64,000 nt of DNA. It comes from Nelumbo lutea (taxonomy: Eukaryota; Streptophyta; Magnoliopsida; Proteales; Nelumbonaceae). Position numbers and translations under genes: made by a program. The notes beneath the pieces were generated by a model. The model was given only the letters and a program-made list of their open reading frames with translations. It made no database searches and was not told the origin of the DNA. The stretch is taken from assembly GCA_022828595.1 (NCBI GenBank), contig JAKGHH010000005.1, positions 65,901,655 to 65,965,654 of the forward strand, in the 5' to 3' direction. This document shows, piece by piece, positions 1 through 64,000 of this stretch (positions are counted from its first letter, which is position 1; each line of letters begins with the position of its first letter).

Positions 1-606
1 GAATGCCTCTCTAGCCTCACACGTAGTGATTGACAGTACATTGCTGCATTTTGAGACTGAGAGTTCTCAATAACCATGTTTTGTTGTGAGTACTTGCAGT
101 GGACAAGTGATGCACCTAAGACAAGTCCAATCCTCATCCATGCTACAATTTGACATATCTCTGAAAGGACAAAAAAATTACACCTAAGAAAAGTGCAATC
201 CTCGTAACTTCTTTAAAGAAATTTTTTTGAAACGAAAATTCTTTAGAGAAAGAAAACCGTGGTAAATGTCAAGTGTCAACTTCTATAGTTTGTTTTGAAT
301 CTTGTCAAATAAGTGCAAAACAAAATGTGTGTGTATGTGAAGAGAGAGAGAGAGAGAGAAATGCTATGAATTCCCAAATAGAATCTCTAAGCAAGCCAAC
401 CCAAAATGATTGAACACATGTCTGCATTGTTATTGTTAATGGTGATATACAACAGAAAAAATTAAGAAGAAATTCTCAAGCAATTAACTACAAACACGAT
501 CCACCATATGAAAAACCTGCATGCTATGCTTCTCAGCTCATCATATACCTATATAAAGAATCCAACTACAGTTGAAAAGATTTCTCATTTTATGCATTGT
601 ATCACC
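1..606. other. Gene-free flank
   Basis: No coding exon, repeat domain or RNA gene was recognised here. The stretch is AT-rich. It holds a short GA microsatellite at about 340-359. Confidence 0.5.
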
Positions 607-1325
607 CATGGTTCATAACATCGATATTGATAAACATTTTGCCATGTGGAGTTGGAGAAATTTCAGTGATATTTCGCTAATCACTAAGATATTTCAAATC
701 AAACATCTAAAAAATCAGTAACGTTTTCTAGAATATTAAATAAGTTAATAAACCTTCAAGAGTTCATTAGAAAAAATATTATTGCACATTTAAGGCTCAA
801 AAAATCATAATAAAAAACTATATAAATCAAATAGGAAAAAATTAACCAATTGTTATAGGTACATTTCTCTTTGGCTCCCTTTTGGTCTTTAGCCATTTTC
901 TCTTCTTTATATATGTCAGTTGCTTGTCATTTTAATGTCTTTGTTGCACTCTATGATTAGATTGAAAATACTCCTTTGTAGTTATATGCATTTATAATTT
1001 TCATTTGAATTGTAGTGCTTTAGCAAGTGAATCGTATCAAAGGTAGTAAACCAATTATCCAATCACTAATTCCCTGTTGTTTCTTTTAGGAAATATTTAA
1101 AAAGAAATAATGATGATTTTAATAAAATATTGAAAAGTTTTTTACTAATATTCTAAAATTTTAAACTTTATATAGTCTATCAATGAAATCTGGAATATTG
1201 ATGATATATCAGAGCAAAATGTCAGGGATATTTGAAAAAAAAATCCTGGAAGGTTTCGTATCACCACCTAGCAAAATGGGATATATCGGGTTTATTTGCC
1301 AAATTTGACAATATTGCAAACCATG
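607..1325. mobile_element. hAT-like miniature inverted-repeat element
   Basis: A 719-bp non-coding element starts CATGGTTCATAACATCGATA and ends GCAAACCATG. The ends are imperfect inverted repeats. It is flanked on both sides by an exact 8-bp direct repeat, GTATCACC (599-606 and 1326-1333). An 8-bp duplication is the mark of hAT transposases. There is no transposase, so it is non-autonomous. The AT-rich middle may hold a further insertion. Confidence 0.75.
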
Positions 1326-1333
1326 GTATCACC

Positions 1334-1582
1334 ACAGCTAATAGATAAAAATTATATAGATGCCTGTCCTCATTCACTTATTATAGATAGAGAACATATT
1401 ATATAATAGAGCTGATGAAAGTACTCAAAAACTATAAATTATAAGAGACTATTAAGCCAAGATTGATACTTTGCAGGGTGTTCAGTTAGTGATTCATCTT
1501 TAGTGCAGTTCTTTTGGAAAAACGAGGCCTAACTTTTTTGAATATGAAAAAAGAGTGTTGATCAGATGGATATAATTAAAAG
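1334..1582. other. Intergenic DNA without recognised feature
   Basis: AT-rich sequence between the hAT-like element and the LINE tail. Nothing recognised. Confidence 0.5.
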
Positions 1583-2710
1583 ATTTTTTTTATCAATAAA
1601 ACAGCATTCGTTCGTTGAGATAAAACTATAAAATACAGGGAGAGATAAACTCTCTTAGCTCTCCCAAAAAGAAGAAAGATTATAACATTGCCCAAAAAAC
1701 TGATTTCTTCCCACCCCTTGTTTATTCAGACAATCAGCAAAGGAGTAAGCATCTCTTTTCACCCACTGAAAGTATGACCTCTATGTCTTCTGGCAAATTC
1801 CTAATGTTCATAAATGAAAACCCACCACCTATGTCCTCCTCTTTCTGCAGCCAATTAATAACCTAGAGTCCTCTTCAATTACCAATTTACAAATAGACAA
1901 TACCTTGGCTTTTTGCACACTTTCCAATATAGCCATTATTTCAGCTCTTAAAGAGTCTCCAACACCAATTGGACCTCAAAACGGAGCAATAACTCTCCTC
2001 TCCTCATCCCTTAACACCCCCCCCACCCAATGCCGGACTCGAAATTCACACTTGGGTTTTCTTCATTGCTACCAACGAAATTCAGCTTTATGAAACCCTC
2101 GCTAGGTGGGGACCAAGATGGCATAACAACCTTACAAGAAGAAAAACAAGCAATTTCAAACCACTTTTAGTAAAGTCATCAAAAAGTTTCAAGGACTTAA
2201 CCCAGTGGATCACCCTAGATCTCAATCAAGGAGCCCATGCTCCTCTTAACTCCTGAAAAGATTCTTTGATTTCTTTATCCCCTTATCATCCGATAAATAG
2301 CCGCCCTTGTACATCTCCAAAGGGTTCTCCCCCTCTTCTTTGGCAGGCTAACAAAGTTAGAAGCAAACAGGTTTTGTTGAAGCAGTGATGAGACAAAACC
2401 TAATTCTGACTCACGGAAACCTCTTCTAAAGCCCAGGTCCCACTAAAGTCTAGACCTTAGATTAGAAAGATCCAAAAAAAAAGGAAGAGATCGGTTCACC
2501 CCTACGGTTTGATAATGCAAAAAGACATGGGAATTGATCCTTCAGGGATGAACTACCCAACCAGATATGCTCCCAGAATTTAACAAGATTCCCAAGGTTA
2601 GGGTATACTTGATAAAAGGCAAAAAAAAGATGGAAGTATGGCGTGAATAGATTTCTATGGAGAAGCTCTTGTATTCCTAGTTTGAATTCCAAAGAGTTTG
2701 TCTCTATAAA
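1583..2710 (-). mobile_element. L1: 5'-truncated L1-like LINE
   Basis: The copy reads on the minus strand, with its 3' end at the left, marked by a T run near 1583-1590. Translation of the minus strand over about 1740-2060 gives an RNase H-like domain (GDSLRAEIMAILE, then VIEEDSR), followed by the usual ADCLNKQGV-like C-terminal motif. An upstream piece (2462-2692) reads KFWEHIWLG and LKDQFPCLF, typical of the region between reverse transcriptase and zf-RVT in plant LINE ORF2. Frameshifts and stops show it is dead. The right border is not exact. Confidence 0.75.
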
Positions 2711-2899
2711 TTGACAATCTCTACAACCATTTTTCCAACAAGATTGTATTTCTTTCTTGAATGTTCTCAGTTCCTATGTCACCATACTTCTTATTCCTGT
2801 AGACGACTTCTCAACTTACCCTATGATCATTTTTACTCTCCCCTGGCTCCAAAAATTAACAAATCTATTTTGAAGAATGACTATTTCTTGGGAATGCTT

Positions 2900-3540
2900 T
2901 CATTTAGACAATGGCACGACCTGGCAGCCTGGCACAGGCGCTGACCTGGCGACCTGCAAGACGTGCTCAGCGACAAATTCAGCATGCATATTCAAACACT
3001 CCAACGATCCTTGAAAGTTAGTCCACGTGCCAAACGATCAGGAGGGTGGTCAACATGCATGGCGGTTACCTTAGCAAATCTTGGACCACTTGACGACTTC
3101 TCAGAAATCTCAGATATGGTGCGTGAAGCCCACGCCAAATAATGCCTATATAAAGACACCAACCCCAATGACATGGGGGGAAAATAAGCATTTTCTAGCT
3201 CTCATGCTTTATGATTTTTAGCTCGCAGTCTACTATGAGAGTACTGACTTAAGCATCGGAGCGACCTTGCTAATTAGCCACCACAGGTCCTCTGACATTA
3301 GTTCCTCGCAGGTTTCTAAAGAACGACGAATCTCAACAATCAATCTAACTCGGCACTCTAGCCAATTCGTCACTTAACCTGCCTAGCTTAGCCCAATCAG
3401 CTCTTCATCTAACCTACCTAGCTCGACCCAGTCAATTCGGCACCTAACCTGCCCAGCTCGACCCAGTTAACTCGACACCAAATCTGCCCCCATCTCAGAC
3501 CAAATAACGAGGTACTTAGCACAAAAAATTGATTCATCAG
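2900..3540 (+). repeat. Probable solo LTR
   Basis: This block is richer in GC than its surroundings. It has a TATA-like CTATATAAAG at about 3146, then a stretch similar in style to the U3/R part of Tat-type gypsy LTRs, and ends in ATTGATTCATCA. About three imperfect 35-bp repeats lie at 3370-3478, sharing CTAGCTCGACCCAGT. No internal retrotransposon domains adjoin it and I found no convincing target duplication, so the limits are approximate. It could be a truncated LTR instead. Confidence 0.45.
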
Positions 3541-3859
3541 AATCAATCAAATTAAAAAGCCGTTACATACATATAAAATCCAAGTGAAATAACCATGTGG
3601 TAAGATCACCAAGCAGAAACAACACAAAATAACTCTTTGTGACTTTACTTGTTTTTTCTTTCTTTTTTAGCATCAAACAAATTAGTTACAAAGAAAAAAT
3701 GAAGATATTCGAAAGGGAATAAAACCCTATTATTCATTAGTTCAAAGAAACTCAAGAAGACTCCAAAATAGGGATGCCATCAAAGCCCTCAAGTTCTTTA
3801 AGATATAAAAGAACAAATTGAGGGCAAAGGAGCTAATAACTGTCAGTGTTCTGAAACAG
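3541..3859. other. Intergenic DNA without recognised feature
   Basis: AT-rich sequence between the probable LTR and the LINE at its right. Nothing coding was recognised. Confidence 0.4.
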
Positions 3860-4303
3860 GTAAGGCTCATTTTGTAGGGTGCACCCAACCTGAACCCATG
3901 TGCACTCAAATGGATTCTTTGCCATGTTTTGATTCACCCCTCTCAACCAGATTAGCTTTTGATAGCAATCTATAACCATCCTGACCGAAGACAGCAAAAC
4001 AATACGTGGTCGGAGCTCCAAGTAGTTATATGGACAAACCCTGATGGGAGACTTTAATGCAGTATTGGAATACAACGGAAAACAAGGGGCAGACCGTTAA
4101 ATAGTCGGAAAATGGAGGCTTTCAAAAATATCGTTCAAGCCTGTTGCATGATGGATCTGGGTTACAGTGGACAACACTTCACTTGGACCAATGGCAATGG
4201 GCAGCAGGGGTTGAGGAACGTCAAGGCGAGACTGAATTGAGAGCATTGGCTAATCCCGAGTGGCGCACTACTTTCCCAAATGCAGAAATCGTTCATCTCC
4301 CTA

Positions 4304-4480
4304 TAATTTACGAGACCGGATCTGCTCTCGCACGGGCTCACATGCACATCCACCGTGCATTAGAAACATCTCTCGTACTTATAGGTTATTATTCACGGGA
4401 GATGTTCCCAATGCATGATGGATGTATATGTGAGGCGCCCCTGTGTGTGGAGCAGCAGATCCCGTTCCTAACTTATTCGG
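4304..4480. mobile_element. Palindromic miniature element, GGGAGATGTTCCCAAT family
   Basis: This insert interrupts the LINE endonuclease reading between VHLP and SDHYP. It is a near-perfect hairpin. GGATCTGCT on the left pairs with AGCAGATCC on the right. CTCACATGCACATCCACCG pairs with the later GATGTATATGTGAGG. AACATCTCTCG pairs with CGGGAGATGTT. Related copies occur at 9408-9593 and twice near 22.0-22.3 kb. It encodes nothing. Confidence 0.65.
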
Positions 4481-4627
4481 ACCACTATCCAATCATCTTG
4501 GACACCTAGGGTAATCTTTCTCTGAGGTAGTTAAAGAGGCATGGAAAAACCCTATTGGCTTCGTCGGTTATTTCTATTTTTAATAACGCCACAAATGCTC
4601 TCCCCTCTCAAGAAAAGATTAATATTA

Positions 4628-5213
4628 GGAAAGGGTGTTCATGAAAAATCGAAATATCGAATCTTAAAATGTGATTTAATTGAATTGATCAGTTCGGTTT
4701 TTGTTTAGAATTTTTAAAAAATCGAAGGGCCGGTTCAGTTTTCGACTAACTAAAAAACTAGTGGTTAATTAAATCGACCGGTATATATATTTATATGTAT
4801 ATTTTATATACATTTTTAAAATATGTCACATATTTTCTATATATTATATATAAATATATATTTATTTTATATATATATATATATATATATAAATATATAC
4901 TTATATTATATTTATAATAATCCATTTATAAATATATTATATATTATATAATATATTTTTAAAATATTTGTAATATATTATATATCATTTATTATTTATA
5001 ATATAATATTATACATATATTTATATAATATATATTATAAATATAAAAAAAATAAAAAAATCAAAGAATCGAACCGGTCAAAAACCAAAATTGATGGATC
5101 AATTAACCGATGGTACCAGTTCGATTTTGATTTGAATAAATGAAAAAACCAGTACCACCGGTTTGATTTGCAAAATATGCCCATGATTCGATTAACCAAA
5201 TTGTGGACACCCC
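4628..5213. mobile_element. AT-rich element with TA target duplication (copy 1)
   Basis: The right end reads GTGGACACCCC followed by TA. The left end is degraded: TA, then GGAAAGGGTGTTCAT. Subterminal GGTTAA/TTAACC and CCGGT motifs point inward, and the centre (4780-5040) is almost pure A and T. The ends, the TA flanks and the subterminal motifs match the elements at 9911, 10962 and 62254. Confidence 0.65.
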
Positions 5214-6395
5214 TAATCTTAAGAAGATTGGAAGGCATCCAACACTACCCGGAGACTAGGCCTTCCCGGTTTTTATCCAAATTACAAGTTGACCTTTAGA
5301 ATGAGTATTATAGTATGAAAGAGATATTTTGGAATCAAAGAGCAAAGGCTAACTGGTTGGAATGGGAATCTAAATACAAAATTTTTCCACACATTAGCCA
5401 CCAAAAGAAACCATATCAACAAAATTATTTTAAAACCTTATACTCTTCCTCCATATTTATGGGTCTGGTAACCCTCTCTTACACCCCATTATAGAAAATT
5501 TATCCAGGGATTTGGAACTCGGGTTTCATCAAGTCTCGGCTCATGAAATAAAAGAAACCGTTCGGTCTCTTCCCAATAACGAGAGTCTGCGACCTGATGG
5601 TATCACTGCTGAATTTCTAAAGAAATATTGGCACATAGTGGAGTCGTCCTTTACTGGGGCTGTGAAGGAATGTTTGAAACGGGGAAATTCCAACTAATTT
5701 CAACCAAACAGCTTTAGTGTTGATCCCCAAAATTTCCAATCCCAAATCCATGAGTCAATTCCTCTCCATTGGTCTTTGCAATCGATTTATAAAGTGATTG
5801 CAAAATCATCTGGCGAGGTTGAAGCCATTACTCCCTCAAATCATTTCGCCTAATCTAATCAGCTTAGGAGTAATGTAATAATATATTCTACATGAAGTCA
5901 TTAATTCATTTATAAAGAAAAAAAAAAGTAGAGAAGATTATTTGGGCATCAAAGCTTATGACAAAATTGAATGCCTTTTATTCATGAAACCTTAAATGTG
6001 CTGGTATCCCTCCTATGTAGACTAAGCTGATTAGGAGTTGCATCACAACCACATCTGAATCACTGTTACATTCAATGCCACCAATCTCAACTCCTTTAAT
6101 CCCTCCAGAGGTTTCCGTCAGGTCTCTCCCCCTACATCTTCTTATTGGAAACCCTTTCCGATCTCCTCAATCAAGAGGTGCATAATGGCCGTATAACTCC
6201 CCTTAAAACATCTAGAAATGGGCCCACCCTACCCCATATCTTTTATGCTGATAGCCTGCTCATTTTTATGAAGGCTTCCAACACCCATCTAAACAACCTG
6301 TGAGCTGTGATCAATACTCGGAGAACGTTCTCATTTTGGATTTTGAAACGGAGAAATTTGTTTAATGGGATTTGATTTCTATTGATCAAGAATAC

Positions 6396-6927
6396 CATGT
6401 TTATTTTTCATATTAATATGGGGACTAGGAAAAGTTTATTTTCCTAGGTATTCATCTCCTAGGTGGGTAAATAACTTTCCCACCAATGAGTAAAGTTACT
6501 CACACTTGAATGGGACAAAAATACCCCTTTAATAATTGATTTTTATGACTAAAATGATCATTATCTTATTTACCTGAGAAATAAAAGAATTTACCTGGAT
6601 AAGTGTTTTCTAGGAAAAGCTTACCATGGTTTTTAAAACCAACTTGGAGACCGAATTGGTCAGGGGGTCCGGTTATTGGGTCAAACGGTCGTCCCCTTCT
6701 AACAAAAAAAATTAAAAATTAAAAAATGAAAATCGGTCAAAATCGTTCGAACGGTTAGCCACTTGGGTCAGCAGTTCGTTGACCAAAATCAATGATTTTT
6801 ATGGAAAATCTGGTTTTGGAAAAAACCGGAACCACTCAGGTGACCGATCCAATTTTGAAAACTATAAAACTTACCTAAATAATTACATTTACTTGAATAA
6901 ATAATTTATCGAAAAACAAACGAGGCC
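6396..6927. mobile_element. Miniature element resembling PIF/Harbinger ends
   Basis: It lies in the LINE reverse transcriptase region, with TAC on both sides (6393-6395 and 6928-6930). The right end, GAAAAACAAACGAGGCC, is the complement of the GGCCT-GTTTG-type ends of Tourist elements. The left end is weaker. The body has GGTAAGT/ACTTACC-like pieces also seen at 49642-50031. A hAT-like element sits inside it. Confidence 0.5.
6625..6866. mobile_element. hAT-like miniature element nested in a Harbinger-like element
   Basis: The ends CATGGTTTTTAAAACC and GGAATT-like TTTTGAAAACTATA are imperfect inverted repeats. The flanks AAGCTTAC (6617-6624) and AAACTTAC (6867-6874) are an 8-bp duplication with one mismatch. 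The inside has repeated GGTCAA / GACCG words and no reading frame of interest. Confidence 0.6.
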
Positions 6928-6977
6928 TACTTCTGTAAAGCCATCGGGTGAAATCATAAATTTCTCCAAAATCTTTA

Positions 6978-7466
6978 TTGTTTTCGTCCAAAAATATTCA
7001 CCGCAGACGCACCCGTTTACTAGCTAGGAATTTGGGTGTGAGAGCCACCTATAAATGGGATAGATATCTCGGTCTTCTGGTTTTCAATTCGAGAGCTGAC
7101 AAAAAATACCTTCAATTCATGGTGGATCGGATGTACTCAAAATTGGTGGGTTGGAAAGCATCTTCTTTGAGCTCAGCGGGCAGAGATACCTTGGTGAAGG
7201 CTACTCTCTCTTCCATCTTGCATCATGCAATGCAGATTTTAAAAATCCCTAAAGCTTGGGATAAAATTATAAGGGACTTTTTGTGGGGTTCTAATAAAAA
7301 CGAAAAGAAAAATCATTTGATAGCTTGGAACAAAATTACCCAACCCAAAAATTCAGGGGGCTTAGGGATTAAGGATTTGGGTAATACTAACTTGGCATTC
7401 TTAACAAAGCTGGCCCGGGATTTGTTTGATAACCAATCTGAACTTTGGGCCAAGGTGCTTTCTTAG
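6978..7466 (+). pseudogene. LINE L2 ORF2 fragment, end of reverse transcriptase
   Basis: This is the longest open piece of the L2 LINE, 162 codons. It reads through the region behind the reverse transcriptase palm: YLGLLVFNSRADKKY, then DRMYSKLVGWKASSLSSAGR, then IIRDFLWGSNKNEKKNHLI and GGLGIKDLGNTNLAFLTKL. These are standard motifs of plant LINE ORF2. It stops at 7464-7466, and the same protein goes on downstream in broken frames up to the insert at 7815. The upstream side is cut by the Harbinger-like insertion. It is a dead remnant and not a host gene. Confidence 0.8.
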
Positions 7467-7814
7467 CAAGTACAGGAGGAACCGTGTGACTCTTGGATTT
7501 GGAAAGGGCTGATCAAAGGATTTGAAATATTGAAGGAGGGGCTAACAAAGGCCATTGGGGATTGGGATAAGAGCTCTAAACGAGGTCAGACTGCCAGGAC
7601 CCCTCCCACATGGCAATCTGGATAGAGTATGTGACATCTTATCTAACTAGGGGGGTTGGGATCTGTCAAGCATTGAGTCTCTAGCTCCCCAAAGTTACAA
7701 AGACCGGATTTTAGCCATACCAGTGAAAACAAGAAACCAAATAGGGGATTTTGGGGTGTGGTGGTCTAATACTAAAACCGGTAAGGTGCCACCTAAATCT
7801 GTCTATAATTTTTG

Positions 7815-8247
7815 GGAAATTTTCCAATTAGTATCCTTTAAAGTGTGACAATTTAGTACCCGATGTCGTACTCGAACTTTTAAAATGTGGCAATCCAGTA
7901 CTTATCATTAACTAGCTATTAACCAGTCGTTAAGTGGCATTTGAAAAAGACATAGATGCCCTTCAAGTGTCATATGTGACCCCAACTTTATTGAATAGAA
8001 GAGGCAAGGATTTTTGGCTGTTAATTTTTTATCAATGTTTGGATGCTTGATAAACAAAATTAGATGACACTCGAAGGGCATTTGTGGCTTTTTCAAATGC
8101 CACTTAACAGTTAGTTAACAGTAAGTAAACGACAAGTACTGGATTGTCACACTTTGAAAGTTCGAGTACTGAATTGTCACATTTTAAAGTTTGGGGACCA
8201 AAGTGACACTAGGCCTAAACTATAGGGTACTAATCAGGAATTTTTCC
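7815..8247. mobile_element. Long-inverted-repeat miniature element
   Basis: Left end GGAAATTTTCCAATTAGTA is the complement of the right end TACTAATCAGGAATTTTTCC. Complementarity continues inward (AGTGTGACAATT, GTACTCGAACTTT, GGCATTTGAAAAAG). Most of the element folds as one hairpin. It interrupts the LINE protein after SVYNF. Flanks ATAATTTTT and TAAATTTTT may be a worn 9-bp duplication. Confidence 0.65.
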
Positions 8248-8300
8248 TAAATTTTTAGATAACTCAAACCTAAACCCCCTAACAGCATTTTTAATCTCAT

Positions 8301-8495
8301 ATGATCAGTTCCTTGCCAACCCAGAGTCAAATTCTTCATGTGTTACTCCATCTTGGCAAGATTCCTGTAAGAGCCAATTTAATTAATAGAGGCCTTGTGA
8401 TCCCCACAAACTGTGAATTTTGTTCTCACAATTTGGACACCTTAGATCATCTTTTCAGGAATTGCGAGTTTAGTAGACAAGTTCGTACGTTATGA
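8301..8495 (+). pseudogene. LINE L2 zf-RVT domain fragment
   Basis: A 64-codon open stretch gives the zinc-binding reverse-transcriptase-associated domain of plant LINEs. It has LHLGKIPVRANLINRG and then CEFCSHNLDTLDHLFRNCEF, with paired cysteines and a histidine in the usual C-x2-C...H...C spacing. It lies between two DNA-element insertions and has no start codon of its own in the original ORF2. It is a piece of a dead transposon protein. Confidence 0.75.
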
Positions 8496-8503
8496 TTCAA
8501 CTA

Positions 8504-8985
8504 AGGGCTAATAGCATATAAGGGCAACTTTTGGGCCCTAATATCAATAAAAGTAATATTTAAAAAAAATAAAAAATAGGGTAACTTTTGAAAATTAATA
8601 TCAATAAAGGACAAAATCATTGTTCATCTTCTTCCTCTTACAGTCTATTCACCAACGCCACCGTCCACCGCTGCCTCCGGCAACATTGTCGGAGGTGGGC
8701 GGAGGCAAAGGCGGCACTGGTGATTATTTCTCTGCCCAACGCCGCCACCTTTGCCTCCGCCTCCAACAATGTTGTCAAAGGTGAGTGGAGACAAAGGCAG
8801 TGGCGATGCTGGTGGGCAGAGGTGGCGGCATTGGTGAATAGATTGCAAGAGGAAGAAGATGAACAATGATTTTGCCCTTTATTGATATTATCTTTTAAAA
8901 GTTATCATATTTTTTAAACTTTTTAAAAGACATTACTTTTACTGATATTAGGGCCCAAAAGTTGTCCTTATATGCTATTATCCCT
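8504..8985. mobile_element. Fold-back element with about 60-bp near-identical termini
   Basis: The first 60 bases and the complement of the last 60 differ at only a few places (AGGGCTAATAGCATATAAGG against AGGGATAATAGCATATAAGG). Direct repeats TCAACTA (8497-8503 and 8986-8992) flank it. Complementarity resumes inside: AATCATTGTTCATCTTCTTC near 8612 pairs with GAAGAAGATGAACAATGATT near 8850. The GC-rich centre (8650-8840) is also self-complementary. The two opposed reading frames across the centre are by-products of the palindrome. Confidence 0.75.
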
Positions 8986-9026
8986 TCAACTAATCTTGTC
9001 AATGCCATCCAAAATTCCCACTTACC

Positions 9027-9710
9027 TTGAAGGAGTGGCTGGAAACGAATCTCCAAAAACTTAGAGATAGAGAGCCTACTGGTTTTTGCTACACCATTTG
9101 GCTAATCTGGAATTCTGGAAACAAGAAAATTTTTAACAACAAAAACACAAGCCCCAACTCCCCGATATCTCTTGCATTCTCATATGTTGATAACTATACT
9201 GTTGCGCTTGAAGCTAACAAATTTATTGAGAACAGTGTCACCAACAAAATCTGGAAAGAGATCAGTTGGAAACCTCCAAACAATCATTGGATCAAACTCA
9301 ACATTGACGTTGCTGCCAAATGAAACAACGGTGGTGCGGCCATTAGTGGAATTCTGCGTGATCACTTGGGTAGAATGGAAAGACAGGTTTGATGCTTATA
9401 TTAACAGATATCACATCTCCGCCCCACAAGAGACTGCCCCACAACTCCCCACAAAACATTTCCGCCATGTATTGGGAACATCTCCGGATGATGACATCAC
9501 CAAGACTAGTACTATCATCAAAGATGTTCACAATACACGGTGGGATGTACTGTGGGGCGTTATGGGGCAGCTCCTAGTGGGACGGAGATGTGAACTCATA
9601 TTAGCAGTACTTAGGCTCCAAGAAGGTCTCAAGCTGGCATGGAATTTGGGACATCGAAGGATTATTCCGGAATTAGACTCTATCAACAATCCAACTTCTC
9701 AATTAAACTG
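9027..9710 (+). pseudogene. LINE L2 RNase H domain, broken
   Basis: The stretch opens with the linker typical of LINE ORF2 (TIWLIWNSGNKKIFNNK) and the start of RNase H (NNHWIKLNIDVAAK). The domain then shifts frame (GGAAISGILRDHLGRM near 9330), is interrupted by a palindromic insert at 9408-9593, and resumes as LRLQEGLKLAWNLGHRRI. A further conserved piece, EANQCVDFMVN, lies near 9770. Stops in all frames show it is not functional. Confidence 0.7.
9408..9593. mobile_element. Palindromic miniature element, GGGAGATGTTCCCAAT family
   Basis: CACATCTCCGCCCCAC on the left pairs with GTGGGACGGAGATGTG-like sequence on the right. Inside, TGTATTGGGAACATCTCC pairs with AAAGATGTTCACAATACA. It interrupts the RNase H domain of LINE L2. 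It is non-coding, and the core motif is shared with copies at 4304 and 22.0-22.3 kb. Confidence 0.65.
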
Positions 9711-9910
9711 ATAACATATCTTGGAGATTGAGTTAGCTAATCTATTGCTCCAAAGGAATCATTGTTACAGGGAAGCCAATTAATGCGTTGATTTCATGGT
9801 TAATCTTGCCTGAGCTTAAAAGAAAGATTCATGTTTTTTTATTCCCTCCGCCTCCAGGGATTTATCATCTTATTCTAGCAAATGCAATGGGGGCCTCTAC
9901 CTCAAGACTA

Positions 9911-10771
9911 GGGGTGCTCACAGTTTGGTTAACTGAATCGTGGGATATATTTTCAAACTGAATCGATCTGATCAGTTTTTTAAATATTCAAACCAAAATC
10001 GAACCAATGCAATCGACGGTTAACCAGTGGACCGGTTAACCGCAACTCGATTTTTCATTTTTTTTATGCAGTTAAAAAAAAACTAAAACGTCAGTGGTTG
10101 TTGTTGGTGCCGGACTGGTTGGTGTTGGTGGTTGTTGTCGATGCCGAACTGGTTGGTGCTGGTGTTGTCACTTGTCGGAGACACTGAGAGCCTGAGAGCT
10201 TGTCGAAGACACAAAGAGCAAAGGTGAGAGGAAGAAAAAAGAGATACAGAGATCAGCCCTTGCTTGCCGGCGAGGCGGCAACCGCCGGTGTTGCTGCTTG
10301 GTGCTGTCATGCCGGTGGTTGGCGCGGGCTGTGCGGCCGTCTGGAGTGGAGAATAGGAAGAGAAGAAGAAGAAGAAGATTGGAAGATAAGAGAAAACACA
10401 CACACACAGAGAGAATAGTAAAAAAAAAAGTCTATACTCGCAATATGGGGAAAAGACAAGAAAAATAAAAATTTGATTATTGGTGGGACTTTCAATGAAA
10501 GTTCAAATTTTAAAAGAAAGGCTAAAAGTCTCCTAATTCTTTTATTCGGTTGTTAAAAAAATAAAAAAATATAGTATATAATATATATATTACTGTATAT
10601 ATATCGATCGGTTCGATTAACCGCTTGTTTTTTTAAATAGTTAACCGAAACAGAACCAAAATTAGCGGTTTTTTAAGAATATCAAACTGAAACCGAACTG
10701 ACTAATTTGGTTAACCAATTTTTCGGTTCGGTTTTGGTCACTTCGGCTTTTCGGTTTTTCTTGCTCACCCC
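9911..10771. mobile_element. AT-rich element with TA target duplication (copy 2), GC-rich insert
   Basis: Perfect 10-bp ends GGGGTGCTCA and TGCTCACCCC (one base offset) lie between TA dinucleotides at 9909-9910 and 10772-10773. Subterminal GGTTAAC words are frequent on both sides. Unlike the other copies, the middle (10085-10420) is GC-rich with GTTGGTGTTGGTGG and GAAGAAGAAG runs. Reading frames there look like low-complexity translation and are not called as genes. Confidence 0.7.
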
Positions 10772-10830
10772 TACTCAAGATTTTGTGCCCGAGGGTAGAG
10801 GTGGGATTAAAAGTGTTTTATTATTTTAAG

Positions 10831-10961
10831 TAAATTACTAAAAGCTCCCCAAATTTTTTAGTTGTCGTTAAAACCTCTCCAAACATTGGTAATTGCAACT
10901 ATCTTCCCTCTTTTTGACATAATTATAAATAGACCCCTTTGTCAAGATCTTCTAAAAGGTA
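10831..10961. other. Unclassified repeat flanking the TA element
   Basis: Non-coding sequence that continues at 21572 once the TA element and the gypsy element inside it are removed. No family recognised. Confidence 0.35.
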
Positions 10962-11414
10962 GGGATGTCCACGGTTTGGTTAATTGAACCATGGACATTT
11001 TTGTAAATCAAACCGGTGGTACCAATTTTTTCCATTTCTCCAAACTGATACCACCAGTTAACTGGTCTGCCAGTTTTGGTTTTTAACTAGTTTGGTTCTT
11101 TGATTTTTCAGTTTTTTATATTTATAATATATATTATATAAATATATGTATAATATTATATTATAGATAATAAATTATATATAATATATTATAAATAATT
11201 TTAAAATATATAATGTATTTATAAATAGATTATTATAAATATAATATAAGTATATATTTATATAAATAATAAATATATTTATATATAATATAGAAAATAT
11301 GTTATATATATTAAAAATATATATAAAATATACATATAAATATATACACTAGTTGGTCTGGTTAACCGAAAACCAAACTGATCATTCGATTTTTCAAAAA
11401 TCCTAAATCGGAAC

Positions 11415-11419
11415 AGAAC
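11415..11419. repeat. Target site duplication of the gypsy element, left
   Basis: AGAAC lies directly before the left LTR, and the same five bases follow the right LTR at 21500-21504. Five bases is the usual duplication for Ty3/gypsy. Confidence 0.85.
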
Positions 11420-12243
11420 TGATGATGCGCAATCCGGTCGGTCTTAGCTGTCAACGACCTTGCCTCTGAATTGAGTAATTGGGGACCTGAAACAGGGGAG
11501 ATGAAGAAGCTCCGAGGAGAACCCAGTGTAGAGGCTCCGAAGCTCAAGTTAGAATCCTTCAAAGGCAAGATAAACCAGATAGCGCAAAGTTTGCATACAT
11601 TGTTCTTGGGGGGTAGAGAGCCTTTTATAACCACCTCGCACACTCACTTCCAGGCTTCTGTCAGATCGGGCCTGACTATCTCTGAGCTCCTGCTAGTTTG
11701 GATGTCATCCCTTCTGGCCGGGCAGAACCGCCACTGCTCCTTTTGTCGGAGCCGTTTCTGCGGCTGGGGACGACGGTGGCAAGTGGCGGTGGCAGGAGGC
11801 CGTTTGAAGTGCGGCTGTCAAGCGTCAGATCCCAAATCAGTCAGGTGCGCCGCCCTTGGAAACGGACATCCTTGGTGTCAGGTATGGTACGCTTGGTTAG
11901 TCTGGCGTTTCGGAGGCGAAGTGCCGGAGTAACGGGGGAACAAAGTCTTGAGTTCGGTTTGGGGAGTGCTCCGAGCTGCCATGGGCCAGCTCGGGTCACG
12001 GCCTTGTGAGGTTTAGGGCCCAGAAGAGAGTTCGAGCTCCCTGTAGGGAGCTCGGGTCCTTAGTAGCGAGCTCGGGCTCCTAGCAGGGAGCTCGGGTTCT
12101 TAGTAGGGAGCTCGGGCTCCTAGTAGGGAGCTCGTGCTCCTTTTTCTTTTGGTGCTTGTGTTTTGGGCGCTCTGTTGCCCCGAGCTGTTCGCTTTTGCCA
12201 CGCGTCGAGTGATTGCGAGTTCTGGCCAAATTTAACTTAATCA
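11420..12243 (-). repeat. 3' LTR of the gypsy element (left copy)
   Basis: It starts TGATGATGCGC and ends TTAACTTAATCA, so it has the TG...CA ends. It is 824 bp against 810 bp for the other LTR. The main difference is 13 bp near 11780 (AAGTGGCGGTGGC) missing from the right copy. It includes tandem 20-bp units at about 12027-12146. Confidence 0.9.
12027..12146. repeat. 20-bp tandem repeats inside the LTR
   Basis: About five units of the form GGAGCTCGGGYTCYTAGTAG follow one another. The same array is at about 21286-21402 in the right LTR, so it is part of the element. GAGCTC is itself a palindrome. Confidence 0.75.
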
Positions 12244-12262
12244 ATTGCCCCCCACTCCCTGC
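12244..12262 (-). promoter_or_regulatory. Polypurine tract of the gypsy element
   Basis: On the minus strand AGGGAGTGGGGGGCAAT directly precedes the 3' LTR. This is the expected place for the primer of plus-strand DNA synthesis. Confidence 0.75.
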
Positions 12263-12580
12263 GCCAAGGGTCTTGGCGCGGGGAGTTCCTAAGGCGGGAG
12301 GATTTTGGCCCGTAACTTGAATTTTATTCAATTGGTGGCGCGCACTTTGGTTTGATTTTCAAAAAGGCGCACGTTTGGGAGACGTGTCGATAGCCGTTTT
12401 CTCAAATTTCGGGAGTCGTGCCGCAGACACTTTTATTGCGAAGAGACGTGCGCTGACACCCTGTCAGTTTCGAAAAGGTGTGCGCTGGTCACGTCTCGGC
12501 TTCGGAGGATGTGCGGTCAGTGCGATTGTGGGCCGTTGGATTGGCTTTGATCTGGACCGTCGCTTTCCGGTTGCTGTGGA

Positions 12581-12587
12581 TATAAAT
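12581..12587 (+). promoter_or_regulatory. TATA box for the antisense gene
   Basis: TATAAAT stands about 160 bp before the ATG of the antisense gene, in a 500-bp GC-rich leader between the polypurine tract and that ATG. Inferred from position and sequence only. Confidence 0.45.
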
Positions 12588-12742
12588 CGAGGGGGGGTAC
12601 CCCAGTCGCTGCCACTGTACCTCTCGAGCTCGCGTCTAAGTTTCAGCTCGCGTCCCAGGTTCCTCTTGTTCGAGCTTTCGTGGTCTACTCCAGTCTTCTT
12701 CCCAGGTGAGTTCTTTTCCTGGAACCCGTCTTCTACCCCCTG

Positions 12743-14624
12743 ATGTCTAGCTCGGATGGCTCAGACAGTCCAAGCGGGTCTGATGCAGGTTCTACGAATC
12801 GTTTTGCATCCCCCGGTAGTTCTAGCGAGCCTGATGTAGATCTTGAGGAAGAGGTTTCGAGTAGTTTTGCGTCCACCTCTCGTCGGGGTCGGGTTCTGGA
12901 CCAGTTTGGACCTTCGGCCATGACGCCTGAGGGACTCCAATCCCTCATAACTTACTATAACTTGCCCGGGGAGTATGCCTACTTTATCCCTACGGGCAAC
13001 TTTCCTTGGGAACACGGTCCTGATGAGATTGTGATAATCCGGGAGCAGCTCGCTGCGGGGCTGCGGCTGCCTTTCCATCCTCTTCTTGTCGAGGTCCTGA
13101 ACCACTTCGGTGTGACGGTCGGCCAGCTTCACCCGAACTCCATTAGGAATTTAGTGGGGACGATCTCCCTATTCTGCGACGAGAACTTTCCTTTGGACTT
13201 GGAGATTTTTTCTTCTATTTTAATGCTAAAAAAGCAAGCGGGTACCCTTCCTGGGCGTAGGCAGGCATACTACCTGTCTCCTCGCCCAGGTTTCAAGCTC
13301 TTACACGAACTCCCTAATAAGGTCCCGGCGTGGAAGCGGGACTATTTCGGTGTGCGAAGTGCGCTGGGGTGGCCGTTTTAGAACGGCTGGGGGATGGCCG
13401 CTCCCGACTCTGGCATCACACTTGACAAAGAGACGGTGAAGGGCCTCCATCAATGGGCGCGGCTTGGGCTAACGTGTCAACAGTATCTGACGGAGGCCAA
13501 GCTTATTGCTGCTGGCCTGAGTTCGGGTAGGTTCTTCCCCTAGCGATCCTATCTTGCTTTTCTTTTGCTTGTTTTATTGATGCCGAACTCCTTTTCGCAG
13601 GTGCGATGGACTCTCGAGGGACCCGAGGTGGGCACTTGTTCCAGGGCATGAAGAGGAGAAAACGGGTGGCTAAGCGAACTCGCACCGAGCTACCCCAGGG
13701 TGCGGAGCCCGAGGTGCCGGACTATTCGGCGGAGGATCAGCCTATGGAGCCCGAGATGGTTCCTCCTATGCAGGAGCCGGCGGGGGCTCCTTACGCCGAA
13801 ACTACTCACACATGGGCTCCCGCCTACTCCGGGTCTGCCCAAACGCGAGCTGGGCCATCAGGCTCGGGGGCCCCGGGGGACTTTAGGAGTGTGTTGTCGC
13901 CTACTCACGCTCTTCAGAGGAGTAAGGAGGCCATTTTCCCCGAGGAAGTCGCGGCGTGGACTAATCTTCCTCTGCACCAAGTGGCCTGCCGTGCCGTTAC
14001 CCATGCCATGGTGGTAAGTGATCTCCCTTTTTTAGAGTTCTTCGGCTTTTATTCTTCTATTCGTTCCTCTGATCACTTGTTTCCTTTCGATAGGTGAACT
14101 CTTCTATTCACGCCTTGGCGAACCAGGTGGAGAGGAGCTCGAGGCAGGCGCAAGCTACCGAGGAGGCTGCTCGTGCTGCTGAGGAGGCTGCTCGCCTCGT
14201 GCGGTCTAGGCAGGCGAGGTCTCAGAAAGATGCTGAGGCTATGGGAGTGGTTGTGAAACATATGGCAGAATTGAAGCTGGACCTACAGCATCAGGTCGAG
14301 TATCTTCAGGAGGATATCAAGGAGAGGACTCAGATCTTCTCTCAAGGCATCGAAGATGCGAAGAAGAAAGTTGTTAGTGATTATATTGCTTCGTCGGACT
14401 TCGATGATCTGATGGTGGACTCCTACAGGAGGGGTTTCAAGCTAAGCCGGTGGATGATCCGGAATACGTACCCGAGCTCGACATCAGCGCCATATCCACT
14501 TCGCGTATTACTCAGGAGATGGCCAACGCTGTGGGATGGTGAACCGGACTCCGAGGGGGAGGCAGGGCCTTCGGGTATCGCCGAAGTGGCTTCTGATAAC
14601 GAAGAAGTAGCCCCGGACTTGTAA
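12743..14624 (+). CDS. Antisense gene of the Tat element (gypsy-type 'transposase' family protein), 3 exons, one amber stop
   Basis: The gene is antisense to gag-pol. I place exons at 12743-13526, 13601-14013 and 14094-14624. Both introns are short (74 and 80 bp) with GT-AG ends, and the exons join in frame to 576 codons. Exon 1 is acidic and serine-rich, then reads NLPGEYAYFIPTGNFPW and LRLPFHPLLVEVLNHFGV, the pattern of the plant family called putative gypsy-type transposase (PF04195, my recognition). Exon 2 is basic then proline-rich. Exon 3 has an Ala/Glu-rich probable coiled coil (about 14110-14350) and an acidic tail. A TAG at 13379 interrupts exon 1, in WPF*NGWG, and the frame goes on unbroken after it; C-to-T change of a CAG is likely. 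A PELDI-like motif lies out of frame near 14470, hinting at two small compensating shifts. Its function is unknown. Such ORFs are reported in Tat elements. Confidence 0.7.
13527..13600 (+). other. Intron 1 of the antisense gene
   Basis: It begins GTAGGTTC, has a T-rich stretch (CTTTTCTTTTGCTTG) and ends TTTTCGCAG. Splicing joins LSSG to AMDSRGTRGG in frame; unspliced, the frame stops at once at the TAG in CCCCTAGCG. Confidence 0.65.
14014..14093 (+). other. Intron 2 of the antisense gene
   Basis: It begins GTAAGTGATC, a near-ideal plant donor, and ends TTTCGATAG after a T-rich tract. It joins THAMV to VNSSIHALANQ. Confidence 0.65.
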
Positions 14625-14797
14625 AAAATGAAATGGCTCCTCATTTTTTTTTGTACACCTCATTATCTGAAATGAAATGGCCTTTTTGCTTAAGTGTTGG
14701 TTGTCCTGTCTTCGAGCTGTGTTTTTGCCGAACTGACTATTTCGGTCCTCTACTAGTTCGTTTTCTACCTCGGCTTCGGGGTACTTGCCTTGGCAGT

Positions 14798-15999
14798 CTA
14801 TAGGTAGTATCGCCTTAGGTTGACAATGTTCCATGCTCGGGGTACTCGTTTTCCCTCTAGGGTTTCGAGCTCGTATGCCCCCTCGATTGCTTTCTTTACT
14901 CTGTAGGGTTCTTCCCAATTTGGTCCAAGTTTCCCTACGGTGGGTTCGGGCACCATGACCTTACGGAGAACCAGGTCGCCGACGCGGAAGTTCCTCTTCT
15001 TTACTCTGGCCGTCTGGCGTTATAGTACCGAGCTACCTTTTGCTGGTAGGCCGCAGTTCGGATGTACGCGAGGTCTCTCACCTCGTCCAGTAGGTCGAGG
15101 TTGGTGCGTAACTCGCCTTCATTTGTTTGTTCGTCGTATGCTTCTAGTCGTAGTGTAGGTACTTCGATTTCTTCCGGGATCACCGCCTCGGTGCCGTAGG
15201 TGAGGTTAAAGGGGGTCTCTCCTGTGGCGGTTTTTTCCGTGATTCGGTGAGCCCATAGAACACTTGGTAGTTCGTCTGCCCATAACCCTTTGGCTCGGTC
15301 TAGTCGTGCTTTCAGTCCGCGGAGGATGGCTCTGTTCATTACTTCTATTTGGCCATTTTCCTGCGGGTGTGCGACCGACGTGAAGTTCTAACTAATTCCC
15401 ATACTTTTGCACCATTCTTGGAACTTGATATCCTCGAACTGTTTGCCGTTGTCGGAGATCAGTACCCGAGGTAGCCCGAACCGACATACTATGTTCTTCC
15501 AAAAGAAGTTCTGTATGTTTCGTGCTGTAACTATTGCCAGAGGTTCAGCTTCTATCCACTTTGTGAAGTAATCTACTGCCACCACTAGGAATTTTCTCCC
15601 GCCTGTCGCTGGTGGGAATGGCCCTAGAAGGTCGATGCCCCATTGGGCGAAGGGCCATGGACTGGTGAGGTATTTGAGGTCGGCAGCGGGCTGATGGTGG
15701 ATATTGGCATGCTTCTGACACTTGTCGCATTTTCTGACGAGCTCGATGGCCTCTATCTTCATCGTTGGCCAGTAGTATCCTTATCGTAGTGCTTTTTGGG
15801 CAAGGACTCTGCCCCCCAGGTGTCCGCCGCACAAGCCTTCATGAGTGTCGTAGAGTACCAGCTCGGCTTCGGCTGGGCGCAAGCACCGTAGGTAGGGGAG
15901 CGTGTAGGATTGTCGGTACAACCGTTCGTCTATCATGACGTATTTGGCTGCCTGGCGCTGCACCCTCTTGGCTGTGTTGCGATCTGGGGAGGGTTCCAT
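14798..15999 (-). pseudogene. Gypsy integrase, broken
   Basis: This is the last part of pol. The zinc-binding H2C2-type start is at about 15781-15999 (LYRQSYTLPYLRCL, then HEGLCGGHLGGR, then KCDKCQKHAN). The catalytic core is at 15388-15762 and on to 15339, with the first Asp in WGIDLLGPF, the second in LISDNGKQF and the Glu in HPQENGQIEV. The C-terminal part (RVGDLVLRK, then PNWEEPYRV, then NIVNLRRYY) ends at a TAG at 14798-14800. No chromodomain follows. A TAA after KALR, a TAG after KSMGIS and a frame change near 15000 break it. Its 3' end lies only 174 bp from the 3' end of the antisense gene, so the two transcripts would converge. Confidence 0.85.
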
Positions 16000-16114
16000 C
16001 TAGCAGAAAGCTCGCGAGTGGGTCGATCCAGCTCGGCTCTGCTTCAGTGATGGGAGCGACCTCTTCTGCCCCATCGAGAATGTTGGGCCGAGGTAAGTCC
16101 TCTATGTACACGGT

Positions 16115-16590
16115 TTACATGGAGTAGTGACTCCTGATGGATAACTGGGACAGGGCATCGACCTCAGTGTTCTCTGACCTTGGGATTTGCTTGATAAAGT
16201 GTGACTGGAAGTTGAGTGGAGCCTCATTTACTTTTGCCAAGTATGCGATCATAGAGAGCTCGCATTCTTCGTATTCGCCCGTAACCTGGTTAACCATGAG
16301 TTGGGAATCACTGCAGATAACTACATGCTTTGCTCCGACCTTGTGTGCTAGGTTCAGCCCAGCTATCAGTGCCTCGTACTCCGCCTCGTTGTTGGATACC
16401 GCGAACTCAAAGCGTAGTGTGTATTCCAACCTTGTCCCGCTCGGGCCGCGTAACACTATTCCAGCCCCACTGCCTTACTGGTTCGAGGAGCCATCTACGT
16501 GAAGGATCCAGGGCTCCTCATCCCAGTTCGCACTTGGTCTAACCAGGAGAGATACTACGCTGGCTGCTACTTTACGAGGTTCGGACTCGA
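16115..16590 (-). pseudogene. Second RNase H domain (archaeal-type) of the gypsy element
   Basis: The domain begins WILHVDGSSN near 16500 and continues as SNNEAEYEALIAGLNLA, then VICSDSQLMVNQV, and ends with VDALSQL. The acidic set D, E, D, D expected for RNase H can be seen. It follows a first RNase H domain (16766-17140) after a spacer. Two RNase H domains in a row are characteristic of the Tat lineage. One stop and a frame change lie just behind DGSSN. Confidence 0.8.
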
Positions 16591-16765
16591 TTGGCTTGGG
16601 AGCTCCGAGCCCGCCCGAACTGGGGACCTCGGGCTCGACCGGCTCAGGGGCTTTGGGGCTAAACGTGCATTCTGCGATAAAATCTGCCAAGGCTTGGGCC
16701 TTAATGGCAGTTCTCGGCTTGTACTGAAGATCGTACTCGCTGAGTTCGATGGCCCACTTCGTCAG

Positions 16766-18025
16766 TCAACCGGAAACCTCGGGTTTGAGTAAAACTTGTC
16801 TCAGAGGTTTGTCGGTCAGGACGATGACGGTGTGAGCCTGGAAGTACGGGCGGAGTTTCCGAGCTGCTATCACCAGTGCATATGCTAGCTTTTCTATCTG
16901 CGGGTACCTTGTCTCTGCTCCCTGCAAAATTTTACTAACATAATATATGGGTCGCTGGACCCGGTCTGTTTCCTTTATTAGTACCGAACTGACCACCTCG
17001 TCGCTTGCCGAGAGGTACAGTTCTAAGACCTCGCCCTCCTCGGGCCGAGCTAAGGTTGACACACTGGCGAGATAACCTTTTAGCTCGTCAAACGCGAGCT
17101 GGTAGTCTTGGGTCCACTCAAACCCTTTGCCTTTGATTGCTTTGAAGAAAGGTAGGCAGTGGTCAGCTGACTTGGACATGAAGCGGCTTAGAGCGTTTAC
17201 GCGGCCATTTAGCCTCTGAATTTCTTTTACTTTCCAAGGTGATCTCATATCTAGGATGGCTTTTATCTTGTCCGGGTTGGCCTCAATATCGCGCCGATTG
17301 ACAATGTAGCCTAGGAATTTGCCTGAGGTGACGCCAAAGACACATTTGTTGGGGTTCAATTTCATGCTAAACTGACGCAGGATTTGGAAGATAGAATCTA
17401 AGTCTTTTATTAATTCTTATGAAAATTGTGTCTTGACGACCATGTCGTCTACATAACACTCTATCCTCGTGCCAATCAGGGGCCGAAATAGCCTATTTAC
17501 AAGTCTTTGGAAGGTCACCCTGGCATTTTTTAATCCGAAGGGCATGACCTTGTAACAGTACAGCCCGAACTCAGTTATGAAGCTGGTTTTTTCCTCATCG
17601 GACTGATCCATCCGGATTTGGTTGTAGCCTGAGTAGGCATCGAGGAAGCTTAGCAACTCATGTCCCAAGGTCGCGTCCACTAGGCGGTCAATTCTGGGGA
17701 GGGGGAAGCAATCTTTCGGGCAAGCTCGGTTCAGGTCAGTGTAGTCGACGCACATGCACCACTTGCCGTTCACCTTTTTTACCAGCACGGGGTTGGCCAC
17801 CCAGCTTGGGTAATGGACCTCTCTTACGAAGTCTGCTGCGAGGAGCTTCTCGACCTCCTTGTCGACCGCCCTCCAGCGCTCTGGGGCTAAGTTGCGTTTC
17901 TTCTGTCTAACGGGTCTGACTATAGGGTCAGTGTTAAGTTTGTGAGTTATAAGGCTAGGGTCAATACCGGGTATATCGGCTGCGAACCATGCAAAAATAT
18001 CTAAATTTTGAAATAAAAAACTCAC
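16766..18025 (-). pseudogene. Gypsy reverse transcriptase and first RNase H
   Basis: Reverse transcriptase reads CVDYTDLNRACPKDCFPLP, then LSFLDAYSGYNQI, then MPFGLKNA and the catalytic YVDD with both aspartates kept. A TAA at 17417 cuts the frame directly behind the palm. The next open piece (16766-17365) carries the thumb (KCVFGVTSGKFLGYIV) and the RNase H-like domain (LYLSASDEVVSSVL, then RPIYYVSK, then YALVIAARKLRPYF). The enzyme copies element RNA into DNA. The catalytic residues are present but this copy cannot give one protein. Confidence 0.88.
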
Positions 18026-18289
18026 CAGTTCGGTCCGTAGGGGTTCTTCGATGGAAGCACCAATCTGGAGTGTGCGAGCTGGGTCCGTAGGCGAAGTCGG
18101 GATTGCGACTGTATCTTCTATGGGTGAAGCTCATTCCTTGCCTTGCTCCGCAGGCCGCTCCAGATCGAGGTCGCCGATTGCCTTGGTTTTTCCCTTCAGG
18201 GCGGCAACATAACACTTGCGGGACTCGAGCTGGTCGCCCCGCGCTACCCCCACACTGAAGTCCGTAGGGAACTTCATGGCCAAATAGTA

Positions 18290-18783
18290 GGTGGAGACCA
18301 CCGCCCGTAGGATATGTGTGATCGGCCGCCCTATTATGGCATTGTATGGGGAGGGGTCGCGACCACCAGGTAGTCATGGTTGAGTCTGACAGCACTAGGC
18401 CATGTGCCGACTTCCACAGGTACTATTATTTTCCCGAGGGGCCTGACTTCCTCTCCGCTGAAACCCACCAGGGGAGTGTTCGCGGGCTTAAGTTCGCTCC
18501 TTTGTAACTGCGGCTGGTCAAATGCTGATTTAAAGAGGATGTCCGTTGAGCTGCCCGAATCTATGAGTACGCGTCTGACCTCGAAGTCGCTGATTCTTAG
18601 TTTAATGACAAGCGCGTCATCCTCTGTGAAGAAGATTGGTTCTTTGGTCTTTGGTCTCTTTGGGGGGTTCCATTCTTCGAGGGCTACTTCGTGAACTGAA
18701 GTCTGGGCCGCTGTTGAGGTACACCCTGCTACCACCGAACCTCCCACAATGACATGAATGGTTCCCCGAACTGGCCTCTCCAC
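18290..18783 (-). pseudogene. Gypsy aspartic protease
   Basis: The open stretch contains VLIDSGSSTDILF, the DSG active site of retroviral-type aspartic proteases. It is followed by VGFSGEEVRPLGKI and VPVEVGT, the usual next conserved pieces in Tat-type elements. The frame is lost near 18334, where the reading moves to another frame before reverse transcriptase. Confidence 0.85.
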
Positions 18784-18825
18784 TGGAGGTTATCGCTGTA
18801 ATGGTTCGGCAGGCCTGCTGCTAGA

Positions 18826-20601
18826 TTAGGGGGCATCCTTTTCGTGCTCCCCTGGTCGATCTGCCTTATTGTTATTATTGTTGTGCTGGACAAAGTTTCT
18901 CAAGTATCCGCGACCGATGAGCCCCTCTATCTCGTCCTGGAGATTATTGCACTGCTCAGTACTGTGACCATGATCTTTGTGGAAACTACAATACAAATTC
19001 TTATTTCTTTCGTTTGGATTTCCCTTTAGGCAAGGTGGCCACTTCACGTAGGGGGCGTCCTTGATCGTCATTAAGATCTCGGTCCGCCTTGTGTTCAGTG
19101 GTGTGTAATCCGTCCAAACTACTAGGGGAGCTCGGAATGACTGGTTCGGCTTCGGCTCTCGGGCCGAGTTTTTCGATCGACTGGGTTAGAGGGCTCGCCC
19201 TCCCTCTTTCTTTTCTCATTTCCGCCTCGGTTCGTTGATTGATTTCTTCCTCTGTCCTCATGAACTTGTCCGCGAACTTGAGGAATTCGGCCACGGTTGC
19301 GGGCTGGTTAGCTACCATGTGCCATTTGAATTCTTTGTGCGTTACCCCTCTTTTTGCCGCCGCGAGCTGCACCGCGGGTCTAACCGCGGTATCTGCAAGC
19401 ATGCTTCGTTGAATCACTTGATGTAGCCCTGTATGGATTCTCCTTCCCTTTGGACTACTCTGAAGATACTTTCCTCTGCTCTGGGGCACCATTTGTTGGT
19501 GACAAAGTGTGCGGTGAAGACCTGCACGAATTGAGCCCAGCACTTTATCGACTCGAAGGCCAGGTTCCTGTACAGTGCGGGCTACCCCCCGGAGGGTGGT
19601 GGTGAAGGCCACGCACATGCATGATTCGCTAGCCCTGGCGAGGTACATTTGGGACTGGAAAGCGTCAACGTGGTTGTTGGGGTCGAAGGACCCGTCATAC
19701 TTGTCCAGAGGCGGGAGCTTGAAATCTCTGGGCAAGGGGACCGCTAGGAGTTCTGAGGTGAGGGGGGAGGGAACTGAGAGAATCGGGGTGACTCCTGCCT
19801 TGTCCGAGCTTGTCTCTTTGCCTCTGAGCTCTGACAGTACACAGGTGGCGGTTCGGCGGCTTCGCCGGCGCCTTCGCTGTTGAGTGGGCCTTGTACTCGC
19901 ATTGCTGGCCTCCGTGCTGCCGAGCTCGATGGGCCCAGAATGCTGGTAGTCCGCCGCTGCCAGTACGCTGAATCGGTTTCCCGTGAGTGGGAACTCGGGC
20001 TTGGAGCGCTGAGGTGCCGATCTCGCGGGCGAGGTGCCCAACCCGCCTGCGAGCTGCGAGGCGGGGATGACTTTTTTCTCTCTTTGGCCTGGGGACGAGG
20101 CCTGACTATTAGGGGAGTTCTAGGGCCTGGAGGCCTTGCCTTGGTGGGGGCGTCCATCCTGTAGGGAGGCCTTGACCGGCCTCGGAGCGGGGTGGCGAGG
20201 TGGAAGTAGCGGTTGGTTCAGTGGCAGTTGGGGGAACTGCTGTTGATAGTGATACTGGGAGATGTTGTGCAGTACTTGGTGCTGGTAAAGCTGGTGTTGC
20301 TGGAACTGTTGCATTTGGGCTTCCATTGCCCGCATGCACTGCATCAGGTCGTCCAACCGGTTTTGGCTGGCTGCCAGGGGGACGGCAGTTGGTTCAGTAA
20401 AGGTTGTCTCAATAGGGGGAGGAAAGGGGATGCTTGTGGTAGGAAGGTTTACGGGCGCCACTGCTTGTGGCGCACTTAAACTGGGGATTCCATCACCGAA
20501 AGGGGGATGGTGAACTGTCCAACGCACACCATGGGAACTTGAAGCTGTTCCCTGGTGGTGTTTGTCTCTGTGCCGCGTCCGGCGTTGCTGGAAGAGGCCA
20601 T
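18826..20601 (-). pseudogene. Gypsy gag, frameshifted
   Basis: The likely start is ATG at 20601, opening MASSSNAGRG, 89 bp inside the right LTR boundary. The reading changes frame near 20500, 20130 and 19550. A Gln/Pro-rich stretch (MEAQMQQFQQHQL) is followed by the gag core (LDKYDGSFDPNNHVDAFQSQ, then CMCVAFTTTLRGVA) and WHMVANQPATVAEFLKFADK. It ends with a CSFHKDHGHSTEQCNNLQDE motif at about 18950, a C-H-H-C pattern typical of this group. It would form the particle that packages element RNA. The several shifts make it non-functional. Confidence 0.8.
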
Positions 20602-20671
20602 GAGCGTTGGGTTTTTTGAAGAGGAAAAAAGGGGGTATGAGAGTTTGGAGGGAGGCTTGTTGAAGCGATTT

Positions 20672-20689
20672 CCCACAGACAACGCCAAT
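20672..20689 (-). promoter_or_regulatory. Primer binding site of the gypsy element
   Basis: On the minus strand TTGGCGTTGTCTGTGGGA lies next to the right LTR. TGGCG directly behind the LTR is typical of Tat and Athila-type elements. The tRNA was not determined. Confidence 0.7.
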
Positions 20690-21499
20690 TGATGATGCGC
20701 GATCCGACCAGTCTTAGCTGTCAACGACCTTGCTTCTGAATTGAGTAACTGGGGACCTGAAACGGGAGAGATGAAGAAGCTCCGGGGAGAACCCGGTGTA
20801 GAGGCTTTGAAGCTCAAGTTAGAATCTTTCAAAGGCAAGATAAACCAGATAGCACAAAGTTTGCATACCTTGTTCTTGGGGGTAGGGAGCCTTTTATAAC
20901 CACCTCGCACACTCACTTCCAGGCTTCTGTCAGATCGGGCCTGACTGTCTCTGAGCTCCTGCCAGTTTGGATGTCATCCCTTCTGGCCGGGCAGAACCGC
21001 CACTGCTCCTTTTGTCGGAGCCGTTTTTGCGGTTGGTGACGACGGTGGCAGGAGGCCGTTTGAAGTGCGGCTGTCAAGCGTCAGATCCCAAATTAGTCAG
21101 GTGCGTCGCCCTTGGAAACGGACATCCTTGGTGTCAGGTATGGTACGCTTGGTTAGTCTGGCGTTTCAGAGGCGAAGTGCCGGAGTAACGGGGGGACAAA
21201 GTCTTGAGTTCGGTTTGGGGAGTGCTCTGAGCTGCCATGGGCCAGCTCGGGTCACGGCCTTGTGAGGTTTAGGGCCCAGGAGAGAGTTCGGGCTCCTTGT
21301 AGGGAGCTCGGGTCCTTAGTAGCGAGCTCAGGCTCCTAGCAGGGAGCTCGGGTTCTTAGTAGGGAGCTTGGGCTCCTAGTAGGGAGCTCGTGCTCCTTTT
21401 TCTTTTGGTGCTTGTGTTTTGGGTGCTCTATTGCCCCGAGCTGCTCGCTTTTGCCACGCATCGAGTGATGGCGAGGTCGGGCCAAATTTCTCTTCATCA
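20690..21499 (-). repeat. 5' LTR of the gypsy element (right copy)
   Basis: It begins TGATGATGCGC and ends CTCTTCATCA on the plus strand and matches the left LTR throughout. About twelve of the first 130 positions differ, nearly all transitions, by my own comparison. AGAAC follows at 21500-21504. Confidence 0.9.
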
Positions 21500-21571
21500 A
21501 GAACCAATCGATTCGATTAACCGCATTTTACAATTTAATTTTCTCGATTCGGTTTTTCATGGACAACCCTA

Positions 21572-21990
21572 CTAAAAGGAGGTGTTAAAATATCCAAAAT
21601 ACCCATGTTGTAAATTTTGATGAAAATGTTTATTTTTCAAGTTTTCTCTTGCAACTACCCAAAACACCCGCTAGTCCAAACCCTTTCAATCATCTTTTTG
21701 AAATTGATTTATTTTTCAAAATTGTCCTTCATATCAATCATATTGTTTACAAAGTTTATATTGTTTTTTTTTTAAGAAACTAGCCTTAATAGTAATTTGT
21801 ATAGGTATTTTAGACATTTTTGTATTTCTTATTAGAGAATTTCTAATATAAGGGGTCACTTGCAACTGTGCCAGAAAGGCAAGGAAAGGTAACTGCAATT
21901 ACAAAACGTGAGGGTTCTCTAACGAGGGATGTCGCCTGTTTGTATTTAAGGGATTTGAGAGGAGTTCGACGTGGCTTTCTGCATCCTGCA
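21572..21990. other. Unclassified non-coding DNA upstream of RPC5
   Basis: AT-rich sequence continuing that at 10831-10961 beyond the inserted elements. No gene or known repeat recognised. Confidence 0.4.
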
Positions 21991-21991
21991 T

Positions 21992-22143
21992 GCGAATTCG
22001 ATTACAAAATATTGATCCCACAGCATGTTCTGGCTGCGCAACGGGGACATCTCTCGTATTCACGGGGAGATATGTTCCCAACACAAGACGGAATGTATCT
22101 GTGAGATCGGTGTGAGGCGCGATTTTTAAAGCAAATCCCAATT
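21992..22143. mobile_element. Palindromic miniature element near RPC5 (copy A)
   Basis: The right half, TCACGGGGAGATATGTTCCC onward with GAATGTATCTGTGAG and GCGAT..AAATCCC, matches the right half of the element at 4304. The left half (GGGGACATCTCTCGT, near 22040) is its weaker complement. It lies 300-450 bp before the RPC5 ATG. Confidence 0.5.
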
Positions 22144-22162
22144 CATAAACACTACCGTGACC

Positions 22163-22305
22163 GCTCCGGATCTTCTGTGCACGTAAATCCTGCCCACGCC
22201 TACCCATAATACATTATCCCCGTGAATTGGGAACATCTCCCCCAGAGGATGAGATGTTCTCCCTGTGCTGCTGCGATAAACGTGGGCAGGAGATCCGGAC
22301 TGTGG
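22163..22305. mobile_element. Palindromic miniature element near RPC5 (copy B)
   Basis: CTCCGGATCTTCTGTGCACG and TCCTGCCCACG on the left pair with CGTGGGCAGGAGATCCGG on the right. GAATTGGGAACATCTCCCCC pairs with GATGAGATGTTCTCCC. It ends about 130 bp before the RPC5 ATG, so it probably forms part of the promoter. Confidence 0.6.
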
Positions 22306-22438
22306 CCGTTTTGCTTTGTTTAAGTTGGTACTTTCAATAGGGGGAGGAGAGTCGGAGAGAGCGCGGTGCAGTGCCCTCTCCTCTCTAACTAACCCCGACT
22401 GTATCAACACCGCTGTCGGAGGTCGTGTTTCAGTTATT
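22306..22438 (+). promoter_or_regulatory. Probable 5' leader and core promoter of RPC5
   Basis: The stretch carries a purine-rich tract (GGGGGAGGAGAGTCGGAGAG) and a CT-rich run (CCCTCTCCTCTC), common in plant 5' leaders. No TATA box is evident. There is no in-frame ATG ahead of 22439. The start context has A at -3 and G at +4. Confidence 0.45.
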
Positions 22439-23214
22439 ATGGACCTGGACTTAGACGACCTAGGCATCGAGCGCCCCGATGGCTCAAGCCAGGCTGCTTC
22501 CAGAAAACCCTCAAGGTTCCTGCCCAAATCATCAAAGCCGAAGCTCCGACCGAAACCAGAACCAGTATCAGAATCAGAACCTGCTGCCCTTCCTGTAAAG
22601 AAACAAGAAGATTCCCAGCCATCACTCGATGCCACTGTCAAGGCAGCCTTTGAACCCTCTCCACCGCCACCTGCTTCTTCGACTCTCAATTTTATGGCCA
22701 AAGAGGAGGTGGAGCCGAAGGCGGAGGCGGAGGTGGTCCCCATGGAAGAAGACGGTGACGAAGATCGAGTTGTTCGCGAAATTGATGTCTTCTTTAATCC
22801 TTCTCCTCTTGATACCGATACTCAAGTAGGCTTCACAAATGCATACAGTCTCGATTTCTATACATCCGATTGGATTAACGTGTGGTTATGCCTTCTTACA
22901 TTTTCCTTTTTTTCTATATTTTACTTCCAGTTGTATGTTCTTCAATACCCTCTTAGACCTTGTTGGCGTCCTTACGAACTGGATGAGAGATGTAAAGAGG
23001 TGTATATATAGATTTTTAATAAGCGATATTCACTTTGCCATTTGACATTGCTAGTTGTTTTTGGTTTGTTTATTGGGTGTCTCATTATTGGATATTGGTC
23101 ATTCAGGTTAGAATAAAACCAGAATCTTCAGAAATTGAAGTTGATTTGCGCACTTATGATGGTGATAACTGTAACAATGATGATGCCGCCAAGAATAGGA
23201 AAATGACAAAGCAG
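22439..23214 (+). CDS. RPC5: RPC5 exons 1-3 (residues 1-188)
   Basis: Three exons lie close together, with introns of 105 and 107 bp, all in phase 0. Exon 1 ends TDTQ before GTAGGC. Exon 2 is [10 protein letters not shown] to ERCKE. Exon 3 begins [14 protein letters not shown]. Joined, they give the RPC4-binding region of the family. Confidence 0.88.
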
Positions 23215-26200
23215 GTTTGTTGGTAAATCGTTTTCTTTGTTATTTCTTATAACCACATTTACATATTCTTTCGACAATTGTTATTTGCATCTCTTCTTCT
23301 TTTTTTATGTTTTTGCATATCTGGTGTTTAATCATATATTCATTTGCCCAAAGCGTTGAGCTACTAAATATCCAATTGAGTATAGAAGAAATTGGAGGTA
23401 GAGAAATCTAAAACAAGAAATAAATAACTGTTGGGATAGAGTGAGCAAGTAAAAAGGGAAAATCCTGAATATTGTATCCATCAGAGTTCATCGGATATTT
23501 CCTCTGTTAAAACTGTTAATTTCACCTTTTTTTTTTCAACGTTGTAGAGCAGTTGTGCTCTGTCTTTGTTCTTTATTATTTCTCCATTGCCGTGATCAAC
23601 TGGATCAATTTAGTTAGTTTTAGTAGTGATTGAATCAAAGACCAATGGGACAGAGTGAGCTCACTGTTGGAAGTTAAAAGTTAAAACCTTATGGAGCTTC
23701 TGTCCTAGTCTCACGTGATTAATTGCAGGAACACATCTTTACATAAAATCACCCTTCAACTGAGGGGGAACTACTCCCATCTATAGTGCAGAAAAAACAG
23801 ATCATCGTAGGACATGGAAAAATAAATAATACCAGAAGGCTATAAATTAGATGAATGTTTAAAATTTTATAATTTCGGTAAATTGTCTACCATATAAGTT
23901 TTTTTTTTTGTTGAGGAAAAGGGTAAAGTATTGAATTACTCAAAAAACAAGCCAAATCTGCACAAGGGGTTGTACAGTGCCCAAAGATATCTGTACATCT
24001 TCAAATCTGCATATTCTGTGTGCATAGATACAAAAGAGCTCCAGAATAAAAAAAGGAGCTATAAGGCCTATTGGCCCTATTCATGAGCAATCTGTGTGTT
24101 CCTACCCAAGAATGCAATCTACTCCAAAATCCTTTCAGTAAATTCTCTTCTGTAATGAACTTGTTTTCAAACAGTCTTTTGTTCCTTTCTGTCCAAATTG
24201 GCCACTCCCCAAATAACCTTGCTTTCTTTAGAAAGACGTTTCAGCTGCCAACTCCTTATAACTGCCAATAATTTTTCTGGAAAACAGCAATGAACTTCAA
24301 ACAGCCCCAAAAATCTTGCCCAAAGGTTTCTTGCAACTTTGCAGTGAATTAGCAAATGCTTTGAATCCTTGAAGCTCCCCCACACATTACAGACCTTCCA
24401 GGAAGCAATTCAGACCTTTCCTAGCCAAAACATCTGCTGTCTACCAGCACTGCCACCCATAATAAAAAAGCAGCTTTTGGAGGGGTTGCAGTATTTCCAC
24501 ACTTTGGCTGCAGGGAAGTCCATCATCTTACCTCTATGAGCTTACTGTAGAAAGGTTTAACTGTGAAATTGCCTTTATCCAATATCCAGGCTCTCTTATA
24601 CCTGCATATACTATTAGGTGTAATGGCAGAAATTTTCTGCATCAACTCCATCCACATCTCAACCTCCCAGTCATTTAAATTCCTTCTAAACATAGGGCAC
24701 AACAACCAGACGCTCTTTGTTCTGTGCTATCTCAGGAGGATAGGAAAGCTCTCTTTAAGTGGATGATCACCACACCAAGAATCGAACCAGAATTTAGTTC
24801 TAGTACCATCTCCTAGTGTATACTTGATTCATTTTTCTAAACTCCACCCTCCAAACAGCACACCCATAGGGCAATCTTGTCTCTCTTGGCTACCAGCCTA
24901 AATCCCTGGCACAATATTTGGCTAAAATTATCCTTCTCCATAAAGCATTGGTTTGCTCATTTCATCTCCAGAGTCACATGACAAGACAAGCCACACTAAA
25001 CTTCCTAATCTTCTTATCTTCCTCACTCCAAAACCATCTACTTTTTTTGGACTACACACTTTGCTCCACTTAACTAGATGCAATTTAAAATCCATCTTCC
25101 ACCTTTCCCATAGAAAATCTTGTGTTTTCTTTTCAATTGCCTAGCTGGAATGAAGAACAATGATAGTAGGTAAGTATTGATAAAAAAACAATGGTAGTAG
25201 GTAAGTGGGAAGGGAGTAAATAACACTCTTTATCAACACCAACTTCCCACCTTTTGACAAATATCTCCCTCTCCCAGATGCCAACCACAAATATCTCTCC
25301 ACCCTTTCCACAATCGGCTCCCAAATCTTCTTTGCATTGCATTCTCCCCTAAAGGCATACCCAGGTACCTTGCGGGCAGCTTATAATGATAGAGGATGTA
25401 ACAAATCCACTTAGCATTTGTAAGGACATTAGATCTTTTATGGTGGATTGGGCTTTGCTGCATAATGATTTCAAAGATAAAAAAAGGATTTTGAAGTCAA
25501 GTGGGGGGAGGGGGGTCTAGGTAGTACTTAATTGCAATTTTTTGTATTCTTTTTGTGATATTTGTGTAAAAAGATTTGACCTTTTTATAGGACACATAGT
25601 ACTGATACGTAAAAGGAACTGTACAGACCTATCCAAGCTTGATCAAACTCCACAAGAGGTCTTACTGCTTTGAAAGGCCTAGCTTTCATTTCCAAGCCCA
25701 TGTTCGGTATGTGCCATTGGCCTGTTGGTCAGAACTGACTCAACCAGTCCTGAAAAAACAAGAACTAATAACGTCATAACTCTCTATAGCATGGCTTATT
25801 CCCCGGAAATTTAACTGCTTTTGTTAGTTACTGTTGAATTATGGTGTAGCACAAGGAGAATATAGCTGATTGATTTTAGTCTCTTATTTAATCAGCAACA
25901 ATTTGTTTATTTTGAGATTTGGCCGGCCGCCTCCTTTTGGCTCTGGTTTATGCTACTCAAATTACTCTGCATCAACAATGGCATAATGTTATATAGTTTT
26001 TTTTATTTATTTTTTATTTCATGTTCACTTGATCTGTACATAACATAGCATGACCTCTCTGTGTGTGTAAATAGTAAAGGTGAGATATTTCATCAATATA
26101 ATATGATATTTTTTAAAATCATTTCTCTTTATGTAGACTTTGTCATCTATGTGGAAGCCACCTAACACCACTGGCTATGCTGTTGGGGTTCTGATTGGCA

Positions 26201-29200
26201 ACAAGGTATGCTAATATATATTGCCATCTTTTATGGAGCAATTGTCCTTTTTTTTTTTCAGATTTAGCTTGCTACATTGTTATAAATGTTATAAATGTAG
26301 GAAGACACTGAAAATCTGAATAATCATATAAAATATAAGATGCTGTTTCTTGAAGTTGAGCAATTGTCTGTCAAAAAAATACGTTGTGCTGCTGGATGTC
26401 CACCAGTGTTTTAAAAGGCATGGGAGACTCCTCCCGGTGAGGTGCCCCCAAAATGCACTGAGGTGTATGCCAGAGGCATTGATACCTCTGAGGTATACGC
26501 CTCAGGTGCAAGTGGTGTATGCCTCATGCACACCTCGTACAAAAAGTCAGAAAAAAAAAGAAAAAAAGAAAGCAAAAAGAAAGGAAAGGAAAAGAAAAAG
26601 AAAGAAAGAAAAAGGAAAAAAGAAAGAGAGAAAAAAGAGAAAAGGAAGAAAAGAAAAGGGAAGGGAAAGTTTGGGCCAGGGGCTCTGCATCTTCATTCTT
26701 CTTAATATAAAAGATTTTTACTAAAAATAAAGTAAAATGAGATCCTCCTTTCTCTTCCTCCTCTTCCCCCTCCTCTTAAGGAGGCTTATGCCTCTTATGT
26801 TCTGAAGAATCTGAACTACGCCTCATTCCTCTAGGTGGTGGAACGCCTTGTGTCATGCCTCCACATTGTAAAACATTGATGTCCACTACTTAGGTCCTAC
26901 TGAGTTTATAATATGCAGTTCTTTGGTTCCAGTTATCTTGCTAAGTGCTAACACTGATGTCCTTTGCCCCACCTCTCCTTCAACTTCCTTTCCCAATTCA
27001 TCTACCTTTATGTTATGTCTTTTTATAAGTTTATTTATTCTTAATCATAAGGTATTATTATAATTCCTCCTGTGTCCCAGAAACCAGATACTCTTAGATA
27101 ATTAGACCACTAAAAGTGGAGCTGAAAGCTTTTGAGTGACACTGAAATTTTTAAAGACAATGCATACCAACCAAGTACAAACGGTCTTCTGTGTCTGGGT
27201 CAATGCGTAGTACAAGAGAAACAAATTGTATTTTTATGTTTTGTGTTATTTCAATTCTTGTTCATTGCTGCAGAATAAATGGGAAAAAAAACTGGGGGAT
27301 ATAGAGGAGGAAGGTGAGAGCTGATAGATGCTGAATATTCAGACCTTGAATTTTGCACATGGGGAGGTTTGGGAAATAAAATATCCTAAATTTATATTTC
27401 TTTTGTGTATATCCACACTAATGATTAATTTTGGACATTGTTGACGTCATGTGGTTGACCCAAATGATCCAATGGTTGAACCTGTTTTAACTTGCAAAAG
27501 TTCCATTCACTGGTTTGATATTTGGTTAGTTTTCTTTTTCAAATTGAATATTTCCAATATAATACACATTTTACATTCTTTTTTTTTTTCTTGCAAATTT
27601 ATCTGTTTGTGATTATTGATCTTATGTTCTTCTTTATCCGCCTTAGTTTAACTTATGATGCCAATTGCCATTGTGTTCTTCTTGCAAATAGAAAAATTAT
27701 GTTAATTTTTGGGGTTATGGTTGCTCGGTGCCATGATCCTGTTCTTTCTTGCTGCATGCATTAGAATAATTTCCCTATGATACTCATAAATCTACAAAAT
27801 TTCCACCTCTATTTTTTTGTCTTAGTCATATATAGATATACAAAAGTTACATGTAGTACAAAGTGAAATTATTCGAACTACAGTAAATTACTTTATCATT
27901 GAATACATTGAACCAATCATTTTGTGATGTTTATTTGTTCTAAGCATTGTAAAAGTTTTCCCCCTCCTATGTTGCAGTTACACTTGAATCCTGTTCATGC
28001 AGTTGTACAACTTCGGCCGTCGATGGAACACCTTAAGTCTAGTAATCTAAAGAAGAGTAATATTATTCCAGATGAAATAAATGAGGAAAAACCATCAGGA
28101 TCATCAAAGAAGCAGGTAAACACTTGCTTACTTTGCTGACCATATTGAAATTGCTGTCTGTGGTTTATTGGCAGGTAAATGCTTGTATGTGGTTTGTAGA
28201 TTCTTTCTTCTCCCCACCAAAAAAGGCAGGGCAATTACTATGGAAATGCACTAGGGATGCCATAATTTGGTCAGTTTGGGAGGAGAGAATTACAAGAATT
28301 TTCAAGCCACCCACCCAAACAAGAGAAGTGCTGATTGAAAGCATCACAATTAAGGTGGTGCGTTGGGCCAAAACTTGTTTTATCTCCATACCCTTTTCGG
28401 TGGATGATAATGACATGATGAGAGGCTGGTTGTGTAATACTTCTTCATCTACAACTAACAGTATGGCTTATCCAAATGGACACCTTCCACCAGAAAACAG
28501 CCTCAAACTGAATTTTGATAGGTGCAGTATGGGAAATCCAGTGCAAGCAGAGGTTGCAGGAGACTGAACTTGGTTGTGTTACTGATCTTCTATCTCTTTT
28601 AAGCAACATTTGTTTTGATCCTTAAAGGGGAGGTAGCATCTTGTGCCTCTCCCTAAATTGTACTATCTTTGGCTTTGATTTAATAAATCTGACAATTTAC
28701 TGATAAAAAAAACGTTTGTTTGGATCCTTTGACTCCTGGCAAAAGAGTGTGGGCCCTTGCTCCAAAAGGTTCCTTGTGCTTCCTTTTTCAATTCCCTTCG
28801 CACTAATACTACCCTTGGCTCTTTTCTAGTGAAAAAAGTTTGGACTAAGCCTGCTCCTCCTAAAGTTGCTGTTTTCTGCTGGGTGGTGTTCCTTGGGAAG
28901 ATCAATACTTTGGAAAACTTGCAAAAGAAAAATTCCTTTTTATGTTTATCTCCAAACTGGTGTATAATGTGCAGAACTCATGGTGAGGACTGCTATCACT
29001 TACTGGTTTCTTGTTCCTTTGCTGCAACTCTTTGGGATTGGGTTTTTGCTTTATTTGGATGCAGATGGAACCAACCAACAGAAGTTAAGTTGCTATTTTC
29101 TCCCTCTACCTTTGTTTGGCCAAGAAAAGAGGAAGAAATATGTGGAGGTGCCTTAGAGCAGCCACTTTGTGGACCATTTGGAAAGAAAGAAATGCAAAAA

Positions 29201-32200
29201 TCTTCCAAGACAAGGAGAGATCTCTTACAATGGTGAAGGATTGCATCCTAACCAGGGCTATTCATTGGTTGAAATCTTTGGATTCCTTCAGTTCCTTTTC
29301 TTGTGATGATTTCTGGAGGAATTGGAATGTTATAGCCCATTCATCGATTAAGAAAAACAGATCTGTATCAGTTTGGGCACCTCCCTCCAGAAGGTTTTAC
29401 CAAATTGAATTTTGATGGTAATCTAGGTAACATTATCTCTTTATTTTCAGGCCCGGTGGGTATAGGGGACTCTACAAGGGCTGAGTTATTGGCTGCAGTA
29501 TAGAAATTCAGATTGCCAACCAACTTGGAGTAGAGAATCTATTAATTGAAGGGGACTCCAAGGTGATCATGGGTTGGCTAATGAACCCAGATTCAGTTGT
29601 TTAGAGTTATAGGGACCTCATAAAAAAAGTTATATGCTTGACAAGACATATAACTCTAAGAATTCAATGGGTGGGTAGGTCGGCAAATACTTTGGATGAC
29701 TCTTACTAAACAAGGGTCCTTTAGGGATCGATTATTTTGGGAAGCTATGTAATCTGTTTTATGATCCTTTGTATTGATTAGGAGAGGCTGCACCTCCCGC
29801 CTCTCCAAGGGAAGTTTGTAAAGTTCTATTATGCTTGATTAATGAAATTAATTCTTCATTTATCCAAAAAAAAAATCCAGTGCAAGCAGGCATAGGGAAT
29901 GTGTTTAGACTCATTATGGCATATTAACAATTTTGTATTCAGGACCTATTTGGCATAGGAACTCAATAAGAGCAGAATTACTGGTTGTACTCCAAGGTTT
30001 AAGCATACGAAAAGATCTCAACTATAAAAGGGTGCAAATAGAGGAGTGTTCAAAGATTATTGTGGGATGGATCAGATGCAACAATCAAGGGCCATGGCAA
30101 TATGGACCAATGTTTTAAAACACGGAGGCGTGACGCGAGGCGTTCCACTACCTAGAGGCGTGAGGCATAGTTCAGAACGCAAGAGGTGTAAGCCTCCTGA
30201 ACACAAGGAAGTGTAAGCCTCCTTTGGAGGAGGGGGGTTAGGAGGAAGGGGAGGAGGATGAAGAGGAAGGGAGATCTCATTTTTTCTTTATTTTTAATAA
30301 AAATCTTTTATATTAAGAAGAGTAAAGATGCACAACATCAGTGCCTCTGGCATATGCCTCTGGGCGTTTTGGGAGCGCCTCCAGGCGTACGCCTTCGACG
30401 CCTTTTAAAACAGTGATATTGACATTCCGAGAAATCAGATATTTAGCTAGGAATTTGGAAGCTAGATTTACTTGGGTTTAACTGTTTAAGAGATCATGTA
30501 ACACTGTGGCAGATAATTTGGCTAAACAAGGAGTTGACAAAACACATCTATTATTGGGGTTTAATAATCCCTAGGGATAATGATACCATTGTAACTTAAG
30601 AAATAGGGGAAGAAAAAGGCACATGGGGTGGGTAGCAAATCTAACCCACATTAGGACGTGGGCAATTCCATTGTATATCTGTATATGTTAATATCATATA
30701 TTCCTTCATAAATCAATAAAGAAGCCTCAGTCTGCTATCAACATTTCTTTTCTATTTCTCCAGTCAACTATGATTCTAACCAGTACTACTAAAAGGTAAA
30801 AGCTATTGATTTTTATTTATTTTTATTATAAAGTAAGAAGTTTCTCTATAATGTTTTTGTACCTAAGATTTTCTTTAATTGAAAGTTCATCTATATTCTT
30901 TACACTTTTTTCCCTTTCTCTGTGCAGGGAAAGCTTTTAGGGTCACTAGATGAGCAAAACAAAGATGATGCTGAGGTAAGACATCGTCATCATGATGAAA
31001 AAGTTGTATGAAAATCAGAAAAACCATTTGCTTCTTGGACTGAGAATTATTAACTTAAAGAATACCAGTTGTCTGTGTTGTAAAACACAGTTCACTTATG
31101 CATTTCAAGTATCACATTCTGAATAGCTAGCTATAAAGGGGTTTTAATTAGGTTCAAAAAGAAGGTGATTAGGGTTCACATGTTTCTCCTTTATCAGGCA
31201 CTGCTAACTTGCTAAGTAGGATGCTTCTTCAAGTTAATTTTTTTGATGAATGATAATACATTTATTAATTTAGAAGCAGATTTAGAGTGAGTTCATACAA
31301 CATCCTAGGGAGAGGCGCGAGCTGCAGCCCCTCCTTGAATCTTACAAGTAAACTAGGAAAGAAAAGCAATAATCACAACTGAGCTCAAAGCAATTCTTCC
31401 CTATTTACCCCTTGCTTAGCTAACACCTTTGACAAATTATTTGTTGATCTCCCCACCCAATGTATAGTGACCAATATATTCCTTGTCAACCAACTAAATT
31501 TCTTCATTTCATTCTTGTAACGCCACATAGCCTCTTCAAAATTTTTCAACCAACCCACCACCACTTTGGAATCCCCCTCGATTGTGAGGTGTTGTACCCC
31601 CAACTAGTTTGCAAATTGCACCCATTATACAGCAGCTAAAAGTTCTGCCCTGTTGGAGTCCCCAATTCCCAAGGGACCTAAGTAGGGCAACAAAATCTCT
31701 CCCTTCTCATTTCTCAAAGCACCCCCCATTTCAGATAATCCTAGATTACCCATGCTACTTCCATCAAAGTTCAACTTTAGTGAGCCTTCGGATGGAGGAG
31801 ACCAGCTTGTAATTGATTTGTCCTTTAGAGATGAACACCTCACTACTGCTGACCAATTTCTCGAAAGGTCATTAAAGGAGAATTGATGAAAGATTTCCAA
31901 GGTCTTCAGCCAAGGTATTGCCCTATTTAACACACAGTCTTTCAATTCTTGTCTGCTCCTTTCCTTTTCTTGAAAAATTCTAATATTTCTTTCTTCCCAA
32001 AGAGTCCAAATCAAGGCAATACGAGCACATCTCCACATAATTCTCCCTATTTTTGTAGGCCAATAAAAGGTAGGATGGTTGAAGAGCATGTGAACTTCTG
32101 TTGGTAGACTCCAACTACTCACAAACAACGAAAGTAACCAAGCCCAAAGGTCTGCAGAAAAAGGACAAGATATTAATAGGTGGTAACAATCCTTACGGTG

Positions 32201-35200
32201 AGCTCTACAGAGGATACACCAATTACGATAAATATAGAGGAAAGGTCTTCTCTTTTGTAGGTTATCTAGAGTATTTACTTTCCCATGGAATACTTCCCAA
32301 CAAAACGCCATAATTTTTTGGGGAACTGGCCTACACCAAATTTCTTTTGACGGAAAGGGTTGGTGAGTAGAAAGTTGAGAGATGGACTTGAAGAAAGAAG
32401 CACAAGTGAAGGTTCCATTGGGTCTAGGAGTCCATACCCTCATATCTGGCTTGGAGGGATCCAAACAAACCTGATTAAGACAACCAAGCAAGACAGAAAG
32501 AGATTCAATTTCATCATCCCTAAGTCCTCTACGAAACCCAAAATCCCAAGTAGGATCTAAGGGTGTTCCCAAAGGTGAGACAAATTTTGAGACCACATCT
32601 TTTTTGTACAAAGAAACAGAAATAGCGAAGGGAACATATCCTTTAAAAGTGTGTTTCCTACCCAAATATCCTCCCAAAGACAGAAAGAGATTCAATTTCA
32701 TTATCCCTAAGTCCTCTACGAAACCCAAAATCCCAAGTAGGATCTAAGGGTGTTCCCAAAGGTGAGACAAATTTTGAGACCACATCTTTTTTGTACAAAG
32801 AAACAGAAATAGCGAAGGGAACATATCCTTTAAAAGTGTGTTTCCTACCCAAATATCCTCCCAAAAATGAGTAGTGTTGCCAGGCTAAACTTCATACCTG
32901 ATAAAATTGAGGAGTTGAGGAAGGGTGTTGTGAATGGCCTTCCAAGGTGCTGCTAGGTTAACTTGCCTTGGTACACTAGCATCCCATCCATTCTTTAACC
33001 TCCCATGAATGCTTCCCACCACCTCATGCCACAAATTCTCTTTCCAATGGTCATCTCCACAACTATTTCCCTAATAGAGCTTGATTTTTTCTAATTACCC
33101 TCCCAAGTCCCAAACCCCCCTCTTCTTTACTTCTGCACACAATTTCCCAATTAACCAAGTGATCATTTTTTCCTTGTCTCGGCTCCCATAAGAAATCTCT
33201 CGTCAACTTCTCCAGTTTCCTAGCTTCTAACTGGTATCCTAAATACAAACAAAAAATAGGTAGGTAAGTTAGCCAAGGTAGCTCTTATTAGGGTAATTCT
33301 CCCTCCTAAAGAGACATAATTTCTCTTCCATGAGGCTAATCTCTTCTCAAACTTTTCTATCACTGGCGTCCAAAATCTACTCTCCCTAGGATTTTCCCCT
33401 AAAGGAAGCCCTAAATATGACATAGGCCAAGCAGAGGTGGAACACTCAAGACACTATTGCCTCGACCTCCCCTACCTCCAAATTTATACTTGCTATGTAG
33501 CTCTTTTCCAAATTTATTCTCAAATAAGAAATACTTTCAAATCCTTTGATTAGCTCCTTTAGGTTTGCTACATTTTCGCTAAAACCTCCTTCACAAAAGA
33601 TCATTAGGTCATTTGCAAACTAAAGGTGGGTGATGGGGACTTGGTGTCTCCCTTTTCTCCAACCCCTAATGGCATCTTCATTGTCAGCCTTAGTAATGAT
33701 CCTACTAATTACATCAGCTACTAAGGTAAAAAGGAAGGGTGAGAGTGGATCCCCTTGCCTGACACCCCTACAAACTGGAAAAAAGTCCCTCAACATACCA
33801 TTTACCAGAATAGAGTAGTGACAAATACTGATACACCCAAAAGTCCAACTACACCACTTGTCCCCAAATCCACAGTTTCGCATAACCTCTAATAGAAACT
33901 CCCAGTCCACCAAATCATAGGCCTTTTCAAGATCCAATTTACAAATGAAACCTCTCTTCCTAGACCTTTTCATTTCCTCCACACACTCTTTTGCAATTAA
34001 GATCTGATCTGTTATTTGTCTCCCTTAAATGAAAGTTCCCTGGGTTTCATTGATGAAAGAAGGGATGACTGTTTTGATCCTCAACGAGAGCACTATAGCC
34101 AAAATTTTATAGATGCTTGTCACCAGACTAATAGGCCTATAATCTTTTGGGTGGTTGGCATCATTCTTCTTAGGTATCAAGGCCAAAATGGTGGCATTAA
34201 TTCCAGGGCTTATAATGTGATTGTCTGCAAATTCCTTAAAGATTTCAACTAAATCCTCTTTCAACACCTCCCAATAGTCTTGATAAAAGCCCATTGTAAA
34301 GCCATCTGGACCTGGAGCCTTGGATCTATCCATTAGAAAGACAACTTTCTTAATATCTTCTTCCTTGAAATCCCTTTCCAGCCACCTTGCCATTCCATCA
34401 TCAATTCTTGGCCATTCCACCCTTTCCACGACTTCTCTCTCACTTAAAGGTCTTCTATAAATCGATTTGAAGTGGCCCACAAAATTTCTGGCTATGTCAT
34501 CCTGGTTGGTAATCACCTCCTCTCCTATCTCTAGCTTGGTCACAGGATTCTTTCTTCGTCTCCCATTTGCCAAATCATGGAAAAATCTAGTGTTCCCATC
34601 GCCTTCCTTAATCCACTTGCGTCTAGATTTTTGTCTCCAACTAATTTCTTCCCTCAGTAACACCTCTTCCAAATCCTTTTTCAATTGTCTCCTTAACACT
34701 CTATCCTCCTCGATCAACCCATTTTGAGATTCCTTTACATCCAAGTTTTCTATTTGAGAGATTAGGCACAATTTTTGCTCCTCAATTCTACCAAAATGAT
34801 CTCTATTCCTCTCTTTTATTTTGGCTCTCAACCTTTTTTAATTTCTTATGAAACTTGATCCCTTTCCATCTTACCCCCCTCTCCTCCTCACCCCACCATT
34901 CCTTCACTTTTTTCACAAAATCTGGATGGGTAAGCCACATATTTTCGAATCTAAAAGGTTTGGGTCCTGTAGTAAAAAACCCAGTACCTATCTGGATAGG
35001 ACAATGATTGGAGGAGACCCTGGGTAACTCTCTAGCAACCAAGTTTTCCAAACTATTCTCCCAGGCAAGGTTAAATAAGAACCTGTCCAACTTCGAACAC
35101 AAAGGGGTTTCCTGAAGGTTGGACCAAGTGTAACTGGCTTGCAGCAGAGGTATTTCCTTCAATTCACATTCTTCAATAAAACCATTAAATTTCCTCATTC

Positions 35201-38200
35201 TTGTTGTAATTACCTGTTGGGGATTACTGGTTTCATCAGAGAATCTAATGACATTAAAATCCCCGCCCAGGCACCAAGGGCCATCCCATATCCCCTTGAT
35301 TGCAAATAGTTCCTCCCACATCTCATTCCTCTCTCTATAGGAATTAGGGCCATAAACATTGGTTAAGACCCATACACACCCATCCTCTACATTCTTACAC
35401 TTAATGGAAACTGAGAATCTGCCTATCAATTCTTTGACTACTTCCACCACATCCTCCCTCCATAGTGTTAGATCATCCCCCCCGAGTCTCCCCAAGAAGG
35501 AGACGGGCTCCAATCTAAACCTCTAGACCTCCAAAAACTCCTCACCCATCTCCCATCTAATTCCATCATTTTGGATTCTTGTAACAACACAATATCGGGT
35601 CTTTCCTTTCGGAGTAGGTCTTTGATCACCCTTCTCTTTCTTGCACTCCCTAACTCTCTTACATTCTAGCTAATAATTTTCATCGAGACAAAATAGCGAA
35701 AAACCCATGAAAAGGCCATAATCTCCTCATTTTAGGCCCTTCCTCCTAGCCCCTCTACCACTAAATTCTAAATCTCCCTCAATGTCTGAGATTAGCCTTT
35801 CCACTTCAGATCTTTTTTTCTTCTTTGTTCCTTCCACCCCCCACCCCACCCCACCCCACACCCACACACACACACACAATCATCCTCTTTCTTTTCTCCA
35901 TCCTTTCCAGCCAATGTCTGAGGAAGAATTTTACCCTGCCCACACTTATTTTGGCTACAACATCTCTCTAAGAATCCTTCCTTGTTTTTTTTTAGTTCCT
36001 CCATCATTGTATAGATCAACTCCCAAATTCTGTCGCCTCCCCCTTGCTACTTCCTTCCATCACCCTCTCTTCTCTTTCCACTATCATCCTCTCTCTTGCA
36101 TCAGAACCTCCTGGATGGGAAGCTGGAATATCTGTTACAGGCATAGCAACAAGTCAGTACCTAAAACAGAATTGACACCCATACCTGGTAGGACGGGGGT
36201 AGGACTAGAATCACTGGAATTGAGTTGCTGACAGGCGACAAATGGTTTTAAGGCCTTTCCCCTTTTTGGACAAAGTTGTGAAGTAGACAGTGAAAGAATC
36301 CCTTCCTGATGACCTACCCACTTGGAAATCCTTTCTTTGTGTTTCCGACACTAGAATACCCACATCCATCCTCACGGCCGATTCTTGTCCCTCTCCACCA
36401 ATATCCTGTAATTCATTAGACTCATGGTCAGCTCCCTCGACGAAGGGAAGAGGAGTTTTCACAGCTTTAGGACCATTTTCTTCGCCATTTCTAGTCTTCC
36501 CGCCACCTGCCTCTTCAATCTCTTCCTCTAGAAACAACAACTCTATGCAAACTTTCTATTTCAAGTAAATCATTGTTGCTTTTCGGAGACAGACTTCCCA
36601 AACTCAAAGTTTCGTCTCTATCAGAATCGGCACTACTGTTTTGTTCATTCAACCAATCTTCAAACCCTGCTCCGTTCAAATCACTAGGCTTCAGGTATCT
36701 CAAGTTACGCCTATCTGATGAGAGATGGTTCGCCAGGTTGGATGGGACCCACTGTAGAGAGCCTCGAGACTAAGAGTCTTGAGATTTTGCGCCTGAACTG
36801 TTTGATCGAAAGGAGGGATTTGGGGTAGAAGAAGATAGATGCTTAATCTAGTCTATCAGCTCATCCCTCCTCTCAGTCACATGCTTACTTAAAGGGTCCC
36901 TTGGCCCATCTGTCTTGTAATGGGCCTTGGGCTCAAAAGTTGTAATATAAGAACCTAGCTTTAAAGCCTTTACTTGAGTTGCCTTCTCCGGCCCACCAGA
37001 AAAGGGATCCACTCGACTGGGCCTGTTTTCTAAGTCTTTTCCTCCCACGTGACCTCTTAACAAATCATGCCCCCATGTTTTAATGGTCGAACCAGCAACC
37101 CTCCTTGTCTGAGGTTGCTGGTTCAGCCCTCTCCCTTTAGACACTGGTATATTTTTGCCTATTTCCCCTGACACCACCTGCGCAAAAGATCTGCCATTTG
37201 TCATAGCCTTTTCTTGCTTTCTACAGGTTTGACCTTCCATTTGCCCCAAAGCTATTTGGCTTCCCAAAACTTGTTGGCCCTTTTTAGTGAAACATTCCTT
37301 CCCATTTGAATTAACCAATCTCACAAGTCCACGTTATGCTTCTTCTTCCTCCTTCTCCCCTCCTACCATACGGGCCTCCTTCCATAGCCCTGCTTCAATG
37401 GAGGATGCTAGCCACATAGAGACAAAACTCCCCTCTGTTCGTACCTCTACCTTTTGTGGAATGTCTTCCGGCTTCACACCACTCAGCAGGATTGCTACTA
37501 AATAAAGATCACCCCAGAAAGCTCCTTTCAAGATTCCCCCACACAATACTGCTATAGACTGCTACTTCTTGTTTCCACAGATGAAAAGGCAAGCCTATTA
37601 CACACACCACCACACCATCTTCAACAAATAAATCCTTGGAGTTGGATATTGGATTCCATTTAAAGACTGTGAATGATCCGAAATCAGCCTAGACATTGAT
37701 AGCTGATATTTCCAATTCATTCTCTACTGGATCTAGGAGGGCTTTACAGTTATCGAAGGGGGTTACAATGAAGACACTCTTCAGCTTCAACCTGGTTGCC
37801 AGTAAGTCAGCTACCCTTCTCCAATCATTAACCTTTTCCTTGGCTTGTATCACAAACTTACTATCCCACTCCTCTCTCTCTAGACCTCCCACAGTTTTTT
37901 TTTTTTGATAATTCTCTAGACCTCCCACCATTCTGCATTGGCCTTTTGTTTTTGCCATGACCACTGGCCCTTGTTCTACCCTGCTGTTGCTGAGATATGC
38001 CTTCTCCTCCCTTATGGAGGCTTTTTTATCATTTACTACTCTTTGAGCAACCAGTCAACTTCCCCCCATTCTTGGCTCTGTTTTCCTGCTGGTAGACACA
38101 CCAGTTGCCTTCGTCCCTTACCAAAAAATTCAGCCAAAGCTATGAAGAAGCCTTTTCTATTCCTCTTACATGCAACAACATATCTTCTCCCTTCTAATGT

Positions 38201-41200
38201 ACTAAAATCCTGCCAGTTTATCTGCTTCCCTTTTTAACAGGCTCCAGCTATAAACTCTCTTAGCCACTCAATCACTTCTAATCCTTCCAGCAATATTGTA
38301 CCCTTTTTCGCTTCCCTTACCTTCAGGCTTACCTTCCCCTTGATTCTCATCTCTTCGAACAAGAAATTTTTTGCTTCTATCTTCAAGGATCTCCCTCACT
38401 GACCTGCCTGCACGAACTCCATTTCTCTAATCTCTTCGAACAGAAACTTTATATTAAGAAAAAGGAACAACAATTACAGGATCCAGGGGGAGAGGTAAAC
38501 TCTCTTAGCTCTCCCCAAGGAAAAAAAGCATCACAACCAAGCCCACAATGATCAAGCCCTTCCCAACCCCTGTCTGGCTCCCGAGAAGCCAAAGTTTTTG
38601 GGACCCGATAATGGAAAAATGTCTTCAAGTTTTTCTTTACTACCAGAACTATCCCATTCTGTATTTACAGGGATATGGTTTGTTTGGTCATAAACTTGAC
38701 TGCTAGTTTAATACCCCTTTCATCAAACAAAGACATGAAGTAAGAAAGAAAATGAAAAAAATGGATGTAGCTAATTTTGACTTAGCAAAGAAAAAAGGAT
38801 GCAGCTTTAAAGGGGTTTGTCTGGCTGCTGATGGGGTTCATATTGGAGGGATGTACTCTGCAAATTTTCATAAGTTTCTTTCTTGTATTGTGTGATTTGT
38901 TGGTGTATTGTGTATAAGTATTTAGTTTGTTTTGCTTTGGTTTTATGTTGTCTTCAAGATCCATACTGCCATCGTTAATTTTGTTTTGTTTCTCTTTTCT
39001 TTTCACTGCTCTCTATTTCTGTTTATACCATGCATTATTATAATATGGCAATTATTATTAGTATTATTGTTATTGTCATTATTGCTGTCATCATCGTTTG
39101 TTGTTATATGAGTGCACATCTAAAAATGCATATTGTTGCAGGAGCCAAAGAGCCAAAATTGGAAATTTCTGAATGATTTCAAAGTCACTGGCTAATTTGT
39201 TTAGGAATTTGAGTTTTCTTATGGTAGTAGAAATTTTGTAATTCTTTTCCTGGTTCCAGTAGGTCTGGCCACCCCTATAGTGTCTATGTGCATGTTTGTG
39301 TGTGTGTGAAGTCAAAACATGGAGATAGGTATCGGAATGATATTGAAGTGATTTTTTTTTTCTGTATATGCACGTGCTGAGTGATTCCCATGCCTTAAGT
39401 GATTTTAGGCACCCCTTTGAGTGATTCTAAGTTTTCTCTCTTCTTTCTAATTTTGCAAGCACCCATTGTATTCATCAAAAGATCATGATTTTTTAACTAA
39501 AAAAAGTTTGTTCAACCTTTCTAAAGGCCCTGATTTGAGTCAGGCATGCTTTCTTCAAGTTTATGTTTAAATCTGAATTTTCCTGCTTTGACAGTTTTGT
39601 ACTTTCGTGCCAAACAATGTTAGATTGCTCTCACACTTGGACACCCCCGTAGACTGTATAACCTTTCATCATATCAAATATCATCTCAGAATTCCATCTA
39701 GAACCCTAGAATCTATGATTTTTTAAAGTTTTCTCCACATCTTAAGAGTTTATCATTTTGTACAAGAATACTGCAAACCATACCCACCCCTTTCATCTGT
39801 CCCGGACAAATTTACATACGGAATTAATTCCAGTCCTAGCCATATTTTCCTAAATTTGAAACATTTCACAACTTTGGGACAAATTTCAATTCTTGCAATT
39901 AAGTCTCGAACCTTTCTAACTTAACCAATCCTTTAGTCTTGAAATCATCTTTAGATCCATCCTAACCCTCCTAGGTTCATCCTTCAGTTATTCAACTTGT
40001 ACATCAAATGGTATCAAAGTAAGCAATCCTACGTCACCTATTAAATCTCTTACTGATTAAAAAGAATAAATAGGGAAACATTGTTCTGGGCACAATTGTA
40101 ACTATTGTTTTAATTTCAACATTCATGTTTTCTCTGTTGTAGTTTGTGTATTTTCTGTTTGGAGAGGCTGCTCCTCGCGCCTCTAAGGGGATCTTCTTGT
40201 ATCTATTCATTATTTTAATGGAATTGATGTTATTTATCAAAAAAAAAAAAGAATAAATAGACTTAACTCATAAAAAACCCTTCAATTGTTGTCAAGGTTA
40301 CTATGTGTAATCTTTTGAGTATATCATGCACTTCAGCTGTTAGGCTTCCTAATTCATGAGAACTGAGGTGGGAGTTCTTACATATATAGTTTCCTAATCA
40401 GACAAGTAGGGAAACCTCCAATTCAGTCCTGCATATATTTCTCGTGTGGAGGAATCCTGTGTGGCTCATCCAATCCATCCATTGAATAGGGACCCTCTGG
40501 ATTCTCATCCTGTTGTGGTGCTGCCAATATCAGCCCTATACACATCTTTTAATTAGAGTTTTGAGCAACTTAAAATAGGTGTTCAGACAATCAAATTTTT
40601 AATTTTAAAGTTCTCCATAAAAGGGGGCTTCTTTGAGTGGAAAGGTATTTTAGTCTGAAATGTATTCCATGTATGAGGTGATGAAAGAAATCCAGAAACT
40701 GCTTTCGAGCCCCAAACTAAGTCGCCACATTGAGTTTCCTGGGTTGTTTTGATTTCTTCACCAAACAACCCAACTAGTAAATGACAAAACAAGAGTGGTC
40801 TAGAGACAACTAGATTTCTGGTAAATAAGATTATCATATAGGAAACTTCAGTTTAGCATGAAGTAGAATGCTTAATAGAATTGCAGGAGAGGCGGTAAAC
40901 AACACTTATATATGCTTTTCTTTTGTGGACTAGTTAATTGTTTATGCACTGTTGTCAACATTTTGGTTTTGATTATTTCTTTTTAAATAATTTAGCTTCC
41001 AGTAAATTGGTGGATAGTTGATACAAACTAAAATGAAACATGCCCCTCTGGCTGATGTTAAGTTGATCTCCAAGCTGTTTTAATACTTTTTAGATGATTT
41101 CTCCCTTTTATTTTCCCCCCAAAAAGGTAATTTCTATTGTACTGGAAATTTTTGGTGCCTTAAAACTTTAACCAAATCTGAAACCCACATGTATTTCAAT

Positions 41201-44200
41201 GAATACTAGTTGATTGGTTACTAATTGGATGATGCATACCACACCAGTTGATTGCTTGTCAGCTTTTTGGGTGCCATACCTCTTTGGTGGCATGTTCAAA
41301 CTCAAAAAAAAAAATTCTTATTTGACATTATTGAGACTGTTATCCACATTGACACTTAACAAAATTCTTCCCGTTTTGTTAATGTACATCTCACAATCAT
41401 AGATATTCTACTTCTACATGTTTTCTTTACCTTCTATTGCAATTACTACTTTTGACAATTTTTGGACTCTAGTTGTTTACCCTTTTCTCTTTTTAGTATT
41501 TCTTAATTTTATTTTGCCCTTTAATTTGCAGTCATGGGTTTCACTTGAATACCATCAAATAGATAGCAGTATCTCACGTGGATATCAGCAAAAAATGGTG
41601 GCACGAGAAAGTTCTCCAATACAATTCTCTATGAACTCGTATGTCCTTTCATTAACTGATTAGGATAGAAATGCTTGGTATTATGTGTCAATTTGAGCTG
41701 TGGTCTTATTATTTTTATGTCTATTTGTTCAGAAGACATTGGTTATGCTAACCAGTTTGAATTTTTAAATTCCTATTGTGATTTAAGGTATGACTATCTC
41801 AACTCTTTATGTCCTGGAACATCTAGCAACAACAACAGAGTCAAGGGTCCTTCAAGAAGGTAAGTCATTCTGGTTATTGGTTATTGTGTATTGGTTCTAG
41901 TGGAATATCGCACGTATGAGATGCTGTAATAAAACCTCATTGTGTTCAATCTGGATTGTATAATCTATCGAGCTCTTTTTTTATTGGAAATGTATGTATT
42001 ATATTATCAGCTAACAGTAGAGCTTCCTTTTGGTTGGAGATGTATCAATGATTGCATTTCTTAATTTTGCAGTAATGAAATTAACCTTTCCAATAAAAAA
42101 ATGTCAATGATTGCACAATTGTATGTAGTAGGAAGGAGTTAGGAAGATTGAGAGTATTGGGAGTGGGTAGTAGGTTGGGGCTTAGAAACTCAGGCTTGTT
42201 GAGGAAATGGCTATGGAGATTCCCAATTGAGTTGGATAAGTTTTGGCATAATGTAGTGGATAGCATCCATGGGTTGCATCTTGCATGCTAATATTTGGGA
42301 TGCTGGTTTAAATGCAAGAGCCTCTTTCTTCTCTCAATTTTTTTTTATTAGTAAAATATTTTTTTATTAATCAATAAATATCCATTGATACAAGCATCCC
42401 TTAAAGAGGCACGAGGTGCTAGCTCTCCCAACAAACAGAAAAGTTACACATGACAGCCATTACTGCTTTGCTCCCCATTTTTGTGTCATTTTCATTCTGA
42501 TGTTTAATCTACAGATAGAACTATGTTTTGGGAAGGCTTGTGATGGGGGAGAAAGCCTCTTCCTTGTCTCAGTTTACTTCTTTGATTAATGGAATTTCAT
42601 GGGACTTGGGTTTTAGGAGGGGCCTTAGGGATTGTAAAACATGTACTGTAACCTGATTGCAGAATTTGATTTGTTAACTCCATAGTGACAGTGACCCCAT
42701 TTTTAGAGTCTTGTCTCATCCCACCCCCTCCCAAACCTTGCAGACTTTTTCAATGAATGAAGTTTGGAGTAGGTTGGTGCCACCCAAAATTAAGACCTTC
42801 TATTGAGAGGTTTACCACCAAGAATACACATGTGAAATGCTTCAAAGAAGAAAACCTTCTTGATGCTTGTCTCCATATATCTTCTTTCTTTGTAATGTCT
42901 GTTTGCCACCTATCGATCTCTTGCCAATTTGTTGTTAGCATTAGGGAGTGGTTCTATGCTCTTTTTGGGTGCAGGTGGTATGCTCTAGCAGATTTGGAAT
43001 CTTTTCTCAGAGGCTCCTTTTTTCCTCATTCTTCTCTTCTTCCTTAGACATTTGGGCTTTGTAGTTTGGTGTGTTTCCCCCTGTTTTGTTGTTTACGTTT
43101 ACCTTTTCTGTACCTTGTTCTTCTTTATTGAATATTAATTATTTTGAAAAAGGTAAGGTATTGTATTAAACCACTAAAAGAAAGAAGATGTACAATCAGC
43201 CCCAATTCCCTGTACAATGAGAAAATTGTACTTAAGGAAACCCCAAAATCTCAAAACACAACTACTAAGCCTTTAGGCATTTACAGATTTAAAAAGAAAC
43301 TGTATGCCTAGATTTAAAAAGTGAGTGATTAGCCAACCATGAATACAGCATGCCCATTTTTATTTATTTATTGAATAAATTTTATTTTTTACTTATCTTC
43401 AATATAAAGATCAACCAGATACCCTACTAAATATCATGCCCCCGCACACACATGCGTGGCAGGTCCTTAGCGATACAAGAGATGGATTGATGTTCTTGTA
43501 TTCTTCTTCTTTTTCCCCGACATCTTTTTTCTTGTTAATATCTCATCTCTTGTCACTTCATTTTTATTCATTGCATTCTTTCTTGATCCGGCGTTCTGAA
43601 TGTTTTTTCTTTCTCCTATGTCTTCTTGTTGAAATCGCAATTCAACATTATTACAATTTAGCCAGCTGTATTTCATCTTTCTTTCTTAATTTCTACTTCT
43701 AAGTATTTCTTCTTATTCTAAATTCCTATATGCTGCTGCATATCAATTGCTCTGCCATCTTATGGTATCCTGAGTGTGCACTGCAAGTTGATTTGCTGCT
43801 CCTCACATTTTTGGATAAAACAAACGAGGAAGTCACTATTTATGTTCGTCATCATCATCATCAACATCATCCATGCCTTATCCCAATTATATGGGGTCGG
43901 CTACATGAACTCACTATTTATGGTGCCAACTCCAAATAGCTCTGGGATAAGGTCTACTTGAAGCTTGACTTCTGCACTGATTTTTTTTTCTTTTTTGATA
44001 ATTCCTCTGGACTGAGTATGTTCAGATGGATTATCGTTTCTGATAAAAAAAGGGGCAAATTTCTTAAACTACCCTCACTGTTTAGCTAATTGACTATGGT
44101 GGCGTTTGATAAATCTGAAATTTCAGATCTGAAAAGTTAAAAATATATATATATTGTCTGAAATCTGAAAAGAAGCATAGGTGCTTTTCTACTTTCTAGA

Positions 44201-44635
44201 GGCTTTGAATTCATAAGTTTGTTTTTGTTGGATCAACCCTTTACCATCTGAAATTTACTGATTTTACTATTTTACCCCTAAAACATACTATTTGGAATGT
44301 CGAGTTCAATTTGCATTATCTCATAAAAAAATTTCAACCTCAAAATATTATTGAAACAATACAAATAAAAAATAATAAAATAATAGTTAAAAATTACTAA
44401 TTAATAAATGAAACGATTAAAATAAAAAATAATGACTACAAAAATATTAAAATAAATAATAATTTACACAAATAAAAATTAAAATAATTTTTAAAAATTA
44501 CTAGTTAATAAAAATAATTAATAATTAATAATTAATAAATAACACAAGTAAAATTAATAAAAAATAATTAGTGTTTAATGAAAATATTAAACTAATTAGT
44601 AATTAGTAATTGGTAAAAATAATTTATAATAATAA

Positions 44636-44691
<56 letters not shown>

Positions 44692-44694
44692 GTT

Positions 44695-44751
<57 letters not shown>

Positions 44752-44932
44752 ACTCATTGAACTGCTGCTACAACATTAATAAATAACACAAGTAAAATAA
44801 AAAAAAATAGGGTTTAATAAAAATATTAAAATAATTAATAATTAGTAAAAATAATTCATAATTAATAATTATTATTATTATTATTACTCATCGAACTGCC
44901 ACTGTAAGTTGCAGCTGCAGTGGCGGGAAGAC

Positions 44933-44966
<34 letters not shown>

Positions 44967-47900
44967 ATATTCAGTCCCTCCCCTGACATGATTTGAAGTC
45001 TGAACAATTGTCATAAGCATTCTTCCCTGACATACTCAGTCCCTCCCGTCTTCGCTGTCATAAGCATGCCACCCTGACATGATTTGAAGTCTGAACAATT
45101 GTCGTGCGACCCACCAACTCTGTTTTTATTCGGTGCAGCAATCTTGCTGGTATCGTTTCTCGGAGACTCTCTCACTCTCTTTCTTTCTCCCCCCTCCCAT
45201 GTGACTCCTCCTCCCTCCTCCCTCCTCTGAAAAGCCGGATCTGAAAACCAGTGTAGAATTCCCGCTCACAGGTGGTGATTCTTGTCTAGCTTACAGAAGA
45301 GGGACGAAGGGTCTCTCTCTCCTGTGTGTCTCCTCCTCCCTCCTTTGAAATGCTGGATCTGAAAACTGGCGTAACATTCCTGCTGACGGGCAGTGATTCT
45401 TGCCTGCTTTACAGAAGAGGGGCAAAGGGTAATATTGCGTTTTAGAAAAATTTTATACGTCACGTGGTGTCACATGTGTATGGATCTTGATGGAACATTA
45501 ATGGACACTAATGACAGGGGTAGAGCTAGTCAATTGTTAGAAACTGTAGGGGTGGTTTAAGACAATAGTTCAATAGTAAGGGTAAAGTTAGTCAATTAGC
45601 TAAACAGTAAGGGTGGTTTACGAAATTTGCCCAAAAAATGTTGTTCAGATGGATTCTCAAATCAGCTTGTGGTTGACAGACAGTCTTGTTAGAGGTCTGG
45701 TTATGACAAGTTGCTTATTGGGGGACTGCTTTACTGGAAGTTCTTTTCCTTTATTTTTCCTTGCTCCTTTTGGATGGACTTTCATTTTGGTTTCTGTGTC
45801 CCTATCTGAGGTTGTTTTGACCCTTTGCTTTCTTTCTGGTGTATGTGCTTGTAATCTTCATTTTTTTTTCTTATTTTTGTAAAACTTGTGCATCTGACTT
45901 TGATCTTCTTTAGTTTCATTACCCTTTTAGTAAGCTGGTAATTATGTTGCAGCTCATGTCAGTTTGTTAGCATTTTGCTCATGATAAAATTGCAGATGTT
46001 GGAGATATTGACTTCAAATGTCTCCTATGCTTCTTCCACCCAATTATTTCTGTTATCCTTCTATGGTTCAGAATATGTCTCAAGTGAATGGGTTTTGCTA
46101 CAGGTTCTTGCTTTCATTGCCACTGGAGGAGAGGTTCAAAATATTCCTTTCCAAGGTTTGTAATCACTTGGAATTCACTACAGATATGTATTTTATGCTT
46201 GTGCCAGAAATGATAGTTGACGTATTTGTAGCTGCTGTGGTTCGTGTTTCTGGCAAGTGAATTATTTGGTGAAATTTGTTATTATTTCTTGTATATAGAG
46301 CATTGTACATTTTGGTTTTCTTATGAAACTGCGACGTTCATCATCATCATATGGGGTCAGCACTATTTAAATTATTAGTGCTTAAATCATTTCTTACTAC
46401 TACCTACCCATGTTCTTTTTGGTCTACCCCAAGCTCTTCTAGCCCATTCAATGTGTAACAAACCACTTCTTCTAACTAGTGCAGTTGGTCTTCTATGCAC
46501 GTGCCCAAACCATCTTAATCTAGTCTCTCTCATTTTATCACCTATTGTAGCTACTCTAGGTTCCTATGAATAACTTCATTCCTAATCCTATCCTTTCCAG
46601 TTTTTCCATTTATCCATTTTTGCATTCACATTTCTGCCACATTCATTTTCTGGACATCTAACAATGTTTAAATCTCTGCCTTTCCTTTCTCTTAGCTTTG
46701 CTAGTTTATACATTACTTTTTTTTCTCTCTTTAGTGCCTATTTTATGGTAAAGCTCATCATAAGCCTTACATTTAACTTCATTCACAAGTAGTTATTCTA
46801 ATTAGTGCTGGTACTTGTTAAAAAAGTTTTTCCCATTGTTCTGATTCTCATGTTGTTTATCTTACTATGACTAATTGAACTTCAAATCTTCCACTAGGCA
46901 TCTTCTCTATTAATATTGCTTGACCTGGTATTCTGGTTATCCTTTTATCCTGATCACTGTTTCCTCATTATAGGGCACTCAAGTGTATCGCTTCACTGCC
47001 CTTAAGCACTTTGCCCCTGATAAATCCGATGAAGATCTTTTAGCAGTCCTTCAGGGATATGCTGATTTAGTACAGGGATTGTGGGTCACAAAAAGTGCTT
47101 TGTTATGTGAAGGAGTTCAAGCTTTAGCTAGAGACCATGTTCTTCTTTGTTTTAGCAAGGGGCCACTAATCAGCTATGAAAAGCTAAATGAGACAGGACT
47201 TTCCAGAGATATTTTGAAGCGTGTTTTGAATTCATTGGCTATTGAAAGGCCTTCTTTCAAAGACTGGAAATTTAAAGAGCCTACAGATATGTTGTTTACA
47301 AAAAATTTCCCAGATATAGTGAGGGAACAACAACACCGTTGGGAAATTCGAGAAAAGAAGATCAAAGACTTAATGCACCGACCTGTGAAAGGTGGAGCCA
47401 CAATGAAGCAAAATATAACTAATAGACCTAGAACTTCTTCTAATGCTGATCAAAGTGCAAAGGTCAATGTCAATGGAACACTTGGCTGTGGGACAGTAAC
47501 CATGTCAGATGAAACTCGCGAAGCTCTGCCAAAGGCTCTGCGGGAACTTTTTCGTATTCACAAGGTTTGCAGGTAAAGTTTATAGTAGTCTTCTGTCTAA
47601 TGTGTTTATTCGTCATCATCAAGTCTTATGCCATTCCGTTCTGTCTAATGTGTTTATTACCTAGTGAATTTGAAACTTCTATAATTGTTGATTAATTTTA
47701 CTCTCTTCATCTTACTTTCCTATGCCTTGAAATCACGTGGTGATGTTCTGTTAATAGCTGAAAGCTGTTCTGGAGAATACTCGTTACTTGGAATAGTATT
47801 TTCATGCATGTAAATTGTATAATTTGAACTTGGGCGCAGACTTTGGACTATTCATTGAATCAGAGTTTTGCACTTTTATCTAGCCCTAAAGAAGCCTCCA

Positions 47901-50900
47901 TGAGTTTCTTTATATATTTATTTTTCTGCATCTGGCTGCTACTTTTGCATGGTCTCAATCCTATTTCCGTCGATTGCATAAACTTTGTCTATTTAAAATC
48001 ATCTCCAAGATATGGAGCTACTACCATGGTGTTTTGCTAGAAGCAGACAAATCTTGGGCCAGCTTCTAAGTGTGTGAAGATCTGAATATGTCAGGAAAAA
48101 AGCAGTTTCTTTTGCGAACTGGATTTATAAAGGCATATGATTATGTGGGATTGGTCTTTCCTTTTCATGAGATACAAATTTGGATTTGGTTCTAGATGGA
48201 AAACAAATGAGAATGTGCTGAGTTGATGCAGGACAAGGAGAGAGTCCTATGGTGCACATATTGGGTAAAGAAAGGATTAAGGATCTGAGTTATTAGAGAA
48301 AAAAAGGTTTAGTTATGAAGTAGGTAAGAAAAATATAGGATAGGGAGATAACAAAAGAAGATATCACACCTTAGTAGAATATAGAAGGAAAAGAGGACAC
48401 ATGTAAAAAAAAAAACTCAATTCAGTGCTTGTTCCAAAAAAAAGATTAGCTACTAATATGGTTGTGAAGGTGACACCTAGGCAACCAAGTGCTCATGGGG
48501 AGTTGCTTCGCGTATGCACCTAACTTTTTTGTACAAAGTGTTATATAATATTTTTATAATTTTCTTTTCTAAGATTATAATAATAGGATGGACATTATTA
48601 CACTAAGTTATTCATTTTGTGGTTTTATGTACTAGTTTCTGTTTGTTAGGGTTTAATCAACAAAATGTTAGTTTATGCCATCTTGAACCCTTGAAGGCAT
48701 CAAAACTGAACTGATGGATGAGGAAGAACTTAAAATTTTATCTAATCAACATATTCTTATTCTTCATTTCTTCTTCTTCCACTGTTCTTATCTTTTCCTA
48801 GGAAGGGGCAGGGGGTACCAAAATAGTGATCTTAATCAGACAAGTGGCTCTTTTATCTGATACAATATGGCTGATCAAGTTTAGTTCACATAATTAATAT
48901 TTAAAGAGTAATGATTTCATACAAGTTCTACTCATGAATTATATTGGGATCTACCATTAACCTGATATATGTTGTATACTGGCAGCTTACAGTTGATTTG
49001 CCAAGGTCTGCGGGATCTGGCTGTTTCAAAAAATAATAAGGCACATGCTAGAGCTGCAGTAGCTGCAGCACAAGGTGTTTCTGCCCCTCTACCCGAGCTC
49101 CAGGCTGTCATAAATCAAGTTGCAATAAATGTCCATGGTGTCTATGTTCTAAAGTCATCAGAGGAGCATCCAGAACTTGATCCATTGAGGTAGTTTTCAT
49201 CAATTATTCACCTACGTGTTAGAAAATGAATTCATCCTAATATTTGATCTTAGACTTATCCATTGCAGGAATGTTGTTATTAATCTATTCTGTGCCAAGG
49301 GACCTAATGCAAGCCTGAAAAGGGAAGAAATTTTTGAAGCTGCCAAGATTGCACTTGAAAGGACCATCACACCTAATGAATTGATGAAGGTCTGAGAGAA
49401 AACTACTTACTCTTCTTAACATATTCTTTTCTATTTAAGTTGACATCTACTTTATTTTTATGAGGAAAAGACTACTTATTTTATCCAATATATTTGCAAT
49501 ATTGGGTTATCTGGATATTATGATTTTGTTATTGAAATAGTTTTAAATTAAACAATGAATTACTTTAAATTCCAGGATTAGACATTCTTTCTCAATGTAA
49601 ATTCAAGTTGAATATAAGAAACCATCAAGAAACTTGAGCTAGGCCCTGTTTGCTTTTTGGGAACTTGCTTACCCAAGTAATTGCACTTACCCGGGTAAGT
49701 ATTTCTAAGTAAGTGCATTTATCCATGTTCTTTTGTTTCCCAGGTAAATAAGACAATGACTGTTTTAGTCATAAAAGGGCACAATTAAAAGGGACAATTT
49801 TGTCCCATCCAAATGTTGGCAACTTCCCCCATGTGGGAAAGTTAGCTTACCCACTTGGGACTTGGGAGATGGGTATTACTTACCCGGGTAAGTGATACCC
49901 AGGGAAAATAAATTTTCTGTGGACCCTACATAAATCTGAAAAAAGAACATGTGTATCTTGGTCAATGGGAACCAAAATCCCATTGACCTACTTTCCCCCC
50001 CTCAAAATCCAAAAAAAAAATGAATGGGCCCCTAATTTAACCAGAAAATGCCACATCACCAGCTCAACAAAACCTTCTGCTAGATACTTAGAACTATGTT
50101 GTTATATGTTCTAGATTAAACAATGCTTTTTAAACCTTTGACCCAGATGGTTGGGCCATTTGACCAGTCATCCTCTCACGATTGCATTTGATTCAATCTC
50201 AAACCTACTAATCTATTAATTGTTGATTTGGTCAAACAACCAGAAGTTGAATTCTTGAATTGTTTGAACCCATTCATCAGGAAATGGTTCAGTGATCAGC
50301 AAAATATTAAAACCCATTAGAGAACAGCAACAGGAAGTGTTAAAATCTGAGGTGAAACTGTATAGTTGAAGCTGGAACAAGGAACAACCCCACTTTTAGG
50401 GCTGAAATCTCCATTTCTACAAACATGATATGAGGCTTATATAGCTGCCTCCAAGCAAAGTGATGCCCTAACACTCATTTTGACAGAAATACCCCCACTA
50501 AAGTGACTCACATGACTCAACTTAAAGATAAAAGACTAGGACACTAACAAGCAACAATAAGTCCATATAAAGTTACATAGCTCAAGAAAATAAGAAGCAA
50601 TGCTGAATAGCTAACGTGGCCTCCCCAGGAACCCACTGCTAGCAAGGTCACATGTGTGCCCTACATGCTTCTACATCATTCAGACTGTTACTTTACTTTT
50701 CCCCTTTGAATAAATATAAAAAAAAACTCCATTCATGTTGAGTTATCTTAAATATTAAAAAAATGGTATTCAGGTTCAGGTATTAACTAAGGAGCAGGTC
50801 AATAAACAAGAAGGGTGTTTAGTGTAAGGAGGAAGATGAGGAGGGGGTGGTAGCAAATAAATGAAAGCAGCTAATCCACCTGGGGTGGGGTTGGGGGAAA

Positions 50901-53900
50901 CTTACAGTTACATTGTTGAGATGGTTGGTGATGGACAAATAGAGAGGCAATACTGTTTGGTGAGCCACCACTTAATCCCTTTCATTCTCCTCGAAAGGTT
51001 TATTGGTCTTTGGCTCTACCTTTTATTTGGGGCTTTTGAGCGCATATTATGGTGTGTATCACAGTTCGGACTATACAACCTAGATGGTTGAACACTTTTT
51101 TTTATATTTGGAGAAATGGGTAATGTATTAAAGGAACAAAAGATTTACAAACCCTGCTAAAAAGAAACTGAAGCAGGGGAAAGAAAAACAAAAACTGATT
51201 ACATATCTGAACTAGTTACAAAAAGATTTCTATGATAAAAAAAAGAACTGAAAGGTATATCCTTTATCTGTCTATTCATTGCAGGCCAGGAATAGATTCT
51301 TCCCCATAAGCTTTTTAGAATTGTATCCTTCTGAATTGCACTTGTTTTCAAAGATTCTCCTATTTTTCTTTCCAACCAAATAGACCAAATTACTGCTGCC
51401 GGGATCACTTCCCACAGAACTTTCCCTCTCTTGAACAGACCCTCAAGCTGCCAACACTCCAACAATGAGATCAGGTCTTTTGGGAAACAGAAATTAATTT
51501 CAAACAGCCACAAAGCTTTTCCCCATTGAACTGCCAATTGGAGGAAAACCATCCTCCTGTTCAGTTTTAAAACAGAGATAAAATGATATTGATAAAAAAA
51601 CATACTGATAAGATGATGCAGCATTCATAGTTTTACAGCTTATACTGTCAAAAGGAATTTCCTCTGGTGCCGGGTGCCCGGTTACTACTAAAATCTTTCT
51701 TGGAAATCTGAATAAACTTTTTTTATTGGCAACTGCTCACTTTATAAATTGACGATTAAAGAATAAAAAATATGTACGATGTGGGAGGTGCCAAGCACCC
51801 CAAAAACCCCAAGATAACATAACTGTCTTGCCCAATTCATTTTAGTTTTACAAGCCTGTGGATCAATAGTCTCTAGTATTAAGCTCTAATACAATCGCTC
51901 CTTGTCCACCCCTTGCTTTGCTAGAGAATCTGCAATACCATTTTCTGCCCTTTGGGGGAACCTAAAAAAGGCTTCCTCTTATGACAAATATTTGTTCTTG
52001 CATGTACACCTTTGAGAATTAGATTACCATTAGGAGGTGAAATGAACTTTTCTGAAAATGCTTAGTTTATTTTATTTAGGAGCTAAACTTGTTGAATGAC
52101 CATCCTCTTTTTAAGTTTTTGCTTTACTGGCCGCCACTTAAAGGGCAGACTTGTAATTAGCATAATTGATTAAGATTACTAAAGGATTAGTGAAGGAAGA
52201 GATGTATCCATTGAACTTTCCTCTCCTTTCTCCATCTTCTTCTATTCTACTGTAACCTTCTTTTCTCTCTCACTTTTCTTATTTTTTTATCAGTTTTATA
52301 TCAGATTTGAAGGGCGGATTCACATCTTGGTACAAGAGCAGCTCTTCCTCCTCTTTTCTTTTTCTTTTTCTTCCCATACACCCTTCGATTAGAAGAGTCT
52401 ATGGAGAGATAAGTTGCTGATCAATCAGAGGACTATTTGCCTAGTTGGTAGAGGGTTTGGAGAGTTAGAACCTGGCAAAAAAATTGCCAGGAATTGAAGC
52501 TGTAGTTTTTTTGCCCAAAGCCTTATCCGACTAGAGAGATTTCAAGTTACAGGTTAAGGAGAAGGATTGGGTGTGGTGCTCAGGGCTTGGGAGGTGTAGT
52601 TTGATCCCCATAAGTGTGTGGTTGAGATTTAAAGAAGGTTTGGAAGCTCTAGTAGGAGTGGCTACTTCTCTCTTCCTCCCCCGACAACTGGGTGTAGTGA
52701 AACCCTAGTTTTTGAATCTCCAAGTACTGTACTGACCTCAGTTAGGTCTATAAAGATTGAAAAACTAGTTTTTTGATTTCCATTTGATCAATGGAGCGAT
52801 CTGGAAGTGAAATGAAGCAGATGCCGGTACCTGGGGTTGGTCGGTAGATTACTTTTTTACTGAGTGACCACAATGAACCTAGATGGAACCAATTATCTAC
52901 CCTAGGCACAATCCATACGGATTAATGTTTGCAGTAGAGGTAAACTAGGGTATCTCATAGATAGTAAGGTGAAACCTGCAGAGACAGACCCTGCATATGA
53001 GAAATGGATGTAGGAGAATTACACAGTGATTGGGTGGCTAGTCAACTCTATGTAGCCTCATATAAGTCAGCATTACCTCTGGATGACCTAAACCAAGGAG
53101 ATTTGGGAAAGTGTTACAGAAACATATTCACAGAAGTTAAATGTTGCAAGAGCCTATAACTTGAAGAGTGATGTGGACAATCTGAGATAGGGGAGAAGAG
53201 TGTAGTAGTTTATTACTCCATGTTGAAGTCACTATGGCAGGAAATTGATGTTATGGAGACAATTCTATGGAAGATTATTAAAGATGCAAAGACGTTTAGA
53301 AAACTGGTGGAACGAAACGAGGTGTTTGAGTTTCTCACAGGACTCAACCCTAAGTTCGACATTACTAGACAGATCATCCTGGCCAAAGATGAGGTCACTC
53401 TTGCTCAAGCATATGCCATGGTAAAGTAGTGAAGAGAGTAGGCGGCAAGTATAATTACAGGGACCACCTACAGAACACTTTACACATGCTGGAATAAAGC
53501 CTTAGGGACCAATTGAGAAGAAGGAAGTAATATGTGAATACTGCAAGTGACCATGCTTTTCAAACTCTGCCTTACTAAGACCATTGCTTTAAGAAACTGA
53601 ATAACAACACCTAAGAAAGCTGAATGCAAGTGACCATTGCAGCTGGAATTGTCTTCCACATTAGATTCCCTCTCTTACTAAGACCTTTCAGCTTCCAGGA
53701 ACACAAGTGATCCTTAACTAATCTCGGCCAGACCCAGTTAGCACCCAAAGCTTTAAGAAAATGCAGCCAAATCTGTAGAGAAAATGGACAATGAAGACAA
53801 AGGTGCTCCATAGATTCTTCAGCGCTCCCACAAAGCACACAACTTGCATCCAGAATTGGAATACCCCTTCTCAACAAGTTAGACCTGGAAAGACATTTAT

Positions 53901-56900
53901 CAAGGGTCATCGTCCAGACCAGAAAGTTGGCTTTTGAAGGGCTCAGAGGGTTCCAAATCTGCCCAGCAGGAAACTCAGAACCTCCCACATTATCTAACTT
54001 ATCAGCCATAGATTTCACAGAAAACACCCCATCCGGCTTCCATTTCCAGCACCACAAATCCTCCCCCAGCACATCAATCTTCTGAACAAGAAGCAGACAT
54101 CAGCTCCAAGAAATCATCCAATTCCCAATCAAACAAATTCCTCCTTAAGTGAGGGGACCAAGACACTGAATTCTCATTCAATGATAAGTAATCAGCCACA
54201 GTAGCCTCCTGATTGACTGCACATCTGAAAAGGTGAGGGAAGGAACTAGCAAGGGGGTTATCTAAACACCATTTGTCTTTCCAGAATTTTGTTCTGTCTC
54301 CTTTGTCCACACACACTGAAATCCCTTCCCCAAAAATAAGAAAGTACCTCATAATTCCTTTCCAGAGAATTGCCTCGATTTGGAGGGGGATCTCTCGTTC
54401 TCCAATTTCCCTAATCAACTCCATATTTTTCAGCAATGAGAGATCTCCACCACACATTCCTTTCAACTGAGAACCTCCAAATCCATTTGCATAAGAGAGC
54501 ATAGTTAAAATTCTTCAATTTCCTAATTCCTAGACCGCCTTCCGCTTTAGGAAGACAAACTTGGTCCCAATTAACTAGATGGACCTTATTGTCGTCCCAA
54601 CCTCTCCAAAGGAAATTTCTCTGAAGTTGTTCCAACCTTTTAGCCACACCAACCGGGATAGGGATACGGGATAAAAAATAAGTTGGAAAATTTGAAAGTG
54701 TACTTTCGATCAAGGTTACCCTTCCACCAAAAGAAAGGTATTTTGCTTTCCAAGATGCTAGCTTTCTCTCCGTTCTCTCAATGACAGGATCCCAGATCGA
54801 GGAAGAGTGCCAGTTAGCCCCCAAAGGGAGACCCTAATACTTCACAGGAAGATAATCAATCTTATATGCCAAGACCTCAACACATTCCTCTAAATTATCA
54901 GCTGGCCCCACTGGTATGATAGAGCTTTTGTTCAAGTTCACCTTCAGACCAGACACCACTTCAAAACATATTAAAATACCAAAGATGAGATTCAATTGGG
55001 ACGGAGAAGCATCCAAGAAGCACATTGTATCATCAGCAAACTAGAGATTATTAACCTTTTCTCCCCCCGGGCAGATAGCAAAGCCTTCCCAACTCCCATC
55101 ATCAGCTGTCCTTTTACAAAACAGGGTCAGAATTTCCATTACACATATGAAAAGCAAAGGAGACAGAGGGTCCCCCTGCCTCAGCCCCCTAAAACTATCA
55201 AAAAAACCTGCCGATTGGCCATTGATCAACATTGAGAACTTAGGAGAGGAAGTACAAACTTTAATCCAATTCCTCCACTTCTGCCCAAAATTCATATGGT
55301 GCAGGACTGAGTCAATACACCTCCAGTTAACATGATCGTACGCCTTCTCAATGTCCAACTTGCAAATTAAACCCGAGACTCCCTCTCTTCTTCTTGAGTG
55401 AATTAATTCATTAGCAATGAGGACTGAATCAAGCATCTATTTACCAGGAACAAAGGCACTTTGATTGTTAGAGATGACACTTTCAATCACTTCTTTCATT
55501 CTCTCAGCTAGGACTTTAGCCAAAATCTTATAAAGAAGATATCCCTTGTTGATGGGTCTTTTGCTCCCCATCTCTGGCAAAGGAGATATCAAGGCCTTTG
55601 GCACACTTGTTTTATCATATGTTCTTCATGTCCCCAAGCTTAATACCAACCTTTTATCTATTAGTAGCTTGACTAAATCTAGGAACTATAGCATAAACTT
55701 TTTTCCTACCCATTGTGTTTTCGATACCTGAAATCCTAGAGGATGATTGGGAGTGGTCATGAGGCGAATGGAATATACTTGCTGGACACACCTGATAGGA
55801 GTCTTGGACCACCTAATGGAGTTTCTTTGGAGCCTGTTTTGTCAATCTATTAATAGAGACATGTTGTGTCATTTATGGTTTGGTCATTTACCTTTTCTTG
55901 CCTTGAGTCATTTGTTTCCTGATATGTTTAAGGGAGTGTTTTTATTGAGTCTTCATTGTGAGTCTTGTGAATTTGCAAAGCATTATAGACATTCTTATTA
56001 AGCAATAAAAGATCTATTTTTCCCTTTCATATTGTGCATTCTGATGTGCGGGGGCCATATCGTTTGCCTACTATGGGGGGTTACAAGTATTTTATCCTCT
56101 TCATTTATGATTATTCTCGCTATACTTGGATTTGTCTCATGAGATCATGGGATTAAGTACCAACTATTGTGCAAAATTTTCATGAATTTATCCTTACCCA
56201 ATTTAACACCCAGACTAAGATATTCCGATCTGATAATGCTAGGGAATATTTTGAGAAGAACTTCTCATCCTACTTTGAGACCTTTGGGGTTATTCATTAG
56301 AATTCTTGTTCCTACACTCCACAATAGAATGGATTAGCAGAAAGGAAGAACCGCAATGTGGCTGAGGCTGCTAGATGCCTCCTTTTCACATCTCATGTTC
56401 CTATTAAATTTTTGGGGGATGTTGTCCTTATTGCCACTTTTTTAATGTATGCCTTCCTGGGCTCTGAGTTTCAAGGCCCAGTTTAGCCTTCTCTTTTTGG
56501 ATGAGGATCTCTTTTCTCTTCCTCTCCGAGTTTTTTGGGTGCACCTGCTATGTACATGTTCATAATCATCAGAGACACAAATTTGAGCCTAAGGCACATA
56601 AGTGCATTTTTCTAGGATATGCCTCTACACAAAAGGGATATTGTTGTTTTGATCGAGTTCGTGGCACACACTTTGTCTCTAAGGATGTCACATTTGTTGA
56701 GTCTATTCCTTTCTTTGGTATTCCTCATAAGGGGGAGCATCCTTAGAAACCATTTGCTATGTCTCCAGTTGCTCCTCTTCAAGTTCCTTTTAAGTCTTTT
56801 GTTAAGTCATCTTCTTTTGTTGCTTCTCCTTCCACTGTGTCTACCTCACATGTTCCTGCACCCCTTCCTCCCCTAGCTTATCCTCCAATATTTTCCTCAC

Positions 56901-59900
56901 ATCCTGTTCTCCAAAGGTAGTACCAAAGACAAAAATTCTGGCATGGGCAAGTTGTTTCCATTCCTTCATCAGAGCCTCTTGCACCTCCCATCACTACTAA
57001 GGTAACAGGTCAGCCTTCCTCGGACCCACATGCTACCTTCCTAGACCTTGACCTTCCTATTGCCCTTCGCAAAGGCAAGCAGAAGTGTACAACACATTGT
57101 ATCTCTCAACATTTGTCCTACAACCTTCTATCCCCTACCTATTATTCTTTTCTTGCCTCTGTTTCTACCCGTGTGATTCCCAAGTTTGTACCAGAAGCCT
57201 TTATCCAAACCTGAATGGAGGGATGTTATGATGATTGATTTAGATGCTTTGCATAAGAACCATGCTTGGGATATTGTGGACTTGCTTAAAGGGAAGGAAC
57301 CAGTGGGTTGTAAATGGGTATTCACTATCAAATATCATTCTGATGGCACTATTGAGAGGTTTAAGGCTCAGTTGGTTGCTAAGGGTTACACTCAAATGTA
57401 TGGTATTGATTACCTTGAGACTTTTGCTCATGTGGCTAAAATGACTTTAGTTCGAGTTTTTTTGTCTCTAGCTGTTACTTTTGATTGGCCCCTAAACTAA
57501 TTTGATGTTAAAATGCCTTCTTGAATGGAGACCTATATGGAGAGGTTTATATGTCTTTACCTACAGGGGTGTATGGAAAGGAAATGCAAGGGAAAGTGTG
57601 TAAATTGAAGAAGTCTCTTTATGGTCTCAAGCAGTCCCCTAGAGCCTGGTTTGAGAGATTCAGAGTTGTCCTTGTTTCTTTTGGTTTTACACAGACTCAA
57701 TCTGACCATACTTCGTTTGTGAAGAGAAGTAATTCTTTAGTGACCTTTCTGATTATTTATGTTGATGACATTGTGGTTATACTTTTCCAAAAAAAAAAAA
57801 ACGTACTCAAGCTTACAGCAAACTGGGGGGTACAACTTGGGTACCTGATTTGAAGACTCTCCAATTCTCAACCCAGCCTGCCCAAATTGAACCCCTTTGA
57901 CAATCTCACTATGGAATGGTAACTCTGTTTATTTTTCCTGGTAACTTTAAGCTTTATTTATTTTTTATCAGCAGTAACTTAAGCTTTATTGATATGAATA
58001 AAAGAATAGTTACAAAGAAAATTCAGGCTAGCAAGGCTGCCTGATCTGTAGACATGATTCAGTGTAGTTACATCAAGCGGACCCCACTGGCCCCCAAAGA
58101 GTCCCTCTATTAACCCCCCATTTTCCCAATGCATCTGCCATTGCATTGGTAGATCTGTGCACCCTTTTAGCCTTGATGTTTACATCTCTGCATATTGACT
58201 TGATTTATTTCATCACATCCCGTACTGCCACAACACTAAATCCCTTTGTCATAGGCATTTGGTAACTACTTTTGAATTGCTACCTACTTCCAAGTTTCTG
58301 TAATTGAGAGATCTTGCCAGTTCTAATCCTTGAAGGGCTGCTGTAAGTTTAGCCTTAGTGGATCTGCTAAGTTCGATAGAGCAAGAGTATACTGCTATAA
58401 TGAGGAGATTGAGGGAGATTTAGAATTTAATGGTAGAGGGGATAGGAGGAAGGGCCTAAAGAGGAGATTATGGCCTTTTCATGGGTTTTTTTGCTATTTT
58501 GTCCCAATGAAAATTATTAGCTGGAATGTAAGAGGGTTAGGGAGTGCAAGAAAGAGAATGATGATCAAAGACCTACTCCGAAGGTAAAAACCCGATATTG
58601 TGCTATTACAAGAATCCAAAATGATGGAATTAGATGGGAGATGGGTGAGGAGTTTTTGGAGGTCTAGAGGTTTAGGTCGAAGCTCGTCTCCTAATTGGGG
58701 AGCCTCGGGGGGGATCGTAACTATGGAGGGAGGATGTGGTGGAAGTAGTGGAAGAATTGATAGGCAGATTCTCAGTTTCCATTAAATGTAAGAATGTAGA
58801 GAATGGGTGTGTATGGGTCTTTAACCAATGTTTATGGCCCTAATTCCTATAGAGAGAGGAATGAGATGTGGGAGGAACTATATGCAATCAAGGGGCTATG
58901 GGATGGCCCTTGGTGCCTAGGAGGGGATTTTAATGTCATTAGATTCTCTGATGAAACCAGTAATCCCCAACAGGTAATTACAACAAGCATGAGGAAATTT
59001 AGTGGTTTTATTGAAGAATGTGAATTGAAGGAAATACCTCTGCTGCAAGCCAGTTACACTTGGTCCAACCTTCAGGAAACCCCCTTTTTGTTCGAAGTTG
59101 GACAGGTTCTTATTTAACCTTGCCTGAGAGAATAGTTTAGAAAACTTGGTTGCTAGAGCGTTACCCAGGGTCACCTCCACCTCCGATCATTGTCCTTTAG
59201 GAAACACCTTTAAAGGATATGTTCCCTTCGCTATTTTTGTTTCTTTGTACAAAAAAGAGGTGGTCTCAAAATTTGTCTCACCTTTGGGAACACCCTTAGA
59301 TCCTACTTGGGATTTTGGGTTTCATAGAGGATTTAGGGATGATGAAATTGAATCTCTTTCTGTCTTTCTTGGTTGTCCTAATCATGTTTGTTTGAATCCC
59401 TCCAAGCCAGATATGAGGGTATGGACTCCTTTCCTCTGTATTTCTCCTAATTGTTGTATCCTCTGTAGTGCTCACGGTGAGGATTGTTACCACTTATTAA
59501 TATCTTGTCCCTTTTTTGCAGACCTTTGGGCTTGACTACTTTCGTTGTTTGGGAGTAGTTGGAGTCTACCAGCAGAAGTTCACATGCTCTTCAACCATTC
59601 TACCTTTTTATTGGCCTACAACAATAGGGAGAATTATGTGGAGATGTGCTCGTGCTGTCTTGATTTGGACTCTTTGGGAAGAAAGGAATCTTATAATTTT
59701 TCAAGAAAAGGAAAGCAGTTGGGAATTGAAAGACTGTGTGTTAAATTGGCCAGTAGTAGCGAGGTGTTCATCTCTAAAGGACAAATCAATTACAAGCTGG
59801 TCTCCTCCATCCGAAGGCTCACTGAAGTTGAACTTTGATGGAAGTAGCATGGGTAATCTAGGATTATCCGGAATGGGTGGTGCTTTGAGAAATGAGAAGG

Positions 59901-60872
59901 GAGAGATTTTGTTGCTCTACTCAGGTCCCTTGGGAATTGGGGACTCCATCAGGGCAGAACTTTTAGTTGTTGTACAAGGGGTGCAATTTGCAAACCAGCT
60001 GAGGGTACAACACCTAACAATCGAGGGGGATTCCAAAGTGGTGGTGGGTTGGTTGAAAAATCCTGAAGAGGCTGTGGCGTTACAAGAATGAAATGAAGAA
60101 ATTTAGTTGGTTGACTAGGAATATGTTGGTCACTGTACAGTGGGTGGGGAGATCAGCAAATACTTTGTCAGATGTGTTAGATAAGCAAGGGGTAAATAGG
60201 GAAGAATTGTTTTGGGCTCAGTTGTGATTCTTGCTTTTATTTCCTAGTTTACTTGTAAGATTCAAGGAGGGGCTGCAGCTCGCGCCTCTCCCTGGGATGT
60301 TGTATGAACTCACTCTAACTCTGCTTCTGAATTAATTAATTTATTATCATTCATCAAAAAAAAAAAAAAAAGAGTATACTGTTATAATTTCCCTTCGCCA
60401 GTTCCTGAATAGCTCCCCAATACCAGATGGGCCAGGGTTGCCCCTGCTGTATCAGTCAAAACTAAGCTTGATGGTGTTTGAATCAGGGGGTTCCCAAAAT
60501 CTGCTGATGACATGAGTGGCTAAATAGGAATTTACAACCTACTGCTATCTATTGAAATACCATCCTAGTTAAAGTGGTGAATGAGTTGCATCTCATGAAA
60601 TCAAAGTTGTTTACAGATAATATTTAGCAAAAGACAAATGCATGCAGCCCCGTAGGCATAAATAGGAATTTTATGTTGCTTCTGATTAATGCTTCTCATT
60701 TAACAGCACTTGCATTACATTTATGATTGAAATAGCAAGAAGTTAACAGAACCCCTGTTGCTCTTTCTGATCAAATTAATCATCTGTCTGTTTAATTTTT
60801 CAGGTTACCAGCGAGCTATGTATTTCTAGGAGTAATGCATGGTTCCTGAAAAGTGGTGATGGAAAACCTTGA
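22439..60872 (+). CDS. RPC5: DNA-directed RNA polymerase III subunit RPC5, 13 coding exons
   Basis: RPC5 pairs with RPC4 in a TFIIF-like module of RNA polymerase III. It acts in the nucleus on tRNA and 5S rRNA genes, helping promoter opening and termination-reinitiation (family knowledge). Exons: 22439-22825, 22931-22999, 23107-23214, 26137-26205, 27978-28115, 30928-30975, 41532-41638, 41788-41859, 46104-46155, 46974-47572, 48986-49189, 49269-49389, 60804-60872. All junctions are GT-AG, the phases agree, and the 2043 nt give 680 residues, about the size of other plant RPC5 proteins. Residues 1-110 are low-complexity, acidic and proline-rich. The conserved core is REIDVFF (113-119) and [20 protein letters not shown] (130-149). 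[15 protein letters not shown] opens the largest exon, and CQGLRDLA and [17 protein letters not shown] follow. No stop or frameshift was found, so the gene is probably functional in spite of 36 kb of intron. The exon-intron structure is predicted, without transcript data. Confidence 0.88.
23215..23898. other. Intron 3 of RPC5, left part
   Basis: Unremarkable AT-rich intron sequence before the LINE tail. Nothing recognised. Confidence 0.5.
23899..25500 (-). mobile_element. L3: LINE fragment in RPC5 intron 3
   Basis: It reads antisense to the gene, with a T run at 23898-23909 as its poly(A) end. It shows zf-RVT sequence ([20 protein letters not shown], 24167-24385), linker pieces at 24523-24705 and the end of reverse transcriptase ([20 protein letters not shown], 25233-25463). 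It is 5'-truncated and full of stops. The right border is approximate. Confidence 0.75.
26137..26205 (+). CDS. RPC5: RPC5 exon 4 (residues 189-211)
   Basis: Phase-0 exon between ATGTAG and GTATGC. It reads [20 protein letters not shown] and ends GNK. It is isolated by introns of 2.9 and 1.8 kb. Confidence 0.87.
26404..26878. mobile_element. hAT-like miniature element in RPC5 intron 4
   Basis: It begins CAGTGTTTTAAAAGGC and ends CATTGTAAAACATTG. The 8-bp direct repeat ATGTCCAC flanks it exactly (26396-26403 and 26879-26886). GAGGTGT/GAGGC words on both arms match the copy at 30108-30415 in the opposite orientation. A purine-only run of about 115 bp (one C) occupies 26552-26669. Confidence 0.8.
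26887..27977. other. Intron 4 of RPC5, right part
   Basis: No repeat family or exon was recognised. The sequence is AT-rich and ends in a normal acceptor, CTATGTTGCAG. Confidence 0.5.
27978..28115 (+). CDS. RPC5: RPC5 exon 5 (residues 212-257)
   Basis: Phase-0 exon that begins [19 protein letters not shown] and ends with the hydrophilic SGSSKKQ before [19 protein letters not shown] is a conserved RPC5 stretch. Confidence 0.88.
28551..29873 (+). mobile_element. L5: 5'-truncated LINE inside L4, with 16-bp target duplication
   Basis: AATCCAGTGCAAGCAG stands at 28535-28550 and again at 29874-29889, right behind a poly(A) tail. Between them is the 3' third of a LINE. After removal of L6 the linker continues into [20 protein letters not shown] (28757-29236) and on through zf-RVT ([18 protein letters not shown]). 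A degraded RNase H follows, with a 3' end GGAGAGGCTGCACCTCCCGC similar to that of L7. Confidence 0.8.
28624..28714 (+). mobile_element. L6: very short LINE 3' end inside L5
   Basis: About 90 bp of LINE 3' untranslated sequence (GCCTCTCCCTAAATTG, then a final run of A) lies between TTTGTTTTGATCCTT (28609-28623) and TTTGTTTGGATCCTT (28715-28729), a 15-bp duplication with one mismatch. Its removal restores the L5 reading SNICFDP...PGKRVW. Confidence 0.65.
30108..30415. mobile_element. hAT-like miniature element inside LINE L4
   Basis: It begins CAATGTTTTAAAACAC and ends CTTTTAAAACAGTG. Flanks ATATGGAC (30100-30107) and ATATTGAC (30416-30423) form an 8-bp duplication with one mismatch. GAGGCGTGA words repeat in both arms. 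It is the inverse of the intron 4 copy. Confidence 0.75.
30928..30975 (+). CDS. RPC5: RPC5 exon 6 (residues 258-273)
   Basis: A 48-bp exon in phase 0, [16 protein letters not shown], between TCTGTGCAG and GTAAGACA. It would be easy to miss. The 10.6-kb intron 6 follows. Confidence 0.8.
30976..31237. other. Intron 6 of RPC5, left end
   Basis: Plain intron sequence before LINE L7. Nothing recognised. Confidence 0.5.
31373..35683 (-). pseudogene. LINE L7 ORF2: endonuclease, reverse transcriptase, zf-RVT, RNase H
   Basis: ORF2 begins MKIIS at 35683, but the next codon of the usual [10 protein letters not shown] is a stop. The endonuclease part includes [12 protein letters not shown], then GGDFNVIRF and ASYTWSNLQ. 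Reverse transcriptase (33220-34831) has [37 protein letters not shown] and [11 protein letters not shown]. The catalytic FADD is changed to FAND near 33610, so the active site is lost. [16 protein letters not shown] follows. The zf-RVT domain ([18 protein letters not shown]) and RNase H ([12 protein letters not shown], then [14 protein letters not shown], ending [12 protein letters not shown]) close it. A 187-bp tandem duplication and several shifts break the frame. Confidence 0.85.
32491..32865. repeat. 187-bp tandem duplication inside LINE L7
   Basis: The sequence starting AGACAGAAAGAGATTCAATT occurs at 32491 and again at 32678, and the two units run on almost identically; I saw one difference (CATC against CATT). 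187 is not a multiple of three, so the duplication shifts the ORF2 frame. Confidence 0.85.
36211..38430 (-). pseudogene. LINE L7 ORF1 (nucleic-acid-binding protein), broken
   Basis: The minus strand gives a DUF4283-like N-terminal part (MEFVQAGQ, then [18 protein letters not shown] near 38280, then [19 protein letters not shown]). It is followed by a middle region at 37334-37964 with [13 protein letters not shown] and [20 protein letters not shown], matching the region ahead of the CCHC knuckle in plant LINE ORF1. A charged, low-complexity tail with [16 protein letters not shown] follows at 36848-37324. I did not find an intact knuckle. Stops are frequent. Confidence 0.65.
38448..38760 (-). 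mobile_element. L8: LINE 3' end fragment
   Basis: It holds GGGGGAGAGGTAAACTCTCT, nearly the same as GGGAGAGATAAACTCTCTTA in L1 near 1640, so it is the 3' end of that LINE family on the minus strand. It directly follows the 5' end of L7. Confidence 0.6.
38761..40058. other. Intron 6 of RPC5, middle
   Basis: AT-rich intron DNA with no recognised repeat or exon. Confidence 0.45.
40074..40245 (+). mobile_element. L9: 172-bp LINE 3' end with target duplication
   Basis: AAAAAGAATAAATAG occurs at 40059-40073 and, behind a poly(A) run, at about 40246-40260. In between is only the 3' untranslated part of a LINE of the L7 type (GGAGAGGCTGCTCCTCGCGC). A strongly 5'-truncated insertion. Confidence 0.75.
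40261..41531. other. Intron 6 of RPC5, right end
   Basis: No feature recognised. It ends in TTAATTTGCAG, the acceptor of exon 7. Confidence 0.5.
41532..41859 (+). CDS. RPC5: RPC5 exons 7-8 (residues 274-333)
   Basis: Exon 7 (41532-41638) begins [13 protein letters not shown]. Its last codon is split and completed by the first base of exon 8 (41788-41859), [15 protein letters not shown]. The intron is 149 bp with donor GTATGT and acceptor [14 protein letters not shown] is a conserved RPC5 motif and settles the choice of acceptor. Confidence 0.85.
42055..43330. mobile_element. L10-L13: cluster of LINE fragments in RPC5 intron 8
   Basis: At least four pieces follow one another. L10 (about 42099-42330, +) reads [21 protein letters not shown]11 (about 42347-42490, -) is a 3' end with a T run. 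L12 (about 42500-43135, +) gives [14 protein letters not shown] and [10 protein letters not shown] of the zf-RVT region, followed by a 3' end. L13 (about 43141-43330, -) is another 3' end starting GAAAAAGGTAAGGTATTG. A tiny tail flanked by TCAATGATTGCA lies at 42055-42095. The borders are approximate. Confidence 0.65.
43846..43935 (-). mobile_element. RTE-type LINE 3' end
   Basis: CATCATCATCATCAACATCATC is followed by TATGGGGTCGGCTACATGAA-type sequence. This is the reverse complement of the usual 3' end of plant RTE LINEs, which close in GAT repeats. Only the tail is present. Confidence 0.6.
44053..45632. mobile_element. 1.6-kb element with about 45-bp terminal inverted repeats
   Basis: The left end GGGCAAATTTCTTAAACTAC and following CACTGTTTAGCTAATTGACT are matched, inverted, by the right end (from AGTCAATTAGCTAAACAGTAAG to GAAATTTGCCC). 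There is no transposase. The inside has AT-rich DNA, a TTA/TTG microsatellite, a GA run at about 44937-44962, and two copies of CCTGACATGATTTGAAGTCT (near 44980 and 45070). GTTCAGATGGATT lies on both outer sides, about 30 bp away. Confidence 0.7.
44638..44750. repeat. Compound (TTA)n(TTG)n microsatellite
   Basis: About 54 bp of TTA repeats pass directly into about 58 bp of TTG repeats, within the inverted-repeat element. Likely to vary in length between individuals. Confidence 0.9.
45645..46103. other. Intron 8 of RPC5, right end
   Basis: No recognised repeat. It ends in TTTTGCTACAG, the acceptor of exon 9. Confidence 0.5.
46104..46155 (+). CDS. RPC5: RPC5 exon 9 (residues 334-350)
   Basis: A 52-bp exon whose first base completes a split Arg codon. 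It reads [17 protein letters not shown], a conserved RPC5 motif, and ends before GTTTGTAATC. Confidence 0.85.
46323..46900 (-). mobile_element. RTE-type LINE C-terminal fragment in RPC5 intron 9
   Basis: The minus strand reads [18 protein letters not shown] and then [10 protein letters not shown] (about 46420-46530), the C-terminal signature of RTE LINEs, followed by a GAT-repeat tail near 46335. The right border is uncertain. Confidence 0.7.
46974..47572 (+). CDS. RPC5: RPC5 exon 10 (residues 351-550), the largest exon
   Basis: It starts [20 protein letters not shown] behind CATTATAG and ends in VCR/S with a split codon before GTAAAG. It includes [24 protein letters not shown] and a basic, hydrophilic region ([16 protein letters not shown]). 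A donor eight bases earlier (CACAAG/GTTTGC) was rejected because it puts exon 11 out of frame. Confidence 0.9.
47573..48985. other. Intron 10 of RPC5
   Basis: 1.4 kb of intron DNA with no repeat that I could classify. Confidence 0.5.
48986..49389 (+). CDS. RPC5: RPC5 exons 11-12 (residues 551-658)
   Basis: Exon 11 (48986-49189) begins [16 protein letters not shown] and ends [17 protein letters not shown]. Exon 12 (49269-49389) continues [20 protein letters not shown] and ends TPNELMK. The intron is 79 bp. Both carry split codons that join correctly. Confidence 0.88.
49642..50031. mobile_element. Tourist-like (PIF/Harbinger) miniature element
   Basis: It starts GGCCCTGTTTGC and ends with the complement of GGGCCCATTCAT, flanked by CTA on both sides (49639-49641 and 50032-50034). 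The arms hold ACTTACCCGGGTAAGT palindromes. GGCCCTGTTTG-type ends with a 3-bp duplication are typical of this group. Confidence 0.65.
50035..51090. other. Intron 12 of RPC5, left part
   Basis: No coding exon recognised. A GGTTTTNAAA-rich stretch near 50120-50320 may be another worn hAT-like element, but I could not find its flanking repeat. Confidence 0.4.
51094..52000 (-). mobile_element. L14 and L15: two LINE 3' parts in RPC5 intron 12
   Basis: L14 (51094-51640) has a T run at its left and reads [20 protein letters not shown], preceded by [16 protein letters not shown]15 (51717-52000) has its own T run and ends with [19 protein letters not shown] of RNase H. Both are 5'-truncated and antisense to the gene. 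Confidence 0.7.
52791..53600 (+). pseudogene. Copia gag remnant
   Basis: It opens [15 protein letters not shown]. In shifting frames it gives [21 protein letters not shown] sequence, [20 protein letters not shown], and [16 protein letters not shown] with [16 protein letters not shown] (53220-53429), the pattern of the copia gag family (UBN2 type). A poor CEYCK zinc-knuckle start is near 53540. Several stops. Confidence 0.7.
53605..55548 (-). mobile_element. L16: LINE fragment inside the copia element
   Basis: Antisense ORF2 without either end. It contains the middle of reverse transcriptase ([28 protein letters not shown], and a kept FADD near 55040), [39 protein letters not shown] and the zf-RVT domain ([18 protein letters not shown]). 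It separates copia gag from the copia pre-integrase domain, which resumes at about 55552. No poly(A) tail or target repeat was seen. Confidence 0.75.
55552..57500 (+). pseudogene. Copia integrase and start of reverse transcriptase
   Basis: [19 protein letters not shown] and [13 protein letters not shown] belong to the pre-integrase region. [10 protein letters not shown] gives the zinc-binding end. HSDVRGPY carries the first catalytic Asp, [10 protein letters not shown] the second, and NGLAERKNR the Glu. [36 protein letters not shown] and [19 protein letters not shown] start reverse transcriptase. Many in-frame stops, several at former CAA/CAG or TGG codons. Confidence 0.8.
57521..57853 (+). 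pseudogene. Copia reverse transcriptase, end of the truncated element
   Basis: It reads [18 protein letters not shown], then [20 protein letters not shown] and the catalytic IYVDDIVV. Copia sequence ends directly afterwards at a 12-13 base A run. The following 60 codons are not copia. Confidence 0.8.
58507..59117 (+). pseudogene. LINE L18 ORF2 start, endonuclease
   Basis: The start [13 protein letters not shown] has the Asn of the AP-type endonuclease, followed by [11 protein letters not shown] with the catalytic Glu, and later GGDFNVI. One TAA at 58588 (RR*KPD) and a frame change near 58780 interrupt it. At 59090 a shift ruins the LDRFLFN region. This end is better kept than the same part of L7. 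Confidence 0.75.
59516..60091 (+). pseudogene. LINE L18 RNase H domain
   Basis: A 191-codon open stretch gives [20 protein letters not shown], then the RNase H-like domain [35 protein letters not shown] and [15 protein letters not shown]. The Asp, Glu and Asp of RNase H can be seen. The C-terminal STNTLSDV-like end follows out of frame to about 60225. Confidence 0.8.
60804..60872 (+). CDS. RPC5: RPC5 exon 13 (residues 659-680 and stop)
   Basis: The last exon lies 11.4 kb behind exon 12. It begins [20 protein letters not shown] behind TTTTTCAG and ends KP then TGA. The Trp-x-x-Lys-Ser/Gly ending resembles the C terminus of other plant RPC5 proteins. Confidence 0.85.
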   Translation, partial: VTSELCISRSNAWFLKSGDGKP

Positions 60873-60936
60873 TATTTTTGTCAGCCCTCTAAAATGACCA
60901 CAAATTCTTTTTCCAGGTAAAATTCTAATCAGATTT

Positions 60937-60999
60937 AATAAATATGTGTATGTTCTTGGAGTATTTCTAAATGTCAAGCAATGTCAGTTCTCCAATAAA
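60937..60999 (+). terminator. Poly(A) signals behind RPC5
   Basis: AATAAA occurs at 60937-60942 and 60994-60999, 65 and 120 bp behind the stop codon. No cleavage site can be fixed from sequence alone. Confidence 0.45.
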
Positions 61000-62250
61000 T
61001 CTGAATCCAATAAGACAAGCATCATTAGCATAGTTATTATTGAAGTGGATCATTGGACTGATGAGAAATCAGGTAATGCAATATAGATGTGGTTTGGGAA
61101 TGGTGTATTATAATGAGCATATTGGTAAGTAGATACAGTGCTTCTGTCATGATTTGGGTGCTATCAAGCTTATTTTTATGATCTTTAGGAACCTTGGTCG
61201 GGTACAAGTGAACCTTAGATTGATCTTCTCTTTTGGCTTTGGGAATCTTAAAGTATATGGGGGTCCTAGGTAGTCACCATGTAGATGCAAGGTTTTATGA
61301 CAGCCTTGGAGTTTGAGACATCATAAGGTGAGAGCAATGAATTTCAGTGTGTAACATCTGACAATAAGCTGAACTGAAGAGTCTAACACAAGGTTTCGGG
61401 GGTGTCAAAGAATGAAATTGATCCCCACCCCAAAGAGCCTTTATTATATTATGCATATTTGCAAGTAAGCCCTTATGGGGCTAATAGATTATAAGAAAGC
61501 CCTTATAGTGCTGAAAGAAAAGAAAAAAAAATAAAAAAATAAAATAACACAATACAGCAGGGACTATAATAAAATAGAATACATTAATACTCTCCACAAC
61601 ATCTTTGGCAAACAGCCTTACCGGGGGTGCAGTGACAAGTCTACTAGGTAGTTCCTTAGGTACCATAACCATATTTCCTTAATAATTATTCATAATTTTC
61701 ATAAGAAAAGTATAAAGTTCATGTTAAAGTACAGAAAATCAACATATTCATGAGAAGAAAAAGAAAGAAAAGAAAATTGAAAAAATATAGGGGCTGAACC
61801 CATATCTTTGTTATAGGAAAGGAAGAAAAGAAAAGTAGAAGGTATGGAAGATATGGAAGAAAAAGTAGAAAAACAGAAAACAACAAGAACAAGATATGGA
61901 AGAAGAAAATGCGCTGATTAGACAAAATATTAAGTTTTACCTTACTTATTAGTTCAGGTTTTGAAGTCTTTGAGGGTTCAATACAGCATTTAGCAATGTT
62001 TGTGTCGATTGTACCTAACAAATAAGAAAATAATAAAAAGAATATATAAGCACACAAAATGAATATTTTACTTTAATAATGTCTATTTTATAATTATAAT
62101 TGAAAAATAAAGTATAAAACTGCTTGCCAATTATGCAAGGTGAGCCTCCAAGGTTGTCGTGTCACCTGGGTGCCTGCCTAGGTGTTGCCTTGACTACTAT
62201 GCCTATGAATTTAACATATATACATGGGAGATATTCCCAATGTATGGTTG
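61000..62250. other. DNA downstream of RPC5
   Basis: No exon or repeat domain recognised. A-rich and T-rich runs are common at 61510-61560 and 61740-62110. The reading frames there are low-complexity. Confidence 0.45.
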
Positions 62251-62253
62251 GTA

Positions 62254-62852
62254 AGGGTGCTCATGGTTCAGTTAACCGAATTTGTGGGACTGTTTTCTCA
62301 AATCAAAACGGTACCACCGGTTTTAAACCAAAACCAATTGGTTAACTGATTGATCAGTTTGGTTTTTTGCCAGTTCAATTCTTCGGTTTTTTTAATTTAT
62401 AATATATGTTATAAATAAATATAATTATATAACTTAAATACTAAAAATATATGTAATATATTATATTATCAATAATATATACGATATTATATATTATAGA
62501 TATGTATTTATATATAATGCATATCTTTATATTGGTTAACTGGATTTTTTGGTTCAGTTTCATCGGTTTGGTTTGGTTTTTTGGTTTTTCAGTTTTTTAT
62601 GATCACCCAAGGTTCAAAGTATCAACACGTATCGGCCCATATTGGCCGATACGTATCGTTTCGGAAGCTCCTCGATACACCCCTACAGGGGGTGTATCAG
62701 GGTTCTGACCGGTTCAGGGGGTGGAGGAGCCTTAAACCGCCCCCCCTGAACTTGTTTTGAAAAAAATAATAAAAAAAAAAAGTACCGTTAAGGCCAGATA
62801 TTTCCCCACCCGCGTATCGGGCGTATCAATATTTTAAACCTTGTGATCACCC
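62254..62852. mobile_element. AT-rich element with TA target duplication (copy 4), with nested insert
   Basis: TA then AGGGTGCTCATGGTTCAGTT begins it, and ATGATCACCC then TA ends it once the insert at 62608-62843 is removed. GGTTAAC words and an AT-rich core agree with copies 1-3. Without the insert it is about 360 bp. Confidence 0.7.
62608..62843. mobile_element. hAT-like miniature element nested in TA element copy 4
   Basis: The ends are CAAGGTTCAAAGTATC and, inverted, CAAGGTTTAAAATATT. TGATCACC flanks it exactly on both sides (62600-62607 and 62844-62851). The inside holds CGTATCGG / CCGATACG repeats common in such plant elements. Confidence 0.85.
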
Positions 62853-63000
62853 TAGTGGTTGGATTCCATATGCGTGGAGTTTTTGCTTTAAGGAAATCCA
62901 GGCTCCCCTAGCACCCACTCTCCCAAAAAAACCAAAAAAGAAAGGTGATATTCTTAATTGTGGTGAATGGGGACAATAGTTTCCATTGGATGTGGAACTA

Positions 63001-63002
<2 letters not shown>

Positions 63003-63074
<72 letters not shown>
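63003..63074. repeat. (CT)n(AT)n microsatellite
   Basis: About 50 bp of CT repeats followed directly by about 22 bp of AT repeats. Confidence 0.9.
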
Positions 63075-63600
63075 CAAATGCACCGTAACTCATACACTTT
63101 AAGCCCATGACCCACCTGTCTCTTTTCATACTTGGCATAATAGCACATCAGACTTCTTTCTTTGATGCCTCGGATATTGAGAGAAAACTTTGGCTGTTTG
63201 GGAGCTTCCTGTGACTCGTTACCATGGGTGTGGGGTAAAAGAATACTTTGCAACCAATGTTCTCTTTGCAATAAAAGCAAGGAACTGAGTGGGGTAGCAT
63301 TTCATGCATCGGAAGCAGAAGCAACAGCCCAGGTTTTTTTTTCAAACAGCCAAAGTTTTCCACATATTGATGGTTAGTTGGCAAGTTGTGCTCCAACCTA
63401 CGTGGGTAGGCCTGTAATGCAAGGACAAACAACCAAAGCTAGACTTAATGCTTGATGAAGAGATGGCGATGTTGAAACTCATGGAAATTGAATTACACAA
63501 ATTGGAACGTTTCCTTTTTATCATTATGGAATGGAACCTGAATTTTACAGTTTGTATCCAGTATCCACTAATGCCTTTCGTACTATTCCCTTCCTATCCG
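63075..63600. other. DNA without recognised feature
   Basis: Nothing coding was recognised. Part of it may be LTR of the copia element at its right, whose left limit I could not find. Confidence 0.35.
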
Positions 63601-64000
63601 CCTATATTTTTGCATACTTCGAAGTTAAGTTAAGTTAGCTTCTATTCAATGTCAAATTTATAATTGATTACATGTACATGTGTTCAAGAGACAGCTGTAA
63701 ATGACAGCTGTAATAACCGTTCACACAAATTCAACATGTGTCTAATAGGCCCCCTCAAGTTGGAGCACAGGGTGGAACAATGCCCAACTTGGGAAGGAGA
63801 AGATGAAAGGAATCCCGTCCTAAGGCTTTTGTGAAGATATCGGCTGGTTGCAAATGTGGTGGAATGTAAGCAGTAGTAATGTCGTGGGACTGAAGGTGTT
63901 GTCTGACTTAATGACAATCTATTTCGATATGTTTGGTGCGCTCGTGAAAAACGGGGTTGGCTGTTGTGTGGAGAGCTGCTTTGTTGTCGCAGAACAGTTG
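63600..64000 (-). mobile_element. Ty1/copia 3' end, running off the window
   Basis: The minus strand carries the end of copia pol (63755-64000), then a polypurine stretch (GAGGGGGCCTATTAG, complement of 63742-63756), and then LTR-like DNA to the left. The rest of the element lies beyond the window. Confidence 0.7.
63755..64000 (-). pseudogene. Copia RNase H C terminus, partial
   Basis: It reads [20 protein letters not shown], then HIEIDCH, then QPADIFTKALGRDSF and PKLGI, the standard end of copia pol. One TAA lies after IDCH, where a Phe-Val-Arg run is normal. TGA at 63755-63757 is the natural stop. The start is outside the window, so its state upstream is unknown. Confidence 0.8.

What the first reader, a model, noticed from the sequence alone, without database searches (positions are those of the whole stretch)
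12244..14800. Spliced antisense gene with its own TATA box inside a Tat retrotransposon, converging on pol
Seen: a plus-strand frame of 576 codons that needs two short introns with good GT-AG ends, a TATAAAT about 160 bp upstream, and a 3' end 174 bp from the pol stop on the other strand. gag-pol has many shifts, but this gene has one TAG and perhaps two small compensating indels. Known: extra antisense ORFs occur in plant Tat elements, with unknown function. Inference: a spliced, separately promoted antisense gene could make a regulator of the element or double-stranded RNA with pol.
Basis: partly seen in the sequence, partly recalled or inferred. Interest (0 to 1): 0.75.

Follow-up and report, generated by a model that had tools for sequence, protein, structure and literature searches.

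The report
Spliced antisense gene inside plant retrotransposon
A plant retrotransposon carries, on its opposite strand, what looks like a real intron-containing gene of a known but little-understood family, and related proteins from lotus and banana relatives point to introns in the same places, so the gene has probably been kept working for a long time.

Summary
A Retand-type LTR retrotransposon lies on the minus strand at 11420-21499, flanked by AGAAC repeats. Between pol and the 3' LTR, on the plus strand, sits the family's known antisense accessory gene, encoding Transposase_28/TRP28 (PF04195, E 6.5e-11), in three exons: 12743-13526, 13601-14013, 14094-14624. None of 500 shuffles gave so long a spliced frame. 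The element's only plus-strand TATAWAW lies 162 bp before the ATG. Homologous gene models support both introns: a Nelumbo protein crosses junction 1 without a gap and reads through intron 2 at the same residue; a Musa protein and a close unspliced relative differ at both sites, in matching phases. Antisense TRP28 genes, and a separate antisense promoter in maize Grande, are published; these introns are not mentioned in what I could read. Better preservation than gag-pol is not supported (1 stop in 576 codons against 6-7 in about 1,770). Lead: CGAGCT is over-represented across the element and concentrated in LTR repeats and the antisense leader, perhaps binding sites for the product. No RNA data or sister-copy DNA could be examined; the regulatory role is inferred.

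The parts
11420..12243 (-). 3' LTR (824 bp)
   Evidence: 93.2% identical to the other LTR; ends read; K2P 0.053
20690..21499 (-). 5' LTR (810 bp)
11415..11419 (.). target-site duplication AGAAC; its partner is at 21500-21504
12028..12141 (.). 20-bp tandem repeat array in the 3' LTR, unit GAGCTCGGGCTCCTAGTAGG, rich in AGCTCG; matching array in the 5' LTR at 21284-21398
12581..12587 (+). TATAAAT, candidate antisense promoter TATA box
   Evidence: only plus-strand TATAWAW in the element; each LTR has one on the minus strand (20898 and 11629)
12627..12654 (+). two AGCTCGCGTC sites (12627-12636, 12645-12654) in the presumed antisense leader; AGCTCG[CG]GTC is otherwise found only in the LTRs of this window
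12743..13526 (+). exon 1, ATG start; in-frame TAG at 13379-13381
   Evidence: Nelumbo P0002 and P0003 start with similar MSG/MSS residues
13031..13231 (+). Transposase_28 (TRP28, PF04195) match
   Evidence: E 6.5e-11, 42.7 bits against cut-off 26.2
13527..13600 (+). intron 1, 74 nt, phase 1
   Evidence: position supported by P0001 and the P0004/P0006 pair
13601..14013 (+). exon 2
13648..13683 (+). basic stretch MKRRKRVAKRTR, NLS-like (motif type recalled, no predictor run); similar in P0001
14014..14093 (+). intron 2, 80 nt, phase 0
   Evidence: position supported by P0001 and P0006
14094..14624 (+). exon 3, helical/coiled-coil-like C-terminus, ends in a stop codon
   Evidence: helices in the low-confidence C-terminal part of the model of homolog P0004
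15391..15780 (-). integrase core (rve)
   Evidence: E 4.9e-14
16118..16474 (-). second RNase H (RVT_3), taken as the additional RNase H of Tat elements
   Evidence: E 1.6e-17
16766..17416 (-). RNase H of reverse transcriptase
   Evidence: E 2.2e-20
17420..18130 (-). reverse transcriptase (RVT_1)
   Evidence: E 3.6e-20

Best explanation
This is the antisense accessory gene (aORF-3R, TRP28 type) of a Retand-lineage Ty3/gypsy retrotransposon. Shown by sequence: three exons, two introns, PF04195 in exon 1, and introns matched in place and phase by gene models from other plants. Inferred: RNA polymerase II starts at the TATA-type antisense promoter between the 3' LTR and the gene, and the host spliceosome removes both introns. 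The introns survive transposition because the RNA that is reverse transcribed is the opposite strand, on which they are not recognised. The product is a nuclear protein (basic stretch after intron 1) with a TRP28 domain and a helical C-terminus that probably mediates self-association. It acts on the element's own DNA, most likely as a trans-acting regulator of LTR transcription or silencing; AGCTCG sites in the LTR repeat arrays and the antisense leader are the candidate targets. This particular copy is broken by a stop codon and is probably inactive.
For: PF04195 in exon 1. Element anatomy: LTRs, target-site duplication, RT, RH, second RH and integrase on the other strand. Splice chain unmatched in 500 shuffles. 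Nelumbo P0001 crosses junction 1 without a gap (tblastn pieces 13223-13528 and from 13591 on) and carries 18 extra residues starting VS, as GTAAGT reads, exactly at intron 2. P0006 differs from its 92% identical Musa relative P0004 by 25 extra residues at intron-1 level and by a switch to VSV... at intron 2; the phases inferred are 1 and 0, as in the window, and MAFFT, not told of introns, put junction 2 in the same column. Only plus-strand TATAWAW of the element. Published: the maize Grande gene of this position is transcribed antisense from its own promoter and its product is nuclear (PMC7264820); 97% of recently active Retand clusters carry an antisense TRP28 ORF, predicted to bind DNA (PMC11963269).
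Against: No RNA evidence was available. No DNA of a sister copy could be read (genome search did not answer in 14 tries), so intron conservation rests on protein models, some possibly ab initio, and dN/dS is untested. The Nelumbo model keeps the 18 residues at intron 2 rather than removing them, and 54 nt would be short for a plant intron. The Musa-type intron 1 lines up only to within two or three residues. That the Nelumbo, Musa and Ensete proteins lie antisense in retrotransposons is assumed. An older survey found Transposase_28 in only 23% of Retand elements (PMC6317226). DNA binding, nuclear entry and any regulatory effect are inferred. A model of a homolog found no structural relative. 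This copy has a stop codon and perhaps frameshifts.
Confidence: 0.62

Rival explanations
1. The RNA, not the protein, is the point: the antisense transcript pairs with the element's genomic RNA and feeds small-RNA silencing or dampens translation; the frame is maintained only incidentally.
For: The exons are complementary to the 3' part of the genomic RNA (orientation). PMC7264820 proposes this possibility for antisense aORFs.
Against: Protein-level conservation across plants: 51-74% identity to Nelumbo models over the aligned parts, 30% between window exon 1 and the Musa protein, with introns at the places that hold the frame together. This is not expected of a purely RNA function.
Confidence: 0.15
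2. A host gene fragment captured by the retrotransposon, with its introns, in the antisense direction.
For: Two ordinary-looking plant introns and a TATA-type promoter are what a captured genomic fragment would bring.
Against: The domain is PF04195, published as a feature of Retand elements with no similarities found outside transposable elements (PMC11963269). The introns appear shared with distant plants, so any capture was ancient.
Confidence: 0.07
3. In this copy the gene is only a decayed remnant, with splicing no longer relevant. This speaks about the copy, not the family, and can be true together with the main reading.
For: In-frame TAG, possible frameshifts, LTR divergence 0.053 (about 2-4 million years at rates I recall), stops at a rate not different from gag-pol.
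Against: All four splice sites and most of the frame are intact.
Confidence: 0.6
4. Chance ORFs with chance GT-AG sites.
For: None found.
Against: 0 of 500 shuffles, Pfam match, homologous proteins.
Confidence: 0.01

Closest known systems
Retand-lineage aORF-3R with TRP28/Transposase_28 domain (PMC11963269; PMC7264820)
   Same: Antisense gene between pol and 3' LTR, PF04195 domain, element with integrase, RT and RNase H on the other strand
   Different: Here the gene is in three exons; the survey used an ORF finder and the word intron does not occur in its main text. The pol-to-3'LTR region is 2554 bp, shorter than the reported 2,933-6,566.
Maize Grande gene23 (as described in PMC7264820; the 2013 paper itself was not held)
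   Same: Antisense accessory gene with its own promoter; nuclear product reported
   Different: No sequence comparison made; whether gene23 is spliced was not stated in anything I read
VANC anti-silencing proteins of VANDAL DNA transposons (PMC5735166, passages read)
   Same: Works-like comparison only: element-encoded accessory protein, and short motifs concentrated in tandem repeats of the same element
   Different: No homology tested; here the motif is also frequent in coding sequence, where VANC21 sites are lacking; no binding or demethylation data
Ogre elements (PMC6317226, passages read)
   Same: Tat clade, second RNase H between RH and integrase, an intron in the element
   Different: The Ogre intron is in the sense strand between two gag-pol ORFs; Ogre extra ORFs more often carry the plant mobile domain, not seen here

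Membership tests
Retand lineage (Tat clade) | Additional RNase H between RH and integrase (shared by Ogre and Retand per PMC6317226) | tested here: met
   RVT_1, RT_RNaseH, RVT_3, rve in this order on the minus strand
Retand lineage (Tat clade) | RT falls in the Retand clade of a phylogeny | not tested
Retand lineage (Tat clade) | Antisense ORF with TRP28 between pol and 3' LTR (97% of clusters, PMC11963269; 23% of elements, PMC6317226) | tested here: met
   location
Retand lineage (Tat clade) | Long pol-to-3'LTR region, reported range 2,933-6,566 bp | tested here: not met
   12244-14797 is 2554 bp, under the reported range, which describes clusters of young copies and is not used to define the lineage; LTRs (824 and 810 bp) and internal region (8446 bp) are within the reported ranges
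TRP28 (PF04195) protein family | Score above the Pfam gathering cut-off | tested here: met
   42.7 bits against 26.2
Spliced nuclear gene | GT-AG introns that hold the frame together, matched in homologs | tested here: met
   homologs at protein level only
Spliced nuclear gene | Spliced transcript detected | not testable with these tools
   No RNA data available
Ogre | Extra ORF with plant mobile domain (57% of Ogre elements, PMC6317226) | tested here: not met
   No plant mobile domain listed for the three antisense pieces scanned at E up to 1; the short piece after the TAG was not scanned
VANC-like anti-silencing system | Protein binds a motif repeated in the element and removes silencing | not testable with these tools
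   Only the repeated motif was found

The most novel reading that the evidence does not exclude
Retand elements carry one spliced antisense gene, possibly older than the monocot-eudicot split, whose product reads a short CGAGCT-type code spread through the element (LTR arrays, antisense leader, both coding regions) and works as a sequence-specific activator or anti-silencing factor, a retrotransposon counterpart of VANC. The separate antisense ORFs (TRP28 and SMC-like) reported from intron-blind surveys would then be, in part, exons of this single gene.
Probability: 0.2. Interest if true: 0.78.

Novelty: new member of a known kind. Interest (0 to 1): 0.5.

Why it matters
Antisense genes are a hallmark of Retand elements, but their function is unknown, and the 2025 survey looked for uninterrupted ORFs. 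If the gene is normally spliced, such surveys split or undercount it, and full-length proteins should be taken from spliced models before asking what they do. Introns kept in the same places over long times would also be strong evidence that the antisense transcript is made, spliced and translated. A recurrent DNA motif in the same element gives a direct, testable target for the protein.

Tried and rejected

Rejected: chance origin; 'better preserved than gag-pol' (6 or 7 stops in about 1,770 codons against 1 in 576, P 1.0 or 0.69). That CGAGCT enrichment is only codon choice was weakened by synonymous-codon shuffles (0 of 300 reached the observed count, in gag-pol and in the antisense gene), but codon-pair effects are not excluded, gag-pol segments were chosen by eye, and two segments overlapped by 37 bases and one ran 24 bases into the LTR; one search removed both faults and gave the same leading hexamer.

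Literature: ten searches were answered; one search was an input error. I saw no statement that TRP28 antisense genes are spliced, but the 2011 survey of extra ORFs, the Grande 2013 paper and the Retand 2006 paper did not turn up as held texts and were not seen, so this is no proof of absence in print. Read: PMC7264820 parts 1-2 of 3 and passages; PMC11963269 parts 1-3 of 5 and passages; passages only of PMC6317226, PMC9289625, PMC11728184, PMC7730604, PMC5735166; other papers as listings with the start of the abstract.
Full report
What is there. The window holds an LTR retrotransposon on the minus strand, 11420-21499. Its LTRs are 824 and 810 bp, 93.2% identical, K2P 0.053, or roughly 2-4 million years at substitution rates I recall. 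It is flanked by AGAAC on both sides. Pfam finds reverse transcriptase, RNase H, a second RNase H and integrase in that order on the minus strand. A second RNase H between RH and integrase is given as the place found in Ogre and Retand elements (PMC6317226, passages). Six in-frame stops, or seven with one in the presumed gag region, interrupt about 1,770 gag-pol codons.

The antisense gene. On the plus strand, between the pol stop (14798-14800) and the 3' LTR, lie three exons, 12743-13526, 13601-14013 and 14094-14624. They encode 575 residues with one in-frame TAG at 13379-13381. Intron 1 is 74 nt, phase 1; intron 2 is 80 nt, phase 0. Unspliced, intron 1 brings a stop after five codons and intron 2 a stop just past its far end. 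A search for the longest stop-free chain with up to two plausible introns returned exactly these introns, 1086 nt; 500 dinucleotide shuffles averaged 392 and never passed 771. The intron filter was set after the introns had been seen. Exon 1 matches Transposase_28 (TRP28, PF04195) at E 6.5e-11.

Promoter. TATAAAT at 12581 is the only TATAWAW on the plus strand of the element; the minus strand has one in each LTR (20898 and 11629), and no other. In 2000 shuffles of the 498 bp upstream of the ATG, TATAWAW appeared in 0.5%. The element thus has one TATA-like site for each LTR promoter and one for the antisense gene. This is consistent with, but does not prove, a promoter.

Are the introns real? 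Three protein searches gave six homologs: three Nelumbo nucifera models, one each from Musa and Ensete, and one from an unnamed ENA contig. P0001 (Nelumbo) aligns across junction 1 without a gap, although its match in the window is in two pieces, and has 18 extra residues beginning VS, as GTAAGT reads, exactly at intron 2. That model keeps these residues; as an intron they would be only 54 nt, short for a plant. P0006 and the Musa protein P0004, 92% identical, differ by 25 extra residues near intron-1 level and by a sudden switch to VSV... at intron 2. Read back to codons these fit introns of phase 1 and 0, as in the window. MAFFT put window junction 2 and the P0006 break in the same column; at junction 1 the two differ by two or three residues. 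The other three are less telling. P0002 runs on past junction 1 into a similar stretch in the alignment but has no tblastn match to exon 2 and does not reach exon 3. P0003 departs from the pattern after junction 1, apparently out of frame. P0005 has no unspliced relative to compare. So the evidence comes from three of six proteins: P0001, and the P0004/P0006 pair. Gene models may be ab initio; DNA of these loci was not available. [quoted passage not shown]

What it does. The published picture for this gene family is an antisense gene with its own promoter and a nuclear product in maize Grande (PMC7264820), and antisense TRP28 ORFs in 97% of recently active Retand clusters, predicted to bind DNA (PMC11963269); an earlier survey counting ORFs of at least 250 codons found Transposase_28 in 23% of Retand elements (PMC6317226), a figure that splitting by introns could depress. 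The window gene adds a basic NLS-like stretch shortly after intron 1 (similar in P0001) and a helical C-terminus (from the homolog's model, at low confidence). I take it to be an element-encoded nuclear regulator, at about even odds for that role. That introns survive in a retrotransposon follows from orientation: the RNA that is copied is the other strand.

A dispersed motif. AGCTCG[CG]GTC occurs six times in 64 kb, both strands searched: twice in each LTR and twice in the antisense leader. Its core CGAGCT is the top hexamer of gag-pol (22 observed, 3.2 expected) and fourth in the antisense gene under a first-order model; in the 3' LTR it is second to GAGCTC, and in both flanks it ranks below 200th. 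Under synonymous-codon shuffling it is first in gag-pol (19 against 5.5) and first, level with another hexamer, in the antisense gene (7 against 1.6); 0 of 300 shuffles reached either count. It lies in all frames and both orientations, and in 20-bp tandem arrays in the LTRs. CGARST sites run at 14-17 per kb in the LTRs and 10 per kb in the body, against 0.6-1.3 per kb in the more AT-rich flanks; only 1000 bp outside the element had GC of 0.48 or more, with no site, so the flank comparison is weak. VANC proteins of VANDAL transposons bind short motifs that form tandem repeats in their own elements (PMC5735166, passages). The parallel is a working hypothesis; no binding was tested.

The gene is a member of a known family. 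Its coding region does not overlap pol (173 bp apart), so pairing with pol RNA needs read-through, although its exons are complementary to genomic RNA. It is not measurably better preserved than gag-pol (P 1.0 or 0.69).

Verdict. A real gene that needs splicing, probably with its own antisense promoter, in a copy that is itself decayed. The anatomy is well supported, splicing at RNA level is untested, the regulatory role is inferred. Most interesting are the introns apparently shared with distant plants, and the motif.

Noticed in passing
11420-21499: CGAGCT/AGCTCG, and more broadly CGARST, is strongly over-represented across the element in coding and non-coding parts, in all frames and both orientations.
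   Followed up: partly
22280-23008: A plus-strand ORF matching RPC5, a subunit of RNA polymerase III (PF04801, E 6.7e-8), starts less than 1 kb from the 5' LTR.
   Followed up: no
12703-12711: A consensus-like donor, CAG|GTGAGT, lies in the antisense leader 37 bp before the ATG; its one acceptor in range gives a 28% T, 55% GC interval unlike the two introns.
   Followed up: partly
published Retand surveys: Intron-blind ORF surveys may have split single TRP28 genes into several antisense ORFs (for example TRP28 plus SMC-like); an inference from the PMC11963269 methods and the exon layout here.
   Followed up: no
   Followed up: partly
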